Below are positions 1 to 64,000 of a stretch of DNA of 64,000 nucleotides, in pieces. Location of the stretch: contig OY282519.1 of NCBI GenBank assembly GCA_958296405.1, forward strand, positions 3,580,132 to 3,644,131, in the 5' to 3' direction. The position numbers and the translations under genes were made by a program. The DNA is from an uncultured Pseudomonadales bacterium. Its GTDB lineage: Bacteria; Pseudomonadota; Gammaproteobacteria; Pseudomonadales; Azotimanducaceae. The first letter of the stretch is position 1, and each line of letters begins with the position of its first letter. A model generated the notes under the pieces. The model saw only the letters and a program-made list of their open reading frames with translations. It was not told the DNA's origin and made no database searches.

Positions 1-2
1 TC

Positions 3-458
3 GGCTTTCGCGCCGAGTTCGCGTCGCTCACCTCCGGTTCCGGGGTAATGACGTTCGCGTCCGCCGGGTATGGCCCGTTCACGCACGGCCTCGCGGCGCG
101 GCGCCAAGCCGGCGCCCTCATCTCCAACGCCACCGGCAAGACGGTGGCCTATGCGCTCTTCAACCTGCAAGACCGGGGGCGGCTGCTGGTGCGCCCCGGC
201 ATCGATGTCTACGAGGGCATGGTGGTGGGCATGCACAGCCGCGGCAACGATCTGACGGTGAACCCGCTGCGGGAGAAGAAGCTCACCAACATCCGCGCCG
301 CCGGCAGCGACGAGAACATCTTGCTGACGCCGCCGACGCAGCTGTCGCTGGAGCAGGCGCTGCAGTTCATCAACGCAGACGAACTCGTGGAGGTGACGCC
401 GAAGTCCATACGGGTGCGCAAGCTCCTGCTCAAGGAGAGCCAACGGCGGCGGGCGTAA
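3..458 (+). CDS. typA: Ribosome-associated GTPase TypA/BipA, C-terminal part
   Basis: This is the 3' end of a gene that enters from the left edge; the open frame runs from base 3 and no start lies in the window. The product keeps the TypA/BipA-specific C-terminal domain: the stretch with NLQDRGRL, the VYEGMVVG and HSRGNDLTVNP segments, KKLTNIRA, and the closing ELVEVTPKSIRVRK. BipA is a translational GTPase that binds the 70S ribosome and helps ribosome assembly and stress responses. The G domain itself is outside the window. It is the clearest housekeeping gene here and supports a proteobacterial chromosome rather than a plasmid. Confidence 0.93.
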   Translation, partial: GFRAEFASLTSGSGVMTFASAGYGPFTHGLAARRQAGALISNATGKTVAYALFNLQDRGRLLVRPGIDVYEGMVVGMHSRGNDLTVNPLREKKLTNIRAAGSDENILLTPPTQLSLEQALQFINADELVEVTPKSIRVRKLLLKESQRRRA

Positions 459-581
459 GGGCCGGGGGCATCTCTCCCGGCGGGGGCCGGCTGGGCCCGG
501 CCCGAGGCAACGCAACAGGCCGCATGCGCCCATAGCGTCGCGCGGCCCACACTATCGCACCACGCGCCGGCGACAGCGCGA

Positions 582-1358
582 TCAGGCGTTCTGCAGATAC
601 CAGCGCGTGCCGCAGACATCCACGCGATCATCGGAGACGTGGCAACCCCGCGCCCGCGCCGCTTCCAGAACGTGGCCGCGATCGCGCACCGCCAAATCAA
701 TGCCACCCAACCCGGCACCGCGCCCATCGGTTGCTTCCACGAAGCGCAGCGTCACGTTGTTGAGGGCGATGTTGAGCGCCGCGCCATCGCGTTCGACCGG
801 CAGCCCGGTGACGCGGCCCCAGAGTTCCGCCATGGCCACTGGGTCTTCCCCCTGCAGTTCCACGCCGCGGTAATCCTGCGTGACGGCTTGGGTCACGGCG
901 CCTTCCCAGCCCGTGCCACCGGCAGGATGCCAGTTGCCGTTGAAGTCGTTGTTCACGTCCCAATCGATTTCGAGGAACGCAGCCACCATGTCGCGCGGGT
1001 GGAGTTGGCAGATGCTCCACGTTTCGCGGTCTGCCTCGTGGGCGACGCGCACCCCGGCGTCCAGCGCGCGCTGGCGCACGGCTTGCTGCGCGTCCTTGCT
1101 GCTGGCTTGGCAGATCACCATGTAGCCGCCATCGCCGCCCCGACGGTCTAGGTAGCGGCCGCCGGCGGTGTGCTCCTGCACCGGCGCCACCACCTCCAAG
1201 AAGTTGCGCCCCACCGGCATCAGCGTGTTCTCCAGCCCGAACACGCCCACGCCAGGATCCACGAAGCAGGGCTTGATGCCGAACACGGCGCACAAGTCGT
1301 CGATGACGGGCTGCAGCCGCCGGGCGACCAAGCAGATTTGGCGAAGTTGGATGGTCAT
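582..1358 (-). CDS. VOC/glyoxalase-like family protein
   Basis: A 258-residue cytoplasmic protein that looks like a two-module vicinal-oxygen-chelate (glyoxalase/dioxygenase fold) protein. It starts MTIQLRQICLVARRL, where the beta-alpha start of module 1 sits. A second VOC-like half begins near residue 165 with YRGVELQGEDPVAMAELWG and continues through a GGIDLAV strand. The first metal-ligand position is not a clear histidine, so substrate and activity are unknown. The start has a good ribosome site (AAGGAG, 6 bases before ATG). It is divergent from the FrnE-like gene at 1463, with about 100 bases between them. Function beyond the fold is not assigned. Confidence 0.75.
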   Translation of the reverse strand: MTIQLRQICLVARRLQPVIDDLCAVFGIKPCFVDPGVGVFGLENTLMPVGRNFLEVVAPVQEHTAGGRYLDRRGGDGGYMVICQASSKDAQQAVRQRALDAGVRVAHEADRETWSICQLHPRDMVAAFLEIDWDVNNDFNGNWHPAGGTGWEGAVTQAVTQDYRGVELQGEDPVAMAELWGRVTGLPVERDGAALNIALNNVTLRFVEATDGRGAGLGGIDLAVRDRGHVLEAARARGCHVSDDRVDVCGTRWYLQNA

Positions 1359-1462
1359 GTTGGCTCCTTGTCTCTCTATGCGTCTTGTTTCGGGCCGCTC
1401 TCAGGCCGCGCCCCTTCAGCCGGCGACTCTGCAGCCACCCCACCGCGCTATGATGTTCCACC

Positions 1463-2110
1463 ATGCGCATTGAAATCTATTCGGACATCGTCTGCCCTTG
1501 GTGCTTCATCGGCAAGCGGCGGCTGGACGCCGCGCTGCAGACGCCAGCCGGCAATGGCGTCGAGGTGGTGTGGCGGCCCTATCAGTTGCATCCCAACCTG
1601 CCGCCGGCGGGGCTGGACCGCGAGGACTATCTGGCGCGCCGGTACGGCGAAGCCGCAGGGCGTGCCCGCGCGCCGCGACGCATCGTCGCCGAGGGCTTGG
1701 ACGCCGGCATCCACTTCAACTTCGACGCCATGCGCCGGATGCCGAACACCCTCGCCGCGCATCGCCTGCTCCACTGCGCGCAAACCGAAGGCAACCAACA
1801 CGCCTTGGCAGAGACGCTGTTTCGTTTCCACTTCTGCGCCGGAAGAGACGTCGGCGACATCGAAACGCTGTGCGAAGCGGCCGAAGAAGCCGGCATGGAC
1901 GCTGCCGCTGCCGGCGCTTGGCTACGCAGCGACCGCGGCGAGGCGGCCGTGCGCGAACAGATGCAAGGCGCCTTGGCGCACGGCGTGGCCGGCGTGCCGT
2001 GCTTCCTGCTCGGCGGCGGATTCATGCTGCCGGGAGCGCAGGATTCAGCGACGATGGCGCAGTTCATCGAACGGGCGAAAGCGAAGCTGGCGGTGAACAC
2101 ACCAGGCTAA
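1463..2110 (+). CDS. DsbA-family oxidoreductase (FrnE-like)
   Basis: A 215-residue thioredoxin-fold protein with the FrnE-type opening MRIEIYSDIVCPWCFIGKR. The redox motif CPWC lies at residues 11-14, followed by the helical insertion of DsbA/2-hydroxychromene-2-carboxylate isomerase relatives. The cis-Pro loop is visible near residue 178 in GVAGVPCFLLGG. There is no signal peptide, so it acts in the cytoplasm, as known FrnE proteins do. FrnE relatives exchange disulfides in oxidative stress or polyketide contexts; the partner here is unknown. Length is normal for the family (about 210-220). Confidence 0.9.
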   Translation: MRIEIYSDIVCPWCFIGKRRLDAALQTPAGNGVEVVWRPYQLHPNLPPAGLDREDYLARRYGEAAGRARAPRRIVAEGLDAGIHFNFDAMRRMPNTLAAHRLLHCAQTEGNQHALAETLFRFHFCAGRDVGDIETLCEAAEEAGMDAAAAGAWLRSDRGEAAVREQMQGALAHGVAGVPCFLLGGGFMLPGAQDSATMAQFIERAKAKLAVNTPG

Positions 2111-2225
2111 AGCCAAGCGGCGGGGCGAGCCCAAGCCGGCGTGGGGCATCTTCGCAATTCGGCGGTGACCTCGGTGGGCGGTTCAGCCGGGAAAGCCGTG
2201 CTCGAACTGGCGCGCGCCCTGCGCC

Positions 2226-3221
2226 TCAACCACGCAACCCTTCCAGACACCCCACCTCGGCCAATAGTTCGTCGAGCCCGGGAGCGCCTTGTGCCGCGGC
2301 GTACCTAGCCTGCAGCGCCCGGAGCGAACGGGCGTGGTACTTCTGCGGTTTCTGCGTCCACGCTTGACCGCGCAAGGCGACGGTGAACTCTTCATCGCCG
2401 CTGCCGATGGCCTGAGCGTTGGCCAAGCTCCACGGCAAGAACAGCGCACCCACCTGCTCCGCGAGCAGGGGCTTCAGCGTGTCCGCCAGCGCCGGCCACG
2501 GCTCAAACGCCCCTTCGTTCGTTGGCTGCAGCATGCGCTCCACCCACGCGACGACGTTCGGTGCGCCCGATTCCATCAAGGCACGCGGCGTTGCGTCCCG
2601 ACGACAGTTGTAAAGCTGCCCCCACAGGCCGAAATCCGCGAACGCTGGGCGGCCGCCAAAGAGGTAGGGCCGGTGCGCCAAGTGCGCGTCCAAGCGCATC
2701 AGCGCGTCCGCGTAGGACTGTTCGATCTGCGGCGCAGTGCTGGCATTCGAGCCGACGAACCAAACGCGGTTAACCATGCGCTCGCGCAGCGCCGCGGCGG
2801 CTTCCTGCAAGGCTTCGCCGGCCAAATCCGGGCGGTTGGCGCTCACCAACCGCTTCGCGCAACCGATTTGATCCACGGGCCGCGCCCAGCGGAAGTGGAA
2901 CATCCACTTGTTGCCCCACTCGTCGCCAAACTCTTCGAGAAGCGCCGACGCGAAAGCCGCCAGCGGCTCGTCAGGATGGATGGAAGGCGTCGGGAAAAGC
3001 GGCTCCAACGCCTCGATGATGGGGGTGGAATCCTGCATGCCGCGATCGTCTGGCGTCACCACCAAGGGCACCAGCGGCAGCCGCGCGTGGCGCTCGAAGA
3101 GGTTGCCCGCCTGCGCGCGGCCCAACCACTCATGCTCGATGCCCTTGTAACGGAAGTACGCCCTCACCTTCACCGAATAGGGAGATTCCTCCGAACCGAT
3201 GACGCGATGCACGTTCGCCAT
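2226..3221 (-). CDS. Glutathione S-transferase family protein, long form
   Basis: A 331-residue protein whose first 80 residues are a GST thioredoxin-fold domain: SPYSVKVRAYFRYKG at the glutathione site, VPLVVT with the cis-Pro, and MQDSTPIIEAL for gamma-glutamyl binding. A helical C-terminal domain follows (AHRPYLFGGRPAFADFGLWGQL, the N-capping box). About 90 residues beyond a classical GST are present, making it one of the longer uncharacterised GST relatives. The likely catalytic residue is Ser in SPYS. It is divergent from the serine hydrolase gene at 3269 with a 47-base gap. The substrate cannot be inferred. Confidence 0.85.
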   Translation of the reverse strand: MANVHRVIGSEESPYSVKVRAYFRYKGIEHEWLGRAQAGNLFERHARLPLVPLVVTPDDRGMQDSTPIIEALEPLFPTPSIHPDEPLAAFASALLEEFGDEWGNKWMFHFRWARPVDQIGCAKRLVSANRPDLAGEALQEAAAALRERMVNRVWFVGSNASTAPQIEQSYADALMRLDAHLAHRPYLFGGRPAFADFGLWGQLYNCRRDATPRALMESGAPNVVAWVERMLQPTNEGAFEPWPALADTLKPLLAEQVGALFLPWSLANAQAIGSGDEEFTVALRGQAWTQKPQKYHARSLRALQARYAAAQGAPGLDELLAEVGCLEGLRG

Positions 3222-3268
3222 GTCTGCCCCTCAAGCCTGTGATACCGTGACGCGACGACGCCGACGGA

Positions 3269-4408
3269 GTGATTATCTTGGAAATTCATGGCCTGTGCGA
3301 CGAACGCTTCGGCCCGGTGCGGGAGTGCTTCGAGCGCAACTTCACCGAACATGGAGACATCGGCGCCGGCTTCGCCGCGACCGTGGAAGGCGAGTTCGTG
3401 GTTGACCTCTGGGCCGGCTGCCGAGACGCCGCAATGAGCGAACCGTGGCAGGAAGACACCATCGTCAACGTCTATTCCACCACCAAGACGATGACAGCCT
3501 TGGCGGCGTTGCTCCTCGCGGACCGCGGCGAGCTGGACTTCGACGCGCCGGTGGCCAAGTACTGGCCGGAGTTCGCGCAAAACGGCAAAGAAGCCGTGGC
3601 CGTGCGGCATCTGATGAGCCACAGCGCCGGGCTCGCCGGCTGGGAGCAGCCCGTTTCGATGCTGGACATTTGCGACTGGGAGAAAGCCACCGCGCTGCTC
3701 GCGGCGCAGGGGCCGTGGTGGGCGCCCGGCACGGCCAGCGGCTACCACGCATTCACGCAGGGGTATCTCATCGGCGAGGTTGTTCGACGCATCAGCGGCG
3801 TCTCCTTGGGCACGTTCTTCCGCCAAGAGATTGCCGAGCCCCTCGGCGCGGACTTCCACATCGGCGTGGATCCCAAACATTTCGAGCGCATCGCGGAGTT
3901 GGTGCCGCCCTCGGGCAACATCCCCCTCGACATGACGCCCGGTTCCATTCCCGCCCGCACCATCGGCAACCCGCCGGTTGAGGTTGGCGACACCAAGACC
4001 GCAGCGTGGCGCCAAGCCGAGATCCCGGCGGCAAATGGCCACGGCAACGCCCGCTCCGTGGTGCGCGCGCAAACGCTGTTGGCCAATCACGGCACGGCGT
4101 TCGGCAAGACGCTGATGTCCTCCGCAGGATGCACCGCGGTGATGCAGGAGCAGACCAACGGCAAGGACTTGGTGATCGAAGTGCCGCTGCGCTTCGGCCT
4201 CGGCTACGGCCTCACCAGCGACGAGTTGCCGATGGGGCCAAACCCGAACATCTGCTATTGGGGCGGCTACGGCGGCTCCTCCATCGTCGTGGACTTCGAC
4301 GCCCGCGTCTGCTTCTCGTATGTGATGAACAAGATGGGCGACGGCGTTCTCGGCGACGCGCGCGGTTTCGGCTTGGGCGAGGCGGTGTACGCATCCTTGG
4401 CTGGCTGA
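3269..4408 (+). CDS. Serine hydrolase of the beta-lactamase/EstB family
   Basis: A 379-residue protein with the class C beta-lactamase/DD-peptidase fold. The nucleophile motif SxxK appears as STTK in VYSTTKTMTALAALLL (near residue 71). LMSHSAGLAGW follows at the family's usual spacing, and a YHAFTQGYLIGEV segment supplies the Tyr region. There is no signal peptide, so it is probably a cytoplasmic esterase of the EstB type rather than a secreted beta-lactamase. The start is uncertain: GTG at 3269 or TTG at 3278. It is read toward the aldehyde dehydrogenase at 4692; no ORF is credible in the 280 bases between them. Confidence 0.88.
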   Translation: MIILEIHGLCDERFGPVRECFERNFTEHGDIGAGFAATVEGEFVVDLWAGCRDAAMSEPWQEDTIVNVYSTTKTMTALAALLLADRGELDFDAPVAKYWPEFAQNGKEAVAVRHLMSHSAGLAGWEQPVSMLDICDWEKATALLAAQGPWWAPGTASGYHAFTQGYLIGEVVRRISGVSLGTFFRQEIAEPLGADFHIGVDPKHFERIAELVPPSGNIPLDMTPGSIPARTIGNPPVEVGDTKTAAWRQAEIPAANGHGNARSVVRAQTLLANHGTAFGKTLMSSAGCTAVMQEQTNGKDLVIEVPLRFGLGYGLTSDELPMGPNPNICYWGGYGGSSIVVDFDARVCFSYVMNKMGDGVLGDARGFGLGEAVYASLAG

Positions 4409-4691
4409 GGCCAGGCCAGCCAGGGCGCTGACGGCGCTGCGCTGAGGGGGAGCGGCTTTGCGCTGACGCCGGCGACCGTGGTGCAGGCCATCTTGCGGCC
4501 AGCCGGGGCACCTCCGGGCCGTGGGGCGTTCTTCGCACCCGCAAGCGCGTCACCGGCAAGGGCCACGATTGCCGCGAATGGTGGCATCCGAGTGTCGTTG
4601 CGTAGAGAATACTCAGCTTGGCTTGGGGGGACGCGGCAACGCGCCTGGCCATCATCATCGTCTTCGGAACTGCCGATCAGGGAGGCCAACC

Positions 4692-6128
4692 GTGAGCAAT
4701 CGCCAACAGTTCTACATCAACGGAGAGTGGGTGGCACCATCCACCGACGACACGTTGAACGTCATCAATCCCGCCACCGAAGAGCCGATCGACGCCATCG
4801 CCCTCGGCTCGGCGGCGGACATGGACGCTGCCGTCGCCGCCGCCAAGGCCGCGTTCGAGACGTTCTCCAAGACCAGCCGCGAGGAGCGCGTTGCGCTGCT
4901 CGAGAGGATCATCCAGTGCTTCCAAGCGCGCTTGGGCGACCTCGCCGGCACCATCAGCGCAGAGATGGGCGCCCCGATGTCGCTGGCCAATGGCGCCCAG
5001 GCGCCGGCCGGCCTCGGGCACTTCATGACGACGCTGAACATCCTGCGCAACTACGAGTTCGAGGAAGACATCGGCACTTCGCGGGTGGTGAAGGAACCGG
5101 CCGGCGTGTGCGGCTTCATCACGCCGTGGAACTGGCCCATCAACCAGATCTGCTGCAAGGTGGCCCCAGCCCTCGCCGCCGGCTGCACCATGGTGCTCAA
5201 ACCCTCGGAAGTGGCACCCTTCAACGCCATCATCTTCGCGGAAATCCTGGACGCCGCCGGCGTGCCGCCGGGAGTGTTCAACCTCGTGAACGGCGATGGA
5301 CCGACGGTTGGGGCGGCGCTTGCCGCGCATCCAGACGTCGACATGATGTCTTTCACTGGCTCCACCCGCGCCGGCATCGACGTGGCCAAGAACGCCGCGC
5401 CCACGGTGAAGCGCGTGGCGCAGGAGCTCGGCGGCAAGTCTGCGAACATCATCTTGGACGATGCAGACTTCGGCAAGGCCATCTCCCGGGACGTGTTCGG
5501 CATGTGCATGAACTCCGGCCAATCCTGCAACGCGCCGACGCGGATGCTGGTGCCGCAGTCGCGCATGAACGAGGCGGCCGCCATCGCCAAAGCCGCCGCG
5601 GAGCAAGTGAAAGTGGGCGATCCAAGCGCCCAAGACACGACCATCGGCCCCGTCGTGTCTGAGGCGCAGTTCAACAAGATCCAAGGCCTCATCGACAAGG
5701 GCATCGAGGAAGGCGCGAAGCTGGAGACGGGCGGCGTCGGGCGCCCAGACGGCTTGAATCGCGGCTACTACGTGAAGCCGACGGTGTTCTCGCACGTCAC
5801 CAACGAGATGACCATCGCCCAAGAGGAAATCTTCGGCCCGGTGCTGTCTCTGATTGGCTATGAGAACGACGAGGACGCCGTGCGCATCGCCAACGACACC
5901 ATCTACGGCCTATCTGGCTACATCTCCTCCGGCGACCCGGAGCGCGCCAAAGCCTTGGCGCTGCGCATCCGCACCGGCAACATCCATCTGAACGGCGCGC
6001 CGGTGGATCCATCGGCGCCATTCGGCGGCTACAAGCAGTCTGGCAATGGCCGCGAATGGGGCGCCTATGGCTTGGATGAGTTCCTCGAGGTGAAGGCCAT
6101 CATGGGTTACAACGCCGCCGCCGGCTGA
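4692..6128 (+). CDS. NAD(P)-dependent aldehyde dehydrogenase
   Basis: A 478-residue enzyme that oxidises an aldehyde to the acid with NAD(P)+. The GTG start at 4692 is chosen because GGAGG lies just upstream and the product then begins MSNRQQFYINGEWV, the usual ALDH start; the frame is open further upstream but not ALDH-like. Catalytic features are intact: PWNWPINQ for cofactor binding, FTGSTRAG, the general base in QELGGKS (Glu245) and the nucleophile in NSGQSCNAPTR (Cys279). Length is typical. The GST gene at 6221 follows by about 90 bases on the same strand and may be co-transcribed. The aldehyde substrate is unknown. Confidence 0.94.
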   Translation: MSNRQQFYINGEWVAPSTDDTLNVINPATEEPIDAIALGSAADMDAAVAAAKAAFETFSKTSREERVALLERIIQCFQARLGDLAGTISAEMGAPMSLANGAQAPAGLGHFMTTLNILRNYEFEEDIGTSRVVKEPAGVCGFITPWNWPINQICCKVAPALAAGCTMVLKPSEVAPFNAIIFAEILDAAGVPPGVFNLVNGDGPTVGAALAAHPDVDMMSFTGSTRAGIDVAKNAAPTVKRVAQELGGKSANIILDDADFGKAISRDVFGMCMNSGQSCNAPTRMLVPQSRMNEAAAIAKAAAEQVKVGDPSAQDTTIGPVVSEAQFNKIQGLIDKGIEEGAKLETGGVGRPDGLNRGYYVKPTVFSHVTNEMTIAQEEIFGPVLSLIGYENDEDAVRIANDTIYGLSGYISSGDPERAKALALRIRTGNIHLNGAPVDPSAPFGGYKQSGNGREWGAYGLDEFLEVKAIMGYNAAAG

Positions 6129-6220
6129 TGCCTCCGGAGGGGTTGCGGGCCGGTGCCTGCAACCCCTGCCCCACCTGCTTGGCCATCCCGCAAAGGAATC
6201 ATTCACTTCAAGGAGCAACG

Positions 6221-6856
6221 ATGAAGCTTTACGACAGCAAACTCGCGCCGAACCCCCGCCGGGTGCGCATGTTCATGGCCGAAAAGGGCGTGACCTGCGA
6301 GACCGTTCCGGTGGACATCATCAAGGGCGAGAACCTCGACGCGGCGTTCCTCGCCGTGAATCCGCGCGGGCTCGTGCCAACGCTGGTGCTGGACGACGGC
6401 ACGGTGCTCGATGAATCCGTTGCCATCTGCCGCTACCTTGAAGAGATTCACCCAGAGCCGCCGCTGTTGGGCACGGATGCGGTGAGCAAGGCGCATGTGG
6501 AGGCCCGCCAGCGCCACATGGAGTTCGACGGGCTGTTGGCGGCGGCGGAGGCGTTTCGCAACTCCTTTCCCGGCTTCAAGCACCGCGGCCTGACGGGCAA
6601 CGCCGGGCCGATAGACGCCATTCCCGCCTTGGTGGAACGTGGCAAGGCGTCCGTGAGCCGCTTCTACGCAAGGCTCGATGCGGACCTCGCCAACTCGCGC
6701 TTCGTGGCCGGAGACACGTTCAGCATCGCCGACATCACCGCGCTCTGCTCGGTGGACTTCGCCACCGGCGCGGCCCGGGTGGCGGTGCCGGACGAGTGCG
6801 CCAACATCAAGCGCTGGCACGGGGAAGTGGCTGCGCGGCCAAGCGCGGCGGCTTAG
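6221..6856 (+). CDS. Glutathione S-transferase
   Basis: A 211-residue GST with both canonical domains: MKLYDSKLAPNPRRVRMFMAEKG at the glutathione site, GLVPTLVLDDG with the cis-Pro, and DESVAICRYLEE for gamma-glutamyl contact. A helical half ends in FVAGDTFSIADITAL (N-capping box and hydrophobic staple). The ATG at 6221 is preferred over the longer open frame because AAGGAG sits 6 bases before it and the domain starts there. It lies directly downstream of the aldehyde dehydrogenase, suggesting joint detoxification or catabolic use. Confidence 0.93.
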   Translation: MKLYDSKLAPNPRRVRMFMAEKGVTCETVPVDIIKGENLDAAFLAVNPRGLVPTLVLDDGTVLDESVAICRYLEEIHPEPPLLGTDAVSKAHVEARQRHMEFDGLLAAAEAFRNSFPGFKHRGLTGNAGPIDAIPALVERGKASVSRFYARLDADLANSRFVAGDTFSIADITALCSVDFATGAARVAVPDECANIKRWHGEVAARPSAAA

Positions 6857-7084
6857 TTTCCGCAGTGCTCGTGGCGTGGCGCCGGCGGCGTCGCGCTGCG
6901 TCTGGCGCTGGGTTGTTCATCGCTGCGGTCGCAAGGAGACCCGGGGCGCGGCTCGGCCGGCGTTGCGCCGCTCAGGGCGTTGGCGGGCTTCGGAACCAGA
7001 CCCTGCTTGGCATCTGGCGGCATCGACCAACAGACCAATCCATGTGGCGCTGCCCAAGGCGTTGTCGGGGGCGGGCTTAGGGGC

Positions 7085-7933
7085 TTAGAACGGCGCGTCT
7101 CCCGCCACGGTGACGCGCTCCATCCGCCGCCGTTGGGGGAAGTAGTCCGCCACGGCGTAGTGTTGCGTGGCGCGATTGTCCCAAAAGGCGAGCGAGTGCT
7201 GCCGCCAGCGGAAGCGGCATTGGTGCTCCGGAATGGCCGCTTGGCGATAGAGCCGCTCAAGCAGCGCGTCTGACGCTGCCTTCGCCATCCCCTCGATGGC
7301 GGTGGTGAAGTTCGTGTTCACATACAGCGATTTGCGGCCAGACTCTGGATGCGTGCGCACGACCGGATGCCGCGCCACCGGATACTTCGCGCGGGTTGCC
7401 TCAATCACTTCCTCGGCCACGCCGCGCCGCCTCATGCCCGCACGGAACGGATGATGGTCGTGCAGCGCGAAGCGGCCGTCGATCTCAGCCTTGGTGTCAT
7501 CATCCAAGTTTTCATACGCGGCTTCCATGTCCGCGAACAGGGTGTCGCCGCCCACCGCCGGCGCCTCGTGGCAGAGCAGCAGCGAACCAAGCGAGGGCTC
7601 GCGTCGCCACGTCACATCCGAATGCCAGCGGTTGATGAAAGGAGGCCGCTTCTCATCGTTCTCCAGCACGAGGAGCTCCGGATAACCCTCCGGCGCCTTG
7701 CTGAACGGGAAGAGTTCCAGTTCGCCGAAGCAGCGGCCGAGCGCGAGATGCTGTTCCCGCGTGAGGGGTTGATCGCGGAAGAACAACACCTTGTGCTCCA
7801 AGAGCAGGCGGCGCAGCGCAGTGGTGAGCGCCGCGTCCGGCGTGTGGCGCAGATCGACGCCGTGGATCTCGGCGCCGATGCTCGGCGTGAGCGGGAAGAC
7901 TTCGAGTTCGCTCTGCCATGCCGCTTCGGCCAT
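7085..7933 (-). CDS. TauD/TfdA-family Fe(II)/2-oxoglutarate dioxygenase
   Basis: A 282-residue dioxygenase expected to couple 2-oxoglutarate decarboxylation to hydroxylation and cleavage of a sulfonate, phenoxyacid or similar substrate. The iron facial triad is complete: HxD in NRWHSDVTW (His104, Asp106) and a distal His near residue 258 in RATQHYAVADY. The 2-oxoglutarate-binding Arg lies in the RRRMERVTV segment. The opening VFPLTPSIGAEIHGVDL is the standard TauD start. An AGGAGG-like site lies about 10 bases before the ATG. It is followed 65 bases downstream on its own strand by nothing but the convergent GST gene's trailer. Confidence 0.93.
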   Translation of the reverse strand: MAEAAWQSELEVFPLTPSIGAEIHGVDLRHTPDAALTTALRRLLLEHKVLFFRDQPLTREQHLALGRCFGELELFPFSKAPEGYPELLVLENDEKRPPFINRWHSDVTWRREPSLGSLLLCHEAPAVGGDTLFADMEAAYENLDDDTKAEIDGRFALHDHHPFRAGMRRRGVAEEVIEATRAKYPVARHPVVRTHPESGRKSLYVNTNFTTAIEGMAKAASDALLERLYRQAAIPEHQCRFRWRQHSLAFWDNRATQHYAVADYFPQRRRMERVTVAGDAPF

Positions 7934-7999
7934 GTCTCTTGTGCTCCTCCTAGGCCAATCCTTGTCTGGGCAAGCGCTTGCGCTGGCTGCAATGGTGCG

Positions 8000-8488
8000 T
8001 CAGCCGGACGCGCAGCAGACCGCTTGCCGCGCTTCGCCACTCACCGCTGCGGGTGCCTCGCGTGGCTCCGATGACGCGGCGGCATCCGTCGGCACAGCAT
8101 CGGGCACCCGTGCCGCCAACATGTCCGGGTTGTCATCCGTGATGGCATAGACCTCCCAGCGAATGCCGCCGGGATCCCGCACCCACACTTTGTCCTGCTC
8201 GGCGTGGCAGCACACCACTTGGCTCTCCACCTCGTTCGCCAAGCCGGCCGCCGCCAACCGCCGCGTCTCGCTTGCGACTTCCGCGGCCTCGCCTACCTCA
8301 ATGCCCAAGTGGTTCAGTGCGCCGCCACGCCCGTTTTCCACCAACACCAGCTTGAGCGGTGGGTCTGCCACTTCGAAGTTCGCGTAGCCGGGCCGCACCT
8401 TGTGGGGCTCCGCGCGCAGCAGGCGGCGGTAGAAATGGATGGCTTCGTTCAACTCTGGCACATCAATGGCCAATTGCACTCTGGACAT
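8000..8488 (-). CDS. ArsI/CadI-like VOC metalloenzyme
   Basis: A 162-residue VOC protein that matches the ArsI/CadI group. It opens with MSRVQLAIDVPELNEAIHFY. Its Cys pair is in VESQVVCCHAEQDKVWVRDP, the arrangement used by ArsI C-As lyases to bind trivalent organoarsenicals. His in LNHLGIEV and Glu in RWEVYAI fit the metal ligands. Family members cleave methylarsenite or are induced by cadmium. A second vicinal pair (AVCCASG) is at the extreme C-terminus. No arsR, arsM or efflux gene is adjacent, so the physiological substrate is inferred only. AAGGAG lies 7 bases before the start. Confidence 0.85.
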   Translation of the reverse strand: MSRVQLAIDVPELNEAIHFYRRLLRAEPHKVRPGYANFEVADPPLKLVLVENGRGGALNHLGIEVGEAAEVASETRRLAAAGLANEVESQVVCCHAEQDKVWVRDPGGIRWEVYAITDDNPDMLAARVPDAVPTDAAASSEPREAPAAVSGEARQAVCCASG

Positions 8489-8790
8489 ACGCCCGCTCCT
8501 TAGCTCGCGGCTCGTGGCTCAATGCGGGGCATTAGGCGACGTTTGACGCCGCGAGTCAAACCACGGAGTGGGATGGATGTTGTTGATCGGCGCGGTTCTT
8601 TGCAGCGGCAAAGTGCGACCGTTTGGTCAGCCGGGGCCGCTGTGACGGCAGGTAGCCGTAGGCTTCGACGTAGGGGTCTTGAGGAGCCGATGGTTTATCA
8701 AGCGGAGGTGCTGTCCAGCGCCGACGCTCCTAGGGACATGGTTCTCGTCGCAAGGGCTCCACCCGCAAGCGCAGCCCACGGCGCTCACGG
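8489..8790. other. Intergenic region with a short inverted repeat
   Basis: No credible gene lies between the ArsI-like start and the first Rpn gene. A perfect 7-base inverted repeat (GTTTGAC, 7-base spacer, GTCAAAC) occupies 8541-8561, about 55 bases upstream of the ArsI-like gene. That is a plausible position for a dyad operator, but no regulator gene is adjacent and a small hairpin is equally possible. Confidence 0.35.
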
Positions 8791-9810
8791 TCAGCCGCGC
8801 GATGGACGCCCTGCGAGCCGAGCGAGCAGCGCTTCGCCGGTGTCGCACTCAAGCAGCCATTCGCCGGCCGCGTCCAAGCGCGACAGGTCCGTCTCGTCCG
8901 CCAACAGAGTCGTCACACGCCCCGCCACGCCCACGCCGAAGCGCCGCTCCGCCATCCGGCCAAGCAGGGCCACGCGCCCTTGGGCTAGGCCACGCTCGAC
9001 GCCCTGCGCGACCTCCGCCTCTTTCCAACGCGCCAGCGTCGCGTCCAACATCGCCGTCATCCGCTCTCCTCCTCTCTCCGCGAGCATCCGCTCGAAATCT
9101 GCCAGCGGTGGCAGTCCCGCCGCAAAGCCGTCCCGCTCCAGCGCGGACTCCACCCGCAGGTGCAGCCCGCGGCGGAACTCCGACGAACCCGCCCCGCCGT
9201 GCCGCCGGAACGCCTCCAGCAGCAGCCTCGGCAGCGCCTCCGCCGGCGACGACTCCAACTCCGCCAGCGTCGCCAGGCAGCCGCTAGGAACCAGCCGCCG
9301 GCCGGCGCCGTCCACTCCCCGCGCCAGCGCCTGCAAGTCCACCGTAGCATACATCCGCACCTGCGCCGGCGCTTCGTCCCCCGTCAGCGGGCCGGCGCAC
9401 TCCGCCGACGCCCGCCACGGCCGCTCGCCGTTGTGGACCACGATGGACAGCATCCCCGGCACCTCCCCCTCCGCCCGCGCCGTGCCGGACTGCCGCAGGC
9501 CGGACTCCACCAGGTGCAGGTAGTCCCGCATCCGCCAAGCCATGTCCGCGTCGTGGCCGGACTGGAACTCGAGCAGCGCCAGGACGTAGCGGCGGCGGCC
9601 GTTCGCCAGCTTCCCCGACTTGCGCTCCACGCGGCGCAGCTTGTCCTGCACGCGGGTGCGCGACAGCGCCGTCAGGTGCTCCTTGTCCAGCGACGCGGCG
9701 GCGCCGAAGTCCAGCCCGCCGGCCAGCCGCGGAGCGACGAGCCGCACGGTCTCCTCGAAGAGGCGCCGGTCTTGGAACAGCACCTTGTACGGCGCGTCGC
9801 TGGCCTGCAT
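8791..9810 (-). CDS. Rpn-family PD-(D/E)XK nuclease (copy A)
   Basis: A 339-residue member of the Rpn recombination-promoting nuclease/putative transposase family. The N-terminal half has the Rpn signature: YKVLFQDRRLFEETVRL, then the nuclease core strand LALLEFQSGHDADMAWRMRDY, with Glu and Gln of the ExQ motif near residue 95, then SIVVHNGERPW. The C-terminal part is a charged linker (VERGLAQGR) followed by a DUF4351-like helical domain. The ATG at 9810 is preferred because copies A and B diverge just upstream. E. coli Rpn proteins are DNA endonucleases; some Rpn systems act in phage defence and are restrained by a short C-terminal product made from an internal start. A matching site is annotated at 9058. 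Confidence 0.88.
   Translation of the reverse strand: MQASDAPYKVLFQDRRLFEETVRLVAPRLAGGLDFGAAASLDKEHLTALSRTRVQDKLRRVERKSGKLANGRRRYVLALLEFQSGHDADMAWRMRDYLHLVESGLRQSGTARAEGEVPGMLSIVVHNGERPWRASAECAGPLTGDEAPAQVRMYATVDLQALARGVDGAGRRLVPSGCLATLAELESSPAEALPRLLLEAFRRHGGAGSSEFRRGLHLRVESALERDGFAAGLPPLADFERMLAERGGERMTAMLDATLARWKEAEVAQGVERGLAQGRVALLGRMAERRFGVGVAGRVTTLLADETDLSRLDAAGEWLLECDTGEALLARLAGRPSRG
9058..9073 (-). promoter_or_regulatory. Internal ribosome site and start in Rpn copy A
   Basis: Inside the Rpn frame, a perfect AGGAGG (complement of 9068-9073) lies 7 bases before an in-frame ATG (9058-9060). Translation from it would give an 89-residue protein (8791-9060) made of the linker and C-terminal domain only. 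The same site occurs at equal spacing in copies at 20232 and 19801. This matches the known Rpn arrangement in which a short C-terminal product is translated from within the gene and neutralises the full-length nuclease. Confidence 0.6.
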
Positions 9811-10048
9811 CGGGTTCCGCCGAGTTCCGTGCGCGAGGCGACAACTGTGCGCCATCCGGCGAGCCAAATCCCGCCCAAACGCCACGCCGGGCGGATGTCC
9901 CACGCAAATCAAAGACATCTGCCATGCCAAGGCAGCAGACCGGCCTCCGTGATCCATACCCACGCCCACGGACGCCACCCCGCTTCGCCTCCGCCCCCCA
10001 TCGCTGGCTCGTTGCGCTCATGTGGCAGCTTGGCGCAGAATGCGCCTC

Positions 10049-10138
10049 GGAGAGGTGCCGGAGTTGGTCGAACGGGCCTGACTCGAAATCAGGTGTGTCC
10101 TTTGGGCACCCAGGGTTCGAATCCCTGCCTCTCCGCCA
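10049..10138 (+). tRNA. tRNA-Ser(CGA)
   Basis: A 90-base tRNA with a perfect 7-bp acceptor stem (GGAGAGG with CCTCTCC), an anticodon arm CCTGA-CTCGAAA-TCAGG giving anticodon CGA, and the long variable arm typical of tRNA-Ser. The T arm carries the GGTTCGAATCC loop, and CCA is encoded (10136-10138). It sits immediately upstream of the foreign-looking nucleotide-metabolism genes, so it may mark an island boundary. No second copy of its 3' end was found elsewhere in the window. Confidence 0.96.
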
Positions 10139-10246
10139 ACCAAATGGCCGTCCGCTCCGTTGCGGAGCTGCGTTCATCAGCATCAACGTGATACAAATGG
10201 TGCAACAACGGAACGAGGCATCCTTTGGGGCAAAGACGAGGATGAC

Positions 10247-12346
10247 GTGGAGTTGAACCGCTGCCCGCTCGAACATACGTTCATCCACCTCCCTAGGATC
10301 GGCCTGCGCACGGAGAGGCGCTTGTGGGGAGAGGGCATCCTAACTTGGTCTGATCTCGAAGAAGCCCGCCGGCCGCCAGCCGATCTGTTCGCTCCCGCTC
10401 GTGACGACTGTTTGGCTGCCATCGAAGCTTCCCGATGTGCGCTCTCCAATAAGGACGCGGACTACTTCGCCGCTAGGCTCCCATCTCGAGAGCACTACAG
10501 AATAGCCACAACCTTCCCGGACGACACGGTGTTCTTGGACATCGAAACGACCGGCCTGAGCCTCTACTACGACGAAATCACGCTGATCGGCCTGTCGAAG
10601 GGCGAGCGCTACGCCTGCTGGTTCCCGAATACGTCCGCAAGCATCTGGCATGATCTGTTGAACGACGCCAAGTGTCTCGTTACGTTTAACGGCACCGCTT
10701 TCGATCTGAAGTTTCTGGCGAGGCTAGAAAGTGGCGCAAACCTGCCTCGCGCACATGTTGACCTACGCTACTTCGCCCGGCGGGCGCAATTGAAGGGCGG
10801 CCAAAAGAAGATCGAGCGCGAGTTGAGCTTTGAACGCCCCGAGCAAATCAGCGATGCCACCGGTGCGGATGCCGTGCGGCTCTGGTACGAGTACAGGAAT
10901 GGCGACTTACGCGCTGGCCACGATTTGGTCCAATACAACCATTCAGATGTGGAAGGCATGAAGGCCATCCTCGACGAGACCATCCGGCGCGTCGGCGAGA
11001 ATCAGCGACTTAATCCGCCCGCCCCATTCGCATCTGCTAGGGCACCTGTATGTTTCAAGCGCGGTGCCAAAGGCATCAACGTCATTGACGTGCCGCAGTT
11101 CCGAGGCCGAACTGGCCCCAAGGCGACCTACGAAGACTTGGTGGACTACATTCGTGGTGATGCCATTACCGTGATCGGCATCGACCTCACCGGCTCGGAG
11201 CACCGACCATCCGGATGGTGCGAGCTTAAGGGCCGCCACGTCGAAACGCGCATGGTCAGAACGGACGCGGAGATGCTAGAGGCCATAGCCGCCATCAAAC
11301 CCCAGCTCGTGTCGATCGACTCGCCACTTTCGCTGCCGCGAGGCCGCACCCGTGTTGATGACGACGACCCTGGTCGTGCCGAATTTGGCATCATGCGGGT
11401 GTGTGAGCGCATGTTGAAACGCCGAGGCATCAACGTGTACCCCTGCTTGATCCCCAGCATGCAAAAACTCACTGATCGTGGCATGGGCTTAGCGGCCAAA
11501 ATCCGAACTTTGGGCATCCCGGTGATAGAGAGTTATCCCGGCGCCGCCCAAGACATCATGGACATCCCGCGAAAACGGGCGAGCCTTGTGCAATTGAAGG
11601 AGGGTCTCCGCCGTTTTGGCCTCGAAGGGCGCTCGGTTTCAGCGGACGCTAACCCCAAACACGACGAGCTCGATGCCATCACCTCCGCCATCGTTGGGCT
11701 GTTCTTCTGGTCAGGCCGTTTCGAGGCGCTAGGGAACGAGGATGAAGACTACTTGATCATTCCGAGAGTTTCCGACGAGGGCCGGGAGACGCAGTGGCAC
11801 GGCCGGCTCGTAGTCGGCGTCAGTGGCCCGATTTCATCGGGCAAGACAACCGTCGCACATGGGTTGGAGAAGCGGGGCCTCGTTTATGGTCGCTATAGCC
11901 AAGTGGTAGCGGACGAAGCGGTGAAGCAAGGCCGGGGCACTACTAGGCAGGCGCTCCAAGAGGTCGGTCAGATGATCCACGTTGAGCTAGGGCAACGTTG
12001 GCTCAACCGTCAGCTACTTGGCCGTTACGGCGATCGCGGGCAGATGTTCGTTGTGGATGGCCTGCGATGGCCGGAAGACCGCGCTTTCTGGCTAGAGCGC
12101 TACGGGCCAGCGTTCACCCACATCCATCTTGATGTGTCCGCCGATATCCGACGACAGCGGTTTGTCCAGCGAAACGGGCCTCATGCCGACTTCGACGACG
12201 CAAGCCACCATGATGTTGAGCAGGGGGTCGAAAAGCTGCTGCAGCTAGCGGATCGTATCCTTCCTAACGAGGGAGAACATCACGCTCTTTGTGCTTGCGA
12301 CGAGATCGTGACGACACATCTTCGCAGAGACGGCCAATGCCCGTAA
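10247..12346 (+). CDS. Three-domain fusion: DEDD exonuclease, DUF429 nuclease, P-loop nucleotide kinase
   Basis: A 699-residue fusion. Residues about 1-250 form a YprB-like RNase H-fold 3'-5' exonuclease with a complete DEDD set: Asp98 and Glu100 in FLDIETTGL, Asp153 in TFNGTAFDLKFL, Asp234 in NHSDVEG. Residues about 300-490 form a DUF429 predicted RNase H-fold nuclease: Asp313 in IGIDLTGSEH, Asp358 in SIDSPLSLP, Asp476 in KHDELDAITSA. Residues about 525-699 are a P-loop kinase of the dephospho-CoA/nucleoside-monophosphate kinase class: GVSGPISSGKTT, Lys533, then VVDGLRWPED. The GTG at 10247 has GAGGA just upstream and yields the usual YprB opening with FIHLPRIG; the frame is also open from TTG 10160. 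Its stop overlaps the PurZ-like start by 10 bases. Cytoplasmic. Confidence 0.85.
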   Translation: MELNRCPLEHTFIHLPRIGLRTERRLWGEGILTWSDLEEARRPPADLFAPARDDCLAAIEASRCALSNKDADYFAARLPSREHYRIATTFPDDTVFLDIETTGLSLYYDEITLIGLSKGERYACWFPNTSASIWHDLLNDAKCLVTFNGTAFDLKFLARLESGANLPRAHVDLRYFARRAQLKGGQKKIERELSFERPEQISDATGADAVRLWYEYRNGDLRAGHDLVQYNHSDVEGMKAILDETIRRVGENQRLNPPAPFASARAPVCFKRGAKGINVIDVPQFRGRTGPKATYEDLVDYIRGDAITVIGIDLTGSEHRPSGWCELKGRHVETRMVRTDAEMLEAIAAIKPQLVSIDSPLSLPRGRTRVDDDDPGRAEFGIMRVCERMLKRRGINVYPCLIPSMQKLTDRGMGLAAKIRTLGIPVIESYPGAAQDIMDIPRKRASLVQLKEGLRRFGLEGRSVSADANPKHDELDAITSAIVGLFFWSGRFEALGNEDEDYLIIPRVSDEGRETQWHGRLVVGVSGPISSGKTTVAHGLEKRGLVYGRYSQVVADEAVKQGRGTTRQALQEVGQMIHVELGQRWLNRQLLGRYGDRGQMFVVDGLRWPEDRAFWLERYGPAFTHIHLDVSADIRRQRFVQRNGPHADFDDASHHDVEQGVEKLLQLADRILPNEGEHHALCACDEIVTTHLRRDGQCP

Positions 12347-13437
12347 CCGTGGTAGCCGGCGCCCAGTTTGGCTCTGAGGGCAAGGGCAAGGTCGCGCTGT
12401 TCTTGGCGCAGCACCAACAGGCCACCATTGTTATCCGCGTGGGCGGCTCAAACTCTGGCCATACGGCCTACGGTAGCGATGGCCGCCGGCATGTATTCCG
12501 CCACCTCCCAACAGCCGCGCTCCTTCAAGATACCCTATGTGTGCTCGGCCCCGGCTCCTACATTGACGCCGAAGTGCTGCGGCAAGACATGGAGCGCATC
12601 GACTTTTCCCCGGATAGGTTGGCGATAGATCCACATGCGATGGTCATCACCGACGAGCATAAGAGCAAGGAGAGAAGCGCCAACCTTAGGGCTCGGATTG
12701 GATCAACCGCTAGCGGCACGGGCGCAGCAGTAATGGATCGAGTCTCACGTTCCAACGCCGTGCATTGGGTTTCCGACGATCCCTACGCTGCCCGGTTCGT
12801 TCGGCCAACCCGCCCGATGATCCGCGCCGCCTTGGATCGCGGAGAGCGTGTTCTGATCGAGGGTACACAGGGCTTTGGGCTATCCAACCTACTATCTCGT
12901 CACTACCCTTTTGTCACGAGCCGAGACACCACAGCCGCCGCGTTCGTCGCCGAAGCTGGACTCAGTCCCGTCGACGTCGACAACATTGTCCTCGTCGCAC
13001 GGGCATTCCCGATCAGAGTCAGTGGCAATTCGGGCCCGCTCCCTTTCGAGACAGACTGGCGCACCATCGGCGGCAACTGCGGTCGCCCGCACCTATCCGA
13101 GCTTTCATCGGTGACCAAGTGGGTCCGCCGTGTGGCGCGATTCGATCCAGCTATTGTCAAAGAGGCTATCGACGCCAACGCCGCAACCCACCTAGTGCTT
13201 AATCATGTAGACTACTTTCGTCAGACAGTCGCAGCCTCTACCTTGCCCTCGTCGTGGGAAGTCACTGTCGCCTCGTTTGAAGCAAGCATCGGCAGGACAT
13301 TCAATTGGATCGGAACTTCCCCCTCTCAGCTCGTATCACGTTCTGACATCCAAAATAGTATATGCTCAGACGCCCAACAGCCGCAGGAGAACGGCCGGAC
13401 TCGCCACCAAAAACGAACCTACTTGGAGTCGCCATGA
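12337..13437 (+). CDS. PurZ-like adenylosuccinate synthetase homologue
   Basis: A 366-residue homologue of adenylosuccinate synthetase that resembles phage PurZ rather than housekeeping PurA (about 430 residues). The loop that is WGDEGKGK in PurA reads FGSEGKGK, so catalytic Asp13 is Ser13. PurZ enzymes carry Ser there and use dGMP, Asp and ATP to make the precursor of 2-aminoadenine. Other PurZ-like blocks are GHTAYG, RIGSTASGTGAA, EGTQGFGLS, YPFVTSRDTT, PIRVSGNSG and SSVTKWVRRV, where PurA has TTGRRRRTGW. The guanine-specifying TKLD of PurA is replaced by LNHVD. The ATG at 12337 lies inside the end of the upstream gene and the stop overlaps the next start (ATGA), so the three genes are translationally coupled. 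Confidence 0.85.
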   Translation: MPVTVVAGAQFGSEGKGKVALFLAQHQQATIVIRVGGSNSGHTAYGSDGRRHVFRHLPTAALLQDTLCVLGPGSYIDAEVLRQDMERIDFSPDRLAIDPHAMVITDEHKSKERSANLRARIGSTASGTGAAVMDRVSRSNAVHWVSDDPYAARFVRPTRPMIRAALDRGERVLIEGTQGFGLSNLLSRHYPFVTSRDTTAAAFVAEAGLSPVDVDNIVLVARAFPIRVSGNSGPLPFETDWRTIGGNCGRPHLSELSSVTKWVRRVARFDPAIVKEAIDANAATHLVLNHVDYFRQTVAASTLPSSWEVTVASFEASIGRTFNWIGTSPSQLVSRSDIQNSICSDAQQPQENGRTRHQKRTYLESP

Positions 13438-14327
13438 TGGCCCACAATCCCTCAAACACCACACATGACGATCTCAGCGACCTAGAACATGACCCACACA
13501 CCCATGAGCAAGGCGTACTGCTCAGCAATCGAATAGAGTGTTATGTCCACAGCCACTCTATGATACGGCCTTTCTGCAAAGCCAATCTAGAGCCAGCTGG
13601 CTACAAAGTGCGAGTGGGGGAAACCTTCTTCCGTGGCCCGCACAGAGGTAGGTTGCAAGACGACACCCCGTTGGAAATCAAACCTCACGAGGTGGTCATC
13701 ATAGAGACAGAAGAGTGCTTTCGCATTCCCAGATTCATGATCGCACGGTGGAACATCAAAGTTAAGCTTGCGTACAAGGGGCTCCTTTGGGTAGGAGCAG
13801 CGCAGGTTGATCCCGGATATGTGGGACGCTTGGCCTGCCCCATCTACAATCTCTCTAGAAAGACCATATGGCTCAAGAAAGGCGATAACGTCGCCCTAAT
13901 CGACTTTGTAAAAACCACTCCTTACGACAACCAATGCAAGCAGTTTGAATCGCTACCACCACGAGGCATTGACAACGTTGCTAAGAACGAACTTCGATCT
14001 GCGTTGTCTGATTATGGTGAGAGGGTTAAGAAAGTAGACAAGACAGTGAACGAGGTGAGATCACAGGCGGTCTACTTCTCTACGCTCGTCATCACATTGC
14101 TCGGAGTCTTGTTTGCTGTTTTGGTCGGTCGTGAAAGTGGTGCCCTACAGTCCATTCCTGAGTTAAGCGCTTGGGTCCGAATTGGGGCAATTGCTCTATC
14201 GCTCGCACTCTCTACTTCCGCCTTAATGCTTGTTTTGCGCGATGCAAAACTGGGGAGATGGACTCTTTTGCCGATTGTACTCGTACTAGTGTTCCTTTTG
14301 GGTAACTCTCTTGGCGAGATCTCCTGA
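13434..14327 (+). CDS. dCTP deaminase/dUTPase-fold protein with C-terminal membrane helices
   Basis: A 297-residue protein. Residues about 25-170 have the dCTP deaminase/dUTPase fold: LEPAGYKVRVGETF, IKPHEVVIIETEE, then VDPGYVGRLACPIYN, which aligns with the VDPGWxGxIxLEFYN motif of dCTP deaminase. The catalytic Glu of LEF is replaced (CPI), and the Arg-Ser nucleotide segment is not conserved, so deaminase activity is unlikely. After a short coiled linker come three predicted membrane helices near residues 213-235, 247-268 and 272-290. The start ATG at 13434 has GGAG 5 bases upstream and overlaps the PurZ-like stop. A membrane-anchored nucleotide sensor or effector is an inference. Confidence 0.75.
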   Translation: MMAHNPSNTTHDDLSDLEHDPHTHEQGVLLSNRIECYVHSHSMIRPFCKANLEPAGYKVRVGETFFRGPHRGRLQDDTPLEIKPHEVVIIETEECFRIPRFMIARWNIKVKLAYKGLLWVGAAQVDPGYVGRLACPIYNLSRKTIWLKKGDNVALIDFVKTTPYDNQCKQFESLPPRGIDNVAKNELRSALSDYGERVKKVDKTVNEVRSQAVYFSTLVITLLGVLFAVLVGRESGALQSIPELSAWVRIGAIALSLALSTSALMLVLRDAKLGRWTLLPIVLVLVFLLGNSLGEIS

Positions 14328-14354
14328 TACGCTCGTTGCGATCAAGACTTGCTA

Positions 14355-15709
14355 CTACTGCAAGATGCCTTTGAGGTCATCGCGCAAAGAGATCAATTCG
14401 CTATTCGTCATGCTCGCAACGGTGTCGCATAGCAAGTGCAACTTGTCGGACCGAGAACGAGAGGTCACTTCGTACGCTTGACGGCTAATCTCAGGCAAGC
14501 GCGAATAAGCGTGACCTCGCTCCGGATTCGCGACGCTACACCAGAGGTAGTCCATCGTTTCTTTAAACTGCTTCTTGTCCTTACTTCGCCCGCCGACATA
14601 CATCTCGATGCTTGAATCCTCTACGTCGGCCAAGTTTCTTGAGCCGGCTGCATAGTTTCGCAACGTCGGACTTTTGAATTAGCTTGTACTCGCTATCTAT
14701 TTTTCCCTTGAGCATCTGATCGACATGGCGGACGACGGTGCTGGTAACCGATTCTATCATCCCGAAAAAACGGATATCATCCTAAACACCCGCATAGACT
14801 GCTCATCTAAGTTGCCGCTGGCTCTTCTTAACTTGCAAACTCCTTGCAATCCCTTTTAGGACTCTTTTCCGCACTTCTCTAGTCTTGGCATCTGAATTTT
14901 TCGCAAGGAAGTCCATGACGTTGTTGAAGGACGCGTACCCCATTCTCAAGATGTCTTCGACATCCATTACGGAGTAAACAATATCGTCGCAGGCTTCCAC
15001 GATGTAGGCCAAAGGGTGGCGCACTTCCACGGGGAGGCCGGTTTGTTTCCATACTTCACGAGCTATGTAGCGCTCGCTCCTAAAGATACCGAACTTCCTA
15101 AAGCCCCTTCGGTTGTTCGCGAAAACGCGGTACTTGAGTAGCACGGTCAGCGTGGCGCACGTCAGGTCTAGGCCGAAATTGCCGTCAAGGTTCTCAAGGC
15201 GCGCCAGGAGGCGGAACGTCTGGCAATTGCTGTCGAACTCGGCAAAGTCCTTGAGTTTTGATGCCGCGGGTCTTGCACCACCGGCGAGTGGCCTTTTCGC
15301 CTGGATGGCCGAAGGGTGGAGTGCTAAGGTCGTGTGCAAGACCGGCGGCAGCTAGCAACGCCGGAACCGTTCGTTCCACTTGGAGCTTATCGGCGAGGTC
15401 GCCAAACACGTTGTGGCGATGATCATGGGCAAGCCTAACGCCGATGCTGCGGGCTAAGTTGCTTACCTCGAGCGAGTGCGTCAAACGGGTACTAATTGAG
15501 CGATTCGTATCAGGAGGGAAGAGTTGCGTCTTGTCAGCCAGCCGACGCGTTGATGTCGAAGAGAGGATACGGTCGTAGTCGTGCTCAGTCTCTTCGGCGC
15601 AGACGTTGGTGCCGGCGGATGCGGCTTGACCGCAGTGCCGTTTTCGTGCGATCTCCTTCCGCCGCGTCGAGCAGAGGAGCTTCCGCCAATCTAGCTGGCT
15701 ATCTGGCAT
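14355..15709 (-). pseudogene. Decayed HD-domain dGTPase (dGTP triphosphohydrolase) homologue
   Basis: The reading is broken across frames. The ATG at 15709 begins a good dGTPase start with HDYDRIL, RRLADKTQLF, TRLTHSLEVS and the HD metal motif in GLAHDLSTPPFGHPGEKA. The frame is lost at the TTTT run at 15256-15259 and resumes with KLKDFAEF, SNCQTFRLLARLE and the second motif in VEACDDIVYSVMDVED. It then hits in-frame stops at 14803 and near 14782. A third piece (14355 to about 14640) holds the C-terminal SMTNSELISLRDDLKGI. One homopolymer slip could be a sequencing error, but two stops plus another shift indicate decay. It is convergent with the dCTP-deaminase-fold gene and has the same AT-richer composition. 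Confidence 0.85.
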
Positions 15710-15973
15710 CGCTGTGGGTCCAATTGTCGACGCAACCTAGCGCCAAGGCTCGCACGAGGTCAAGGGGCTTTGGCGGGTGACGTCGCACGGTATCGTACAC
15801 AGGAAGGAAATGGGAAGGCGATACGCCGTACACTTGGCTCGGTCCGTACTTCACTTACGGGTGCTCGCCCCATGTCGCCGAGTTCGTTGGAGTCGGCCAC
15901 ATGGTCCCACTTCTTCATCGAGATGATGCCGCGCTGGCGCTGACCGCCAGCCAATCGCAACCGAGGAACGCAA

Positions 15974-16621
15974 ATGAAACTCAAGCTCTATCACTGTCCC
16001 GGCGCTTGCTCGCGGGTCTCCATGAACGCGCTCGAAGAGGCCGGTTTGGACTATGAGGACCAAGTGGTCAACCTCGTCACCGGCGAGCAGAAACAGCCCG
16101 ACTACCTCGCCATCCATCCCGGCGGCAAGGTGCCGGCGCTGGCGGTGGACGGCCGGGTGCTCACGGAGAATGCCGCAATCGTGCTGTATCTCCATGACGT
16201 CGCCCCGGCGGCGCGGCTGCTGCCAGAGGTCGATGCGCCGATGGCGCGGGCCGCGCAAATCTCAGACCTCATGTGGTGCTCCGGCACCGTCCATCCGGCG
16301 GTTCGCCAAGTGCGCATGCCCATCCGCTACACGGACGGCGACCCGAGCGGCGTGCAAGCCAAGGGGCGCGAGACCTTGCACGGCATGTGCGCCCAAATCG
16401 ACTCCCGGCTGGACAGCAACCCGTGGTGGTACGGCGAGCAATGGTCGATTGTGGACGTTTACCTCTGCTGGCTGCTCACGACGGCAGCCTCCGCCGGCTT
16501 CCCGACACAGCAGTACGCCAACATCCCGCCACTCATCGATCGTGTGCAGCAACGCGCTAGCTTTCAAGCCGCCAAAGCGCGCGAGGACGCGGCCGCCGCC
16601 GGCATGAAATCCCAACGTTAA
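15974..16621 (+). CDS. Glutathione S-transferase (beta-class-like)
   Basis: A 215-residue GST with a complete N-terminal domain: MKLKLYHCPGACSRVSMNALEEAG (CPGACS is the beta-class active-site block with a reactive Cys), IHPGGKVPALAVDG and TENAAIVLYLHDV. A C-terminal helical domain follows, with YGEQWSIVDVYLCW. Beta-class GSTs form mixed disulfides with glutathione and take part in degradation of aromatics. The FAD monooxygenase gene begins 100 bases downstream on the same strand, a pairing consistent with aromatic-compound metabolism, though this is contextual. Confidence 0.92.
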   Translation: MKLKLYHCPGACSRVSMNALEEAGLDYEDQVVNLVTGEQKQPDYLAIHPGGKVPALAVDGRVLTENAAIVLYLHDVAPAARLLPEVDAPMARAAQISDLMWCSGTVHPAVRQVRMPIRYTDGDPSGVQAKGRETLHGMCAQIDSRLDSNPWWYGEQWSIVDVYLCWLLTTAASAGFPTQQYANIPPLIDRVQQRASFQAAKAREDAAAAGMKSQR

Positions 16622-16721
16622 CGCGCCGGGTGCCGTTTCCCCATGCTGTTCCTGCATGGGACGCGCACCCTACATTTGATTGTGGCCAAATGGCGAGCGG
16701 GCGGTGGCGAGAGCCTAGATC

Positions 16722-18293
16722 ATGGCGAGAGCGCAACAGTATGACCTGCTGGTCGTCGGCTTAGGCCCCGTCGGCGCGGTGCTGGCGGCGTTGTGCGCGA
16801 CGCTCGGCCTGCGTGTGCGCGCCGTCGAGAAAGACACCGCCATCTACAAACTGCCGCGCGCCGTGCAGATCGATCACGAAGTGCTGCGCTTGCTGAACTT
16901 CGTCGGCGTGGCGGACACGGTGCTGGCGAACAGCTGCCCTGGGGAGGGCTACGAGTTCGTCAACCGAGACGGCGAAGTGCTGATGTCGCGCTATCCGCCG
17001 CCCGGCGTCGCTCCAACCGGCTACCCGTGGACCAACATGTTCCACCAGCCGAGTTTGGAGGCCGCGTTGCGTGGCCGCCTCAAAGAGCTCAAGCACGTCA
17101 AAGTCGACCTCGGCGCCAAAGTCGTGAGCATCAAGCAAGATGACGACGGCGTTGTGGCAGCGGTGGAGACGCAACGCGGAACAGAGCGAGTGCGCGCCGC
17201 GTACGCCGTCGGCTGCGACGGTGCGCGGAGCTTCGTCCGCCAAGCCTTGGGCATCGACATGGTGGACCTTGGCTTCGACGAACCGTGGGTGGTGGTGGAC
17301 GTCAAACTGCCGCTGGGCATGCGCCGGCTAGCGAAGGTCAGCATCCAGCTATGCGACCCCGCGCAGCCGACCACATCGGTGCCGTCCAGCCCCGGCCGCC
17401 ACCGCTGGGAGTTCATGCTCCGCCCAGATGAAGACCACGCCGAGGCCACCGCCACGGAGACGCTGAAGGCGCGTCTAGCCGCTTGGGTGGACACGGACAG
17501 CATCCAACTGGAGCGCAGCGCCGTTTACGAGTTCCACGGCCTGCTGGCACGCCAGTGGCGAGCAGGCCGTATCGTGCTCATCGGCGACGCCGCGCATCAG
17601 ATGCCGCCGTTCATGGGACAAGGGCTCTGCTCCGGCGTGCGCGACGCCTACAACTTGGCGTGGAAGTTCGCCGCCGTGTTGCGCGGCGACGTGGCGCTTC
17701 CGTTCCTCGACACGGTGCAGGGCGAACGGGCGCCTCATGTCGCCGCCATCACCCGCGGCGCCATCGCCCTCGGCAAGATCGTTTGCGTGGCGGACGAGGC
17801 CGAGGCCGCGGAGCGCGATCGCAAGATGCTGGCGGACCTCGCCGCCGGACGCCCGCCGCCGTTTCCATCCATGCCCTACATCGAAAGCGGCGTGCTGGAC
17901 GACAGGAGCGCCGGCAAGCCGATGCCGGAACCGATGGTCGCCGGCGCAGGAGCACTCCGCGTTGATGACGTCACGGGCTTCAAGCCACTGCTCGTGCTTG
18001 CCAACGGCGACGCCGCGGCGGCGGAGGTGCAAGCCTTTCGGGCACGATTTCCCGGCATAAGCGTGGCCAGCCTCGACAATGCGCAACACGGTCAGATCCG
18101 CGTCCAAGACGAATCCGGCTGGCTGAGGCGGATGCTCGGCGACGCACCGGCGCTGCTCGCAAAGCCAGACCGGGTGGTGTTCGGCACAGCAAGCGTAGAG
18201 CGGCTGGGCGAACAGTGGGATGCCTACCTACGCGGCACATTGTCGTTGCCGGGATCCTTGAACAGCGCCAAGCCGCGCCCAACACCGCGCTGA
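16722..18293 (+). CDS. FAD-dependent aromatic hydroxylase (MhpA/PheA-like)
   Basis: A 523-residue group A flavoprotein monooxygenase. Motifs in order: GLGPVGAVLAALCA (GxGxxG for FAD), GCDGARSFVRQALG (DG motif) and GRIVLIGDAAHQMPPFMGQG (GD motif), then a C-terminal thioredoxin-like domain of the kind found in MhpA and phenol hydroxylases. The family hydroxylates phenolic rings using NAD(P)H and O2; 3-(3-hydroxyphenyl)propionate hydroxylase is the closest functional guess, but the ring-cleavage partner genes are not adjacent. The ATG at 16722 is supported by the immediately following FAD motif. Confidence 0.92.
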   Translation: MARAQQYDLLVVGLGPVGAVLAALCATLGLRVRAVEKDTAIYKLPRAVQIDHEVLRLLNFVGVADTVLANSCPGEGYEFVNRDGEVLMSRYPPPGVAPTGYPWTNMFHQPSLEAALRGRLKELKHVKVDLGAKVVSIKQDDDGVVAAVETQRGTERVRAAYAVGCDGARSFVRQALGIDMVDLGFDEPWVVVDVKLPLGMRRLAKVSIQLCDPAQPTTSVPSSPGRHRWEFMLRPDEDHAEATATETLKARLAAWVDTDSIQLERSAVYEFHGLLARQWRAGRIVLIGDAAHQMPPFMGQGLCSGVRDAYNLAWKFAAVLRGDVALPFLDTVQGERAPHVAAITRGAIALGKIVCVADEAEAAERDRKMLADLAAGRPPPFPSMPYIESGVLDDRSAGKPMPEPMVAGAGALRVDDVTGFKPLLVLANGDAAAAEVQAFRARFPGISVASLDNAQHGQIRVQDESGWLRRMLGDAPALLAKPDRVVFGTASVERLGEQWDAYLRGTLSLPGSLNSAKPRPTPR

Positions 18294-18735
18294 TTGGCGA
18301 GACATAGGGCATCGTCCGTATTGCCCCGTGCTTAGACAATGGTACCCAGCCAGCGCCCAAGCCGCCGCACAGCCAATCACTCTTGCCTAAGCTGACGACG
18401 ATGCGGCTGGCCGTGGCGGTGATCTTCACGGGCCCCATTGGTGAGACAGCGTGCCGATGTTGATGGCAGCAACGCCAGAGACCACAGCGCTGTCGATGAC
18501 GCGCAGCGCGGAACGCCCGAGGCGCGCCGCAAGATCGACGATGCACAGCTATTGCATTGGTACTATGTACCGCGAGCGGCAAGATGATGTTTTCGGTGGT
18601 GCCGAAGGCGACCCGGCTGTTCGATGCGAATGTGTGCCGCGGTGCCGTGGTTGACCGCCGCGCCCACACTGGATGCGCTGTCGCTATGCGAGTTCCGCAA
18701 CAGTGCCCGGTGTTTCCTAAGCGAGGTGGCAATAC
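18294..18735. other. Intergenic region, no intact gene
   Basis: About 440 bases between the monooxygenase and the HAD gene. On the minus strand, scattered pieces in different frames (for example one reading DLAARLGRSALRVIDSAVV near 18480-18550) are mildly reminiscent of the C-terminal segment of GMC-type oxidoreductases. They could be a heavily degraded gene. No frame is open for long enough to call it. Confidence 0.3.
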
Positions 18736-19431
18736 ATGATCGAGGGCATCAAGGCGCTGACGTTCGATGTCGGCGGCAGCATTTTTGATTGGCAAACCGC
18801 CACTCGCAGCGCCGTGCGCGAGCTGGCACAAGCCCGCGGTGTGGTGGTGGACGACGCGGCGTTCGCGTCGACTTGGCGGCGGCGCATGTTCGAGCAGCTT
18901 GCTGAAGTGCGCTCCGGTGCGCAGCCTTGGCAAAACGCGGATCAGATTCACCGGGCTGTGCTCGATGAACTCGCAGAGCAGTTCCCGGCGCTGAGGCTCA
19001 CTGCGGCGGACCGCGACCAGCTGAATCGCGCCTGGCATCGCATGGGCGTGTGGGAGGATGTGCCGGATGCGCTGCTGCGGCTGCGCGAACGTTATGTCGT
19101 GGCAATTCTCACGGTGCTTTCGCTGTCCATAGTCGTAGATAGCTCCAAACATGCCGGCATCGATTGGGATGCGTATCTGTCTTGCGAGTTCTTGGGCGTC
19201 TACAAGCCGGAAGCGGCGGCGTACCAAACCGCCGCTCGGCTGCTCGGCGCCGAGCCGGGAGAGACGATGATGGTGGCCGTGCATCCGCCGGACCTCACAG
19301 CCGCCACCAAGGCGGGGCTGAAGACGGCGTATGTGAAGCCCAAGCTCGAGGAGGCGGGTAGCCGCGGCGCCACCGACGCCTTCGACATCCGCGCCGAGGA
19401 TTACCGAGACTTGGCTCGCAAACTGTGCTGA
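18736..19431 (+). CDS. HAD-superfamily protein, haloacid-dehalogenase-II-like
   Basis: A 231-residue HAD protein. Motif I is LTFDVGGSIFDW near residues 8-19, with nucleophile Asp but GGS in place of the usual GT/YGT. The cap region follows. Motif III Lys is in GVYKPEAAAYQTA, and motif IV is represented by MMVAVHPPDLTAATKAGL, like the VAAHxxDLxAA block of 2-haloacid dehalogenases. The motif II stretch, usually LSNG, reads TVLSLS and lacks the Asn. Because two signature positions deviate, dehalogenase activity should not be assumed; a phosphatase or an impaired enzyme is possible. Confidence 0.82.
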   Translation: MIEGIKALTFDVGGSIFDWQTATRSAVRELAQARGVVVDDAAFASTWRRRMFEQLAEVRSGAQPWQNADQIHRAVLDELAEQFPALRLTAADRDQLNRAWHRMGVWEDVPDALLRLRERYVVAILTVLSLSIVVDSSKHAGIDWDAYLSCEFLGVYKPEAAAYQTAARLLGAEPGETMMVAVHPPDLTAATKAGLKTAYVKPKLEEAGSRGATDAFDIRAEDYRDLARKLC

Positions 19432-19521
19432 AGGGCCCGCTTCGCCTCATGTGGAGCGTTTCGGGTCCGGCAAACCAAAGCAAAGGCACGAAGCGGCCAT
19501 CGCTCTCCTTGTCGCGGGCCG

Positions 19522-19803
19522 TCAGCCGCGCGGCGGACGCTCGGCGAGCCGTGCGAGCAGCGCCTCGCCGGTGTCACATTCGAGCAGCCATTCGCCGGCC
19601 GCGTCCAAGCGCGACAGGTCCGTCTCGTCCGCCAACAGAGTCGTCACGCGGCTCGCCACGCCCGCGCCGAAGCGCCGCTCCGCCATCCGCCCAAGCAGCG
19701 CGACGCGCCCTTCGACAAGCCCCCGCTCGACGCCTTGCTCCACGCCCTGCGCGACCTTCGCTTCTTCCCAACGCGCCAGCGTCGCGTCCAACATCGCCGT
19801 CAT
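19522..19803 (-). CDS. Stand-alone C-terminal Rpn domain (partial tandem copy of copy B)
   Basis: This 93-residue frame repeats the end of the neighbouring Rpn gene: MTAMLDATLARWEEAK, a shortened VEQGVERGL linker and the whole C-terminal domain ending in LLARLAERPPRG. The duplicated DNA extends to about 19925, but upstream of the domain it carries a one-base insertion (GGGCGGCAG in place of GGCGGCAG near 19850), so no nuclease can be made. The internal AGGAGG at 19811-19816 and the ATG at 19801-19803 are intact. It could express only the short product, a candidate antitoxin for the Rpn nuclease; alternatively it is simply a decaying duplication. Confidence 0.6.
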   Translation of the reverse strand: MTAMLDATLARWEEAKVAQGVEQGVERGLVEGRVALLGRMAERRFGAGVASRVTTLLADETDLSRLDAAGEWLLECDTGEALLARLAERPPRG

Positions 19804-19816
19804 CCGCTCTCCTCCT
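19801..19816 (-). promoter_or_regulatory. Ribosome site and start of the stand-alone C-terminal Rpn frame
   Basis: AGGAGG (complement of 19811-19816) lies 7 bases before the ATG at 19801-19803, identical in sequence and spacing to the internal sites at 9058 and 20232. Upstream sequence is frameshifted, so this is the only plausible start for the remnant. Confidence 0.6.
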
Positions 19817-19928
19817 CTCTCCGCGAGCATCCGCTCGAAATCCGAAAGCGGGCGGCAGCACCGCCGCCAAGCCGCGCCGACGCTCCAGCGCCGACTCCAC
19901 CCGCAGGTGCAGCCCGCGGTGCTGGCCG

Positions 19929-20987
19929 TCAGCCGCGCGGCGACCGCCTTGCAAGCTGCGCGAGCAGCGCCTCGCCGGTGTCGCATTCGAGCAGCCATTC
20001 GCCGGCCGCGTCCAAGCGCGACAGGTCCGTCTCGTCCGCCAACAGAGTCGTCACGCGGCCCGCCACGCCCGCGCCGAAGCGCCGCTCCGCCATCCGCCCA
20101 AGCAAGGCGACGCGCCCTTCGACAAGCCCCCGCTCGACGCCTCGCGCCAAGCCTTGCTCGAGGCCCCGCTCCACGCCCTGCGCGACCTTCGCTTCTTCCC
20201 AACGCGCCAGCGTCGCGTCCAACATCGCCGTCATCCGCTCTCCTCCTCTCTCCGCGAGCATCCGCTCGAAATCTGAAAGCGGCGGCAGCGCCGCCGCCAA
20301 GCCGCGCCGGCGTTCCAGCGCCGACTCCACCCGCAGGTGCAGCCCGCGGCGGAACTCCGACGAACCCGCCCCAGCATGCCGCCTGAACGCCTCCAGCAGC
20401 AGCCTCGGCAGCGCCTCCGCCGGCGACGACTCCAACTCCGCCAGCGTCGCCAGGCAGCCGCCAGGAACCAACCGCCGGCCGGCGCCGTCCGCGCCCCGCG
20501 CCAGCGCCTGCAAGTCCACCGTAGCATACATCCGCACCTGCGCCGGCTCAGCGTCGCCCGTCAGCGGGCCGGCGCACTCCGCCGCCGCCCGCCAAGGCCG
20601 CTCGCCGTTGTGGACCACGATCGACAGCATCCCCGGCACCTCCCCCTCCGCCCGCGCCGTGCCGGACTGGCGCAGGCCGGACTCCACCAAGTGCAGGTAG
20701 TCCCGCATCCGCCACGCCATGTCCGCGTCGTGGCCGGACTGGAACTCGAGCAGCGCCAAGATGTAGGAGCGGCGGCCGTTCGCCAGCTTCCCCGAACTGC
20801 GCTCCACGCGGCGCAGCTTGTCCTGCACGCGGGTGCGCGCCAGCGCCGTCAGGTGCTCCTTGTCGAGCGACGCGGCGGCGTGGAAGTCCAGCCCGTCGGC
20901 CAGCCGCGGGGCGACCAAGCGCACGGTCTCCTCGAAGAGGCGCCGGTCTTGGAACAGCACCTTGTACGGCGCGTCGCTGGCCTGCAT
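19929..20987 (-). CDS. Rpn-family PD-(D/E)XK nuclease (copy B)
   Basis: A 352-residue paralogue of copy A with near-identical nuclease half: YKVLFQDRRLFEETVRL, LALLEFQSGHDADMAWRMRDY and SIVVHNGERPW. The main difference is an expanded charged linker (repeats of VERGL/EQGL/ARG), which lengthens the protein by 13 residues. The C-terminal domain is intact. The start at 20987 matches that of copy A. Immediately downstream on its own strand is a partial tandem copy of its 3' end. Expected role: DNA cleavage in recombination or phage defence, as for the Rpn family. Confidence 0.88.
   Translation of the reverse strand: MQASDAPYKVLFQDRRLFEETVRLVAPRLADGLDFHAAASLDKEHLTALARTRVQDKLRRVERSSGKLANGRRSYILALLEFQSGHDADMAWRMRDYLHLVESGLRQSGTARAEGEVPGMLSIVVHNGERPWRAAAECAGPLTGDAEPAQVRMYATVDLQALARGADGAGRRLVPGGCLATLAELESSPAEALPRLLLEAFRRHAGAGSSEFRRGLHLRVESALERRRGLAAALPPLSDFERMLAERGGERMTAMLDATLARWEEAKVAQGVERGLEQGLARGVERGLVEGRVALLGRMAERRFGAGVAGRVTTLLADETDLSRLDAAGEWLLECDTGEALLAQLARRSPRG
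20232..20247 (-). promoter_or_regulatory. Internal ribosome site and start in Rpn copy B
   Basis: AGGAGG (complement of 20242-20247) stands 7 bases before an in-frame ATG (20232-20234). Initiation here would produce a 101-residue C-terminal protein from 19929-20234. Conservation of site and spacing in all three related copies argues for use, although the codons also encode a conserved GGER segment. Confidence 0.6.
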
Positions 20988-21281
20988 CGGTTCCGCCGAA
21001 GTCCGGGCTGTGGAGGCGCAACTGTGCGCCATCGGGCGAGCCAATTCCCGCCCAAACGCCACGCCGGGCGGATGTCCCACGCAAATCAAAGACATCAGCC
21101 ACGCCAAGGCAGCGGACCGACCTCGCTTGGAACGCCACTGTGCGCATCCAGCTATCGCAGGGGCAACGTTTGATCTCGCCGTGCGTCGCCATCGGCCGCG
21201 GCGCCACACGCATGCCGGTCGATGCCGCGAGGGAACAGCGCTCGGAACACGAAGACGGCGAGGCCGAGCCCCAGCACGCGC

Positions 21282-22373
21282 CTACTCAGGCCGGCCCCAG
21301 CCGCCGCGGGGCGGCAAAGCCACGGTCTGCCCGGCGTAGACGAGCCCTTCTGGGCGGTCTTGGGCCAAGAGCAACGGCCCGTCGAGGTCCACGAAGCGCG
21401 CGCCATTTGCCAACAGCAGCGCGGGCGCCATGGCCAGCGAGGTGGCGACCATGCACCCGATCATCACGCCGACGCCGTGGGAACGAGCGCGCGCGGCGAG
21501 GGCGAGCGCACTGGTGAGGCCACCGGCCTTGTCCAGCTTGATGTTGAGCACGGCGTACTTGGCGGCCAACGCTGCCAATCCAGCCGGGCGGCCGGTCGCG
21601 TCCGGCGCGCCGCCGACGGCGTCCGCCGAGCGAGCGGCCAAGCCGAAGTCTCCGTGGCAGCTCTCATCCGCGCCGAGCGGCACGGGCGATTGATAGCCGA
21701 TGAGGGCATCGTCGGCAGCGGCGGGCAGCGGCTGCTCGATGAGCGCCACGCCAAGTTCGGCCGCGGCGGGTGCCACGACGCGCAGGTCTCGCATGGACCA
21801 GCCCTCGTTCGCGTCCACGATGAGCTGCGCTGCCGGCGCCCCGCGTCGCACCGCCCGCAAGCGTGCGATGTCGTCCTGCGCGCCACCACCCAACTTCACC
21901 TTGAGCAAGCGTCGCCCAGCATGGCGCCGAGCTGCCTCGCCCATCGCCGCAGGGCTGTCCAAGCTCAGCGTGTAGGCGGTGACGACCGGCTGCGGCGCCG
22001 GCACGCCAGCAAGCTCCCACACCGGGATGCCAGACTGCTTGGCCTGCAAATCCCACAACGCGCAGTCCACCGCGTTGCGGGCGGCCCCCGCTGGCAACGC
22101 CTGCAACAGGGCGCCACGCAGCCGCGCCGCAGCCGCCACCTCCGCACCCGCAACCAAACCTGCCGCGAAGGCTTCAATTTCCGCGACGACGCCGCCCACG
22201 GTCTCGCCGTAACGCGGATAAGGCACGCCCTCGCCCTGCCCCGCGAACGCGCCGTCGCTCACCGTTGCCACCACCACGTCCGCTTGCGTCTTGGCGCCGC
22301 GGGCGATGCTGAAGGCACCGGCGATCGGCCAACTCTCGGCCTTCGCCGTCAACGTGACCTGCTGCGCCGTCAC
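21282..22373 (-). CDS. Enolase-superfamily dipeptide epimerase (L-Ala-D/L-Glu epimerase-like)
   Basis: A 363-residue muconate-lactonizing-type enolase. Visible features: the KxK catalytic lysine motif (LKVKLGG), the three metal ligands in VDANEGW, IEQPL and GADESCH, and the second base in NIKLDKAGGL. The C-terminal GCMVATSLAMAPALLLA block is typical of the dipeptide epimerase branch. Such enzymes interconvert L-Ala-D-Glu and L-Ala-L-Glu in murein peptide recycling, although many have other dipeptide substrates. GTG at 22373 is chosen because the barrel-capping domain begins there; an ATG at 22421 would add 16 residues. Confidence 0.88.
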   Translation of the reverse strand: MTAQQVTLTAKAESWPIAGAFSIARGAKTQADVVVATVSDGAFAGQGEGVPYPRYGETVGGVVAEIEAFAAGLVAGAEVAAAARLRGALLQALPAGAARNAVDCALWDLQAKQSGIPVWELAGVPAPQPVVTAYTLSLDSPAAMGEAARRHAGRRLLKVKLGGGAQDDIARLRAVRRGAPAAQLIVDANEGWSMRDLRVVAPAAAELGVALIEQPLPAAADDALIGYQSPVPLGADESCHGDFGLAARSADAVGGAPDATGRPAGLAALAAKYAVLNIKLDKAGGLTSALALAARARSHGVGVMIGCMVATSLAMAPALLLANGARFVDLDGPLLLAQDRPEGLVYAGQTVALPPRGGWGRPE

Positions 22374-22579
22374 GGGTTCACCACGTCTGCCTGCACACCC
22401 GGCCGCAACGCCAAGCACCACATGGATGAACTGTACGGCGCAAGACGGCGCGGCAGGGGTTCACCTTCCCTTCAGCGCGTGGTGGAACATGTCTTGACGC
22501 GCCGCGCGACGCCGCCGCGGGCTTCAGGGCTATCATCCGGCCATCCTGGGAAAACGAGGCGGCTACCGCCCCCGCGCCT

Positions 22580-23680
22580 GTGTATCCGCTGCTGCGCCAA
22601 TTGCTCTTCGCGCTGCCTCCAGAGGCCGCGCACCGATTGGCGGTGAGCGCGATGGCCGCGTGGGGAAGCGTGGCGTCGCAACGCCCAGCGCCCGGCCGCG
22701 GCATCAACATCATGGGCATCTCGTTCTCGAACCGCATCGGCCTCGCAGCGGGGCTCGACAAGGACGCGCTGGCGCCGCGCGGCTTCGCGAGCCTCGGCTT
22801 CGGCTTTGTGGAAGTGGGCACCGTGACGCCTCGGCCGCAATTTGGCAACCCGCGCCCGCGCCTGTTCCGCTCCGCCGCCGATGCAGCCCTCATCAACCGC
22901 TTGGGGTTCAACAGCGCCGGCGTCGAAGCCATGCGAACGCGCTTGGCGCGGCTGCGCCGCCGCGGGCCGCTCGCCGCCAAGCTGGGAGTGAACATCGGCA
23001 AGAACCAAGCCACGCCGTTGGCGAGCGCGACGCAGGATTACCTCACATGCCTGCGCGCCGTCCACCCATACGCAGACTATGTGACGCTGAATCTCTCCTC
23101 GCCAAACACCGCCGGGCTGCGCTCGCTGCAATCGACCAAACCCGCCAACGCCCTGCTCGGCGCCGTCGCGCGCGAGCGGGATGCGCTCGATGCCGCAAGC
23201 GGGCGGCGCGTGCCCTTGGTGGCGAAGGTGTCGCCAGACTTGGATGCAAACGGCTTGCAGGAGATCGCCGCGGTGCTGCGGAGCACACGCTTGGATGGCG
23301 TCATCGCCACCAACACCAGCACCCACCGCCCAGCCACCCTCAAACCCAGCTTCTCGGCGCAAACAGGCGGCTTGAGCGGCGCCCCATTGTTCCCGCTGGC
23401 GGTGCAGGCGGTGCGCACACTGCGCGGCGCTTTGGGGGCCGATTTCCCCATCATCGGCGTCGGCGGCATCCACGATGGCAACACGGCGCAGGCCATGTTC
23501 GAGGCCGGAGCAGATCTTCTGCAGGTTTACACCGGCTTGGTGTTCAAGGGGCCAGGGCTCTTGCGCGAGCTGCGCGACATTGCCGCACGGCAGCCACACC
23601 CGCGGCGTGGCGGCCAAGCCGAACTGGGCAGGGCGCCGCAGACCGACGACGCCCAAGGGCAGCTCCCAAGCAGCAGGTAG
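22580..23680 (+). CDS. pyrD: Dihydroorotate dehydrogenase (quinone), class 2
   Basis: A 366-residue FMN enzyme oxidising dihydroorotate to orotate in pyrimidine synthesis and passing electrons to quinones at the inner membrane. The N-terminal amphipathic helix pair of class 2 enzymes is present (MYPLLRQLLFALPPEAAHRL). FMN/substrate motifs follow: GLAAGLDKD, GFVEVGTVTPRPQ, RLGFNSAG, the catalytic Ser in NLSSPNTAGLRSLQ, ATNTS and IGVGGI. GTG at 22580 is the start that gives this helix. The last 25 residues are an unusual Gln/Ala/Arg-rich tail beyond the barrel. Confidence 0.97.
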   Translation: MYPLLRQLLFALPPEAAHRLAVSAMAAWGSVASQRPAPGRGINIMGISFSNRIGLAAGLDKDALAPRGFASLGFGFVEVGTVTPRPQFGNPRPRLFRSAADAALINRLGFNSAGVEAMRTRLARLRRRGPLAAKLGVNIGKNQATPLASATQDYLTCLRAVHPYADYVTLNLSSPNTAGLRSLQSTKPANALLGAVARERDALDAASGRRVPLVAKVSPDLDANGLQEIAAVLRSTRLDGVIATNTSTHRPATLKPSFSAQTGGLSGAPLFPLAVQAVRTLRGALGADFPIIGVGGIHDGNTAQAMFEAGADLLQVYTGLVFKGPGLLRELRDIAARQPHPRRGGQAELGRAPQTDDAQGQLPSSR

Positions 23681-24173
23681 CCATGGCCGCATCGCGCCAA
23701 AGACGACGTGACCTCCTGCGACAACCCCGAAGCGGCCGGCAGGCAAGGCGGTGCGGCCCACGCCGTCGCGCAGTTTCGTGGACGCAACCCCCACGCGACG
23801 CCGGCGGCTAGGCACGGCCCGCCAGACGTGCAGTTGGAACGCCATCGCGCCAGCCCGACGGAATCAACGACAGGGCGGACGGCCAAGCGAGGCTCGCCAG
23901 ATGGGCAGCCAGAACGCCATCGCCAGCCAGACGGCAGCAGCGGCCGCCACGCGCTCAGCACGGCCGGCCAGAGGCGCAGTTGGAACACTCCCACCGCACA
24001 CCCACGCCATGCCGGCGCCCTCATGTGCGCCCACAACCGCAAAGCAACGGGAGCACAGGGCGCAGTCACCACACACAGGGCACACCCGTTCCACACCCGC
24101 CCCCACAACTGGATTGCCGCGTGACAAACCGTTAAGTTTCGCCTTTCGCGTGTTTGACGAGGGGCAGCGGACG
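23681..24173. other. Intergenic region with degenerate short repeats
   Basis: No credible gene in about 490 bases. Blocks near 23815-23850, 23895-23930 and 23960-23990 share a degenerate theme (GCCAGA followed by GCAG and TTGGAACGCC or a variant), suggesting ancient internal duplication. The amt promoter should lie toward the right end, where the sequence becomes less GC-rich (about 24120-24150), but no clear -35/-10 pair could be assigned. Confidence 0.4.
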
Positions 24174-25493
24174 ATGCAGAGCCAGCGCGACGGGGCGGGC
24201 GGCCGGGCAAGCAGGTTGCGCCGCCTGCAGATGGCGGCCGCGGGGTTGGCGCTGGGGGCCGCTCCGGCAGCCCTAGCAGACACCCTCGATGGCGGCGACA
24301 CCGCGTGGGTGTTGAGTTCCACCGCCCTCGTCTTGTTCATGACCATTCCGGGGCTGTCGCTCTTCTACGCGGGCCTCGTGCGCACTCGCAATGTGCTGAG
24401 CGTGCTGATGCAGTGCTTCGCCATCTGCTGCCTCGTCACCATCCTGTGGCTCCTCGTCGGCTACAGCTTGGCATTCGATGCTGGCAACGCCTTCATCGGC
24501 GGCCTGTCGAAGGCGCTGTTCGCTGGCGTCGGCGAAGAGGCGTTGAGCGGCACCATCCCGGAATCCGCCTTCGCCACCTTCCAGTTGACGTTCGCCATCA
24601 TCACCCCTGCCCTGATCGTCGGCGGCTTCGCGGAACGGATGCGGTTTTCTTCCGTGCTCATCTTCACCACGCTGTGGTCGCTCTTGGTCTATGCGCCCAT
24701 CTGCCATTGGGTGTGGGGCGGCGGCTGGCTGCAGGAACTGGGCCTGATGGATTTCGCCGGCGGCACCGTCGTACACATCACCGCCGGCACCGCGGCGGTG
24801 GTGGCCGCCATCACCCTCGGCTCCAGACGCGGCTTCCCGGGAACGATGATGGCGCCCCACAACATGACGCTGACGGTGGCCGGCGCCGGCATGTTGTGGG
24901 TGGGCTGGTTCGGCTTCAACGGCGGCAGCGCGCTGGCCGCCAACGGCGACGCAGCGATGGCCATCACCGTGACGCACATCTCGGCGGCGGCCGGGGCGTT
25001 CGCGTGGATGGTGGCGGAGTGGCTGCGCTTCGGCAAGCCGAGCGCGCTCGGCGCGGTGACGGGCATGGTCGCCGGCCTCGGCACCATCACGCCGGCATCC
25101 GGCTTCGTCGGGCCTGCCGGGGCGCTGGTGATTGGCCTCGCGGCCGGCATCGTCTGCTTCGGCGCCACCAACTTCATGAAGCGCACGCTGCGCATTGATG
25201 ATTCCTTGGACGTGTTCCCGGTGCATGGCATCGGCGGCGTGCTCGGCACCGTGCTCACCGGCATCTTCGCCAGCAAAGCGCTCGGCGTGTTCAGCGGCCA
25301 AGAGGACATCGACATCGGCGCCCAGCTCGGCGTGCAGGCGGTGGGCGCCTTGGCGACGCTCGCCTACACCGCCATCGCCACCTTCGTCATCCTGAAGGTG
25401 GTTGATGCCCTCACCGGCAACCGGGTGACGGAGGAACAAGAGACCGAGGGGTTGGACCTCGTGCTGCACAACGAGCGCGGCTACGACCTGTAG
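24174..25493 (+). CDS. amtB: Ammonium transporter (Amt/MEP family)
   Basis: A 439-residue inner-membrane channel with a cleavable-looking N-terminus (GLALGAAPAALADT) and 11 expected transmembrane helices. Family signatures: DTAWVLSSTALVLFMTIPG, the amt motif DFAGGTVVHITAGTAAVV, and the conduction histidines in MMAPHNMTL and DVFPVHGIGG (twin-His pair). It conducts NH3/NH4+ into the cell. A GlnK/GlnB gene usually accompanies amtB but none is adjacent, so regulation by a PII protein is not shown here. The ATG at 24174 is preferred as it gives the signal sequence directly. Confidence 0.96.
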   Translation: MQSQRDGAGGRASRLRRLQMAAAGLALGAAPAALADTLDGGDTAWVLSSTALVLFMTIPGLSLFYAGLVRTRNVLSVLMQCFAICCLVTILWLLVGYSLAFDAGNAFIGGLSKALFAGVGEEALSGTIPESAFATFQLTFAIITPALIVGGFAERMRFSSVLIFTTLWSLLVYAPICHWVWGGGWLQELGLMDFAGGTVVHITAGTAAVVAAITLGSRRGFPGTMMAPHNMTLTVAGAGMLWVGWFGFNGGSALAANGDAAMAITVTHISAAAGAFAWMVAEWLRFGKPSALGAVTGMVAGLGTITPASGFVGPAGALVIGLAAGIVCFGATNFMKRTLRIDDSLDVFPVHGIGGVLGTVLTGIFASKALGVFSGQEDIDIGAQLGVQAVGALATLAYTAIATFVILKVVDALTGNRVTEEQETEGLDLVLHNERGYDL

Positions 25494-25715
25494 CGGCGGC
25501 TGCGCGGCCACCGGCTCGGCCGCACCCGCGCAGCCACGCGCACCGGCGCGGCCGCTGCCTTGGTCGGCGCGGCGGGTCGGCTCACCCGATGGGGCGCTCC
25601 CGCAGCCACCCGCACCAGCACCGGCCGCCACCTCGATCGCCGCGGGTCGCCAAGGCGGCGACGTTGCTTGGCATAATGCAAGCCTTGGCAGACGCTGCAG
25701 CGGGGGACGGCGGGC

Positions 25716-26594
25716 ATGGGCGAAGCGCATGCGGCTCGGCAAAGCGCGGCGGGAAGCGACGCAGCGCTTGGCCCCAAGGCAAAGCTCCTCGTCTTCATTC
25801 CCGCCTATCGCTGCGAGCAGCAGGTGAGGCGGGTGCTCGATCAATTCGACGCCGCAACGCAGCGGTGGATACACACGGTGCTGCTGGTCGATAACCGCTC
25901 CCCGGATGGCACTTTGGCAGCGGCCATCCGGCACGGCCGGCAACGCCTCAAGCACTGCCGATTCATCGCTTGGCGCAACGCCGGGAACTATGGCTTGGGT
26001 GGCTCGCACAAGGTCGCCTTCGGCTATGGCCTAGAGCACGGCTTTGATTACCTCATCGTGCTGCATGGAGACGACCAAGCCTGCATCCAAGACATGGTGG
26101 CGGCGCTTGAGCGCGGCGCCCACGCAAATGTCGATTGCTTGCTCGGCGCCCGCTTCATGCCCCAGAGCAGCCTAGAGGGCTACTCGCGCCTGCGCACCAT
26201 CGGCAACCGCGTCTACAACCTGCTCTTCAGCGCCGCGGTGGGGCGGCACGTGCAAGACTTGGGGTCCGGCCTGAACCTCTACCGCCTCGCCGCGTTCAAG
26301 AGCCGCCATTACATCAAGTTCCCAGACGACCTCACCTTCAACTATGTGATGTTGCTGGCGAGCTGCCACCTGCGGCAGCGCTTGACATTCTTCCCGATCA
26401 CTTGGCGCGAGGCAGATCAGGTTTCGAATGTGCGGCTCGTGCGCCAAGCAGTGCGCGTGCTCGGCCTGCTGCTGCGCTTCATGGTGTGGCGTGGCGCCTT
26501 TCTCGCCACGGACATGCGCGAGCGGCCAATCGCTGAGTACGCTGGTGAAGTGATGTTTGAAGCCGCGCCGCAAACGACGCCCGCTGCGCCGTGA
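25716..26594 (+). CDS. Family 2 glycosyltransferase
   Basis: A 292-residue GT-A fold enzyme. The nucleotide-sugar site is seen in KLLVFIPAYRC and VLLVDNRSPDGTL, and the DxD-like metal motif in YLIVLHGDDQA. Helices AFGYGLEHGF and the acceptor-side RTIGNRVYN, LGSGLNLYR follow. There are no clear membrane helices until a short hydrophobic stretch near residue 250 (VLGLLLRFMVW). It is the first gene of a long co-oriented glycan cluster, and its TGA overlaps the next gene's GTG start. Donor and acceptor are unknown; transfer onto a lipid carrier is likely from context. Confidence 0.88.
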   Translation: MGEAHAARQSAAGSDAALGPKAKLLVFIPAYRCEQQVRRVLDQFDAATQRWIHTVLLVDNRSPDGTLAAAIRHGRQRLKHCRFIAWRNAGNYGLGGSHKVAFGYGLEHGFDYLIVLHGDDQACIQDMVAALERGAHANVDCLLGARFMPQSSLEGYSRLRTIGNRVYNLLFSAAVGRHVQDLGSGLNLYRLAAFKSRHYIKFPDDLTFNYVMLLASCHLRQRLTFFPITWREADQVSNVRLVRQAVRVLGLLLRFMVWRGAFLATDMRERPIAEYAGEVMFEAAPQTTPAAP

Positions 26595-27475
26595 CGGCGC
26601 GCATCCCCCTCATCTACCTAGTGGCGCTGGCCGGCCTCGTGGTCGCTTGGGCGGCGCCCCGGTTTGAGGACTTGGCCGCAGCCGCCATCCTCGCCCCGGC
26701 CTTGCCGGCGCTCACCGCCGGGGCGCTGTACCTCGCGGCCCATGCGCTGCGCATGTTGCGTCTCGGCCTGTTGGCCTTGGATGAACGCGAGCGGGTGGCG
26801 CCGCTCATCCTGTGCCACGGCCTCACCGCCTTCCCTTGCAGCTTGCTGCCATTCAAGATTGGCGAGTTCCTGCGCCTCGCCGCGTTCTTTCACGTCTTTG
26901 GCTACCGCCGCAAGGCATTGGCCGTGTGGCTGGTGGAGCGCTTCGGCGATCTCGTCGTGTTGACGGCGGTGCTCGCCGGCTTCTTCCTGTTGGAAGGCAA
27001 CATCGCCGCCCAATCCAAGGGCGTGCTCGCGGTGATGGTGCTTGGCATCTCGTTGGCGCTGTTCTCGCTCTTTGCGTTGTCCAAACTGCTCTACTTCCTG
27101 AACCACCACCTCGTGCTGAGCGGCCGCCGGCAACGGCGAGACCTGCACATTCTGCGCGCCGGCGAGTTCTTGTTCGGCTTGGAGGCGGAAGTGCGCAACT
27201 CCATCCGTGGCCGCTGGGTCGCCTTCCTCTTGCTCTCAGTGTTTGTGTGGGCTTTGGAACTGCTAGCCTTCTGGCAATTGCTGGCCACCTTCACCCATCA
27301 GGAAGCGAGCTTGGGCGCCATGTTCGCCGATGGCTTTCTGGCCGGCTTCTCCACGAACGGGCAGGGCTTCGCGCCGAGCTTTGAGGCGCACCGCTCAGCA
27401 ACCCTCATCGCGCTGGCCGCGCTGGCGGCATTGCCGCTGTGGTCCATGCGCCGACGCGGCGCAGCCACGCCATGA
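26591..27475 (+). CDS. Flippase-like/LPG-synthase-type integral membrane protein
   Basis: A 294-residue polytopic membrane protein with about 7-8 hydrophobic helices (for example LIYLVALAGLVVAWA, DLVVLTAVLAGFFLL, AVMVLGISLALFSLFAL). The central LLPFKIGEFLRLAAFF and WLVERFGDLVVL segments are the signature of the lysylphosphatidylglycerol-synthase transmembrane (AglD/UPF0104) family. Members lacking a C-terminal transferase, as here, are often found in glycan loci and are suspected lipid-linked sugar flippases. GTG at 26591 overlaps the preceding stop (GTGA), and its own stop overlaps the next ATG, indicating translational coupling. Confidence 0.82.
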   Translation: MTARIPLIYLVALAGLVVAWAAPRFEDLAAAAILAPALPALTAGALYLAAHALRMLRLGLLALDERERVAPLILCHGLTAFPCSLLPFKIGEFLRLAAFFHVFGYRRKALAVWLVERFGDLVVLTAVLAGFFLLEGNIAAQSKGVLAVMVLGISLALFSLFALSKLLYFLNHHLVLSGRRQRRDLHILRAGEFLFGLEAEVRNSIRGRWVAFLLLSVFVWALELLAFWQLLATFTHQEASLGAMFADGFLAGFSTNGQGFAPSFEAHRSATLIALAALAALPLWSMRRRGAATP

Positions 27476-28932
27476 ACCGCCACATCCACATCGTGTTTGA
27501 CGACCGCGAGCTGGTCAGCGATGCCTTGCGCCGGTTGGTGGGAGACCGCCGCTATGGAGACATCGTGTTCCAGCGCCGGGCGGTGTTCGAGCACTTCCGC
27601 GCCGCCTTGCCGGCGTGGGCCGCCGGCAAGCTGCTGCGCCTGACGGACGCCGAATCCGTCGCGAGCCTGCGCTCGACGCTGGAGCGAGGCAGCGACGACG
27701 CCGCGGTGCTCATCGTCTGCGCCCGCGCCGCGGTGCCGAATCAAAGCGCGTTGACGCAACTCATCGAACGCCTGCCCTACGCGAAGGAGAGCTTTGCGGA
27801 CCGCTTGTACAGGCCGCTGATCGTGTTCCTGCACGACGCCCATGGCCTGATGGAACAGTGGCAGCGCTTCGAGCAGGCGCCGCTCAGCGCTTGGGAACAG
27901 CCTTGGCGGGGCTACGCGCGCCTTGAATCCGTCACCGGGCAAGACTTGGGGGACTTCAACCAGTTCCTCACGCTCTTCGCCGCCTCCACCGCCACGCGGC
28001 ACTTCAACCGCCTCGAGACGGATCAATACCACTGCGTGAAGTCATCCACGGATCGAGACAAGATTGCGGCGGAACACAAGTTTTACACCTTGGTGCCGGA
28101 AGCGATGCGGCCGTGGCTCGTGCAGCCGTTCGATTTCCAAGACGACGGCGCCAAGGCTTCGTATCGGATGCTGCGCTACTACATGGCGGATGCGGCCTTG
28201 CCTTGGGCGCATGGCGCGTTCGATGCGGATAGCTTTGCGGCGTTCCTTGAGCGCTTGTTCTTCTTCTTGGCCGAGCGCCCGCGCCGCCCCTGTGACGGCG
28301 CGCAAGCCAGCGCCATGGCTGAGGAATTGTTCGTCCAGAAGCCCACGGCGCGGATAGAGCAGTTCCTGGCGGACGACGCCGGCCGGCGCATCGATGGGCT
28401 GGCGGCCAACTTGCCGCTTGCCGGGCTGGACGCGGCAAGCCAATTGGAGCGCTACCTCAAGCTGTATGGCCAACACCAACGGCAGATGACGCTCGACCAC
28501 GCGGTGATCGGCCACGGCGACCCATGCCTTTCCAACATTCTCTATGACCAGAGCAATCAGCTGCTGATGCTGATCGACCCGAAGGGTGCATGCGACGCGG
28601 AAGCGCTGTGGACAAACCCCTTGTATGACTACTGCAAGGTGTCGCACAGCGTGCTCGGCGACTACGACTTCATCAATGGCGGCATGTTCGACTTGGCCTT
28701 GGATGCAGACAACGCACCCACCCTGCGGCTGATGAACTACCCGCATCACGCGGCGCTGCAGGGCATCTTCAAGGAAGCCGCACACAAGACGCCGTATGAC
28801 TTCCGCGCACTGCGGCTCGGCGAGGCGTCCTTGTTCCTCTCCATGCTGCCCCTGCACTTGGACTATCCGAGCAAGGTGACGGCATTTCTCCTGCGCGCCA
28901 AGGAGATACTCGACGAGGTTGAACGTGGCTGA
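27472..28932 (+). CDS. Aminoglycoside-phosphotransferase-fold small-molecule kinase
   Basis: A 486-residue protein with a protein-kinase-like APH domain in the second half. The catalytic loop VIGHGDPCLSNILYD (near residue 345) and the metal motif LLMLIDPKGA are both clear. The first 180 residues are unrecognised and may be a nucleotide- or sugar-binding domain (VFDDRELVSDAL at the start). Such kinases phosphorylate choline, ethanolamine or sugars before nucleotidyl activation. Its neighbours, a HAD protein and a nucleotidyltransferase, fit a cassette that makes an activated headgroup. ATG 27472 overlaps the previous stop (ATGA). Confidence 0.8.
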   Translation: MNRHIHIVFDDRELVSDALRRLVGDRRYGDIVFQRRAVFEHFRAALPAWAAGKLLRLTDAESVASLRSTLERGSDDAAVLIVCARAAVPNQSALTQLIERLPYAKESFADRLYRPLIVFLHDAHGLMEQWQRFEQAPLSAWEQPWRGYARLESVTGQDLGDFNQFLTLFAASTATRHFNRLETDQYHCVKSSTDRDKIAAEHKFYTLVPEAMRPWLVQPFDFQDDGAKASYRMLRYYMADAALPWAHGAFDADSFAAFLERLFFFLAERPRRPCDGAQASAMAEELFVQKPTARIEQFLADDAGRRIDGLAANLPLAGLDAASQLERYLKLYGQHQRQMTLDHAVIGHGDPCLSNILYDQSNQLLMLIDPKGACDAEALWTNPLYDYCKVSHSVLGDYDFINGGMFDLALDADNAPTLRLMNYPHHAALQGIFKEAAHKTPYDFRALRLGEASLFLSMLPLHLDYPSKVTAFLLRAKEILDEVERG

Positions 28933-29329
28933 AGGCGAGGGCGCCGCGGACGCCTTGCTCGTGGTGGACGTGGACGGCACCCTCTGCGAAGTCAAGGGCG
29001 CGGATCAGTCCTACGCGGACGCCACCCCGAAACAAGACGTCATCGCCAAGCTGCGCGAGTACCATGCGAACGGCTATCGGATACTCCTTTTCTCCTCCCG
29101 CAACATGCGCACCTACGGTGGCAACTTGGGCGCCATCAACAAACACACCGCGCCAACCATGCTGCAGTGGCTGGAGAAATGGGACGTGCCTTACGACGAG
29201 ATCTTGTTCGGCAAACCTTGGCCGCGGCAGAAGGGCTTCTACATCGACGACCGCGCCATCCGCCCAGACGAGTTCGCGCGGCTATCTGAACAAGAGATTC
29301 AAGCACTGCTGACGCCGAAGGCGCCGTGA
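28925..29329 (+). CDS. Small HAD-family hydrolase of capsule-type loci
   Basis: A 134-residue capless HAD protein: motif I VVDVDGTLC with both Asp residues, motif II LLFSSRNMRTYGG, and a C-terminal FGKPWPRQKGFYIDDRAIRPDEF containing the motif III Lys and the DD of motif IV. Proteins of this length and pattern occur in capsule and O-antigen loci, where they are predicted sugar-phosphate phosphatases. GTG 28925 overlaps the kinase stop by 8 bases and has GACGAGG a few bases upstream. It sits between the APH-fold kinase and the nucleotidyltransferase. Confidence 0.85.
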   Translation: MAEGEGAADALLVVDVDGTLCEVKGADQSYADATPKQDVIAKLREYHANGYRILLFSSRNMRTYGGNLGAINKHTAPTMLQWLEKWDVPYDEILFGKPWPRQKGFYIDDRAIRPDEFARLSEQEIQALLTPKAP

Positions 29330-29341
29330 CGGCCACCGCCA

Positions 29342-30076
29342 GTGGATTGCAACATCTTAATCACCATGGCCGGCCGCGGGCAGCGCTTCCGGGATGCCGG
29401 CTTCCGATGCCCGAAGCATGAAATTGAAGCCGGCAGCCGCACGTTGTTCGATTGGGCGATGGCGTCGCTGGAACACTTCATCACCGGCGGGACACGGCTG
29501 ATCTTCGCCTGCTTGCGCGAGCACCGCGCCACAGCCCTGCTCGATGCGCACCGCGCCGCCTGGCCGACGGATGATGTTCATGTGAAAGAACTCACGCAGG
29601 TGACGGAAGGCCAAGCGAGCACTGCCTACGCCTGCCGCCACCTGTGGCGCCCGCAACTGCCCCTGCTCATCTACAACATCGACACCCATGTGGAACCGGC
29701 TTGGCTGTCTCCGACGCACATCACCCCCGGCGCAGACGGTTGGATTCCCTGCGCGCGGCTGCCCGGAGACCATTGGAGCTTCGCGCGCCCCGGCGCCGAC
29801 GGCTGGGTGGTGGAAGTGGCGGAGAAGCGCCGCATTTCGGCGCACTGCTCCATCGGCCTGTATTGGTTCGCCCGGCCGACCGATTTCGCCGCCGCCTACG
29901 AGCACTCGCTGGCGGACACCCCGGACCAACGCGGGGAGCGCTACGTGGCGCCGCTCTATGCGCAGCTCATTGGCTCCAAACGCAAGATCGCCATCTCAAA
30001 CATCCCCGCCGAGCATGTTCATCCGCTGGGCACGCCGGCTGAATTCAAGGCGTTTGCACAACGGGCCGTATCGTGA
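29342..30076 (+). CDS. Sugar/headgroup nucleotidyltransferase
   Basis: A 244-residue GT-A-like nucleotidyltransferase. The N-terminal activation loop MAGRGQRFRDAGFRCPK matches the GxGxRxxxxxxxxPK signature of NTP-transferases, followed by VTEGQASTAYACR and the metal Asp in LLIYNIDTHV. It should couple a sugar or alcohol phosphate with an NTP to give an activated donor plus pyrophosphate. It follows the HAD gene by 12 bases and starts with GTG. The position next to an APH-fold kinase parallels kinase-cytidylyltransferase pairs such as LicA-LicC, but the substrate is not determined. Confidence 0.82.
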   Translation: MDCNILITMAGRGQRFRDAGFRCPKHEIEAGSRTLFDWAMASLEHFITGGTRLIFACLREHRATALLDAHRAAWPTDDVHVKELTQVTEGQASTAYACRHLWRPQLPLLIYNIDTHVEPAWLSPTHITPGADGWIPCARLPGDHWSFARPGADGWVVEVAEKRRISAHCSIGLYWFARPTDFAAAYEHSLADTPDQRGERYVAPLYAQLIGSKRKIAISNIPAEHVHPLGTPAEFKAFAQRAVS

Positions 30077-30125
30077 TGCGCCGACGAACACCGCTGCCGC
30101 AGCTCCAACGCCCCGCCGGCGCGCG

Positions 30126-31586
30126 ATGACAGCAGCGCGGGCGCCTGACGAGGCATCGACGGCACCGCCGTTGGTCGTTGACGTCGATGGCTCATTGATC
30201 CGCGGCGATCTGCTGATCGAAGGGATCGCCCGGCTGCTCTCGGTCTCGCCGCTCAGCCTGTTCGCCCTTCCGTTCTGGCTCGTCGCCGCCGCCGTGAGGG
30301 GCCGTGCCGGCCTGAAGCGCAGGATCGTGGAGGCGGTTCCGCTGCCGCCAGACACGCTGGCGTTGAACCCCGCCGTGCTGGAGGAGATTGCCGCCGCAAA
30401 GGCTGCCGGCCGTTCGGTGTACCTAGCCTCCGCTTCCGATGCACGCGCCGTGTCGCCGCTCGCCAAGACGGTTGGGGCGGCAGGCTGCATCGCCTCGGAC
30501 GGGCGCACCAACCTAGCCGGCGACGCCAAGGCCGCCGCGTTGGTCGCGCGCTTCGGCGAGCGCGGGTTCGACTACATCGGCAACGAACGGCGCGACCTCG
30601 CGGTCTGGAAGCGGTCCCGGCACAGCATCGGGGTCGGTCTTTCGGCGCGTCTCGCGCACAAGCTGAGAGCGCTGGACGGCGGGGCTCAGTTCCTGCCCGG
30701 GCTCGGCGGCGGGCCGCGCGACTGGCTCCGGGCGTTGCGCCCCCACCAATGGGTGAAGAACGTGCTCGTGTTCGTGCCGCTCATCGCGGCGCACGACACC
30801 AACGCCGGGACGTATCTGGTGGCCGCCGGGGTCTTCGCGGCGCTGTCGGCGGTGGCATCAGGCACCTATGTTCTGAACGATCTGCTCGATCTCCCACACG
30901 ATCGCGGGCACCCTGCCAAGCGCCACCGCCCGATGGCGGCGGGAAAGGTGCCGCTGCTGCCGATGATCGGCGTCGGCGCTGCGTTGGCGGCGGGTGGGCT
31001 CGCTTTGGCGTTCTGGCTTTCCACCGCAGCGGGGCTTTGGGTCCTTGCGTATCTGGCGCTGACCTGCGCCTACTCGCTGTCGCTGAAGCGTCGGATTTTC
31101 GTCGACGTGACCGTCCTCGCCATGCTCTATGCGGTGCGTGTCCTCGCCGGTGGGGTGGCGGCATCAGTGCCGCTGTCGCCTTGGCTGCTCGCCTTCTCGC
31201 TGTTCCTGTTCCTCGCCTTGGCCATCGTCAAGCGCCAAGGCGAGCTGACGGGGTCTGGCCGGCCCGCCCGCGGCCGGGGCTATCTCGCCGAAGACCTGCC
31301 GGCATTGGCGGCGCTGGGCGCGGCGAGCGGCTTCGCTTCCGTGGTGATTCTGGCTCTCTACATCCAGAGTCCCGAGACGGGAGAACGCTATGCTAGCCTG
31401 GAGTTCCTGTGGCTGATCTGTCCGCTGCTGCTCTACTGGCTGGGGCGCCTGGCGCTCCTCGCAGGCCGCGGGAGGAACTTCAACGGCCACGGGATAAACG
31501 ATGACCCGCTGATCTTCGCGCTGCGGGATCGGACGAGCTGGCTGACTGGCCTCGGCGTCCTAGCCGCGTTCGCGGCAGCGCTATAA
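30126..31586 (+). CDS. HAD-UbiA fusion: polyprenyl-phosphate phosphoribosyltransferase (DPPR synthase-like)
   Basis: A 486-residue fusion. Residues about 15-190 are a HAD phosphatase-like domain (VVDVDGSLIRGDLL). Residues about 200-486 are a UbiA prenyltransferase with 8-9 membrane helices. The UbiA part has LRPHQWVKNVLVFVPL and the metal motif in NDLLDLPHDRGHPAKRHRP, closely like mycobacterial DPPR synthase (NDVRDVEADREHPTKRFRP). That enzyme joins phosphoribosyl diphosphate to polyprenyl phosphate at the inner membrane. The HAD domain may remove the 5-phosphate from the product, the next step. DprE1 follows at 31720 and DprE2 at 38411, completing the route to polyprenyl-phosphate-arabinose. 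Confidence 0.87.
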   Translation: MTAARAPDEASTAPPLVVDVDGSLIRGDLLIEGIARLLSVSPLSLFALPFWLVAAAVRGRAGLKRRIVEAVPLPPDTLALNPAVLEEIAAAKAAGRSVYLASASDARAVSPLAKTVGAAGCIASDGRTNLAGDAKAAALVARFGERGFDYIGNERRDLAVWKRSRHSIGVGLSARLAHKLRALDGGAQFLPGLGGGPRDWLRALRPHQWVKNVLVFVPLIAAHDTNAGTYLVAAGVFAALSAVASGTYVLNDLLDLPHDRGHPAKRHRPMAAGKVPLLPMIGVGAALAAGGLALAFWLSTAAGLWVLAYLALTCAYSLSLKRRIFVDVTVLAMLYAVRVLAGGVAASVPLSPWLLAFSLFLFLALAIVKRQGELTGSGRPARGRGYLAEDLPALAALGAASGFASVVILALYIQSPETGERYASLEFLWLICPLLLYWLGRLALLAGRGRNFNGHGINDDPLIFALRDRTSWLTGLGVLAAFAAAL

Positions 31587-31719
31587 CATGCGCGTGGTGC
31601 CACCCGCGTCTCCAACCCTGTGCTTTGCCGCCTTTGCCACGCCCACCACAGTGGCTGACGCCGCAGCCCAATAGACCGCAACATCCTCAAACTGGCGGCA
31701 TGTTCCAGCGAAGTTCCGC

Positions 31720-33057
31720 ATGATGCTCTCAGGCTGGGGACGGCATCCGGCTCTCGATTGCCGGCTGGAACGCCTGCGCCGATGGGAGGACCTCCCCGGT
31801 CTGCTGCATCGCGGCACGACGCTGATCGCCCGCGGCAACGGGCGTGCCTACGGCGACGCCGCGCTCAACCCGAATCTCACGCTGTCGACGTTGGCGATGA
31901 ACCGGATGCGGGCGTTCGACGCCGGCACCGGCCTGCTCGACTGCGAGGCCGGCGTGCTGCTCGCGGACATCTTGGAAACCTTCGCGCCACGCGGCTGGTT
32001 CCCGCCCGTGGTGCCTGGCACCCAGCTCGTCACCGTCGGCGGCATGATCGCGGCGGACGTACACGGCAAGAACCACCACGCCGAGGGGACCTTCGGCGCG
32101 CATGTGGAATCGCTGACGCTGGCGGGCGCGGACGGCGCGATGCGGACTTGCAGCCGCGCAGAGAACGCCGATCTCTTCCGCGCCACCCTCGGCGGGATGG
32201 GGCTGACCGGGTTGATCTTGTCCGCGCGCTTTCGCTTGCGGCCGATCGAGACCGCTTTCCTCATGGCGGAGACCTTGGCCGCTCGCAACCTCGACGAGGC
32301 GATGGCGCTGTTCGAGGCGTCCCGCGACTGGCCCTTCAGCGTGGCTTGGATTGACTGCTTGGCGCGGGGCGCCGGGCTGGGCCGTTCGTTGCTGACGCGC
32401 GGCGCGTTCATGGACGCCGGGGCGCTGCCGCCGAGCCTTGCGTCCAGCCCCCTTGTCCCGGCTTCGCGGGGCAAGCTCCGGGTTCCCTTTGATGCGCCGT
32501 CCGCCCTGCCCAACCGGGTCTCGATCGGCTTCTTCAACGAGCTCTACTACCGGCGTGGGCGGAGACGTGTGCGCACCGGGGCGCGGCCGGTTCATTTCGA
32601 CCGCTTCTTCTTTCCCCTCGACCGCATCGAGGCGTGGAACCGCCTCTACGGGCGGCGGGGGTTCGTCCAGTACCAGTGCGTGCTGCCCAAGGGCAAGAGC
32701 GCGGCCGGGGTGGCCGCCCTGCTTGAGTGCGCCGCCGCGTCGGGGCAAGGCTCGTTCCTGGCGGTGCTCAAGCTGTTCGGCTCCGCCGGCGACGGGCTGA
32801 TGTCGTTCCCCATGGAAGGCTACACGCTGGCGCTCGACTTTCCGGTGCGCCACGGCACCGCCGCGCTGCTCGACGGCCTCGACGAGATCACCCACCGCCA
32901 CGGCGGCCGCGTCTATCTTGCCAAGGACGCCCACTGCGCGCCGGAACGGGTGCGCGAAGGCTATCCCCGCCTCGGCGCCTTTGAGGCGGTTCGCGCCGAG
33001 GCGGCCGGCGGCCGGCCCAGGTTCGTCTCCGAACTGTCGCGGCGGCTCGCGTTGTGA
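31720..33057 (+). CDS. dprE1: Decaprenylphosphoryl-ribose 2'-oxidase (DprE1-like)
   Basis: A 445-residue VAO/PCMH-type flavoprotein. FAD-binding segments are LIARGNGRAYGDAALN, VPGTQLVTVGGMIAADVHGKNHHAEG and FGAHVESLTLAGADG, the last two matching DprE1 (GKNHHGVGSFG). The C-terminal FPMEGYTLALDFPV and GRVYLAKDAHC retain the conserved catalytic Lys (AKD). The position equivalent to mycobacterial Cys387, the benzothiazinone target (ICVDF), is Ala (LALDF). It oxidises the 2'-hydroxyl of polyprenyl-phosphoryl-ribose, the first half of the epimerisation to arabinose. The stop (33055-33057) overlaps a GTG that leads into the next gene. Confidence 0.92.
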   Translation: MMLSGWGRHPALDCRLERLRRWEDLPGLLHRGTTLIARGNGRAYGDAALNPNLTLSTLAMNRMRAFDAGTGLLDCEAGVLLADILETFAPRGWFPPVVPGTQLVTVGGMIAADVHGKNHHAEGTFGAHVESLTLAGADGAMRTCSRAENADLFRATLGGMGLTGLILSARFRLRPIETAFLMAETLAARNLDEAMALFEASRDWPFSVAWIDCLARGAGLGRSLLTRGAFMDAGALPPSLASSPLVPASRGKLRVPFDAPSALPNRVSIGFFNELYYRRGRRRVRTGARPVHFDRFFFPLDRIEAWNRLYGRRGFVQYQCVLPKGKSAAGVAALLECAAASGQGSFLAVLKLFGSAGDGLMSFPMEGYTLALDFPVRHGTAALLDGLDEITHRHGGRVYLAKDAHCAPERVREGYPRLGAFEAVRAEAAGGRPRFVSELSRRLAL

Positions 33058-33148
33058 GGGACGTTGACAAGCTGACCGCGCCGGATCTCGCCGCGCGGAC
33101 GGTCGCTGGCACGCCCCTGGCCGCGGGCTGCGCGAGCCCGTCCTTCTT

Positions 33149-33166
33149 GGGGGGGGGGGGGGGGGG
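33149..33166 (+). repeat. Homopolymeric run of 18 G, candidate phase-variation tract
   Basis: Eighteen consecutive G bases lie between a GTG at 33054 (overlapping the dprE1 stop) and the body of the first GT-C gene. From that GTG the reading frame is open through the tract but is out of frame with the transferase. A tract of 17 or 20 G would join the leader to the body, giving residues equivalent to those preceding VTLSS in the tandem paralogue, whose matching sequence (GGGGAGGAGGAGG) is not a pure run. This is the layout of slipped-strand contingency loci in surface-glycan genes. A sequencing artefact in the run length is possible. Confidence 0.75.
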
Positions 33167-33183
33167 TAACTCTGTCCTCCCAG

Positions 33184-35646
33184 TTGCGCAACGCGCTGTT
33201 CGTCCTGTTCATCGGGGGGATCTTGGCCTATGGGGCCGGGTTCGCTTGGTACATGCTCAGCCGCTTCGACTTGATCGACCTGATCCGCAGCGTGAACGGG
33301 GACGACTCCTTCTACTATTTCCAGATCGCCTTCAACCTGGCCGAAAGAAAGTTTTCGACCTTCGACGGCGGCATCACGCGCACCAACGGGTACCACCCCC
33401 TCTGGCTGTTTCTGATCACGCCGTTCTACTGGGCGTTCGACAAGGAAGCGGCACTGTTCGCCATCAAGGCGTTCGAGGTGATGCTCGTCGCCGGTGGCGT
33501 GGCCCTCATCGCCGCGGCCGCCCGGCTGGCGCGCCTGCCGTGGTATCTGCTGTTCGCCGCACTGCCGATGCTCTACCAGCGGGAATCGCTGTTTCATGGA
33601 CTGGAAGCGGCGGCGGCGCTGTTCATGCTGTGCCTGTTCATTCTGGCCGCCTGTCTCTTCGCGTGCAGCCCGGCGCGGTGGAAGTGGCCACTCGCCGCGG
33701 TCGCCTTCGCCCTGCCTTGGGTACGGTTGGAGTACATCGCCATCTCGCTGGCCACGACAGCGGCGCTGTGGTTCATCGAGTGGCGGAGGCAGGAGCGAGC
33801 GCCCGGCGCGCTGATCGGAGAGCGCGCCCGGTCAGCGCTCTCGGCCAAGGCGCTGGCCCCGTCTCTCGCCGCCGGCGCCGGCGTCCTCGTGTACTTCGCC
33901 TACAACCGGCTCGTCTTCGGCGGCATCGTGCCGGTGAGCGGCGCGACCAAGCAACTCTGGTCGCAACGGCGATGGGAATCGGAAGGTGGATGGAGCCTGA
34001 CGCGGAACCTCTCAGACGCCTTGCAGATCGACATCTTCGACCTCGAACTGTGGGTTGCGCTGGAGGTCTGTGCCTATCTGCTGCTGGTCTGGTGGTTCGC
34101 ACGCCGGTCCCGCAACCGGGAGGACTGGCTTCTGCTGGCCTTCCTGGCGGGCACAGCCGGCTTGGCCGTCGGCCATCTGGCCAAGTTCGGGCAGACCGCC
34201 CTAACCTTGCATCCCTTTTTTGGGGACAACAACTGGTACTTCGTCCCGGCGTACCTGATGATGGCGCTTGCCATTCCCGTGAGGTGCTATGTCGCCATCC
34301 ACTTCATCCGCCGTTTCATCGGGCCGAAGTCGCGCCGCGCGGCCAATGTCCTGAGCCTGGGCGTTGTCGTTGCCGGCGCGGCCGTCCTCTTCCCAAAGGC
34401 GGACTTCGCCAATCCGTTCCGGTTTGTTGACGGGATGAGTGGATTGTCCGAGCGCAATCGCGAATGGGAGGTCACTTCTTGGATGGGCACGCTGGTCACG
34501 AATCGCCTGCTTCCCGAGGGCAGCGTGGTCGGGTCGTGGAGCGCCGGCGTCATCGGGTACTTCTCGCGCCTTCCCGTGGTGAACTTGGACGGCTTGGTCA
34601 ACTCATACGACTACTTGCGCGCCCAAAGGGAACGAACCGAGGTCTCGCTTTATCCACAGTGGGGGATTAGCCACTTCGCGAATGTCCTTGATGTCAACAC
34701 GATCCAAGATGCCACGCTGTTCGAAGGGCCGCCATACCGAGACCAATCGGGCGAGCGTCAATTCAAGCTCTGGTCCGCCGAACCGCCAGAGACGTCATCA
34801 GGCGGGCTCAGTCATTCCGACTGGTTCTGGCAGCGGATGGAGCCGCACTTCGATTACCGGTCGGATGACATGGGGCTGATTGTGGACGGACAGATGGCAC
34901 AGGCGTTCATCAGAGATTGCGCAACGGCGGAAATGCACGGCGAACCTCTGGTGTTTTCCCATTCGGACGAGGACGAAACGGTTTCGCGCCTTTGGCATCC
35001 GTGGGAGGACGCGAGCAAGAACAATCTTGGCTTTTGCGTGAACGCTTTTGAGTTACCCAATCATGCCCGACCTCCCATTCAGATCCCAACGGTGCCGGCC
35101 GACATTGTCACTCCCCACACACCGGCGCCCGCGCCCTCTACCATCATTGACGGGGACCATGTCTATCTCGGCGAGCAGGTGTTGGCGCGTTTCGAAGACG
35201 ATTTCGACGGCTGGCTTCTGGAAGGCGAAGCGATCACGAATCATGGTCAACATGAACGCTACAGAGGGCAGCAGCCGATCAGCGGCAATGCGGGCTTGGG
35301 CTTCCTGACGAGTTACCACCCGGACAAGGGAGACCAAACCACGGGGCAAGCACTCTCGCCGACGTTCACCGCAGAGTCTGGCCAGTATCTCGTATTCCTG
35401 ATAGCCGGCGGCGCGGGCGACAGCGTCGGGTTGCGCCTGTTGGCGGACGGCGACGAAGCCGCGACTTGGCGTGGTGAGAACACCGAACGGTTCAATTGGG
35501 TCATCTACTCCCTAGACGAGATCGCCGGCCAGCGTCTGCAATTGGAACTGTTCGACGATGAAACTGGCGGATGGGGACACATCATGCTCGACCATGTGAT
35601 GCTGGCACGGCGACTGCTATTCGACAAGCAGCCAGAGAAGCCGTAG
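33184..35646 (+). CDS. GT-C membrane glycosyltransferase 1 with C-terminal jelly-roll-like domain
   Basis: An 820-residue protein from the TTG at 33184; the natural start may be the GTG at 33054 after a slip in the G tract. About 10 membrane helices fill residues 1-430. The first periplasmic loop has GDDSFYYFQIA and ITRTNGYHPLWLFL, the acidic-pair and NGYHPLW motifs of GT-C lipid-linked-sugar transferases. A periplasmic region follows. The last 170 residues (FEDDFDGWLLEGEAI onward, with SGQYLVFLIAGGAG) look like a beta-sandwich carbohydrate-binding domain. Placed directly after DprE1, it probably uses polyprenyl-phosphate-arabinose or a related donor. Its N-terminal half is nearly duplicated by the next gene. 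Confidence 0.83.
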   Translation: MRNALFVLFIGGILAYGAGFAWYMLSRFDLIDLIRSVNGDDSFYYFQIAFNLAERKFSTFDGGITRTNGYHPLWLFLITPFYWAFDKEAALFAIKAFEVMLVAGGVALIAAAARLARLPWYLLFAALPMLYQRESLFHGLEAAAALFMLCLFILAACLFACSPARWKWPLAAVAFALPWVRLEYIAISLATTAALWFIEWRRQERAPGALIGERARSALSAKALAPSLAAGAGVLVYFAYNRLVFGGIVPVSGATKQLWSQRRWESEGGWSLTRNLSDALQIDIFDLELWVALEVCAYLLLVWWFARRSRNREDWLLLAFLAGTAGLAVGHLAKFGQTALTLHPFFGDNNWYFVPAYLMMALAIPVRCYVAIHFIRRFIGPKSRRAANVLSLGVVVAGAAVLFPKADFANPFRFVDGMSGLSERNREWEVTSWMGTLVTNRLLPEGSVVGSWSAGVIGYFSRLPVVNLDGLVNSYDYLRAQRERTEVSLYPQWGISHFANVLDVNTIQDATLFEGPPYRDQSGERQFKLWSAEPPETSSGGLSHSDWFWQRMEPHFDYRSDDMGLIVDGQMAQAFIRDCATAEMHGEPLVFSHSDEDETVSRLWHPWEDASKNNLGFCVNAFELPNHARPPIQIPTVPADIVTPHTPAPAPSTIIDGDHVYLGEQVLARFEDDFDGWLLEGEAITNHGQHERYRGQQPISGNAGLGFLTSYHPDKGDQTTGQALSPTFTAESGQYLVFLIAGGAGDSVGLRLLADGDEAATWRGENTERFNWVIYSLDEIAGQRLQLELFDDETGGWGHIMLDHVMLARRLLFDKQPEKP

Positions 35647-38414
35647 TGACGTCGGGCACCCATGTGTCGCTGGCACGCCCCTTCGCCGCGCTGCCCGAAT
35701 CCGCTGGGGAGGAGGAGGTAACTCTGTCCTCCCGGTTGCGCAACGCGCTGTTCGTCCTGTTCATCGGGGGAATCCTAGCCTACGGGGCTGGGTTAGCTTG
35801 GCACATGCTCGCCCGCTTCGATTTGATCGACCTGATCCGCGGCGTGAACGCGGACGACGCCTTCTATTACTTCGAGATCGCCAGCAACCTCGCCGAGGGG
35901 AAGTTCTCCACCTTCGACGGCGGCATCACGCGCACCAACGGATACCACCCCCTCTGGCTGTTTCTCATCACGCCGTTCTACTGGGTGTTCGACAAGGAAG
36001 CGGCGCTGTTCGCCATCAAGGCGTTCGAGGTGATGCTCGTCGCCGGTGGCGTGGCCCTTGTCGCCGCGGCCGCCCGCTTGGCGCGCATGCCGTGGTATCT
36101 GATGTTCGCCGCCCTGCCGATGCTCTACCAGCAGCCGGGGCTGATTCAGGGGATGGAAGCGGCGGCAGCACTGTTCATGTTGTGCCTGTTCATTCTGACC
36201 GCCTGCCTCTTCGCGCGCAGCCCGGCGCGGTGGAGGTGGCCGCTCGCCGCGGTCGCTTTCGCCTTGCCTTGGGTGCGGTTGGAGTACATCGCCATATCGG
36301 TGGCGGCAACAGCGGCGCTGTGGTTCGTCGAGTGGTCGAGCCGGGAGCGAGCGCCCGGCGCGCCAAGCGGAGAGCGGGCTCGATCAGCGCTCTCCGTCCA
36401 GGCGGCCGTCCCCCTTCTCGCCGCCGGCGCCAGCATCCTGGTGTACTTCGCCTACAACCGGCTCGTTTTCGGCGGCATCGTGCCGGTGAGTGGCGCGACC
36501 AAGGCTGCTTGGTCGCAGCGGCGATGGGAATCGGAAGGCGGGTACAGCCTGACGCAGAACTTCTTAGACGCCTCGCACATCGGCGTCTTCGACCTCGAAC
36601 TGCGGGTTGCGCTGGAGGTTTGCGCCTATCTGCTGCTGGTCTGGTGGTTCGCTCGCCGGTCCCGCAACCGGGAGGACTGGCTTCTGCTGGCCTTCTTGGC
36701 GGGCGTGTCCGGCTTGGCCGTCGGCCATCTGGCCAAGTTCGGGCAGACCGTCCTCACCGTGCATCCATTTATCCAAGGGGACTTTCCTTGGTACTTCGTC
36801 CCAGCGTACCTGATGATGGCGCTGATCATTCCGGCGCGATGCTATGTCGCCATTCACTTCATTCGCCGTTTCATCGGGCCGAAGTCGCCCCGCGTGGCCA
36901 ATGTCCTGAGCCTGGGCGTTGTCGTTGCCGGCGCGGTCTTCCTGCTTGCAAAGGCGGATTTCACCGCCCCGTTCCGGGGGGTTGAGGCGAGCAGTGGCTT
37001 TACCATACCTGGCACTTGGGGCGCAGCCGTCTACAGCGGCACGCAACTTGCGAATCGCGCGCTCCCCGAGGGCAGCGTGGTCGGGTCTTGGGACGCCGGC
37101 GTCATCGGATACTTCTCACGCTTCCCTGTGGTGAACTTGGATGGCCTGGTCAGCTCCTATGACTATTTTCATGCGACAGACGCGGATGGAGACGGATACG
37201 CCATATGGCACGAAAAGTTCATTCCCCTCTATCGAGAACTCGGGATCACTCACTTTGCCAACCTGACGAAAGTGGGCTTTGAAGGCAAGGCGCTTCTTGA
37301 AGGTTCACTAGTCAGCGCCTCTGGACAAGAGTTCTATCTTTGGCCCATCGAGCCCCTGGAAGATGACAACACTGCCACTCGAATCTGGAATAGGGTCGCG
37401 CCGCATTTCGAGCACCGAGCGGACGACTTCGGGCTCCTTGTTGACGGGCGGCTGGTGCAGACCATCGGCCGGGAATGCGATCCGAATGAACTGGTCGTAT
37501 GGCACTGGCCCGGGCCGTCGGATGGAACAGTCGTCAATTCCTGGACGCGAATGCAAAACGGGTTGTGCGTGGCCGCGCACGTACTGCCCGGCAATGCGCT
37601 CCCGCCGGTGAGGGTTGAAATGATGCCGGCGGACGATTACTTGGCAAGGCTGGTCGGAGACCGCGCTCCGGTCATCCGCTCCGACTGGGATGTGTACCTC
37701 GTCGAAAACCGCCTCGTCTACGCCAAGGACCAATGCAGCCCGGAGGACGCCGAACCAATGTTCTCCCTCCACCTAGACCCGGTTGAGGTGAACGACCTTC
37801 CCGGCCACCGCAAACAGCACGGCTTCGACAACCTCGACTTCGCAGCCGCGGATCACGGCTTCATCGAGGGAGGAGTCTGCATGGCGACGCGGAAGCTGCC
37901 AGACTACGCCATCGCCGAGATCCGCACTGGCCAATACGCCGGCGAGCACCGCATCTGGCGGGGCAGTTTCTATGTTGTCGAGCCGGCGGATGACGGGAGA
38001 GCCACGCCGGTTCGGTTCGAGGCAATGCCAGCAGGCGATTGGGCGTCGGGGCCGCTAGTTGGCGACCGGCCAGTCATCCGCTCCAGCTGGGATGTGTATC
38101 TCGTTGAAGACCGCCTCGTCTACGCCAAGCACCAATGCAGCCAAGAGGACGCTGAACCGACATTCTTCCTCCACCTAGACCCGGTTGAGGTGAATGACCT
38201 CCCCGTTCACCGCCGGCAGCACGGCTTCGACAACCTCGACTTCGCAGTCGCGCACGACGGCTTCATCGAGGGAGGAGTCTGCGTGGCGACGCGGGAACTG
38301 CCAGACTATGGCATCGCGGAGATCCGCACCGGCCAGTACGCCGGCGAAAACCACATCTGGGAGGGCCGTTTCAATGTTGTGGGGCCGGCGGATGACGGGC
38401 AAGCCACACAGTGA
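35646..38414 (+). CDS. GT-C membrane glycosyltransferase 2 with repeated C-terminal domain
   Basis: A 922-residue tandem paralogue of the preceding protein. It starts at GTG 35646, which overlaps the previous TAG (TAGTG), and carries the leader that joins VTLSSRLRNALFV in frame. The membrane half is very similar (NADDAFYYFEIA, ITRTNGYHPLWLFL). After about residue 430 the two proteins diverge: this one ends in two tandem copies of a roughly 130-residue periplasmic domain with WDVYLVE, LHLDPVEVNDLP, QHGFDNLDF and RTGQYAGE. The same domain ends the GT-C protein at 42926. Likely role: transfer of a polyprenyl-phosphate-linked sugar onto a surface glycan or protein. Confidence 0.83.
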   Translation: MTSGTHVSLARPFAALPESAGEEEVTLSSRLRNALFVLFIGGILAYGAGLAWHMLARFDLIDLIRGVNADDAFYYFEIASNLAEGKFSTFDGGITRTNGYHPLWLFLITPFYWVFDKEAALFAIKAFEVMLVAGGVALVAAAARLARMPWYLMFAALPMLYQQPGLIQGMEAAAALFMLCLFILTACLFARSPARWRWPLAAVAFALPWVRLEYIAISVAATAALWFVEWSSRERAPGAPSGERARSALSVQAAVPLLAAGASILVYFAYNRLVFGGIVPVSGATKAAWSQRRWESEGGYSLTQNFLDASHIGVFDLELRVALEVCAYLLLVWWFARRSRNREDWLLLAFLAGVSGLAVGHLAKFGQTVLTVHPFIQGDFPWYFVPAYLMMALIIPARCYVAIHFIRRFIGPKSPRVANVLSLGVVVAGAVFLLAKADFTAPFRGVEASSGFTIPGTWGAAVYSGTQLANRALPEGSVVGSWDAGVIGYFSRFPVVNLDGLVSSYDYFHATDADGDGYAIWHEKFIPLYRELGITHFANLTKVGFEGKALLEGSLVSASGQEFYLWPIEPLEDDNTATRIWNRVAPHFEHRADDFGLLVDGRLVQTIGRECDPNELVVWHWPGPSDGTVVNSWTRMQNGLCVAAHVLPGNALPPVRVEMMPADDYLARLVGDRAPVIRSDWDVYLVENRLVYAKDQCSPEDAEPMFSLHLDPVEVNDLPGHRKQHGFDNLDFAAADHGFIEGGVCMATRKLPDYAIAEIRTGQYAGEHRIWRGSFYVVEPADDGRATPVRFEAMPAGDWASGPLVGDRPVIRSSWDVYLVEDRLVYAKHQCSQEDAEPTFFLHLDPVEVNDLPVHRRQHGFDNLDFAVAHDGFIEGGVCVATRELPDYGIAEIRTGQYAGENHIWEGRFNVVGPADDGQATQ
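37619..38411 (+). repeat. Two tandem copies of a C-terminal domain (about 400 bases each)
   Basis: Units 37619-38020 and 38021-38411 encode nearly the same sequence, each with RSxWDVYLVE, VYAKxQCSxEDAEP, LHLDPVEVNDLP, QHGFDNLDF, GGVCxATR and RTGQYAGE. High nucleotide similarity points to a recent internal duplication. Two Cys residues per unit could form a disulfide in the periplasm. Confidence 0.85.
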
Positions 38415-39154
38415 ACGACAGGCCAAGAACAGCGCTTGTGATCGGCGCCACCTCGGATATCGGCCGCGCCATCGCGCACGCGCTGGCGGAGGACGGCTGC
38501 GCGTTGCAGCTCGCGGCCCGCGACGCGGCGCGGCTGGAGAGAGAGACGCGAGACCTCCGGGTGCGCACGGCCGCCGCCGTGACCGCTCACCCGTGCGACG
38601 TGCTCGATGAAGACTGCGGCGTCTCGTTGCTCGACACGCTCGACCCCCTGCCCGACGTGGCAGTGTGCGTTGTCGGGCTGCTCGGCAACCAAGCGGAAAG
38701 CCAGCGGGACGGCGCCGCCGCCGAGCGGGTGATGCGCACCAACTATGTCGGCCCCGCACTGCTGATGGGGGCGCTGGCCGAGCGCTTCGAGCGGCGCGGC
38801 AGCGGCGTCCTCGTCGGCGTGAGCTCGGTGGCCGGCGAACGGGGCCGAGCCACAAACTACGTCTATGGCTCCGCCAAGGCCGGGTTCACCGCGTTCCTCT
38901 CCGGCCTGCGCGGCCGGCTGGCCGCCTCGGGCGTCCACGTGGTGACGATCAAGCCGGGCTTCGTGCGCACCCGCATGACCGATGGGATGAACCTGCCGGC
39001 GCAGCTGACCGCGACCCCCGAAGAGGTCGCCGCCGCGGTGCTCACAGCGATTCATCGGCGCCGCGACATCGTTTACATACGTCGCGTCTGGCGCCCAATC
39101 ATGCTGCTCATCCGCGCCGTTCCCGAACGGGTACTCAAACGGATGAAGCTGTAG
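38411..39154 (+). CDS. dprE2: Decaprenylphosphoryl-2-keto-ribose reductase (DprE2-like SDR)
   Basis: A 247-residue short-chain dehydrogenase: GATSDIGRAIAHALAEDG for NAD(P)H (TGxxxGxG variant), Asn in TNYVGPALL, catalytic Ser in SSVAGERG and YxxxK in YVYGSAKAGF. The C-terminal half (IVYIRRVWRPIMLLIRAVP) is amphipathic and basic, fitting a membrane-associated reductase as in DprE2. With DprE1 it completes epimerisation of polyprenyl-phosphoryl-ribose to arabinose. GTG 38411 overlaps the GT-C stop (GTGA). It is the last gene of the cluster; a different-looking, transposon-scarred region follows. Confidence 0.88.
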   Translation: MNDRPRTALVIGATSDIGRAIAHALAEDGCALQLAARDAARLERETRDLRVRTAAAVTAHPCDVLDEDCGVSLLDTLDPLPDVAVCVVGLLGNQAESQRDGAAAERVMRTNYVGPALLMGALAERFERRGSGVLVGVSSVAGERGRATNYVYGSAKAGFTAFLSGLRGRLAASGVHVVTIKPGFVRTRMTDGMNLPAQLTATPEEVAAAVLTAIHRRRDIVYIRRVWRPIMLLIRAVPERVLKRMKL

Positions 39155-39296
39155 GTGCTTTCGCAACGCCGCCATAGCCACCGCCAAACGAGGCTTCCTT
39201 TCCCAACTCGCAGGCTACCGAACGGCCGCGCCCGAGGGCTTCCTTGGGCGCACCACCGGCTGCGCCTGCACAAGGCGTGTTAGCGCAAAGCAGTGA

Positions 39297-39560
39297 TTCC
39301 AGCTGGTCGGGGAAGGCAAGGGCCGCCGGCTCCGCGGCGCTGAGGTGACGGTGTGCAAGGGCTTCGACGGCGCGGCGTCGGTGCTGCTCAAGGGGCGCAG
39401 GCTGGCGTTCCGGGTGCTGGCGGAAGGCGAGGCGGCGGTTGCGGTCGCTGGCGGGAAGGACGTCCGGGACCGGGTGGACGCGGCGAAGGCGGCGCAGGCC
39501 GCGCGGCTCGTGCCCCATGGGGCTGCATTGCCGCTGTTGTACTTGCTCTACCTGTTCTAG
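39297..39560 (+). pseudogene. Transposase C-terminal fragment
   Basis: An open stretch reading FQLVGEGKGRRLRGAEVTVC, then KGFDGAASVLLKGRRLAFRV and VRDRVDAAKAAQAAR. This is the C-terminal pattern of ISNCY/IS481-like transposases (a DG.. LxxKGRxLxxRV block). Everything upstream, including the catalytic core, is gone, and the tail is altered (LYLLYLF). No inverted repeats were found. It marks the end of the glycan cluster and the start of a region rich in mobile and defence remnants. Confidence 0.65.
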
Positions 39561-39734
39561 CGAACCTACTCGCCAGCGGAGCTTCCCGTAGGCCAACGGG
39601 CTAAGGGGTGCCAGCGGAACCACGATGCGCGACCACAAGCGGCATTGCACGACTCCGCAGTTCGTGGCGCTGAACCTAGCGTGGGGCTAAGGCTGCGGGC
39701 CGATTTTGCCGCAGAGGGCCGACCACGCCCATCG

Positions 39735-40175
39735 TCAACCGATAAGCGATCCGTCGCTCAGCAGCCGGCGCACTCGGCTCAGCAGTTCTTCCGCGCTTGA
39801 GCAGTCGATCACCAAGTCGCCGGCAAGCGCCAGCCGATCGGCATCCTCCTCGTCCGCCAGGAGCCGGCTGAACTCGTCCCCCGCCTCAAGGCCGAAGCGC
39901 CGGGTGGCTTGGCGCCGCAGCAGCGTCCTCCTGCCCTCGGATGTGCCCTCCCTCAAGCCCTCGGTTCTGCCTTCGGCTCTGCCCTCGGTTCTGCCCTCAG
40001 TTCTGCCTTCGGTTCTACCCGCGGCTCTGCCCTCCGCAATTGCGTTTTGCCGCCATTCGGTGATTGCCTCGGCGAGCATGGTGGGTTCCTCCATGTATCG
40101 CAGCGCTTGCTGCATGTGGTGTCGGTGCTGGTCGCTCTCTTCGTCTCCGGCGAAGCGGGCGATCAGCAGTTGCAT
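39735..40175 (-). CDS. Stand-alone C-terminal part of the third Rpn gene
   Basis: A 146-residue frame that duplicates the end of the Rpn gene at 40305: MQLLIARFAGDEESDQH, QALRYMEEPTMLAEAITEW, a long run of RTEG units, and the DUF4351-like end (LATRRFGL-type block, LVIDCSSAEELL). The nuclease core is absent. Similarity to the full gene stops at about 40190, where the duplication ends. An internal AGGAGG-like site and ATG (40077-40092) would give a 114-residue product. As at 19522, a C-terminal-only copy lies directly downstream of a full Rpn gene, which fits a dedicated antitoxin or a recurrent kind of deletion. Confidence 0.7.
   Translation of the reverse strand: MQLLIARFAGDEESDQHRHHMQQALRYMEEPTMLAEAITEWRQNAIAEGRAAGRTEGRTEGRTEGRAEGRTEGLREGTSEGRRTLLRRQATRRFGLEAGDEFSRLLADEEDADRLALAGDLVIDCSSAEELLSRVRRLLSDGSLIG
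39947..40033 (-). repeat. 12-base tandem repeat encoding RTEG/RAEG units
   Basis: About seven copies of a 12-base unit (TTCTGCCCTCGG and close variants on the plus strand) encode repeated Arg-Thr/Ala-Glu-Gly in the linker of the stand-alone Rpn tail. The full-length gene at 40305 has only two comparable units, so the array expanded after duplication or contracted in the other copy. Confidence 0.85.
40077..40092 (-). promoter_or_regulatory. Ribosome site and start within the stand-alone Rpn tail
   Basis: GGAGGA (complement of 40087-40092) stands 7 bases before an in-frame ATG (40077-40079). Starting here gives MLAEAITEWRQ and the linker plus C-terminal domain only. The site is shared with the full-length gene (40578). 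Confidence 0.55.
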
Positions 40176-40304
40176 CAACGCCCGCGCCAGTCAAAGCCTG
40201 CCGCCCTTCGCCATCGCTGCCGCCGCCTCCGCGTCTCGGTCGCCCTGCGTGGGACATGGGCGCCAAGCGTAGTGCTGGCGGCAGCGCAATGCCGGTGCAG
40301 CGAA

Positions 40305-41411
40305 CTAGCGCATTTCGCCGTCGCCACCCCTCAGCAAGCGTCGCGCCCGGCGCAGCAATTCTTCCGCGCTTGAGCAGTCGATCACTAGGTCGCCGGCAAG
40401 CGCCAGCCGATCGGCATCCTGCTCGTCCGCCAAGAGCCGGCCGAACTCGTCCCCCGCCTCCAGGCCAAAGCGCCGGGTGGCCAAACGCCGCAGCAGCGTC
40501 CTCCTGCCCTCGGATGTGCCTTCGGTTCTACCCTCGGCGATTGCGTTTTGTCGCCATTCGGTGATTGCCTCGGCGAGCATGGTGGGATCCTCCATGTAAC
40601 GCAGCGCCTGCTGCATATGTTGATGCCGGTCGCCGGCCTCGTCTCCGGCGAAGCGGGCGATCAGCAGTTGCATCAGCGCCCGTGCCAGTCTGTTCGCAAA
40701 AGCCTGACGCTCCGCGCCCGAACCGGCCGCCCGCAGCCCGTCGAACAGCGCCTTCGCCATCGCCGGCACGGACTCCGCCTGCCGGCTCGCCAGCAGCCGC
40801 AGCAGCGCGGCGACCGGGTTCGAGCGTCCATCCTCCGCCGTCAAGTCCGCAGCGTCAAGGCACAGGAACTCGAACCGCGCCTGCCAGCCGCCCCAGCCCG
40901 CTGGCGTCGGCGCCGTCAGTTCGTCGAGGGTCTCTGGACGCCAGCGCCGGCCTCCGGTGTAGACCACCACCGGCAACACCCGCGGCAGCAGGTCGCCGGC
41001 GCGCAGTCCGCCCTCGGCGGCCACCTCTTGGCGCAGCAGCGCCACGTAGATCTCCATGCGCAGCGCCATGGCGCGGTCTGGCGAGGACTGGAACTCCAGC
41101 GCCAGCAACGCCTCCCCTTTCAACCCGGCCGCGGCGCCAGCCTCTTCTTGCGAGGGGAGGCGCGTACCGCCCCTTGGCTGAAGGTTCCCCTGCAATTCGT
41201 CCCTTCGCCCTGCCCGGCCACCGACGGTTCCAACCGCCCAAGCCATGTCGGCGCGGCGGCGCTGCCCGCCTGACGCGACATGCTCCGTCGGCAGACGACG
41301 CAGTCGGCGAGGGTCCAGCCCGGCCGTGACGCCCTCTGGCAGCAGTTCCAACAGGTCGCGCGTCATGTCGGCATCCGCGAATGCAGTTCGACAGATGTCG
41401 TCTTCGTGCAT
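40305..41411 (-). CDS. Rpn-family PD-(D/E)XK nuclease (divergent third copy)
   Basis: A 368-residue Rpn protein of a different branch from copies A and B. Core motifs are RRADMAWAV, then ALLALEFQSSPDRAMALRMEIYVALL with the ExQ catalytic pair, and LPVVVYTGGRRW. A poorly conserved insert of about 30 residues (GRAGRRDELQGN region) precedes the core strand and is unusual; it may impair folding. Helical AMAKALFDGLRAAG and the C-terminal domain with RTLLRRLATRRFGL follow. ATG 41411 is chosen since MHEDDICRTAFADADM is the usual Rpn opening; upstream frame is not protein-like. Confidence 0.82.
   Translation of the reverse strand: MHEDDICRTAFADADMTRDLLELLPEGVTAGLDPRRLRRLPTEHVASGGQRRRADMAWAVGTVGGRAGRRDELQGNLQPRGGTRLPSQEEAGAAAGLKGEALLALEFQSSPDRAMALRMEIYVALLRQEVAAEGGLRAGDLLPRVLPVVVYTGGRRWRPETLDELTAPTPAGWGGWQARFEFLCLDAADLTAEDGRSNPVAALLRLLASRQAESVPAMAKALFDGLRAAGSGAERQAFANRLARALMQLLIARFAGDEAGDRHQHMQQALRYMEDPTMLAEAITEWRQNAIAEGRTEGTSEGRRTLLRRLATRRFGLEAGDEFGRLLADEQDADRLALAGDLVIDCSSAEELLRRARRLLRGGDGEMR
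40578..40593 (-). promoter_or_regulatory. Internal ribosome site and start in the third Rpn gene
   Basis: GGAGGA (complement of 40588-40593) lies 7 bases before an in-frame ATG (40578-40580), giving a possible 91-residue C-terminal product (40305-40580). The position, just before the charged linker, is equivalent to the sites in the otherwise dissimilar copies A and B. Confidence 0.55.
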
Positions 41412-42489
41412 GCCGGCCAGTTTGGTCGGCGGCGAGTGTGCGGCGCTAGCGACATTTGCCCGATTCGGCCCGCGACATCGCTGCAATCGTTGTGCGCCTG
41501 CGCATCGGGCCGCAGGGCCGCGTCGTCGATTGGCCGAGTATCTCAATGGACATTGGTGCGGCATCGAGGTGCAGCATCTCGGCGCGGTTGGGGCAGGCGC
41601 TGCCGCATGGCGGGTGTCACTTCGACAGGACGCAGCAACAGGCGATGGACAACAAAGTGCGAGTGGTTTCCGGCCCGATCTTCGGCTTGGGCACCACCAT
41701 CTCATTGCTGGTTGCCGTTTTGGGATTTCGGCACCGTCCCGACCTCTACGACGCCATCCGCTTCGCGCTGCTCGATGGCTGCGGACGAACGGACTGAGCG
41801 GCGTCATCAAGGTCGCCAGAACGACAGCCAGCGTCTGGCAATGGCCAGGACTTTGCAGCTAGCGCAATCCGCCAGTTGATCGCTGCCGACTTTGGACGCC
41901 AAAGTACCGCGGCCATCCATCTTGCGGAATCGCAAGACTATTGGCTCTCGTCGGGTCACTATCGTTCACCGTCAGGTCGCTGCCCAACAGACCGGCATCC
42001 GATGCCCTCGCGTCCAAGGCCGTTCGCGGGCTTGGCGAGTTGACGACGTTCGGAATTGGTCTCGCAGCTCTGCAAGCTCTGGAAGGTCGCATTCATACCG
42101 TTTACGGGACCCTACCCACGCCGGTGCAACCCGCAGGATACGTACCCCACAGCCACCGTCACCCCGAGTGCTGCGATTCCACTTCCCGCTCGGGCGCGGC
42201 GTCCTGTTGCTGGAGCAGTTCCGAACGCGACCAGACGCGCAGTTCGCGCAGGCGCTTCATCGGCTGCGCCGGCCGGCAAAAAGGGGACATTTCCACTTTG
42301 CACAAAAGGAGACATCTCTGCTTTGCGTTGACAAGCCCGCACAAGGCGTTGACTTCGGCTCTACACTCCGGTTACGTTGGCGTTATTGGTTGGCGACCTA
42401 ACCGAAAATAGGGGCGGTGGCTCGCCCGGTGGCCATTTGGCGTAGATCGCCAAGCGAACTCGCGGGCGGTCATCGATCCCTTCCTCACA
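41412..42489. other. Gene-poor region with an IS-end relic
   Basis: About 1.1 kb without a convincing gene. Short open frames exist on both strands (for example plus-strand 41456-41797, which ends in a hydrophobic stretch and DLYDAIRFALL), but none has a recognisable family or a good ribosome site. Composition changes repeatedly, and an IS-like end is present at 42258-42333, so this looks like a patchwork of remnants. Confidence 0.4.
42258..42333. mobile_element. Relic of an IS end (copy 1)
   Basis: The segment from CATCGGCTGCGCC through AAAAAGGGGACATTTCC to GCGTTGACA contains two direct copies of a GGGGACATTTCCACTTTGC-like unit and ends in TGACA. The same end occurs at 47781-47831 in the same orientation. 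Repeated subterminal units next to a TGT-starting tip resemble ends of IS21-like elements; no transposase gene is associated. Family assignment is tentative. Confidence 0.5.
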
Positions 42490-42840
42490 ATGTACTTCCC
42501 CACAAGCAGCGACTTGGACTCCGCGAACGAGTCGTCCGCGCTGGTCGCGCTCGCGTGGCAAGAGATGTTCGATGCGGACACGCCGGATTCCTACAGGCCT
42601 AGGCTGTTCGACACGCACTTTCTCGTGTCCGAGCTGGCGGAGCTCACGACGCTGCCATCTCGTGACGCACGGTGGAAGCGCCATGTGAAGCTCGTTCAGG
42701 ACGAGGTCCGGCAGGCCATCCGCGCCGAATCGCATTGGCTCGCCGATCATCGCTGGTGCTGTGAGCTGCTAGGGAATCTGGTGAAGTCGGACAGCCCGAG
42801 CGACGACGACTTTAAGGGCTTTCACCCTTGGCAACGGTGA
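42490..42840 (+). CDS. Hypothetical protein
   Basis: A 116-residue frame starting MYFPTSSDLDSANESSALV, acidic and helix-rich, with LFDTHFLVSELAELTTLPS and a run of His/Trp (ESHWLADHRWCCELL). It has no membrane helix and no recognised domain. The reading looks protein-like rather than a shadow, and its start lies about 160 bases from an IS-end relic, so it may be the preserved start of a longer, truncated gene. No function is proposed. Confidence 0.45.
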   Translation: MYFPTSSDLDSANESSALVALAWQEMFDADTPDSYRPRLFDTHFLVSELAELTTLPSRDARWKRHVKLVQDEVRQAIRAESHWLADHRWCCELLGNLVKSDSPSDDDFKGFHPWQR

Positions 42841-42925
42841 ATAGTGAAGCACGGTTCCGTCCTCACGCGGCGAACGCGTTCCAAATGACGATAGCGAAGC
42901 GGTGCTGTCGCCCCGCAGACGCACG

Positions 42926-45067
42926 ATGACCGCGGCACGCCTGCGCTCCAGCTTCCTTATCGCCCTAGGCGTCTGCGCCGGTGCGCTGTACGCCTTCCAT
43001 CTGGCTGCGGCCATCTTCACCGAGCGGGCGTTGGCCGTCGATGGTGCCAATTTCTTGCTGAACCTGCTGAGCCGCGAGTTCGCTTGGCCATTGTTTGACG
43101 ACGGCAAGCACATTCGGCTCGTCGTCAACCTGATCAACCAGTTCCCCGCTGCGCTGGCCATCAAGGCCGGCGTCGAAGACCTCCGCATGCTCAAGCTCTT
43201 GTTCGGGGCAGGCTTCTTTCTCACGCCGCTGGCGCTGTCCCTCGTTTGCCTCGCGCTCTGCCGTCGTGCGCGGGATTACCGCCTCATGGTGTTTGTGGTG
43301 GCGAGCCTCATCACCGCCACGCTGCCCTCCGAGCAGTTCAAGATCAACCCCGCCTTCACGGCGGCCGCCCTGTGCTGGGTGCCGCTGGCCTACGCCACGT
43401 TGCGCCTGAAGGCCACGCGGTTCGACCAAGCCTTGGTGGTGGTGGTGCTCATCGCGCTGTTTCGATCTCACGAAGGGATGATCGTGTGGGGCCCGATCCT
43501 CACCGGGGCAGCCATTTGGCGCCTTGCCCAAAGCGAAACACGCCGCCCAACCAGGGACACTTGGCACATCCATGCCATCGCTGGGGGCGCGGTTGCGCTC
43601 ACTTTGTTCGTCTTCTATTGGCAAATCACGCACCCGGTGGCCAGCGCAACGCAGCGGTTTTTCACCCAAGCGGCCGTCGCCCTGCCTTGGGAGATGTGGC
43701 GCAACACCGGCGCCAGCCGGATCAGCTTGGTGGTGAGCGCAGCGTTGATCGCCATACTCGTCACCATGGCCGTGCGCCCGCTTCGCCAGCGCCTGCATCG
43801 GGGCTGGCGAAGCTCTGTGCATTGGGCGCTGTGGGCAGCGGCGCTCGCAAGCGCGGCACTGGCCCTGCACGTTGCGGTGCGCCTCATCGTCGAGCCTTGG
43901 CATGTGGGCGCTTACATCGAGTACGAATACCGCACGCTGATCGTGTTCGGCTCCGCCGCATGGATGGGCCTCGCCGTGGCGACGCATCGGCTCCGGTTCA
44001 CTTTGGCGCCCACCGAGCGCGCGTTGATTGGCTTTGTGTTGGCCACGGGCTTGGGCGCGGCCAGTTTGTGGCAGTTGGGGAACACCAAGCTCTGGCACGA
44101 AACCCAACGCGAACTGCGCGCGCTCATCGAGCGCTCCGAAGAGACAATCATTCCGGCGAGCGACGTGTGGCGGCGCTTTCAGGAGTTGAAGGCACCGTGG
44201 TGGCGCGAGCAACACGCATCGGGCTGGCACTGGCCCACCTACTCCATCGCCATTCAGGACAAGCGCAGCATTGAACGGTTCATCATGGCTTTCGATGAGC
44301 ACTTCGCAGTGCGCAGCGATCTCGAAGCCGGCGGCGCAGTGTTGCACATGAAATGGACGACGCTCTTTCCGAGCGGCTATTTCGATTTCAGCCAATTCGT
44401 TGCCAGCTATGAGCGCAGTCCGGAAAAGCAGATGATCGAGATGAGGCAGACCGTCTTGGCTGAATTGACGGCCATTCGCGCCATCGTCGGCACCGGCACT
44501 GTCGTTGCGATGCAGAATTCAGATTGGTTTCGCGCGCACGCTTGGGCCGTGGAGAGGGTGATGGACGCGCCGACGCTTGCGCGTGGGCGGGCAGATTGGG
44601 GCCCGGCCTCGGGGGACTTTGTTCTCAGCCCCAACGCGCACCCGAAATCGCTCACGCCGGAGCACCAGATCGCCTTCCTCTATAGAGCGAGTGACCTCGC
44701 CCAGTTGGAGCTAGACGAGTTTCGCTCCATCGCCGCCGAGCCGCCGGCCGCACTAGGGCCATTCAATGTGTACTGGGTGAACGATGGCAGGCAACTCGCT
44801 TGGCTGCGCGCACCCTGCGACTCCGCGGACACCGCCGCAACTTTCCACTTGCACCTTCAGCCCGCCGACGTGGCGGACCTGCCCCAGCATCGCCAGCGAC
44901 ACGGCTTCGACAACTTAGACTTCACGTTCCAACGCGCCGGCGGCAGGATGGTTGGCGGGCGCTGTTGGGCCATCGTCAACATGCCAGACTACCCGATTGT
45001 GGGGGTAGTGACCGGCCAGTACGACGCAGAGGGAGTGAGGTGGAGCGTGTACTTCCCGGCGGAGTGA
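42926..45067 (+). CDS. GT-C-like membrane glycosyltransferase 3
   Basis: A 713-residue polytopic protein with about 10-11 helices in residues 1-420 (SSFLIALGVCAGALYAFHL; HAIAGGAVALTLFVFYW; LIGFVLATGLGAASLWQ). A loop with ERALAVDGANFLLN corresponds to the first periplasmic loop of GT-C enzymes. The C-terminal 110 residues (FHLHLQPADVADLP, RHGFDNLDF, GGRCWAIVNMPDYP, VVTGQYDAEG) are the same periplasmic domain that is duplicated at the end of the GT-C protein at 35646. The two loci are therefore functionally linked although separated by about 4 kb of remnants. The ATG at 42926 is preferred over GTG 42902. Confidence 0.8.
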   Translation: MTAARLRSSFLIALGVCAGALYAFHLAAAIFTERALAVDGANFLLNLLSREFAWPLFDDGKHIRLVVNLINQFPAALAIKAGVEDLRMLKLLFGAGFFLTPLALSLVCLALCRRARDYRLMVFVVASLITATLPSEQFKINPAFTAAALCWVPLAYATLRLKATRFDQALVVVVLIALFRSHEGMIVWGPILTGAAIWRLAQSETRRPTRDTWHIHAIAGGAVALTLFVFYWQITHPVASATQRFFTQAAVALPWEMWRNTGASRISLVVSAALIAILVTMAVRPLRQRLHRGWRSSVHWALWAAALASAALALHVAVRLIVEPWHVGAYIEYEYRTLIVFGSAAWMGLAVATHRLRFTLAPTERALIGFVLATGLGAASLWQLGNTKLWHETQRELRALIERSEETIIPASDVWRRFQELKAPWWREQHASGWHWPTYSIAIQDKRSIERFIMAFDEHFAVRSDLEAGGAVLHMKWTTLFPSGYFDFSQFVASYERSPEKQMIEMRQTVLAELTAIRAIVGTGTVVAMQNSDWFRAHAWAVERVMDAPTLARGRADWGPASGDFVLSPNAHPKSLTPEHQIAFLYRASDLAQLELDEFRSIAAEPPAALGPFNVYWVNDGRQLAWLRAPCDSADTAATFHLHLQPADVADLPQHRQRHGFDNLDFTFQRAGGRMVGGRCWAIVNMPDYPIVGVVTGQYDAEGVRWSVYFPAE

Positions 45068-45094
45068 GAGGCCCAGCGTCTACGCCGTGGCCAC

Positions 45095-45937
45095 TTAGGT
45101 ACGTAGCACCAAGAACGGTTCGTTTGCCTGCTCCCACCGACGCATGTCTTCCCACAGGCCGGTGGATTGCAGATCCCGCAGTTCCATCGCTTGGCGCAGC
45201 AAGCCCGCGATTGCCTGACGGCCGATGCCCGTTTGCAGGCTACCCAGCACTCCACGGAGGCCGATTTTGAGAATCTCAATCAAATCGTGGCCGTGGACGA
45301 CGTGCCAAGGGTCCCTGGGCGGCAACTGCGCGATTTGGCGCTGGAGCGCTCGCGCGTCGATTTGCGCGTTGGAACTTGCCACCACGCGAACCATCTCTTC
45401 TTCATCCACGATCCACGCACTCTCATCAGTAAACCGGGTTGGATTGATGTCTCCCAAACCAAGGTTCGGCTCGAACCGACGGGCAGCCCATCTCAAACGT
45501 CCGAAGACCAAACCTCGATCGAGCAACGCCCTGCGCACGTCCACGCCGTGTCGTTGCTCGAATCTAACGATCTTGTCGGTGTCGCCATACTCCGCCAACA
45601 CGCGCTCCAAAGCCGGCGACCTGCACAACAGACACTCCAGATCATGCGCGTCCGTGCGGACGAGGTTCGCAGACGGCAAAGGCGTGTCTTCTAAGTAGTC
45701 ATGGTTACTGTCGACGACACCCAACGCACGTCGGAAATTGATCTCATCAAGGCGTTGCAGGCCGCGGATGACGTTCTGCTTGCCCATGGCGTCAATCAGT
45801 CTGCAATCGCAATGACACCGATCTTTCCAAAACCGCTCGTCATCCTTCCCTTCAACCACCAAGAACGAACCATCATGCGCCGCGCGGCGTATCTTGATTT
45901 GCACCACCAAGTCACGATGGGCTAGGCCGGATTGCAT
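45095..45937 (-). CDS. ariB: PARIS-like AriB: DUF4435 TOPRIM-domain effector
   Basis: A 280-residue protein with a DUF4435/TOPRIM fold: SFLVVEGKDDERFWK (the TOPRIM Glu), AMGKQNVIRGLQRL, and the acidic motif ALGVVDSNHDYLED, followed by NLVRTDAHDLECLL. In PARIS systems AriB is held by the ATPase AriA and, when a phage anti-restriction protein is sensed, is released to cut tRNA and stop growth. Its start is 32 bases downstream of the ATPase gene on the same strand, the AriA-AriB order. The acidic motif is DxNxD rather than the more usual DxDxD, which could affect metal binding. Confidence 0.75.
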   Translation of the reverse strand: MQSGLAHRDLVVQIKIRRAAHDGSFLVVEGKDDERFWKDRCHCDCRLIDAMGKQNVIRGLQRLDEINFRRALGVVDSNHDYLEDTPLPSANLVRTDAHDLECLLCRSPALERVLAEYGDTDKIVRFEQRHGVDVRRALLDRGLVFGRLRWAARRFEPNLGLGDINPTRFTDESAWIVDEEEMVRVVASSNAQIDARALQRQIAQLPPRDPWHVVHGHDLIEILKIGLRGVLGSLQTGIGRQAIAGLLRQAMELRDLQSTGLWEDMRRWEQANEPFLVLRT

Positions 45938-45969
45938 GTAGGCAGATCCTTGCGGTCAACGCAGATACG

Positions 45970-47298
45970 CTAGACTGTAAGCGCTACCATCAGATCCTCC
46001 CTCGTGCCAACTATATCAGGCGAGTGGGTTGCCACAAGGGCATCGAAATCCGAAAGTTCAACGATCGCCATGAGATCATCGAGGAACCTGCTCTGCCACT
46101 CAACATGGAGGGACAGTTCCGGCTCGTCCAGCAATACAACGGTGTTGGGCTGAACTCTGAACAAAAGGTCGTAGTGCAAGATCAGTTCGTGCTGTTCGCC
46201 TGACGACAGCGAGTCTAGGGGCAATGGTTCACCATTGACCTTAACGGCCAAGCCTTCCTTACGATCCACAAGAATTTGTTTGTTCTTGAACTTTTCGTTC
46301 AAGCTCTCCAGCAAGAGCCGCGCACGTCTAGCCAAGTCCTCCAAGACTTGCAGCTTCGCCGCCGTATCGTCCACATACAGGGTCATCACGCCCGCTTGTG
46401 ATGGATCCATATCATCGCCAAGCTGGAAACGATCGATGGGCGTCCCTTCCAAGATGCCGATCTTCTTTAGATATTCCGTCTGGCGATCCAAGTCCTCCAT
46501 CTGCTTCCGGATGTCGTCAACGGGCAAGTTGTCGCCAGCGGCGCTATGTTGCAGCAGGCGCTGGGGAAAAGACTGATCCAGAGTCTGCGCTCGCCTGCCG
46601 TACTCGGCCATGGTGTCGTCGATCTCCCTCTTTAAGTCGCTGCTACATTCGACTACTCGCGACGTCCCAGCATCCGGCGGACGGCGGGACCGTCTTGGGA
46701 GGTAGGGCCACCGCACAAGTCGTTGTGCCTCAATGAAATGGGAGTTGGCCGTATCAAGGAACTCGCGAAGCCAAGGCACATCTTGTTTGTCAGAGTAGAC
46801 GGCCCGCGCGGCTGAAACTAAACCAAGGCGCGGAGGGCCGTACCTTCGCACGACTTCCAAGTCGGTCAGCAACTCGCCATCTCGCCTGTCTATCCAAGCG
46901 CCCTCCCCCATACGCTGAAGGAAATCATACTCCGCGGCTGTCACCTCAGCCATAGAAGGCGTCAGCGGTACCGATGTGGACTTGTTGACTCCGTTTGCCG
47001 TCAGCTGGAGCGTTCCGACTTCGGCGTCCGTGCCGCCATCGTCCCTGGTTAGCTCCAGCTCAGCCCCATCGTGGAATCTAAGCAGCAATCGTTCGAAGGG
47101 AACTTGCCGGAGGTAGCTGAACTCTCGCGTCAGCAGAGCATGGACCATCTTCAGGATGGTCGTCTTGCCGACGCCGTTGGGGCCATGCAGCAGTGTCACT
47201 CGCGCATCCAACTTCAAGTCGATGTGGTGGTTGTAGATGCCGAAGAGGCCGTCGACCTCAACCCGCTCGAGGCGGCGGAGCGGTGTCAATGCCATCAT
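45970..47298 (-). CDS. ariA: PARIS-like AriA: ABC-type AAA ATPase
   Basis: A 442-residue SMC/ABC-like ATPase. Walker A is HGPNGVGKTTILK with Lys45; the ABC signature is LDSLSSGEQHELI; Walker B is NTVVLLDEPELSLHVEWQ; the switch His is in VATHSPDIV. A coiled-coil insert fills the middle (MEDLDRQTEYLKKIG). ATG 47298 (MMALTPLRRLERV) is chosen, since the sequence upstream is not conserved-looking. With the DUF4435 gene immediately downstream it forms a two-gene unit of the PARIS type; an OLD-like or Gabija-like relation is less likely because the TOPRIM is a separate DUF4435 protein. Confidence 0.78.
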   Translation of the reverse strand: MMALTPLRRLERVEVDGLFGIYNHHIDLKLDARVTLLHGPNGVGKTTILKMVHALLTREFSYLRQVPFERLLLRFHDGAELELTRDDGGTDAEVGTLQLTANGVNKSTSVPLTPSMAEVTAAEYDFLQRMGEGAWIDRRDGELLTDLEVVRRYGPPRLGLVSAARAVYSDKQDVPWLREFLDTANSHFIEAQRLVRWPYLPRRSRRPPDAGTSRVVECSSDLKREIDDTMAEYGRRAQTLDQSFPQRLLQHSAAGDNLPVDDIRKQMEDLDRQTEYLKKIGILEGTPIDRFQLGDDMDPSQAGVMTLYVDDTAAKLQVLEDLARRARLLLESLNEKFKNKQILVDRKEGLAVKVNGEPLPLDSLSSGEQHELILHYDLLFRVQPNTVVLLDEPELSLHVEWQSRFLDDLMAIVELSDFDALVATHSPDIVGTREDLMVALTV

Positions 47299-47601
47299 GT
47301 CGCTAGGTCTCTCTATGATGCTCCGAAGCGTAGCACAGCCGCCTTCGACAGCCATCGCCTCATTCGCAAGGGCTGTGGCCCCTGCCCGAACCCCGGCGAT
47401 CGGCCTTCGTTGAGGGGACGATCGCGCCGCATGTTGATCGCGCCTTAGATGACGAGCCCGCCGCTTCGCGGCAGCCCGCGCGGCCGCCCACAGCAGGATG
47501 CGCCCCACCGTCGCGTCACTCAGCGAGCTTTCCGGCCACCGCGCCGCCAAGTTCAACGCGATCCTCGCCTTGCGCGGCCGGCGCGGTCTAGGCGTGTCGC
47601 G
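47299..47601. other. Intergenic region upstream of the AriA-like gene
   Basis: About 300 bases with no gene. The promoter of the AriA-AriB unit should lie here, but no clear consensus was found. The left part of the AAA-nuclease repeat flank (around 47575-47600, GCGCGGTCTAGGCGTGT) begins at the right end. Confidence 0.3.
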
Positions 47602-47753
47602 CTACAGCGTCCAGACAACCATGTCGCCGCTGTGTTGAGGCTCGCCTGCGGGCGATTGCGCCTCCCTACCGTCGCGGCGGTCGAACACCACCAGGTGCCC
47701 TTCCTCCGCGCCGCACTTCCGCATGTAGCCCAACGTCTGCTCCACGCCGCGTT
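47602..47753 (-). pseudogene. 3'-terminal fragment of the AAA-ATPase/nuclease gene
   Basis: About 150 bases encoding ERGVEQTLGYMRKCGAEE, HLVVFDRRDGREAQSPAGEP and the end VVWTL. It is almost identical to the last 50 residues of the two full genes at 49688 and 51420. Similarity stops at 47753 and an IS-end relic follows within 30 bases, so the rest was probably removed by an insertion-deletion event. Confidence 0.85.
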
Positions 47754-47780
47754 CGGCGGCTCGGCCCGCGCAGGCGGCTT

Positions 47781-47831
47781 CATCGGCTGCGCCCGCCGGC
47801 AAAAAGGGGACATTTCTACTTTGCGTTGACA
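47781..47831. mobile_element. Relic of an IS end (copy 2)
   Basis: Contains CATCGGCTGCGCCCGCCGGC, AAAAAGGGGACATTTCTAC and the tip TTTGCGTTGACA, matching the relic at 42258-42333 in the same orientation but with one repeat unit only. It abuts the truncated AAA-nuclease fragment. The terminal TTGACA could also serve as a -35 element for the downstream antitoxin gene, though no good -10 was seen at the right spacing. Confidence 0.5.
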
Positions 47832-47907
47832 ATTCCGTTCACACACTTTTGCGGCGACGCAGGCTGCATGTAAACTTCGTCATCATGAACGATACGGAAT
47901 CGCAAAC

Positions 47908-48498
47908 ATGCCAACCTCCCCGGCGAGCAGTTTCGATGAGAGGCTACGGGCGGCACGAGAGTCACGCCAACTGAGCCAAGGCGCACTTGCCGCGCGTGCA
48001 GGGCTGCAAGCGTCGGCGGTTTCTCATTTCGAGACCGGCACGCGCAAACCCTCATTCGACAACTTGCGACGACTTGCAGATGCACTGCGCGTGTCCACGG
48101 ACTACCTGCTCGGCCGCACGGCAGCGCTAACGGGGTCGGGCGCGAACGTCGATCAACTTCACCGCCGTTACGCCGGCCTGTCGGCCGAATATCAGGAGGT
48201 TGCCGACGACCTCTTGAGGGTGCTCGCAGCCAAGGCCAATAAGAACGCAAAAACGGAACAAGTACACCGCTTGGTGGACGCGCTGCCGGATGACGCGCTG
48301 GACGCCGCCGAGAAGATGCTCAATGGGCTATCCGCGGGATCGCTCGCTGACTCGGTGACATCTACCTTGGCCAAGGCACCGATAGACGATGAACCAGTCA
48401 CGGTCGGCGAAGCGCAGGCGATAGCGGAAGGTGAGCGTGATGTCGAAGACGGGAAGGTCATCACTGCGGCTGCGCTCCGTGTGCGCCTTGGTCTGTGA
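47908..48498 (+). CDS. XRE-family transcriptional regulator, antitoxin of a RelE/ParE-type pair
   Basis: A 196-residue protein with an N-terminal HTH_3 domain: FDERLRAARESRQLSQGALAA, then ASAVSHFETGTRKPSFDNL and LRVSTDYLLGRT. A helical middle and an acidic C-terminal region follow (AKAPIDDEPVTVGEAQAI, GERDVEDGKVI), the latter of the kind that binds a RelE-fold toxin. Its TGA overlaps the GTG of the downstream toxin gene (GTGA), so expression is coupled. It should repress its own promoter; a clear operator palindrome was not identified. Confidence 0.85.
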   Translation: MPTSPASSFDERLRAARESRQLSQGALAARAGLQASAVSHFETGTRKPSFDNLRRLADALRVSTDYLLGRTAALTGSGANVDQLHRRYAGLSAEYQEVADDLLRVLAAKANKNAKTEQVHRLVDALPDDALDAAEKMLNGLSAGSLADSVTSTLAKAPIDDEPVTVGEAQAIAEGERDVEDGKVITAAALRVRLGL

Positions 48499-48737
48499 CG
48501 GTCCGATACACCAGCCGAGCCGGGAAGGACATGGAGAATCTACCGTTGAGGGATCGACAACGAGTGCTCGACGCGGTGGATCGTTTCGCGGCGAGCGGCG
48601 TTGGCGATGTACGAGCCCTTGGCGGCCAGTGGCGTGGCCTGTTCCGGCTGCGGATAGGGAGCTTGCGGGCGGTTTTTCGAAAGGAAGACGGCATCGTAGT
48701 CCTTCGCGTGTTGCATCGGCGGGAGGCGTATCGTTGA
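48495..48737 (+). CDS. RelE/ParE-superfamily toxin
   Basis: An 80-residue protein of the RelE/ParE fold: MTVRYTSRAGKDMENLPLRD, then QRVLDAVDRFAASG, the central GQWRGLFRLRIGSLRAVF and ending VLRVLHRREAYR. The LRIGxLRAVF strand and the terminal HRREAYR are the usual landmarks. Family members cleave mRNA on the ribosome or poison gyrase; which of these applies is not evident. GTG 48495 overlaps the antitoxin stop by 4 bases; the antitoxin-first order is the common one for XRE-RelE pairs. Confidence 0.87.
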   Translation: MTVRYTSRAGKDMENLPLRDRQRVLDAVDRFAASGVGDVRALGGQWRGLFRLRIGSLRAVFRKEDGIVVLRVLHRREAYR

Positions 48738-48826
48738 GGTTTCGGCACGCCACTCATCCGTCCTACCACGCGTTCACAAACTCTGGTGGCTCGCAGCTTC
48801 AACCTCGTATTGCCTCGGCGAACCCC

Positions 48827-49180
48827 CTAGCCGGCAAGCCCGTCCAAGACCCGCTCCGCCAAGTCATCCCCATCCTCGCCCTTCGAATGCACTCGCCAGC
48901 CCGCGTGCTCGAAAAGCGGCTGCCCCTGCCATTTGCTCGCCGTGGAGCACGGTCACGCGGTGCCCGGGCCACGCTAATTCCGCCTCGGCCAGCACGCGGC
49001 CGCCAGTTCGTAGCCCACTTCTGGGCACGCGCAAGCCGCGGGTTGACCAGACATCCATCGCGCTGTGGCAACGTCTCCACAGAGAGTTCCATCGCGGCTT
49101 CCCACTCGCCATGCACCCCTACTGCCGCCGCCTCGGCCGGCGGTAGCCCGGCGGACGTGCGCAAAACAACTCGGCAGCAA
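48827..49180 (-). pseudogene. Degraded C-terminal gene remnant
   Basis: Across shifted minus-strand frames one can read EVGYELAA, then VLAEAELAWPGHRVTVLHG and AFRARG, and finally FEHAGWRVHSKGEDGDDLAERVLDGLAG-like text (read in pieces) up to a TAG at 48827. The order resembles the C-terminal end seen in some large helicase or nuclease proteins (an acidic AELAWP strand and an AGW strand), but the family is not certain. At least two frameshifts are needed, so it is non-functional. Confidence 0.45.
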
Positions 49181-49225
49181 GCGGACGCCGGGAGAGGGCT
49201 CGCCGACGAGGCCGGCATCGCGGCC

Positions 49226-49480
49226 TCAAGCGGTGCTGTGCGCCGCCCGCGCCTGCGCTAGGTCGTAGATGGCCTGCACGCGAAGCCAGTGCTCCGCGGT
49301 GCTCCAGCCCACGCCTTCCAAAGCCAGCGCCATCGATGGCGAAATCCCGTGCTTGCCGTTCAACAGGCGCGACAACGAGGAGCGTCCGACGCCAAGGCGC
49401 TCAGCTGCACGGGCCACCGTCCAAGTGGACTCGTCGATGCAACTCCGCACGAGTTGGCCCGGATGGGGAGGATCGAACAT
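49226..49480 (-). CDS. higA: HigA-family antitoxin (HTH)
   Basis: An 84-residue HigA-type protein: MFDPPHPGQLVRSCID, VARAAERLGVGRSSLSRLLNG (HTH) and GISPSMALALEGVGWSTAEHWLRVQ. This opening and the SLSRLLNGKHGIS recognition region are typical of HigA antitoxins, which usually lie just downstream of higB. Only a possible scrap of higB is visible upstream (a short DLTDYHRG-like end near 49485-49520 in another frame), so this is likely an orphan. ATG 49480 gives the normal family start. Confidence 0.85.
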   Translation of the reverse strand: MFDPPHPGQLVRSCIDESTWTVARAAERLGVGRSSLSRLLNGKHGISPSMALALEGVGWSTAEHWLRVQAIYDLAQARAAHSTA

Positions 49481-49687
49481 TGGCAACTCCCTCGGTGGTA
49501 ATCGGTTAAGTCTGGCAAGGGCCGGTTTGCCCCCGCGGGGGGTCGCGCACTTCCAAATCGCACGAGTCATCGAAGGCATAACGTTCGACGGTGCCGTCTG
49601 GCCTAGTCCGCTCGACCGCACGGGTGGACGTTCGATGCTCCTCAAGGACATGCCAACCGCGCCGGCGCGGTCAAAGGGGGTGTTGCG

Positions 49688-51280
49688 CTACAGCGTCCAA
49701 ACATCCACTTGGCCGTTGCGCTGGGGCTCGCCCGCGGGCGACTGCGCCTCCCTGCCGTCGCGGCGGTCGAACACCACCAGGTGCCCTTCCTCCGCGCCGC
49801 ACTTCCGCATGTAGGCCAACGTCTGCTCCACGCCGCGTTCGATGGTTCCTTCCAAGCTCTTGCGGCCTGAGTCGCGCAGCACCTTGCACTCGATCACGAA
49901 GCGCCGCCACAGGTCCGAGGGCTGCCCCGCTTGCCGCGGCCACAGCACCAGCAGATCGGTCCTGCCGCGCCCCAAGCCGTACTCCCGCTCGATGCGGCCG
50001 CCGCCGTTCACCACCCGCTGCAGGTACGCCTGCAGGATCAGTTGGGGGCCAGCCTCCCGGTAGTCCCCAAGGTGGTCGAGCCAGTGTTCGGCGTGTTCGC
50101 CGAAGAACGTGGCGAACGCCGCCAGCAGTTTGTGCATGTCCAACCCCCCCGCATCGTCCACATACCAAGCGGTGTTCTGGTCCAAGCTGTCCTGCAGGAC
50201 GTAGCCCAGCTCCCGCGGCACCACCTCCTGGTAGATCGGGTTGGCGATGCGCGGCGGCGAATCCAGCGCCAACAGGCCGAGGTCCCGCACATAGGCCAAG
50301 TCATGGGCGCTGTGCTGAGTCTCGCCGCCGCTCAGGATGGGCGCGACGACGCGCCGCACGCGCTCTTCCTCCAGCTTGTGCGCCAACTGGTCCAAGTGCG
50401 TGCGGCGGGAGAGGATGAGCTCTTCCCGCGCCGCGTGGATGGCGTTCACGTCGATGGCGCGGGACCGGTCCCGCCCCGCCTTGTCGTCGAAGCACGCCCC
50501 GGCGCAGAGCGCGTTCACCAGCCACGGCTGGCCTTGGGTCTGCGTCCACACGGCGTCCCGCGCCGCCGGCGTGAAGCGCTGGCCGGTCTCCTCCGTGTGC
50601 TGCGACAGCAGGTTGGACGTGTCCGCCTCGGTGAAGTCCCCTAGGCGCAGAGACTTCGCCGCGATGTTGAACGGGCTGCCGCCGGCGATCACCTCGCCGG
50701 CGCTTGAGCGAATTCGGTAGTCGCGGATATCGCGTACGCCGCAGAGCACGATGCTTTGCGGGAAACTCTGGGGGCGATGTTCGTAGCCGGCGCGAAGTTG
50801 GCGCAGCACCGAGAGCAGGGTGTCGCCCACCAAGGAATCGATCTCGTCCACCAACAGCACCAGTGGCGCGGGGTTCGCCAAGCACCAGCCGGCGAGTACC
50901 TGCTGCAAAACGTTGCTAGCACCCGCCTCGGCGAGCACATTTGGCCACACGTTTTTCAAGTAGTCGTCACCGAGCCGTTGCGCGTTCATGTCCAAGCTGC
51001 TCAGGATGGCGCGCATGCCCTCTGCCACGTCGTCGCGCGCCACTTGGGCTGGCTCAACGTTCACGTTCACGCAGCGGAAGCTGCCGGCCTTGCCGCTGTT
51101 GAGCAGGTCTCGCAGGGCAATCAGGGCGGAGGTCTTGCCCGTCTGCCGCGGCGCATGGAGCACGAAGTAGCGCTCCGTCTGGATCAAGCCAAGCAGGCCA
51201 TCGACGTCCATCCGTTCCAGCGGATCGATTGCGTAGTGCTTGTCCGGACGAACCGGCCCTTCCGTGTTGAAGAAGCGCAT
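49688..51280 (-). CDS. AAA+ ATPase with C-terminal PD-(D/E)XK nuclease domain (copy A)
   Basis: A 530-residue protein. The N-terminal AAA domain (MRFFNTEGPVRPDKHY opening) has Walker A in LHAPRQTGKT (Lys49) and Walker B in VLLVDEIDSL (Asp145-Glu146). A winged-helix-like middle follows (QTQGQPWLVNAL; ANPIYQEVVPREL). The C-terminal domain has GRGRTDLLVLW, FVIECKVLRDSGR and GHLVVFDRR, which fit the D...ExK core of PD-(D/E)XK nucleases (Asp, Glu and Lys visible). Family members are uncharacterised and common in multi-copy accessory regions; a mobile or defence nuclease role is inferred. A second copy begins 140 bases upstream on the same strand. Confidence 0.85.
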   Translation of the reverse strand: MRFFNTEGPVRPDKHYAIDPLERMDVDGLLGLIQTERYFVLHAPRQTGKTSALIALRDLLNSGKAGSFRCVNVNVEPAQVARDDVAEGMRAILSSLDMNAQRLGDDYLKNVWPNVLAEAGASNVLQQVLAGWCLANPAPLVLLVDEIDSLVGDTLLSVLRQLRAGYEHRPQSFPQSIVLCGVRDIRDYRIRSSAGEVIAGGSPFNIAAKSLRLGDFTEADTSNLLSQHTEETGQRFTPAARDAVWTQTQGQPWLVNALCAGACFDDKAGRDRSRAIDVNAIHAAREELILSRRTHLDQLAHKLEEERVRRVVAPILSGGETQHSAHDLAYVRDLGLLALDSPPRIANPIYQEVVPRELGYVLQDSLDQNTAWYVDDAGGLDMHKLLAAFATFFGEHAEHWLDHLGDYREAGPQLILQAYLQRVVNGGGRIEREYGLGRGRTDLLVLWPRQAGQPSDLWRRFVIECKVLRDSGRKSLEGTIERGVEQTLAYMRKCGAEEGHLVVFDRRDGREAQSPAGEPQRNGQVDVWTL

Positions 51281-51419
51281 GAGGCCGATTGTGACACGTT
51301 CCGTGCCGGGCCACCGCACCGCGCTGGAACGTGGGCAGGCTTGACCAGAAAATCTGCGCCGCAAGAATGGGCGCCGCCTCCTAGCGCCAACCGCGCCGGC
51401 ACGGTCTAGGGGTGTTGCG

Positions 51420-53012
51420 CTACAGCGTCCAGACAACCACGTCGCCGCTGCGCTGGGGCTCGCCTGCAGGCGACCGCGCCTCCCTGCCGTCGCGGCGGTC
51501 GAACACCACTAGGTGCCCTTCCTCCGCGCCGCACTTCTCCATGTAGCCCAACGTCTGCTCCACGCCGCGTTCGATGGTTCCCTCCAGGCTCTTGCGGCCT
51601 GAGTCGCGCAGCACCTTGCACTCGATCACGAAGCGCTGCCACAGGTCCGAGGGCAGCCCCGCCTGCCGCGGCCACAGCACCAGCAGATCCGTCCTGCCGC
51701 GCCCCAAGCCGTACTCCCGCTCGATGCGGCCGCCGCCGTTCACCACCCGCTGCAGGTACGCCTGCAGGATGAGTTGGGGGCCGGCCTCCCGGTAGTCGCC
51801 AAGGTGATTGAGCCAGTGTTCGGCGTGTTCGCCGAAGAACGTGGCGAAAGCCGTCAGCAGCTTGCGCAGGTCTAGCCCGCCCGCGTCGTCCACGTACCAA
51901 GCGGCGTCCTGGTCCAAGCTGTCCTGCAGGACGTAGCCCAGCTCCCGCGGCACCACCTCCTGGTAGATCGGGTTGGCGATGCGCGGCGGCGAATCGGGTG
52001 CCAGCAGGCCAAGGTCCCGCGCGTACGCCAAGTCATGGGCGTTGTGCTGAGTCTCGCCGCCGCTCAGGATGGGCGCGACGACGCGCTGCACGCGCTCTTC
52101 CTCCAGCTTGTGCGCCAACTGGTCCAAATGGGTGCGGCGGGAGAGGATGAGCTCTTCCCGCGCGGCGTGGATGGCGTCCACATCGATGGCGCGGGAGCGG
52201 TCCCGCCCTGCTTTGTCGTCGAAGCACGCCCCGGCGCAGAGCGCGTTCACCAGCCACGGCTGGCCTTGGGTCTGCGTCCACACGGCCTCCCGCGCCGCCG
52301 GCGTGAAGCATTGGCCGGTCTCCTCCGTATGCTGCGACAGCAGGTTGAATGTGTCCGCCTCGGTGAAGTCTCCCAAGCGCAGAGACTTCGCCGCGATGTT
52401 GAACGGGCTGCCGCCGGCGATGACCTCGCCCGAGCTTGAGCGGATTCTGTAATCGCGGATGTCCCTCACGCCGCAGAGGACGACGCTCTGCGGGAAGCCC
52501 TGGGGGCGATGTTCGTAGCCGGCGCGGAGTTGGCGCAGCACCGAGAGCAGAGTGTCACCCACCAGCGAATCGATCTCGTCCACCAGTAAGACTAGCGGCA
52601 CGGGATTCGCGAGGCACCAGCGGGTAAGCAGCTCCTTGAGGGCGTCTTCCGGGCCTACATTGGCTAACGTGTCTAGCCAGACGCCGTCCGGGAAGTCGTC
52701 GCCCAGCAGACGCGCACTGGTCGCCAAGCTGCTCAAGATGGGACGCAGCCCGCGGGCCACGTCGTCGCGCGCCACTTGAGCAACCTCCACGTTCACGTTC
52801 ACGCAGCGGAAATTGCCGGCCTTGCCGCTGTTGAGCAGGTCTCGCAGAGCGATCAGAACAGAGGTCTTGCCCGTCTGCCGCGGCGCGTGGAGCACGAAGT
52901 AGCGCTCCGTCTGGATCAAGCCAAGCAAGCCATCGACGTCCATCCGTTCCAGCGGATCGATCGCATAGTGCTCGTCCGGACGAACCGGCCCTTCCGTGTT
53001 GAAGAAGCGCAT
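51420..53012 (-). CDS. AAA+ ATPase with C-terminal PD-(D/E)XK nuclease domain (copy B)
   Basis: A 530-residue tandem copy of the preceding gene with the same Walker A, Walker B and nuclease residues. Most differences cluster in residues about 75-140 (for example VWLDTLANVGPEDALKELL in place of VWPNVLAEAGASNVLQQVL), the segment between Walker A and Walker B; the remainder is nearly identical. That uneven pattern suggests gene conversion outside a diversifying patch. Flanks are also shared: TGTGACACGTTC lies upstream of both starts, and GCGCTACAGCGTCCAG covers both 3' ends. Confidence 0.85.
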   Translation of the reverse strand: MRFFNTEGPVRPDEHYAIDPLERMDVDGLLGLIQTERYFVLHAPRQTGKTSVLIALRDLLNSGKAGNFRCVNVNVEVAQVARDDVARGLRPILSSLATSARLLGDDFPDGVWLDTLANVGPEDALKELLTRWCLANPVPLVLLVDEIDSLVGDTLLSVLRQLRAGYEHRPQGFPQSVVLCGVRDIRDYRIRSSSGEVIAGGSPFNIAAKSLRLGDFTEADTFNLLSQHTEETGQCFTPAAREAVWTQTQGQPWLVNALCAGACFDDKAGRDRSRAIDVDAIHAAREELILSRRTHLDQLAHKLEEERVQRVVAPILSGGETQHNAHDLAYARDLGLLAPDSPPRIANPIYQEVVPRELGYVLQDSLDQDAAWYVDDAGGLDLRKLLTAFATFFGEHAEHWLNHLGDYREAGPQLILQAYLQRVVNGGGRIEREYGLGRGRTDLLVLWPRQAGLPSDLWQRFVIECKVLRDSGRKSLEGTIERGVEQTLGYMEKCGAEEGHLVVFDRRDGREARSPAGEPQRSGDVVVWTL

Positions 53013-53223
53013 GAGGCCGATTGTGACACGTTCTAGGCTGGGCCACCGCCACCGCCACCGGCACGGGCACGGGCAAGGCCACTCCCTCAGCCGCTGCCAC
53101 CGTTACTCATGCGGGCTTCCGCTCTCGCTGTAGCCGGACCAGCGCCTGCAGCCGGTGGATGCTCATCGGCGGGTCTCCAAGTGAACGATGGCGTGGCAGT
53201 TGGGGCGTAGGGGCACCGATCTT

Positions 53224-53292
53224 AGGGGTGGTGACCGGCCAGCATGACGCAGAGGGAGTGAGGTGGAGCGTGTACTTGCCGGCGGAGTGAGG
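53224..53292. repeat. Detached copy of the 3' end of the GT-C gene at 42926
   Basis: About 70 bases, including GGTGACCGGCCAG and GCAGAGGGAGTGAGGTGGAG through CCGGCGGAGTGAG, match 45001-45069, the last 22 codons and stop of GT-C gene 3. No other part of that gene is present. It shows that a copy of the gene or a rearrangement end once lay here, 8 kb away. Confidence 0.8.
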
Positions 53293-53449
53293 GGGTGCTC
53301 ACGCTGTGACCGCTCGTGGCAGGCATCTTTGAGCTGATGCGGCTGCCGCCGGGGCTTCGTTCCGTTGGCCACAGCAGTTCCTCCATGGCCAACGTTTCAC
53401 CGCGATCGGCCCAGACGAACACACAATCCACAACGTAACATGGCCACCC

Positions 53450-53785
53450 ATGCCTGAGCTGATCCACTACGCCAATGAGCGGGGGCAAGTGCCGTACCAG
53501 CGCTGGCTGGACAGCCTTGACAGCCGCACCATCAACCGCATCAAGTCAGCCGTGACACGATGCGCCGACAATCCCCAACGACTCGTGACAATGGCGAAAT
53601 CGCTTGGCGGCGGACTGCACGAGATCAAACTGGCGACCGGTGCCGGCTACCGCGTGTATTACGCCATCACGGACAGGGATCAGCTTATACTTCTAGGCGG
53701 AAGCGACAAGAGCGACCAGCAACGGGAGATCGAACATGCCCGCGAAAGACTGGCCGACTGGCAGCGTCGTGAAACGCGACCTTGA
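53450..53785 (+). CDS. Phage-derived Gp49-like/HigB-type toxin
   Basis: A 111-residue RelE-superfamily toxin of the addiction-module killer subfamily: HYANERGQVPYQRWLDSLD, KSLGGGLHEIKLATGAGYRV and YYAITDRDQLILLGGSDKSD. The GGGLHEIK, GYRVYY and GGxKSxQ-like blocks are diagnostic. Such toxins act on translation. A candidate partner starts at 53736, overlapping by 50 bases, in the toxin-first order usual for this subfamily. Confidence 0.87.
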   Translation: MPELIHYANERGQVPYQRWLDSLDSRTINRIKSAVTRCADNPQRLVTMAKSLGGGLHEIKLATGAGYRVYYAITDRDQLILLGGSDKSDQQREIEHARERLADWQRRETRP

Positions 53786-54146
53786 CGAGGAGATCGTTCA
53801 GGCGGCCATGGCGGACGATGAAGCCCGCAAGGGGCTCCTTGATGGCATAGAAGACGCCAAGACTGATGGCGACCAGCCGGGGGTCGGCAAATTGACAGCG
53901 CTACTGCATGAAGCGGACCGCCGCCGTCTAGCCGACTTGAGTCCAAGACTCTCGACCACATCCTCAAGGAGAAGTTCAGCCTCCTATGTCGTTCACATGA
54001 CAAAGACAAAGCACAGCCACACTGGCTATCGTTCGTCGAAGACGGGACGGTTCGTACCGAAAAAGCACGCCGAACGGAACCCATCGACCACGCAAAAAGA
54101 GTCCATCCCGAATCCAGGACGGGGCGACACAGGCCGTAGGAAGTAG
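53736..54146 (+). CDS. Putative antitoxin partner, possibly frameshifted
   Basis: A frame starting MPAKDWPTGSVVKRDLDEE, EIVQAAMADDEARKGLLDG and DGDQPGVGKLTALLHEADRR. The first 65 residues are helical and acidic, as expected for an antitoxin following a Gp49-like toxin. After about 53938 the frame turns Ser/Arg-rich and unconvincing, whereas the next frame reads KTLDHILKEKFSLLCRSH, so a one-base shift there is likely. The same open frame then continues into the separate small gene at 53997. The assignment to an antitoxin is by position rather than by a clear motif. Confidence 0.5.
   Translation: MPAKDWPTGSVVKRDLDEEIVQAAMADDEARKGLLDGIEDAKTDGDQPGVGKLTALLHEADRRRLADLSPRLSTTSSRRSSASYVVHMTKTKHSHTGYRSSKTGRFVPKKHAERNPSTTQKESIPNPGRGDTGRRK
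53997..54146 (+). CDS. Small conserved basic protein (49 residues)
   Basis: A short protein reading HTGYRSSKTGRFVPKKHAER, with NPSTTQKESIP following. The YRSxxTGRFVxKxxAxxxPxTTxxE pattern recurs in many small, uncharacterised bacterial proteins, which makes this a real gene despite its size. ATG 53997 is the only start at the right place. No function is known. Confidence 0.65.
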   Translation: MTKTKHSHTGYRSSKTGRFVPKKHAERNPSTTQKESIPNPGRGDTGRRK

Positions 54147-54149
54147 AGC

Positions 54150-54265
54150 CGCCCCCGACGCGGCTCGCGGCCTTCTGCCACCGGGATGAGGATGCCGGAC
54201 TGGTGGGTGTGGCTTTCGCCCACGTCGGTTTTGCTGAGGCGCTTGGTGATGCTGGCTACAGGCAT
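54150..54265 (-). pseudogene. N-terminal stub of a restriction endonuclease
   Basis: From an ATG at 54265, overlapping the methyltransferase end by 10 bases, the frame reads MPVASITKRLSKTDVGESHT and HQSGILIPVAEG. A KRLSxxDxGxTGxHQxGxxIPK-like opening is found in type II restriction enzymes encoded next to Dcm-type methyltransferases. After about 35 codons the similarity ends and the rest is missing. It indicates a former restriction-modification pair. Confidence 0.55.
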
Positions 54266-55268
54266 TGCGCGACTGTGGCGGCGACCGCCTTGGCGGCTGG
54301 CACGGCCACCGCATTGCCGAACTGCCGGTAGGCTTGGTTGTCCGATACGGGGATGCGGAACGCGGATTTCTGCCGTTGTCGAAGCCCATGAGCCGCGCAC
54401 ATTCCCGGGGCGTCAGCCGCCTTGGGTTGCCGCCCCGCCGCCTCACGAGTATCTCGCTGCCGTCCTTGTAGTACCTGGCGGACAACGTGCGGGCACGGTC
54501 GCCAAGCCCCACCAAGCCGAAGCCGAAGCCGTTGCCCCTGCCTTGGTGCTTGCGCTTGTAGGCTTGGAGATAGCCCCACATGTGCGCGCTCAACGTGTAC
54601 TTCGGGGCAACGCGCAGGCGCGAGGGGCCATGCGTGTAGGGCGGCTCTGCGTCCTCCTTGCCGTCTGCTTGGTGGAGCACCGCCCGCATGGTCGGCCAAG
54701 TAGCCTCGGCGGGCACGGGCACGTTCGCTAGATCGCACTCGTCGCCGCCGCTCAGGGCCACGATGAAGATGCGCTCTCTGTGCTGCGGCACCCAAGCGGC
54801 CGCGTCCAGGATTCGGTGATGGAAACCGTAGCCTAGGCCATGCAGCGTCTCGCCGATGACAGCCAAGGTTTTGCCGCGGTCGTGCCGCAGCAGGTTCTTG
54901 ACGTTCTCCAGCACCACCGCCCTAGGCTTCTTCGCCGCGATGATCCTGGCGGCCTCGTAGAACAGATTGCCTTGGTCCTGACAGGCCATGCCGGTCGCCC
55001 TGCCGAGGGCCCGGCGCTTGGAGATGCCGGCGACGGAGAAGGGTTGGCAGGGGAACCCGGCCAGCAGCACGTCGTGGTTGGGCACGTCTTCGTCTTGCAC
55101 TGCCCGCACGTCCCGCGTGTCCACCGCGACGGAGGGGTTGTTGGCCTGATAGGTGGCGGCGGCGTACTTGTCGTACTCGTTGGCGTACACACATTCGCCG
55201 CCGACCGCCTCAAAACCGGCACCTAGGCCGCCAATGCCCGCAAAAAGCTCCGCATACCGGAAGCTCAC
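54256..55268 (-). pseudogene. dcm: DNA (cytosine-5) methyltransferase, frameshifted near its end
   Basis: About 337 codons of a C5-cytosine methyltransferase. Motif I is RYAELFAGIGGLGAGF, the catalytic PC lies in LLAGFPCQPFSVAG, ENV is in VVLENVKNLL, and QRxR is in PQHRERIFIVAL. A recognition domain and TPRECARLMGFDNG follow. At about 54370 (the TTT run) the frame is lost; the other frame supplies the missing motif X as SDNQAYRQFGNAVAVP and a stop at 54256. The shifted product would lack motif X and be inactive, unless the indel is a sequencing error. Confidence 0.88.
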
Positions 55269-55383
55269 GCCGTCCGTTTCCCTCTATGGCCATGCCGACC
55301 CGTGCGCGACATTCGCATGCACTCTAGCCGAATACTGGTTGTGCTTACAAGGGTGATCGGCTGGCTTTGCTGGTGGCGCGGGC

Positions 55384-55422
55384 AAAAAAAGACGGGGCAG
55401 GGCGTGGTGCCCTGCCCCGTCT
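55384..55422 (-). terminator. Rho-independent terminator for the secreted-protein gene at 55453
   Basis: On the minus strand, a perfect 13-bp GC-rich stem (GACGGGGCAGGGC with its complement, 55391-55403 and 55409-55421), a 5-base loop, and a run of seven T (complement of 55384-55390). It lies 31 bases after the stop of the 55453-56919 gene. Confidence 0.93.
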
Positions 55423-55452
55423 GGGGTTGGTTGCCGTTTTGGCGGACGGCGG

Positions 55453-56919
55453 TTAGTTGGGCATCGATTCGTAGACCACCGAGTCCGTCTCGCCTCGGCT
55501 GTTGATCTGGGTGGTGAACACGTCGACTTGGCCTGACGTGGCGACCACGTTGAGGGTGGCGGAGGCCTCCGTGCCGCCGGTGATGGTCACGACATCCCTA
55601 GCCATCACCACCATGGTGGTGTTAGCCGGGATGGTGCCGGACGCCATGTCGCCAAGGGCCACCGTGGCGTCGTCCATCGCCGTGATGACGAAGTTGTAGC
55701 TCGCAGACCTCCCCAATCGGTTCACGATGGAGATGCGCTGGTTGTACTCCGTCGCCGTCGTGAGGTACGGAATCTGCACCGTGGTGCCGTCCCGGCGAAT
55801 CCGTCCGATCTGGGCTAGCGCCAGATCAGTCGGGCCGAAGGCGGCGTTCGCCAAGGGCGCATAGTCTGCCTCCACCATGAAAGCCCCGGCTGCGATCGGC
55901 GTCGTGTTGGTGTTTGGCACCATGATGCAGAGTGAGCGAGCACCTGTATCCCATGACGTGGGAGCCACCGTCGCTTCGTCATTCGCGGCGTTCATCCTCA
56001 GGGCGCCGGCCAAGGAGGTGGCGCAACCGTCAGCGGAAAGGCTGAACCTGCCGACGGAGAAATCGCCCGAGAACTTCATCTCGGAGTTCGCCGGCCGCAT
56101 CACATCCTCCAGCGTGGACACGGCTGTTCCGTCTCTCGCATCTGTATGTATGCCCCTAGTCGGGCCAACGCGGATATTCACGCTGCCGAGCGGTTGCGGC
56201 GAATTGGGGGCCACTCTGCCGAGCGAAGTCAGCTGCGTGAAGCTGCTGGCCACGCTTGCCGTCACTGGCGCACCGGGCGTCACGCTGGTTGAGACGCTGT
56301 TAGCCGTGGTCGCGGCAGTCTTCTCCTTGGAGGCGACGGAACTGCCACCGGACAGCGCATCGCTCAATTCCAAAAAGACAGACATGGCGATGTCGCCACG
56401 CGTATTCGGCAAAATGGCCAGTTCACCGTCTGCAAAGAACGCGGACACGACGGCATCCGCGTCAATCACTGCGCCGTCTGCGGCCGAATAAATGACGGAA
56501 GCGCTGCCCGCAGCGCCGCCACTCTCCCTTGTCATGACGAGAGCCGGGCCGGGCGTGCCGTCGTTGTTTGCATCGGGAATTCTCACCGTGCCTGTGGTGG
56601 TGCTGCCCGTGTCACTCGCAGCCGTCGCGAACACCATGTTGGTGAGATCGTGCCGGATGTATATCTGGCGGCCAGTGGTGCCGCGGATGCCGACCGTGCC
56701 GTTGACCTGCAGATCGGTGCTCGTGGCAGCGGCGAGCGTGTAGTACACCTGCCTGCCGGCGGTGACCGTGTTGGTGTTGAGGAACGTCTCGTTGGAAAGC
56801 GTGACGGTGCCGACCGGCATCGTGCCGGTGGCGTCCAAATCGATCACTTGGCCATGTGCCATGCTTGACGCAAGCGCCAGAAACACCGCAGCCAAGCTCG
56901 TGAGAAAGGTTTTGTCCAT
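55453..56919 (-). CDS. Secreted beta-sandwich-like protein, paralogue 1
   Basis: A 488-residue protein with a clear Sec signal peptide (MDKTFLTSLAAVFLALASSMAHG) and a Thr/Ala/Val-rich mature part of many short strands. Landmarks shared with the gene at 57437: VIDLDATGT at the mature start, RQIYIRHDLTNM, SGDFSVGRFSLSADGC, QIGRIRRDGTTVQIPYLTT, YNQRISIVNRLGR and the ending VDVFTTQINSRG, VVYESMPN. One Cys pair may form a disulfide. It lies next to a secretin operon, so it may be a substrate or surface component; the family is not recognised. An ATG two codons upstream is an alternative start. It ends at a strong terminator. Confidence 0.85.
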   Translation of the reverse strand: MDKTFLTSLAAVFLALASSMAHGQVIDLDATGTMPVGTVTLSNETFLNTNTVTAGRQVYYTLAAATSTDLQVNGTVGIRGTTGRQIYIRHDLTNMVFATAASDTGSTTTGTVRIPDANNDGTPGPALVMTRESGGAAGSASVIYSAADGAVIDADAVVSAFFADGELAILPNTRGDIAMSVFLELSDALSGGSSVASKEKTAATTANSVSTSVTPGAPVTASVASSFTQLTSLGRVAPNSPQPLGSVNIRVGPTRGIHTDARDGTAVSTLEDVMRPANSEMKFSGDFSVGRFSLSADGCATSLAGALRMNAANDEATVAPTSWDTGARSLCIMVPNTNTTPIAAGAFMVEADYAPLANAAFGPTDLALAQIGRIRRDGTTVQIPYLTTATEYNQRISIVNRLGRSASYNFVITAMDDATVALGDMASGTIPANTTMVVMARDVVTITGGTEASATLNVVATSGQVDVFTTQINSRGETDSVVYESMPN

Positions 56920-57436
56920 GCGCATCCTAGCCAATCCCCTCATACATTCAGTGCCACCGCCGGAGAGCCGCGACGGAAAGCGCACCCGGAAGCGTCATTA
57001 TCACCATATCTTGGGCAATGGCAAGGCGCTGGCGGTTGTCGATGGCAAATTGATTTGTCCGCTTTTCCAGCGCTCCATCTGTCCGGTTCCCCGCTGGTCC
57101 ATGTGCGTCCGGAACGACCGTGGGCACACCCCCAAGCAACTCCGCTTCCTACCGAGGATGTTCGCGCGGGCGAGCGCCGCTAGGCTCTAACACGCCTTGC
57201 AAGGCAGTTGGCGCTTGACACCGGCGGAGCAGTGGCCGGTAAGGGCGAGAGCGATGAAGCGCCGGTGGCGTACCTTGTGCTTGGCGGCAAAGGGGGCCAC
57301 CTGTGACATACATCCCGAGGCGGGCGGGTCGCCGCGGATGTGGCGACGCGACCAAAGAAAAAGGGGGAGAGCGCGAACGCTCTCCCCCTCTGACCAGTTG
57401 GCCGGTTTGGCCGCGATGGCTCGCGGAGTGCCCCGG
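56920..57436. other. Spacer between the two secreted-protein genes
   Basis: About 500 bases without a credible gene. The left end should contain the promoter of the 55453-56919 gene; A/T-rich bases near 56990-57060 stand out from the surrounding GC-rich sequence. The right end holds the terminator of the next gene at 57354-57388. Confidence 0.5.
57354..57388 (-). terminator. Rho-independent terminator with a TTCG tetraloop
   Basis: On the minus strand, an 11-bp stem GGGGGAGAGCG / CGCTCTCCCCC closed by a TTCG tetraloop, followed by TTTTTCTTT. It lies about 50 bases after the stop of the 57437-58921 gene. UUCG loops are exceptionally stable, marking this as a strong transcription end. Confidence 0.94.
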
Positions 57437-58921
57437 TCAGTTTGACAAGGATTCGTAGATGACGGTGTCCGTCCCTTGGGTGTCCATGTTCACCTGAGTG
57501 GTCGCGACATCCACGCTGCCAGACGTTGCCACCACATCAAGGGTGGCCGCCGTGCGCGTCCTGCCGGTCAAGGTGACAATGTCCCCCGCCCTGATCGACA
57601 CCGTCTCCATGGCCCCCACCGTGCCTGTTGCCATCGCACCCTCCGCGGCCGTGGTGCCGTCTTCTGGCGTGAAGGTGAAGGCATAGGTCACCGGGGTGCG
57701 GTTGCGGTTCACGATGACAACGCGCTGGGTGTAGCCACTAAAGGTGGTGAGATACGGAATCTGCACCTGAGTGCCATCGCGCCGGATGCGACCGATCGTC
57801 TGCGCCGCGATGTCCGCCGGCGGGAAAGCGGCGTTGCTGATGCCGGCGTAATCCACGGCCACCGTGTACGAGCCACTGGGAATCGCGGTCGTGTTGTTGG
57901 CGGCCACGCCGATGCAGAAGGAGGTGGTGCCCACCGCGGCGGGAATGCTGACGCTCTCCAACACTTCCCTCTGGGCGTTTCGCGTGGCGAGCGCAGTAGC
58001 TCCGCATGCCGCCGGGGATGCGGTGTTGGCGGAGAAAGCGCCGACCGAGAAATCACCAGAGAAGGTCACCAAGCTACCCGTGCCAGCCGCCACATTGCCT
58101 GCCGTGGCCACTTGGGCGAGCGTGTTCACGGCCGCCCCGGTTGTCGCATGGAGGTGGGTGCCGGCCACGGGGCCAACACGAACGGACAGCGAGCCGATGG
58201 TGTTGGCACCCGAGCCCGCGAGCTGGTTGAAGCTCGAGGCGACCGTTGCGGTCACGACCCTAGGCGTCACCGAGGTGCCCAAGCTCTGAGCCATCGTCGC
58301 GACAGTCTTGCTCTTGGTGGCCAAGGACTGGTTGCCAGCAATCGCGTTGGACAGGGTGAGGTAGGTGCTTTGCGAGATCGATCCCGGTGCGCCGGCGCGA
58401 AGCGCCATGTTATTGTGAAACATTGCCACCACAACGGCGTCGGAGGCGATGACCGCGTCTTCAGGCCACGAGACGATGACAAAGTCGTTGCCCCTCGCGC
58501 CACCGGCCTCGACCGTGATATCCGCAGCAGCTATGCTCCCCGTCGCGGCCCCGTTCGCGTCAGGGATCGCCACGCCGCCACTGCCAGTGGTGGTAACTGC
58601 CCCCCAAAACCGCATGTTGGTGAGATCATACCGAACGAAGACCTGCCTGCCGGCAGCGCCACGAACGCCGAGCGTCCCTTCTATCCGGAGATTCGCGGGG
58701 GTAGTAGTCGGGTAAATCCGGTAGTAGGTTTCGCTACCTTGGACAAACGAAGAGCCGGAGGCCGCGAAGGTTTCCGAGGAGAACGTGACGGTTCCATCCG
58801 GGTCTGCGAGAGTGCCGGTGGCGTCGAGGTTGATGACCGCGTGCGCCGTGCCGGTTGCCAACGCCAAGGCCAACCCGAGCAAGGCCGCCACGGCGTTCCT
58901 AAAAGTCTTTCTGAAGAGCAT
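57437..58921 (-). CDS. Secreted beta-sandwich-like protein, paralogue 2
   Basis: A 494-residue paralogue of the preceding protein. Signal peptide: FRNAVAALLGLALALATGTAHA. Mature start VINLDATGTL, then RQVFVRYDLTNMRF, FSGDFSVGAFSANT, TIGRIRRDGTQVQIPYLTT, YTQRVVIVNRNR and the end VATTQVNMDTQG, VIYESLSN. The conserved RIRRDGTxVQIPYLTT block in both suggests a shared binding or assembly site. The middle regions differ strongly, as in surface proteins under diversifying selection. ATG 58921 directly precedes the signal peptide. Function unknown. Confidence 0.85.
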   Translation of the reverse strand: MLFRKTFRNAVAALLGLALALATGTAHAVINLDATGTLADPDGTVTFSSETFAASGSSFVQGSETYYRIYPTTTPANLRIEGTLGVRGAAGRQVFVRYDLTNMRFWGAVTTTGSGGVAIPDANGAATGSIAAADITVEAGGARGNDFVIVSWPEDAVIASDAVVVAMFHNNMALRAGAPGSISQSTYLTLSNAIAGNQSLATKSKTVATMAQSLGTSVTPRVVTATVASSFNQLAGSGANTIGSLSVRVGPVAGTHLHATTGAAVNTLAQVATAGNVAAGTGSLVTFSGDFSVGAFSANTASPAACGATALATRNAQREVLESVSIPAAVGTTSFCIGVAANNTTAIPSGSYTVAVDYAGISNAAFPPADIAAQTIGRIRRDGTQVQIPYLTTFSGYTQRVVIVNRNRTPVTYAFTFTPEDGTTAAEGAMATGTVGAMETVSIRAGDIVTLTGRTRTAATLDVVATSGSVDVATTQVNMDTQGTDTVIYESLSN

Positions 58922-59164
58922 CTGTAACTCCGAGTCATCCCAAGAAAAGTGCCATCGCCAACCGGCCCGGAGGACGGAAACCCCCGCGTCGAGAAGCTCG
59001 GCGAGCAATTATCCACGCGCAAACCGGATTCGCAACCCTTTTTGCGGTTTTTTTTCGGCTGCCGCCGCATGATGGGGAGGCCGCCCGCGGAATGAGTTGA
59101 TTCGCCGCCGGAAGCCGCTCCAACCCAGCGGGTTTGCGGCTGCGCAGCGGCAATGCTGGAAACA

Positions 59165-61237
59165 TCAATCCGAGAACTCCTTATGCAGGTCTAACTCGGC
59201 CTTGATGCGTTCAGTGAGCTCCCAGCCTTCGCGATGATCCGCCACCACATAGGGGATGACGAGAATGACGAGTTCCGTGCGGTCTACATTCAGGGTATCG
59301 CGCCGGAACAGACGCCCCAAGCCCGGCACGCGCCCCAAGCCCGGCACCCCCGTTTCGCCGAAGGACTGGCTGTTCGAGACCAGCCCGCCCATCAACAGCG
59401 AGCCGCCGTCGCGCAACGTGAGGTTGGTGGCGATGCGGCGGCTCAAGATGGTGGGCGTTCCAGTGAGGCTGGTGGCGGCGGAGGGGCGCGCCTCGCTCAG
59501 CTCCTGCGAGATGCCGAGCTCCACCAAGCCATCCGCCTGCACCACGGGCTGGATTTCCAGCACCACGCCGGTGCGCCGATACGTCACCTGCTGCAGGAAG
59601 TTGGTGGAGCCGCCGGTCTCGGTGCCGGAATCCGCCGTTTGCGTCACCGTGGGGATTTCGTTGCCGGCATCGAAGGTGGCGGTTTCGCCGCTTTTCACCA
59701 TCAAGCGCGAGGCGGAGCGGATGGCCACGCGGCTGTTCTCGTAGAAGAGGTTCAGCACGGCGCGGGTGACGCCGGCGCTGTCCAGCGTGAGGGAGAGGCC
59801 CCTGGCCCTTAAGCCCAGCGCATCGCGGGTGCTGCTGCTGATGCCGCGGTCGCCACCGATGCCGTTGCGGAACAGGAAGTCCATGCCAGAATCTTGCTCG
59901 TCGTTCAGCGTGATCTCGGCGATGAGCACTTCGATGAGCACGGAGGGCACGGGTTGATCCAACTGCTCGATCACGCTGCGCAACTTCGCCCATTCCCGGC
60001 CAGCGCCGCGGAACAGCAGCATGTTGCGGTTCTTGTCCACGACGATGCCGCCGGCGCGGCGGCCGAAGCCGGACGCCGCGCCGGCGGGGGGCGCGGCCGC
60101 GGCTTCTCCGCCTTCGAGTTCGCGGCCGCCGGTGCCGGCGCTGGCGCTGGCGCCGAAGAGGATTTGGTTGAGCGTTTCCGTCATGCTCTCCGCTTCTGTG
60201 TGCCGCACTTGGTAGGTGAACACCGCGTCTTCCACCGCGGCTTCCTCCCTGGCGTCGATGCGCCGCGCCCAATCCTTGATGTGGTCGAGAATGGCGCGAT
60301 CGGCCGCGAAGGCCACCACCTTTTCCACGCTCTCCAAGGCCAGCACGATGACGGCGCCGGTGCTGCGGCCTTCGGTCACTGCGTAGCCCTGCGCTTCGAG
60401 GATGGCCGTCAGGTCTTCCGCGAGGGCTTGCGCTTCAAGAAAGGCCGGTTCGATGATGATGCCGTGGCGGCCGCGCAGCAGGGGTTGATCCAACACCTCG
60501 ATCATGTCTGCGGCGCGGGACACCATGGCTGGCGTGCCACGCAGCAGAATGGCGTTGAACAGGGGATATTCGTCCAGGCCGAGGCCATCTGGGAATGCTT
60601 GCCGGAGCAGGCCGAACACGTTCGGCACGCGCAGCGCCGCGAGCGGGACAAGCTGGAAGACGATGCGGTGGGTGGCGGGCACCGCCGGCAAGGTGCGGCC
60701 GCTGATGAGCAGCGGCACGTCCGTGGCGGCCACCTCTTCGGTGGACACGAAGCGGATGAGGCCATCGGACGCCTGCAAGCCGACGCCGTAATCCTGCAGC
60801 ACGCGCCGGGCGGTGGCGAACAGCTGCGCCGGGGGGACGGGTTCGGTGAGGCGCAGGGTGACGAGATCTGCCTGCTCCCGCAGATCTGGCGAGATGGAGA
60901 ACGACAGGCCCAAACGCTCGGCGAACACTTCGTTGATGAAGGTGGCGAGTGGCACGTCGTTGAAGGAGACGGCGATGGCGTCTCCGGTTAGGTCTTCCCC
61001 CAAGCGATCGGCAATGCCTTCCGCCACCGAGCGCTGGATGACCACGCCGGGGGCCGGGGCAATGCTGGTTTGCCGGCCGCTGGCTTCGGCGGTTTGCGCC
61101 TCGGTGCGTTCGGGCAGCGTCTTGGGGGGGCGCACGGGTTCGGGCAGCGGCTGCACCTGCAGCCCGGCGCAGCCGGCGAGGGTGATGGCCGCGAGGGCCG
61201 CGGGGGCGAGCCAGCGGGCACGGCGGGGCCGCCGCAT
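59165..61237 (-). CDS. Secretin of the GspD/MshL type, lipoprotein
   Basis: A 690-residue outer-membrane secretin. The N-terminus is a lipoprotein signal ending LAAITLAGC, then a Pro-rich stretch (QVQPLPEPVRPP). Periplasmic N-domains follow, including one with FNDVPLATFINEVF and one with HTEAESMTETLNQILFG. A Gly/Ala-rich insert precedes the secretin core: VLIEVLIAEITLNDEQ, SGETATFDAGNEIP, DGGSLLMGGLV and the end ELVILVIPYVV. It forms the outer-membrane ring for pilus or protein export. ATG 61237 is chosen because it starts the lipoprotein signal; the frame stays open to 61510 across 66-base repeats, so a longer N-terminus coupled to the upstream gene is possible. Confidence 0.92.
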   Translation of the reverse strand: MRRPRRARWLAPAALAAITLAGCAGLQVQPLPEPVRPPKTLPERTEAQTAEASGRQTSIAPAPGVVIQRSVAEGIADRLGEDLTGDAIAVSFNDVPLATFINEVFAERLGLSFSISPDLREQADLVTLRLTEPVPPAQLFATARRVLQDYGVGLQASDGLIRFVSTEEVAATDVPLLISGRTLPAVPATHRIVFQLVPLAALRVPNVFGLLRQAFPDGLGLDEYPLFNAILLRGTPAMVSRAADMIEVLDQPLLRGRHGIIIEPAFLEAQALAEDLTAILEAQGYAVTEGRSTGAVIVLALESVEKVVAFAADRAILDHIKDWARRIDAREEAAVEDAVFTYQVRHTEAESMTETLNQILFGASASAGTGGRELEGGEAAAAPPAGAASGFGRRAGGIVVDKNRNMLLFRGAGREWAKLRSVIEQLDQPVPSVLIEVLIAEITLNDEQDSGMDFLFRNGIGGDRGISSSTRDALGLRARGLSLTLDSAGVTRAVLNLFYENSRVAIRSASRLMVKSGETATFDAGNEIPTVTQTADSGTETGGSTNFLQQVTYRRTGVVLEIQPVVQADGLVELGISQELSEARPSAATSLTGTPTILSRRIATNLTLRDGGSLLMGGLVSNSQSFGETGVPGLGRVPGLGRLFRRDTLNVDRTELVILVIPYVVADHREGWELTERIKAELDLHKEFSD

Positions 61238-61366
61238 GGACCTCTGCGGATAGAAGCGCTCAATAGCGAGGAGGAGCCAGCGGGTGTGGCGGGGGCGCTG
61301 CATGGTCCCCTGCGGATGGAAGCGCTCAACGGCGAGGGCGAGCCAATGGGTGTGGCGGGGCCGCCG
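61208..61366 (-). repeat. 66-base tandem repeat at the secretin start
   Basis: Units start at 61208, 61274 and 61340 (the last partial), each beginning GAGCCAG/GAGCCAA and containing GCATGG and GCGGAT-GAAGCGCTCAA. The period of 66 keeps the reading frame (22 codons). On the minus strand each full unit encodes an M-R/Q-RPR...RWL...ERFxPQ segment including an ATG, so the array multiplies possible start codons just before the lipoprotein signal. Confidence 0.88.
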
Positions 61367-61493
61367 GCGGCGGGGGGCGCGGGGCGGTTTGGAGGCGGTG
61401 ATGGCGAGGGCCGCGAGAGCGAGCCAGCCACGAGCCTGCCTGTGGCCACCGGCGCGGCGCGGGCGCAGTTCGGAGACGACGGATGCCAACACG

Positions 61494-62087
61494 CTAGGAG
61501 CGTCCACCAAGGGATTGCTGGGCGCCGGGGGGCGTTAACGCATCGGCGTTCGGCGCTGGGAACAGCCGCAGTGTCTTTTCCTCGCCGGCGGTGGCCAAGG
61601 TGAGCGCGTTGGCGGCGATGGCTACCAGCCGGCGGCCATCCGGCAGGCTATCCCCGGCGGCGAGGCGGGCGATGCCGCCATCCGGCAGCGCGAGCAGCAC
61701 CACCCGTTCCGTCCACTCCGGGGCGCCGCTGGCGCTTGGACGCGCTGTGGCGCTCACGCCGAGAAAGCCGATGCGGCGCAGCTCGGCGCGGGCTTCAGAT
61801 TCAGACTGCGCACCTTGCTGCGCGGCGCGCGCCGCGTCCGCTTCGGCGAGCGACATCCCCCAGCGGTTGCTTGCCAAGAAGGCCGCAAGGTCTTCCTCTG
61901 GGGCCAAGGCAGGCGGCGGTGCGGCAAGCGGGTTGCGCCCTGCCCCGGCCCCGCCATCCGCCACCTGCGCCGGCAGCGCCAAGGCCGCGATGGCCGTGAC
62001 GGCGATGGCGCCGGCACCGCCTGCCAACAGGCGGCGATGGCGTAGGGCGCTGGCGCGGATGCCCGCGACGAAGGCTGATTGCATCAT
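61494..62087 (-). CDS. PilP/GspC-like inner-membrane protein
   Basis: A 197-residue protein with one N-terminal membrane helix (LLAGGAGAIAVTAIAALAL) and a periplasmic part: a Pro-rich linker, then GFLGVSATARPS, VVLLALPDGGIARLAAGDSL and DGRRLVAIAANALTLAT, the short beta-barrel (HR/PilP-like) pattern that docks onto the secretin. Position directly before the secretin gene, and a stop overlapping that gene's open frame, support the role. GspC and PilP assignments are equally possible; sequence similarity is weak. Confidence 0.7.
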   Translation of the reverse strand: MMQSAFVAGIRASALRHRRLLAGGAGAIAVTAIAALALPAQVADGGAGAGRNPLAAPPPALAPEEDLAAFLASNRWGMSLAEADAARAAQQGAQSESEARAELRRIGFLGVSATARPSASGAPEWTERVVLLALPDGGIARLAAGDSLPDGRRLVAIAANALTLATAGEEKTLRLFPAPNADALTPPGAQQSLGGRS

Positions 62088-63044
62088 GGTGCGTGAGGGC
62101 GGCGCGAGTGAGCCAAGTACACCAATTGTCGCCTATTTTGTGTTTTGGGTTTGGGGGGCGGTAGGGGCAGTGCGTAGGGGAATGATGGGGCTGGCGGGGG
62201 CGGGGTGGGCGGAGCTGCGTAGGGGACGCCGGGGGTGGTGCTCGGCGCGGGGTGGGGGCGGAGTGGCGAGTGGGGCGAGTGAAAGCAACTGTCGCTCATT
62301 TGGCAGGTTGGGTTGGGTGACGGGGCGATTGGAAGTGGCGGGGGCCGGGGCGTGGCGGCTGGGCGGCTTGATCGGGCCGCGAGGGCGTGTTCCGCGCGGC
62401 GGCGGGGCGGGGCGGCAGCGGCACGAAGCGACCAGACCAGCAGGCAGCGGATGCCGCGTTTCACATCGGCCGCAGCGCAGGTGGATGAGCGCCCCGCAGC
62501 CATGCCGCGGCTGCCAACGGCGATGTTCGATGTGCGGCGGCCTTCATGGATTGGGTGGAATGGCTGCCGCTGGCCTGCATCGTCTTGGCGTTCAGCGGCG
62601 TGGCGGCGAGGGCTTTGCTGGGCTTGTCTCTGGCGCTGGCCATGCGGCAGATGCCGAAGACGGACGGCGGCGCGGCCGATCGCCGCGTTGCTGGCTTTGA
62701 TGCGCGTCGCCGCGTCATCCTTCGTCCGGCGGGACTGGCTGCGGGCGCCGGAGGCGGCGGCGGTTGCCGGCCAACAGCGGCCGCTGCGGGTGTGGGATCA
62801 GGCGGGCGCCAGAGGCGGGCGGGGGCGCCGGGGTTGGGGCGTGTGCGGGGTTGGACTGGCTGCGGCCGCGGTCAGCCAGCTAATCCTCATCTTTGCGGCT
62901 CGGCCTGTTCACGTGCATCGGCTTGGCTGTGCTGGTGTTCCGGTGGGTGCTGGCGGACAGCTCTCGTGGCTAGGGCCGCATGGCTGCTGCCAGCCTGCGC
63001 GGGGCCGGGCGGCTTAACCGGCGCCGAGGCCCGCGTTCCCTGTG
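62088..63044. other. G-rich gap in the secretion operon
   Basis: Nearly 1 kb without a convincing gene on the operon strand, where a gspN-like gene might be expected. The plus strand of 62140-62420 is extremely G-rich with many GGG/GGGG runs. A short plus-strand frame at 62546 reads MDWVEWLPLACIVLAFSGVA, a membrane-helix-like start, but it degenerates into Gly/Arg-rich text and no family is recognised. Confidence 0.5.
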
Positions 63045-63896
63045 TCAGCCGCCAGCCGCGCCTTCCTCTGGCGGTGCCTGCACGCCGTCGAAGTAGGCGG
63101 AGAGCAGCACCGTGAGCCGTGAATCGCGGCGGCGCACATGCAGCCGATCGATCACCAGCTTGCGCGGCCATGTGGCGATGGCGCGAATCACTTCGAGTTC
63201 CGCGCCGGGGCTGGCGATGCCGCTGAACTGCGCTTGCGCCTGCCAAAGGCCGTCTACTTCCGGCACCGGGCGGCTGATGCCGGCCTGAACGATGGGGTTG
63301 CGGAACTCCAAGCCCTCTGTGATTTCCGTGACGGCGGCTTGCAGGCGGGCTTGGGCAAGGCCCGGGGACTCCGCTTGCCACGCGCGTTCGGCGAGGGTGG
63401 CGGCGCGGGCCTGCTCGGCGGCGAGCAATCCGGGCCAATCTGCGTCTTGCGTGAGGCCCTCAGCGCGCGCGAGTTGGCTGGCGGACGCCGCGTAGGCGGC
63501 ATAAGCGGCCTCCACCCTATCTCCCTGCATCAACAGCCCCTGCAATATCAAAATGCCGGCAATCGCCCAAGCGCCGGCGCGCAGACGGGGATTGGCGGCC
63601 AGTTCCTTGCGCAAGGAGGCCAGGGCGCGGGCTGCCAAGTTGCTTGCGGCGTTGGAGGGGGAGGCGGCGCCGGTGCCAGTGCTGGCAGGGGACGGGGCGT
63701 TGCCGGGCGCGGGGGCGCCGGGGTGGGCCGCGGCGCCGGGGCGGGCGCCGGTGGGCGGCGCGGCGGCGAGGGTGACGCCAATCGGCGATGGGGGAGTGCC
63801 GGCCGCGGGGCCGCCAGCGGGCGATGGGGCGGCAGGCGTGGGACCGCCGGTGGGCGGCTGGGCACCGCCGGCGCCGCTGATGGGGCGCACGCTCAC
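63045..63896 (-). CDS. PilO/GspM-like inner-membrane platform protein
   Basis: A 283-residue protein with a long Pro/Ala/Gly-rich cytoplasmic N-terminus (about 85 residues), one membrane helix (AGAWAIAGILILQGLLM near residues 108-124), a periplasmic coiled coil rich in Ala (RVEAAYAAYAASASQLARAE) and a final ferredoxin-like domain (LWQAQAQFSGIASPGAELEV, VIDRLHVRRRDSRLTVLL). This matches GspM/PilO architecture apart from the unusually long N-terminal tail. GTG 63896 overlaps the stop of the upstream gene (GTGA). Confidence 0.72.
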   Translation of the reverse strand: MSVRPISGAGGAQPPTGGPTPAAPSPAGGPAAGTPPSPIGVTLAAAPPTGARPGAAAHPGAPAPGNAPSPASTGTGAASPSNAASNLAARALASLRKELAANPRLRAGAWAIAGILILQGLLMQGDRVEAAYAAYAASASQLARAEGLTQDADWPGLLAAEQARAATLAERAWQAESPGLAQARLQAAVTEITEGLEFRNPIVQAGISRPVPEVDGLWQAQAQFSGIASPGAELEVIRAIATWPRKLVIDRLHVRRRDSRLTVLLSAYFDGVQAPPEEGAAGG

Positions 63897-64000
63897 ACCC
63901 GCACCCGCAACGTGATGCGCACGCGATCTTCCCCTTGCGTGCGCCCAACGCGCACCTGCTCGAACAGGGGCTCCGCCTCCAGGGCGCGAACGTAGGCAAC
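63893..64000 (-). CDS. PilN/GspL-like protein, C-terminal end
   Basis: The last 35 codons of a gene entering from the right edge: AYVRALEAEPLFEQVRVGRT then QGEDRVRITLRVRV and a TGA at 63893-63895. The pattern LEAxPLFxxVRV...VRxTLRxRV is that of the PilN/GspL C-terminal ferredoxin-like domain. It overlaps the next gene's GTG by 3 bases. With the PilO-, PilP- and PilQ-like genes it gives the N-O-P-Q order of a pilus or type II-like platform. Confidence 0.75.
   Translation of the reverse strand, partial: VAYVRALEAEPLFEQVRVGRTQGEDRVRITLRVRV

Follow-up and report, generated by a model that had tools for sequence, protein, structure and literature searches.

A three-gene cassette joining a nuclease-kinase fusion, a PurZ-like synthetase and an inactive-looking membrane DCD-fold protein is a candidate nucleotide-signalling system of bacteria and archaea

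We found that a 64,000-nucleotide stretch of contig OY282519.1 from an uncultured Pseudomonadales bacterium (the whole stretch analysed, hereafter the window) carries three intact genes, A, B and C, each gene end overlapping the start of the gene that follows, which look like a cell-owned maker of an unusual purine nucleotide and its reader, a dead, membrane-anchored nucleotide enzyme, and which probably form a previously unreported antiviral alarm. Taken as a whole, the reading of A-B-C as a cell-owned, probably antiviral nucleotide-signalling cassette is tentative, and we give it somewhat less than an even chance. We found no description of a set combining PurZ, a DUF429-kinase fusion and a DCD protein with membrane segments in searches of open-access literature. 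The features of the locus are the following:

10049..10138, + strand: tRNA-Ser(cga), immediately preceding the block (ARAGORN)
10247..12346, + strand: gene A, fusion of RNase_H_2, DUF429 and an AdkA-like NMP kinase, GTG start (Pfam)
12337..13437, + strand: gene B, PurZ-like (2-amino)adenylosuccinate synthetase (PF00709, phrog_1211, NF038379)
13437..14327, + strand: gene C, pseudo-enzyme of DCD fold whose C-terminal part has helices and predicted membrane segments (PF22769, AlphaFold, Foldseek)
14355..15709, - strand: frameshifted remnant of an HD dGTPase, with dGTPase matches in pieces

The host genome has its own normal PurA and its own Dcd, and B and C are therefore extra copies. Upon examining gene A against Pfam, we observed matches to RNase_H_2 (1.1e-27) and DUF429 (4.4e-5; 23.8 bits, cut-off 23), with P-loop kinase models matching below their cut-offs; as a family profile, the kinase half matched solved AdkA-like kinases at 2e-14 (PDB relatives 3lw7/3h0k). 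The AlphaFold model (pLDDT 89.9) retrieved 3lw7 and, more weakly, NrnC in Foldseek, and the nuclease part has MrfB as its PDB relative (8un9, 5.8e-4), with an MrfB-like DEDD exonuclease fold. The predicted active sites of the DUF429 and kinase parts are kept, the DUF429 acidic residues D312, D357, D472, E473 and D475 being present in all 34 aligned A proteins. The nuclease residues D97 and D233 are less well kept (30/34), and the nuclease domain was unrecognised in 6 of 62 A proteins, at least one of them truncated, which suggests that this domain may be dispensable and counts against the signalling reading. At three loci (L152, L157 and L158) the kinase-like part is encoded on its own, by a gene lying between A and B.

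Gene B matched PF00709 (2e-46), phrog_1211 (6.3e-72) and the PurZ model NF038379 (1e-70), the last scoring 238.3 bits where the cut-off is 300; its PDB relatives are 2d7u, 7vf6 and 6fm1. Its best solved relatives are PurA proteins of the short type (2d7u and 5k7x, archaeal PurA; 3.9e-78), similar in length at about 340 residues but with Asp at an aligned position where B has Ser. The predicted active site is kept, and residues common to PurA, such as K16 and H42, are retained, which we count in favour of nucleotide signalling. Ser occupies the Asp13 position of PurA in 38/38 aligned B proteins, a count that is partly built in because one of the two patterns used for gathering loci contains GSEGK, and the PurA of the window's own genome has Asp there (GDEGKGK). 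According to PMC12884076, Ser versus Asp at this position separates PurZ from PurA. A quick tree of 77 rows, in which the cellular trio was sampled (n=33), revealed one group of 26 trio and 5 viral rows (SH-aLRT 100), a second of 7 trio and 2 viral rows (SH-aLRT 95), and a third joining the reference PurZ and PurZ0 to kinase-PurZ fusions and other viral rows (SH-aLRT 81). All 33 sampled cellular synthetases thus fall outside the phage PurZ and PurZ0 reference group.

Gene C matched the DCD model PF22769 (4.2e-13), and its AlphaFold model (pLDDT 81.8) aligned with the dUTPase of T. pacificus in Foldseek (8y1w, E 3.7e-12, TMt 0.84), so the DCD/dUTPase fold is present. The window's copy has three hydrophobic segments close to the C-terminus. 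Among the 66 C copies from genome loci, 60 have at least one such segment, which counts towards signalling; in the other 6, some of them truncated or short, the threshold applied gave no membrane helix, which counts against it. Aligning C from the window and 36 chosen loci with the host's own Dcd, we observe E138 replaced by Pro, S111 by Ile or Val and R115 by His, Tyr or Phe in 37/37 proteins, with an Asp of Dcd kept in 36 of them. The lost positions are the catalytic Glu and the phosphate-binding Ser and Arg of dCTP deaminase, and this uniform loss points to a pseudo-enzyme that has been conserved, with sensing as its most likely role, although C could keep an activity through other residues. 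Together with the profile matches and gene overlaps, it bears out the claim of the first-pass annotation that a nuclease/kinase fusion, a PurZ-like synthetase and an inactive DCD-fold membrane protein belong together.

The state of C also bears on a rival explanation modelled on the prokaryotic viperins, in which A and B would produce an N6-succino-purine dNTP toxic to viral DNA synthesis, and C, tethered to the membrane, would bind the product to buffer or sense it and so protect the host. The enzyme logic would be identical (a synthetase and an NMP kinase, often with a deoxynucleoside kinase), and the DCD/dUTPase fold belongs to house-cleaning enzymes, its phage member DutZ hydrolysing dATP and dGTP in PurZ0 phages according to PMC12884076. 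Against this, proteins that have all lost the Dcd/dUTPase residues seem ill-suited to be detoxifying hydrolases, and buffering needs no membrane anchor; we regard such toxic-nucleotide defence as unlikely.

Next, we investigated recurrence. A neighbourhood search of the kind named in the first-pass annotation, anchored on the PurZ-like gene with two patterns, kept 80 genome loci, and in 58 of them A and C adjoin B, which counts for a signalling cassette. The order A-B-C on one strand holds in 55 of these 58, which are spread over 10 named bacterial and 2 archaeal phyla, and the linkage is more than chance. Where spacing was measured, counting B from the first Met that lies just upstream of the motif, B begins at most 3 bases past the end of A at 41 of 53 loci, 32 of these overlapping, again in favour of signalling. 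Furthermore, 13 of the 58 loci have a deoxynucleoside kinase gene (PF01712, up to 9.7e-31) downstream of C; this enzyme and the NMP kinase within A converge on the same substrate level as B, which we count likewise.

Occurrence is sporadic, also in favour of an immune signalling role: full-length A was found in 2 of 398 genomes of the window's phylum, the window's own included, and C-like proteins in 5 of 58 relatives, again with the own genome included. A search with the DUF429 part centred on another genome of that phylum (G085) matched 1/398, namely G085 itself. In the plasmid collection, 9 records hold C-like proteins and parts of A appear in 13, none covering 80% of A. The sporadic occurrence of full-length A speaks against a non-defensive role in nucleotide salvage or in house-cleaning of damaged purine nucleotides, as do the inactive look and the membrane helices of the DCD-fold protein. 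That role is suggested by the fact that the kinase, deoxynucleoside kinase, synthetase and DCD-fold protein all have nucleotide-handling folds, and carriers include free-living environmental genomes; we judge it improbable. PADLOC matches are also more numerous nearby than in control regions, a point against salvage and for signalling: 150 cassette-neighbour proteins matched 260 models and 132 control proteins matched 58, a contrast that counts overlapping models rather than proteins and draws its controls from 20 hand-placed 10-kb regions of the window's phylum only. The window's own near neighbours resemble ordinary metabolic genes, which counts against signalling.

Two loci, L005 and L119, have B and C with no A beside them and carry a YfbR-like HD gene; the dATP triphosphohydrolase of Vibrio phage VP5 is noted as being of this family type. 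The make-up of the two loci is closer to a Z-type pathway and counts against nucleotide signalling. This HD family was found at 7 loci, comprising these two and 5 kinase-PurZ fusions, and at 0/58 A-B-C loci in the neighbour clustering, whose clusters are partly annotated. Its presence beside the two B-C pairs could favour DNA modification with restriction, in which B would supply host DNA with a modified purine, and A, through its nuclease and DUF429 parts, would cut DNA lacking or containing it; B is related to Z-genome synthetases, and A has two RNase H-like domains, with the DUF429 acidic residues kept throughout. That the HD gene is at none of the trio loci in this clustering argues against modification, as does the fact that none of the 26 listed recurrent neighbour clusters, themselves partly annotated, was recognised as a polymerase, lyase or glycosylase. 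The window's host keeps a normal PurA, and the membrane anchoring of C would be left unexplained, making modification of host DNA quite improbable. The first-pass annotation had proposed a nucleotide-based conflict or DNA-modification system: the conflict idea stands up to the two objections named there, in that the set recurs and does not look like a degraded prophage module, and the modification half is weakened by the neighbour clusters just described and by the predicted membrane anchor of C.

The same annotation had raised the possibility of a degraded prophage nucleotide module, which found no support. Gene A occurs in 0/80 PurZ-bearing viral loci, several of these contigs being only 4-6 kb long, and scans of viral sequences for A or for C, whose reach is limited because they used short-peptide patterns, confirmed no relative; searched against the phage collection at 1e-5, gene C also gave no match. 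On these viral loci and searches of limited reach we rejected the prophage module. Viral loci do resemble the cassette in one respect, since a DCD/Dut match lies within 6 kb of PurZ in 52/80 of them, and PMC12884076 gives DutZ in 98/98 PurZ0 genomes. This pairing, and the grouping of PurZ from some viral contigs with cellular clades in the tree, would fit a system directed at Z-genome or PurZ-bearing phages, in which C would detect phage-made 2-amino-purine dNTPs and A and B would amplify or intercept them. Known Z phages are, to our knowledge, few, and a cassette spanning 12 named phyla sits poorly with so narrow a target, which leaves this specialised role very improbable.

With regard to the surroundings, the HD dGTPase, which had been counted as part of the linked set, does not belong to it: it lies on the opposite strand, changes frame near 15251 and 14587 when compared with the intact copy of a syntenic relative (L094), and was present only in the window and L094 in a local search of 173 loci and the window. 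Its pieces score 58.9 and 81.2 bits, below the cut-off of 400 of the anti-phage dGTPase model NF041026, and we treat it as a passenger. The tRNA-Ser(cga) is a possible integration site; no exact repeat of its 3' end (last 14-24 bases) was found elsewhere in the window, and in 7 other genomes of the genus none of the window's flanking genes adjoins the tRNA-Ser.

Returning to nucleotide signalling, we infer a defence role from the sporadic occurrence, the island context and the architecture, and propose the following course. The nuclease/DUF429 part of A would supply or gate a purine deoxynucleoside monophosphate, helped in some genomes by the deoxynucleoside kinase; the substrate would most likely be dGMP set free by DNA breakdown during infection. 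B would then join this substrate to aspartate, giving an N6-succino-purine deoxynucleotide (with dGMP as substrate, succino-2-amino-dAMP), and the kinase part of A would phosphorylate the product. Finally, C would bind the unusual nucleotide, disrupt the membrane and stop the infected cell. A bolder version, which we consider doubtful, would make this a widespread immune pathway shared by bacteria and archaea: a synthetase of the PurZ type and a built-in kinase would convert infection-released dGMP into an alarm, an N6-succino-2-aminopurine deoxynucleotide, and a pseudo-dUTPase with a membrane-killing domain would read it, phage PurZ and DutZ being captured or counter-evolved relatives. If the signalling reading is true, nucleotide-messenger immunity would gain aspartate-linked purines as a new signal chemistry and, as a new sensor class, membrane-anchored dCTP deaminase/dUTPase folds that have lost catalysis, and the enzyme family behind Z-genomes would gain a cellular setting. 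Dozens of sequenced genomes carry A, B and C as open reading frames, among them named strains such as Mariprofundus erugo (L096), Nitrosomonas halophila (L104) and Nostoc linckia (L100), so that substrate, product, ligand and protection are each directly testable.

Among known systems, part of the anti-phage dCTP deaminase (dCTPase in PADLOC) resembles the kinase domain of A (4.5e-8, residues 519-676), but A is without the deaminase part and scores 14.7 bits against the 400-bit cut-off of NF041025. The phage Z-genome pathway (DutZ, or DatZ/MazZ) is similar in having a PurZ-type synthetase, with Ser for Asp13, beside a DCD/dUTPase-fold protein. It differs in that C looks inactive and membrane-anchored, in that the nuclease-DUF429-kinase fusion is missing from all 80 viral PurZ loci, and in that no Z polymerase was recognised among the partly annotated neighbour clusters of the cassette. 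CBASS and Pycsar include membrane effectors, and the likeness to them is one of logic, a nucleotide signal with a membrane effector; no CD-NTase or nucleotidyl cyclase was found in A, B or C with Pfam, NCBIfam and PADLOC, unlike in CBASS and Pycsar. In Kongming, KomB is HAM1-like and KomC SIR2-like, and no adenosine-deaminase-, HAM1- or SIR2-type match was found in A, B or C with Pfam and NCBIfam. Kongming uses dITP as a messenger, produced with the help of nucleotide kinases and detected by KomB (PMC12948488), a precedent that we count in favour of signalling, and to that extent the proposed reading resembles it: a non-canonical purine dNTP would be produced via NMP kinases, and a nucleotide-binding protein would recognise it and set off an effector. 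Whereas Kongming combines the deaminase KomA, the sensor KomB and the NAD-depleting KomC, the cassette has a PurZ-type synthetase and a built-in kinase, and its effector would be a membrane domain.

We found that genes A (a nuclease, DUF429 and kinase fusion), B (a PurZ-like synthetase) and C (a DCD-fold protein) lie side by side in the window, the end of each gene overlapping the start of the next, as follows:

10049-10138: tRNA-Ser(cga), upstream of the low-G+C block
10247-12346, plus strand: gene A, RNase_H_2 + DUF429 + P-loop kinase (domain matches)
12337-13437, plus strand: gene B, adenylosuccinate synthetase of PurZ type (domain matches)
13437-14327, plus strand: gene C, DCD fold with hydrophobic segments near the C-terminus (domain match and hydropathy)
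15709-14355, minus strand: dGTPase, split across three reading frames (alignment with L094, the nearest related locus)

The G+C content is 0.573 in 10139-14327 and 0.539 in 14328-15709, compared with 0.672 and 0.66 in the remaining window on either side. L094 has the same flanks as the window, with identities of 96% (A), 85% (B) and 74% (C), and its intact syntenic dGTPase places frame shifts near 15251 and 14587 in the window copy. Upstream of that intact gene are ~1.16 kb of additional DNA (L094:11458-12622), probably a mobile insertion, to which nothing in the window corresponds. The region is bordered by a pair of similar long genes on the minus strand (8791-9978 and 19929-21209), which match repeated L094 stretches; we take them to resemble Rpn/DUF4351-type nucleases. 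The host genome also encodes an ordinary PurA, with the catalytic-site Asp present, and its own Dcd.

The first-pass annotation had read A, B, C and the HD dGTPase as a candidate nucleotide-based conflict or DNA-modification system and proposed a neighbourhood search for a recurring PurZ-like gene set. Such a set does recur, in the form A-B-C; modification of DNA as its role we consider quite improbable. With a PurZ alignment of two sequences, from the window and from Sinorhizobium medicae, as query, 163 genome stretches matched and 105 were confirmed, and 142 viral-contig stretches matched and 98 were confirmed; the best 80 of each were analysed by running local A, B and C profiles across all loci, with a neighbourhood limit of 6 kb from B. 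Among the best 80 of 105 genome loci, 58 have both A and C within 6 kb of B, and the remainder comprise C only (6), A only (4), neither (2) and kinase-PurZ fusions (10, one with a DCD hit); since the scan was anchored on PurZ, these counts say nothing of how frequent solitary A or C are. The order A-B-C on a single strand is kept in 55 of the 58 trio loci (exceptions L112, L117 and L127), and the A-to-B gap is at most 3 bases in 41 of 53 measurable loci, 32 of these 41 overlapping. The 58 hosts are Pseudomonadota (38), Bacillota (5), Acidobacteriota (3), Cyanobacteriota (2), six further bacterial phyla (1 each), Promethearchaeota (1), Methanobacteriota (1) and bacteria without a named phylum (2). 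Full-length A was found in 2 of 398 genomes of the window's phylum, own genome counted, with a third match (G150) covering the kinase part only, and C-like proteins were found in 5 of 58 relatives, again including the own genome.

When examining viral contigs, A was absent from all 80 PurZ loci (best 80 of 98), several of these contigs being just 4-6 kb. A DCD/Dut hit lay within 6 kb of PurZ in 52 of these 80, as expected because PurZ0 phages carry DutZ (PMC12884076). Additional viral-contig scans with C alone (3 pattern matches), an A alignment (7) and a C alignment (6) confirmed no relatives.

Upon examining B, its profile is nearest to the short PurA structures 2d7u and 5k7x (3.9e-78) and PurA-like 7vf6 (4.4e-71), followed by a group whose top entry is 6fm1 (2.5e-61), then by PurZ 7odx (2.2e-46). 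Ser occupies the PurA Asp13 position in 38/38 B proteins, a count that is partly circular because one of the two scan patterns required GSEGK. We built a quick tree from 69 of the 159 usable sequences, picked by hand, and 8 references (77 rows in all); it has long branches, some weakly supported forks and no bootstrap. It recovered one group of 26 trio and 5 viral rows (SH-aLRT 100), a second of 7 trio and 2 viral rows (SH-aLRT 95), and a third part in which the reference PurZ/PurZ0 stand with the fusions and all other viral rows (SH-aLRT 81), the 12 sampled kinase-PurZ fusions forming one clade (SH-aLRT 99). By this grouping, the synthetase of the cellular system is more than a phage PurZ found in cells. 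Cellular-type PurZ also occurs on some viral contigs (L014, L016-L020 and L022), which group with the trio clades; neither A nor C was seen near PurZ on these, and a scan of 10 of the 67 neighbours of the seven loci gave primase genes near PurZ in L018 and L022, with a DNA polymerase too in L018. That the cassette is directed specifically at Z-genome phages is, in our estimate, very unlikely.

In A, conservation was assessed across 34 proteins (window and 33 chosen loci). The DUF429 acidic residues D312, D357, D472, E473 and D475 are present in 34/34, kinase K532 in 31/34 (the other 3 have gaps), and the nuclease residues D97, E99, D152 and D233 in 30, 31, 34 and 30, respectively. Of 62 A proteins from the genome loci, some cut at contig ends, 48 matched all three domain profiles, 8 those of nuclease and DUF429, 5 those of DUF429 and kinase, and 1 that of DUF429 only. 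The nearest fold for the kinase is AdkA-like 3lw7, and the nuclease part is also similar to NrnC. DUF429 has been placed in the RNase H-like superfamily, with nuclease activity likely, and found fused to NUDIX and RelA/SpoT domains (PMC3985635). In Dyadobacter (L010:4459-6621), a stand-alone DUF429 gene with 52% identity to the A domain directly follows an annotated diadenylate cyclase gene; together with those fusions, this indicates that DUF429 associates with nucleotide-signal enzymes elsewhere.

C was aligned in 37 proteins (window and 36 chosen loci) against the host's own Dcd. In all 37, the Dcd catalytic glutamate is replaced by proline, the phosphate-binding serine by Ile/Val and the arginine by His/Tyr/Phe; the conserved acidic residue ahead of the proline is an Asp in all but one protein (36 of 37), which has Glu, and R104, G115, P126 and N138 are among the invariant residues. 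This pattern fits better with a pocket retained for a different ligand than with decay, as judged from the alignment. The C model (mean pLDDT 81.8) matches the Thermococcus pacificus dUTPase 8y1w (E 3.7e-12, TMt 0.84). By a simple hydropathy rule (threshold 1.6), at least one hydrophobic segment is predicted past residue 150 in 60/66 genome-locus copies of C versus 7/53 viral DCD/Dut copies, a contrast that is partly a length effect because many viral copies (~140-170 residues) are too short to score.

Next to the trio, a deoxynucleoside kinase gene, all members of one sequence cluster, lies downstream of C in 16 loci, 13 of them among the 58 trio loci, and Pfam confirms the family in 3/3 members scanned (2.3e-24, 2.3e-19, 9.7e-31). 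Nucleotide salvage or house-cleaning, to which such kinases might belong, is an improbable role for the cassette. At a cut-off of 1e-5, the first 150 of the 161 nearest non-core proteins from 59 loci with A matched 260 of 5027 PADLOC models, with RmrA, type I methyltransferase and capP models at the top (4/150 proteins each). For 132 control proteins, taken from 20 regions of 10 kb that were placed by hand in genomes of the window's phylum (its own genome supplied two), 58 models matched, led by mad2 (3/132); since PADLOC models overlap heavily, the contrast is no more than a rough indication of defence-island context. The DUF429 part of A matches PDC-S44 (7.2e-9) and its kinase part the anti-phage dCTP deaminase (4.5e-8), and B and C each match no PADLOC family. 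L005 and L119 carry B and C without A, yet with a YfbR-like HD gene that otherwise adjoins kinase-PurZ fusions, which counts against a clean trio picture. The former, a Sinorhizobium medicae plasmid locus (L005:8302-14463), holds the PurZ and DCD pair next to the YfbR-like HD gene; a gene of ThiF/E1 type and a small protein, ubiquitin-like by eye, are also there. Furthermore, a family of ~250 residues with an MQNRYxGDxGD-like start adjoins B in 14 loci (e.g. L144:10092-10838; no Pfam match in one member scanned), and another is near B in 9 loci, mostly upstream (e.g. L133:4760-5596), one scanned member being an RlmJ homologue (2.3e-69).

We also observed other PurZ-like gene sets. A second recurrent pair (L006:5449-8354, L007, L008 and L161-L173) consists of a kinase-PurZ fusion and a nearby protein of a single family, which occurs in 14 loci; the L006 member is DUF7002 (1.7e-69). 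In rhizobia the pair is accompanied by a YfbR-like HD protein and by a protein of 452 residues that matches no family. On a Rhizobium leguminosarum plasmid (L011:5375-11628, both strands), FolE, PurZ-like, PurB, QueE, IMP dehydrogenase and QueC genes lie together, which suggests a pathway to deazapurine nucleotides or to modified DNA in which a PurZ-like enzyme takes part.

Overall, our tentative preference, short of an even chance, is that A-B-C is a nucleotide-messenger system, every biochemical step of which we infer. The nuclease and/or deoxynucleoside kinase would supply a purine dNMP, PurZ-type B would attach aspartate to it, the kinase would phosphorylate the product toward the triphosphate, and C, a dead nucleotide-binding fold anchored in the membrane, would sense it. 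That the product is instead a toxic nucleotide is unlikely, though the strongest of the alternatives. The Dut-fold partner in PurZ0 phages accepts dATP and dGTP (PMC12884076), showing that purine dNTPs can be bound by a fold related to that of C. We found no description of this gene set in the open-access papers searched, though an earlier bioinformatic mention is possible; a machine-learning survey names a dUTPase domain as one of its predicted, still unvalidated defence domains, and neither adenylosuccinate nor DUF429 appears in its main text (PMC13092281). We place the cassette with nucleotide-signal immunity, its defence role being putative. Its nearest functional parallel is Kongming, where KomB senses dITP that is produced with the help of NMP kinases (PMC12948488).
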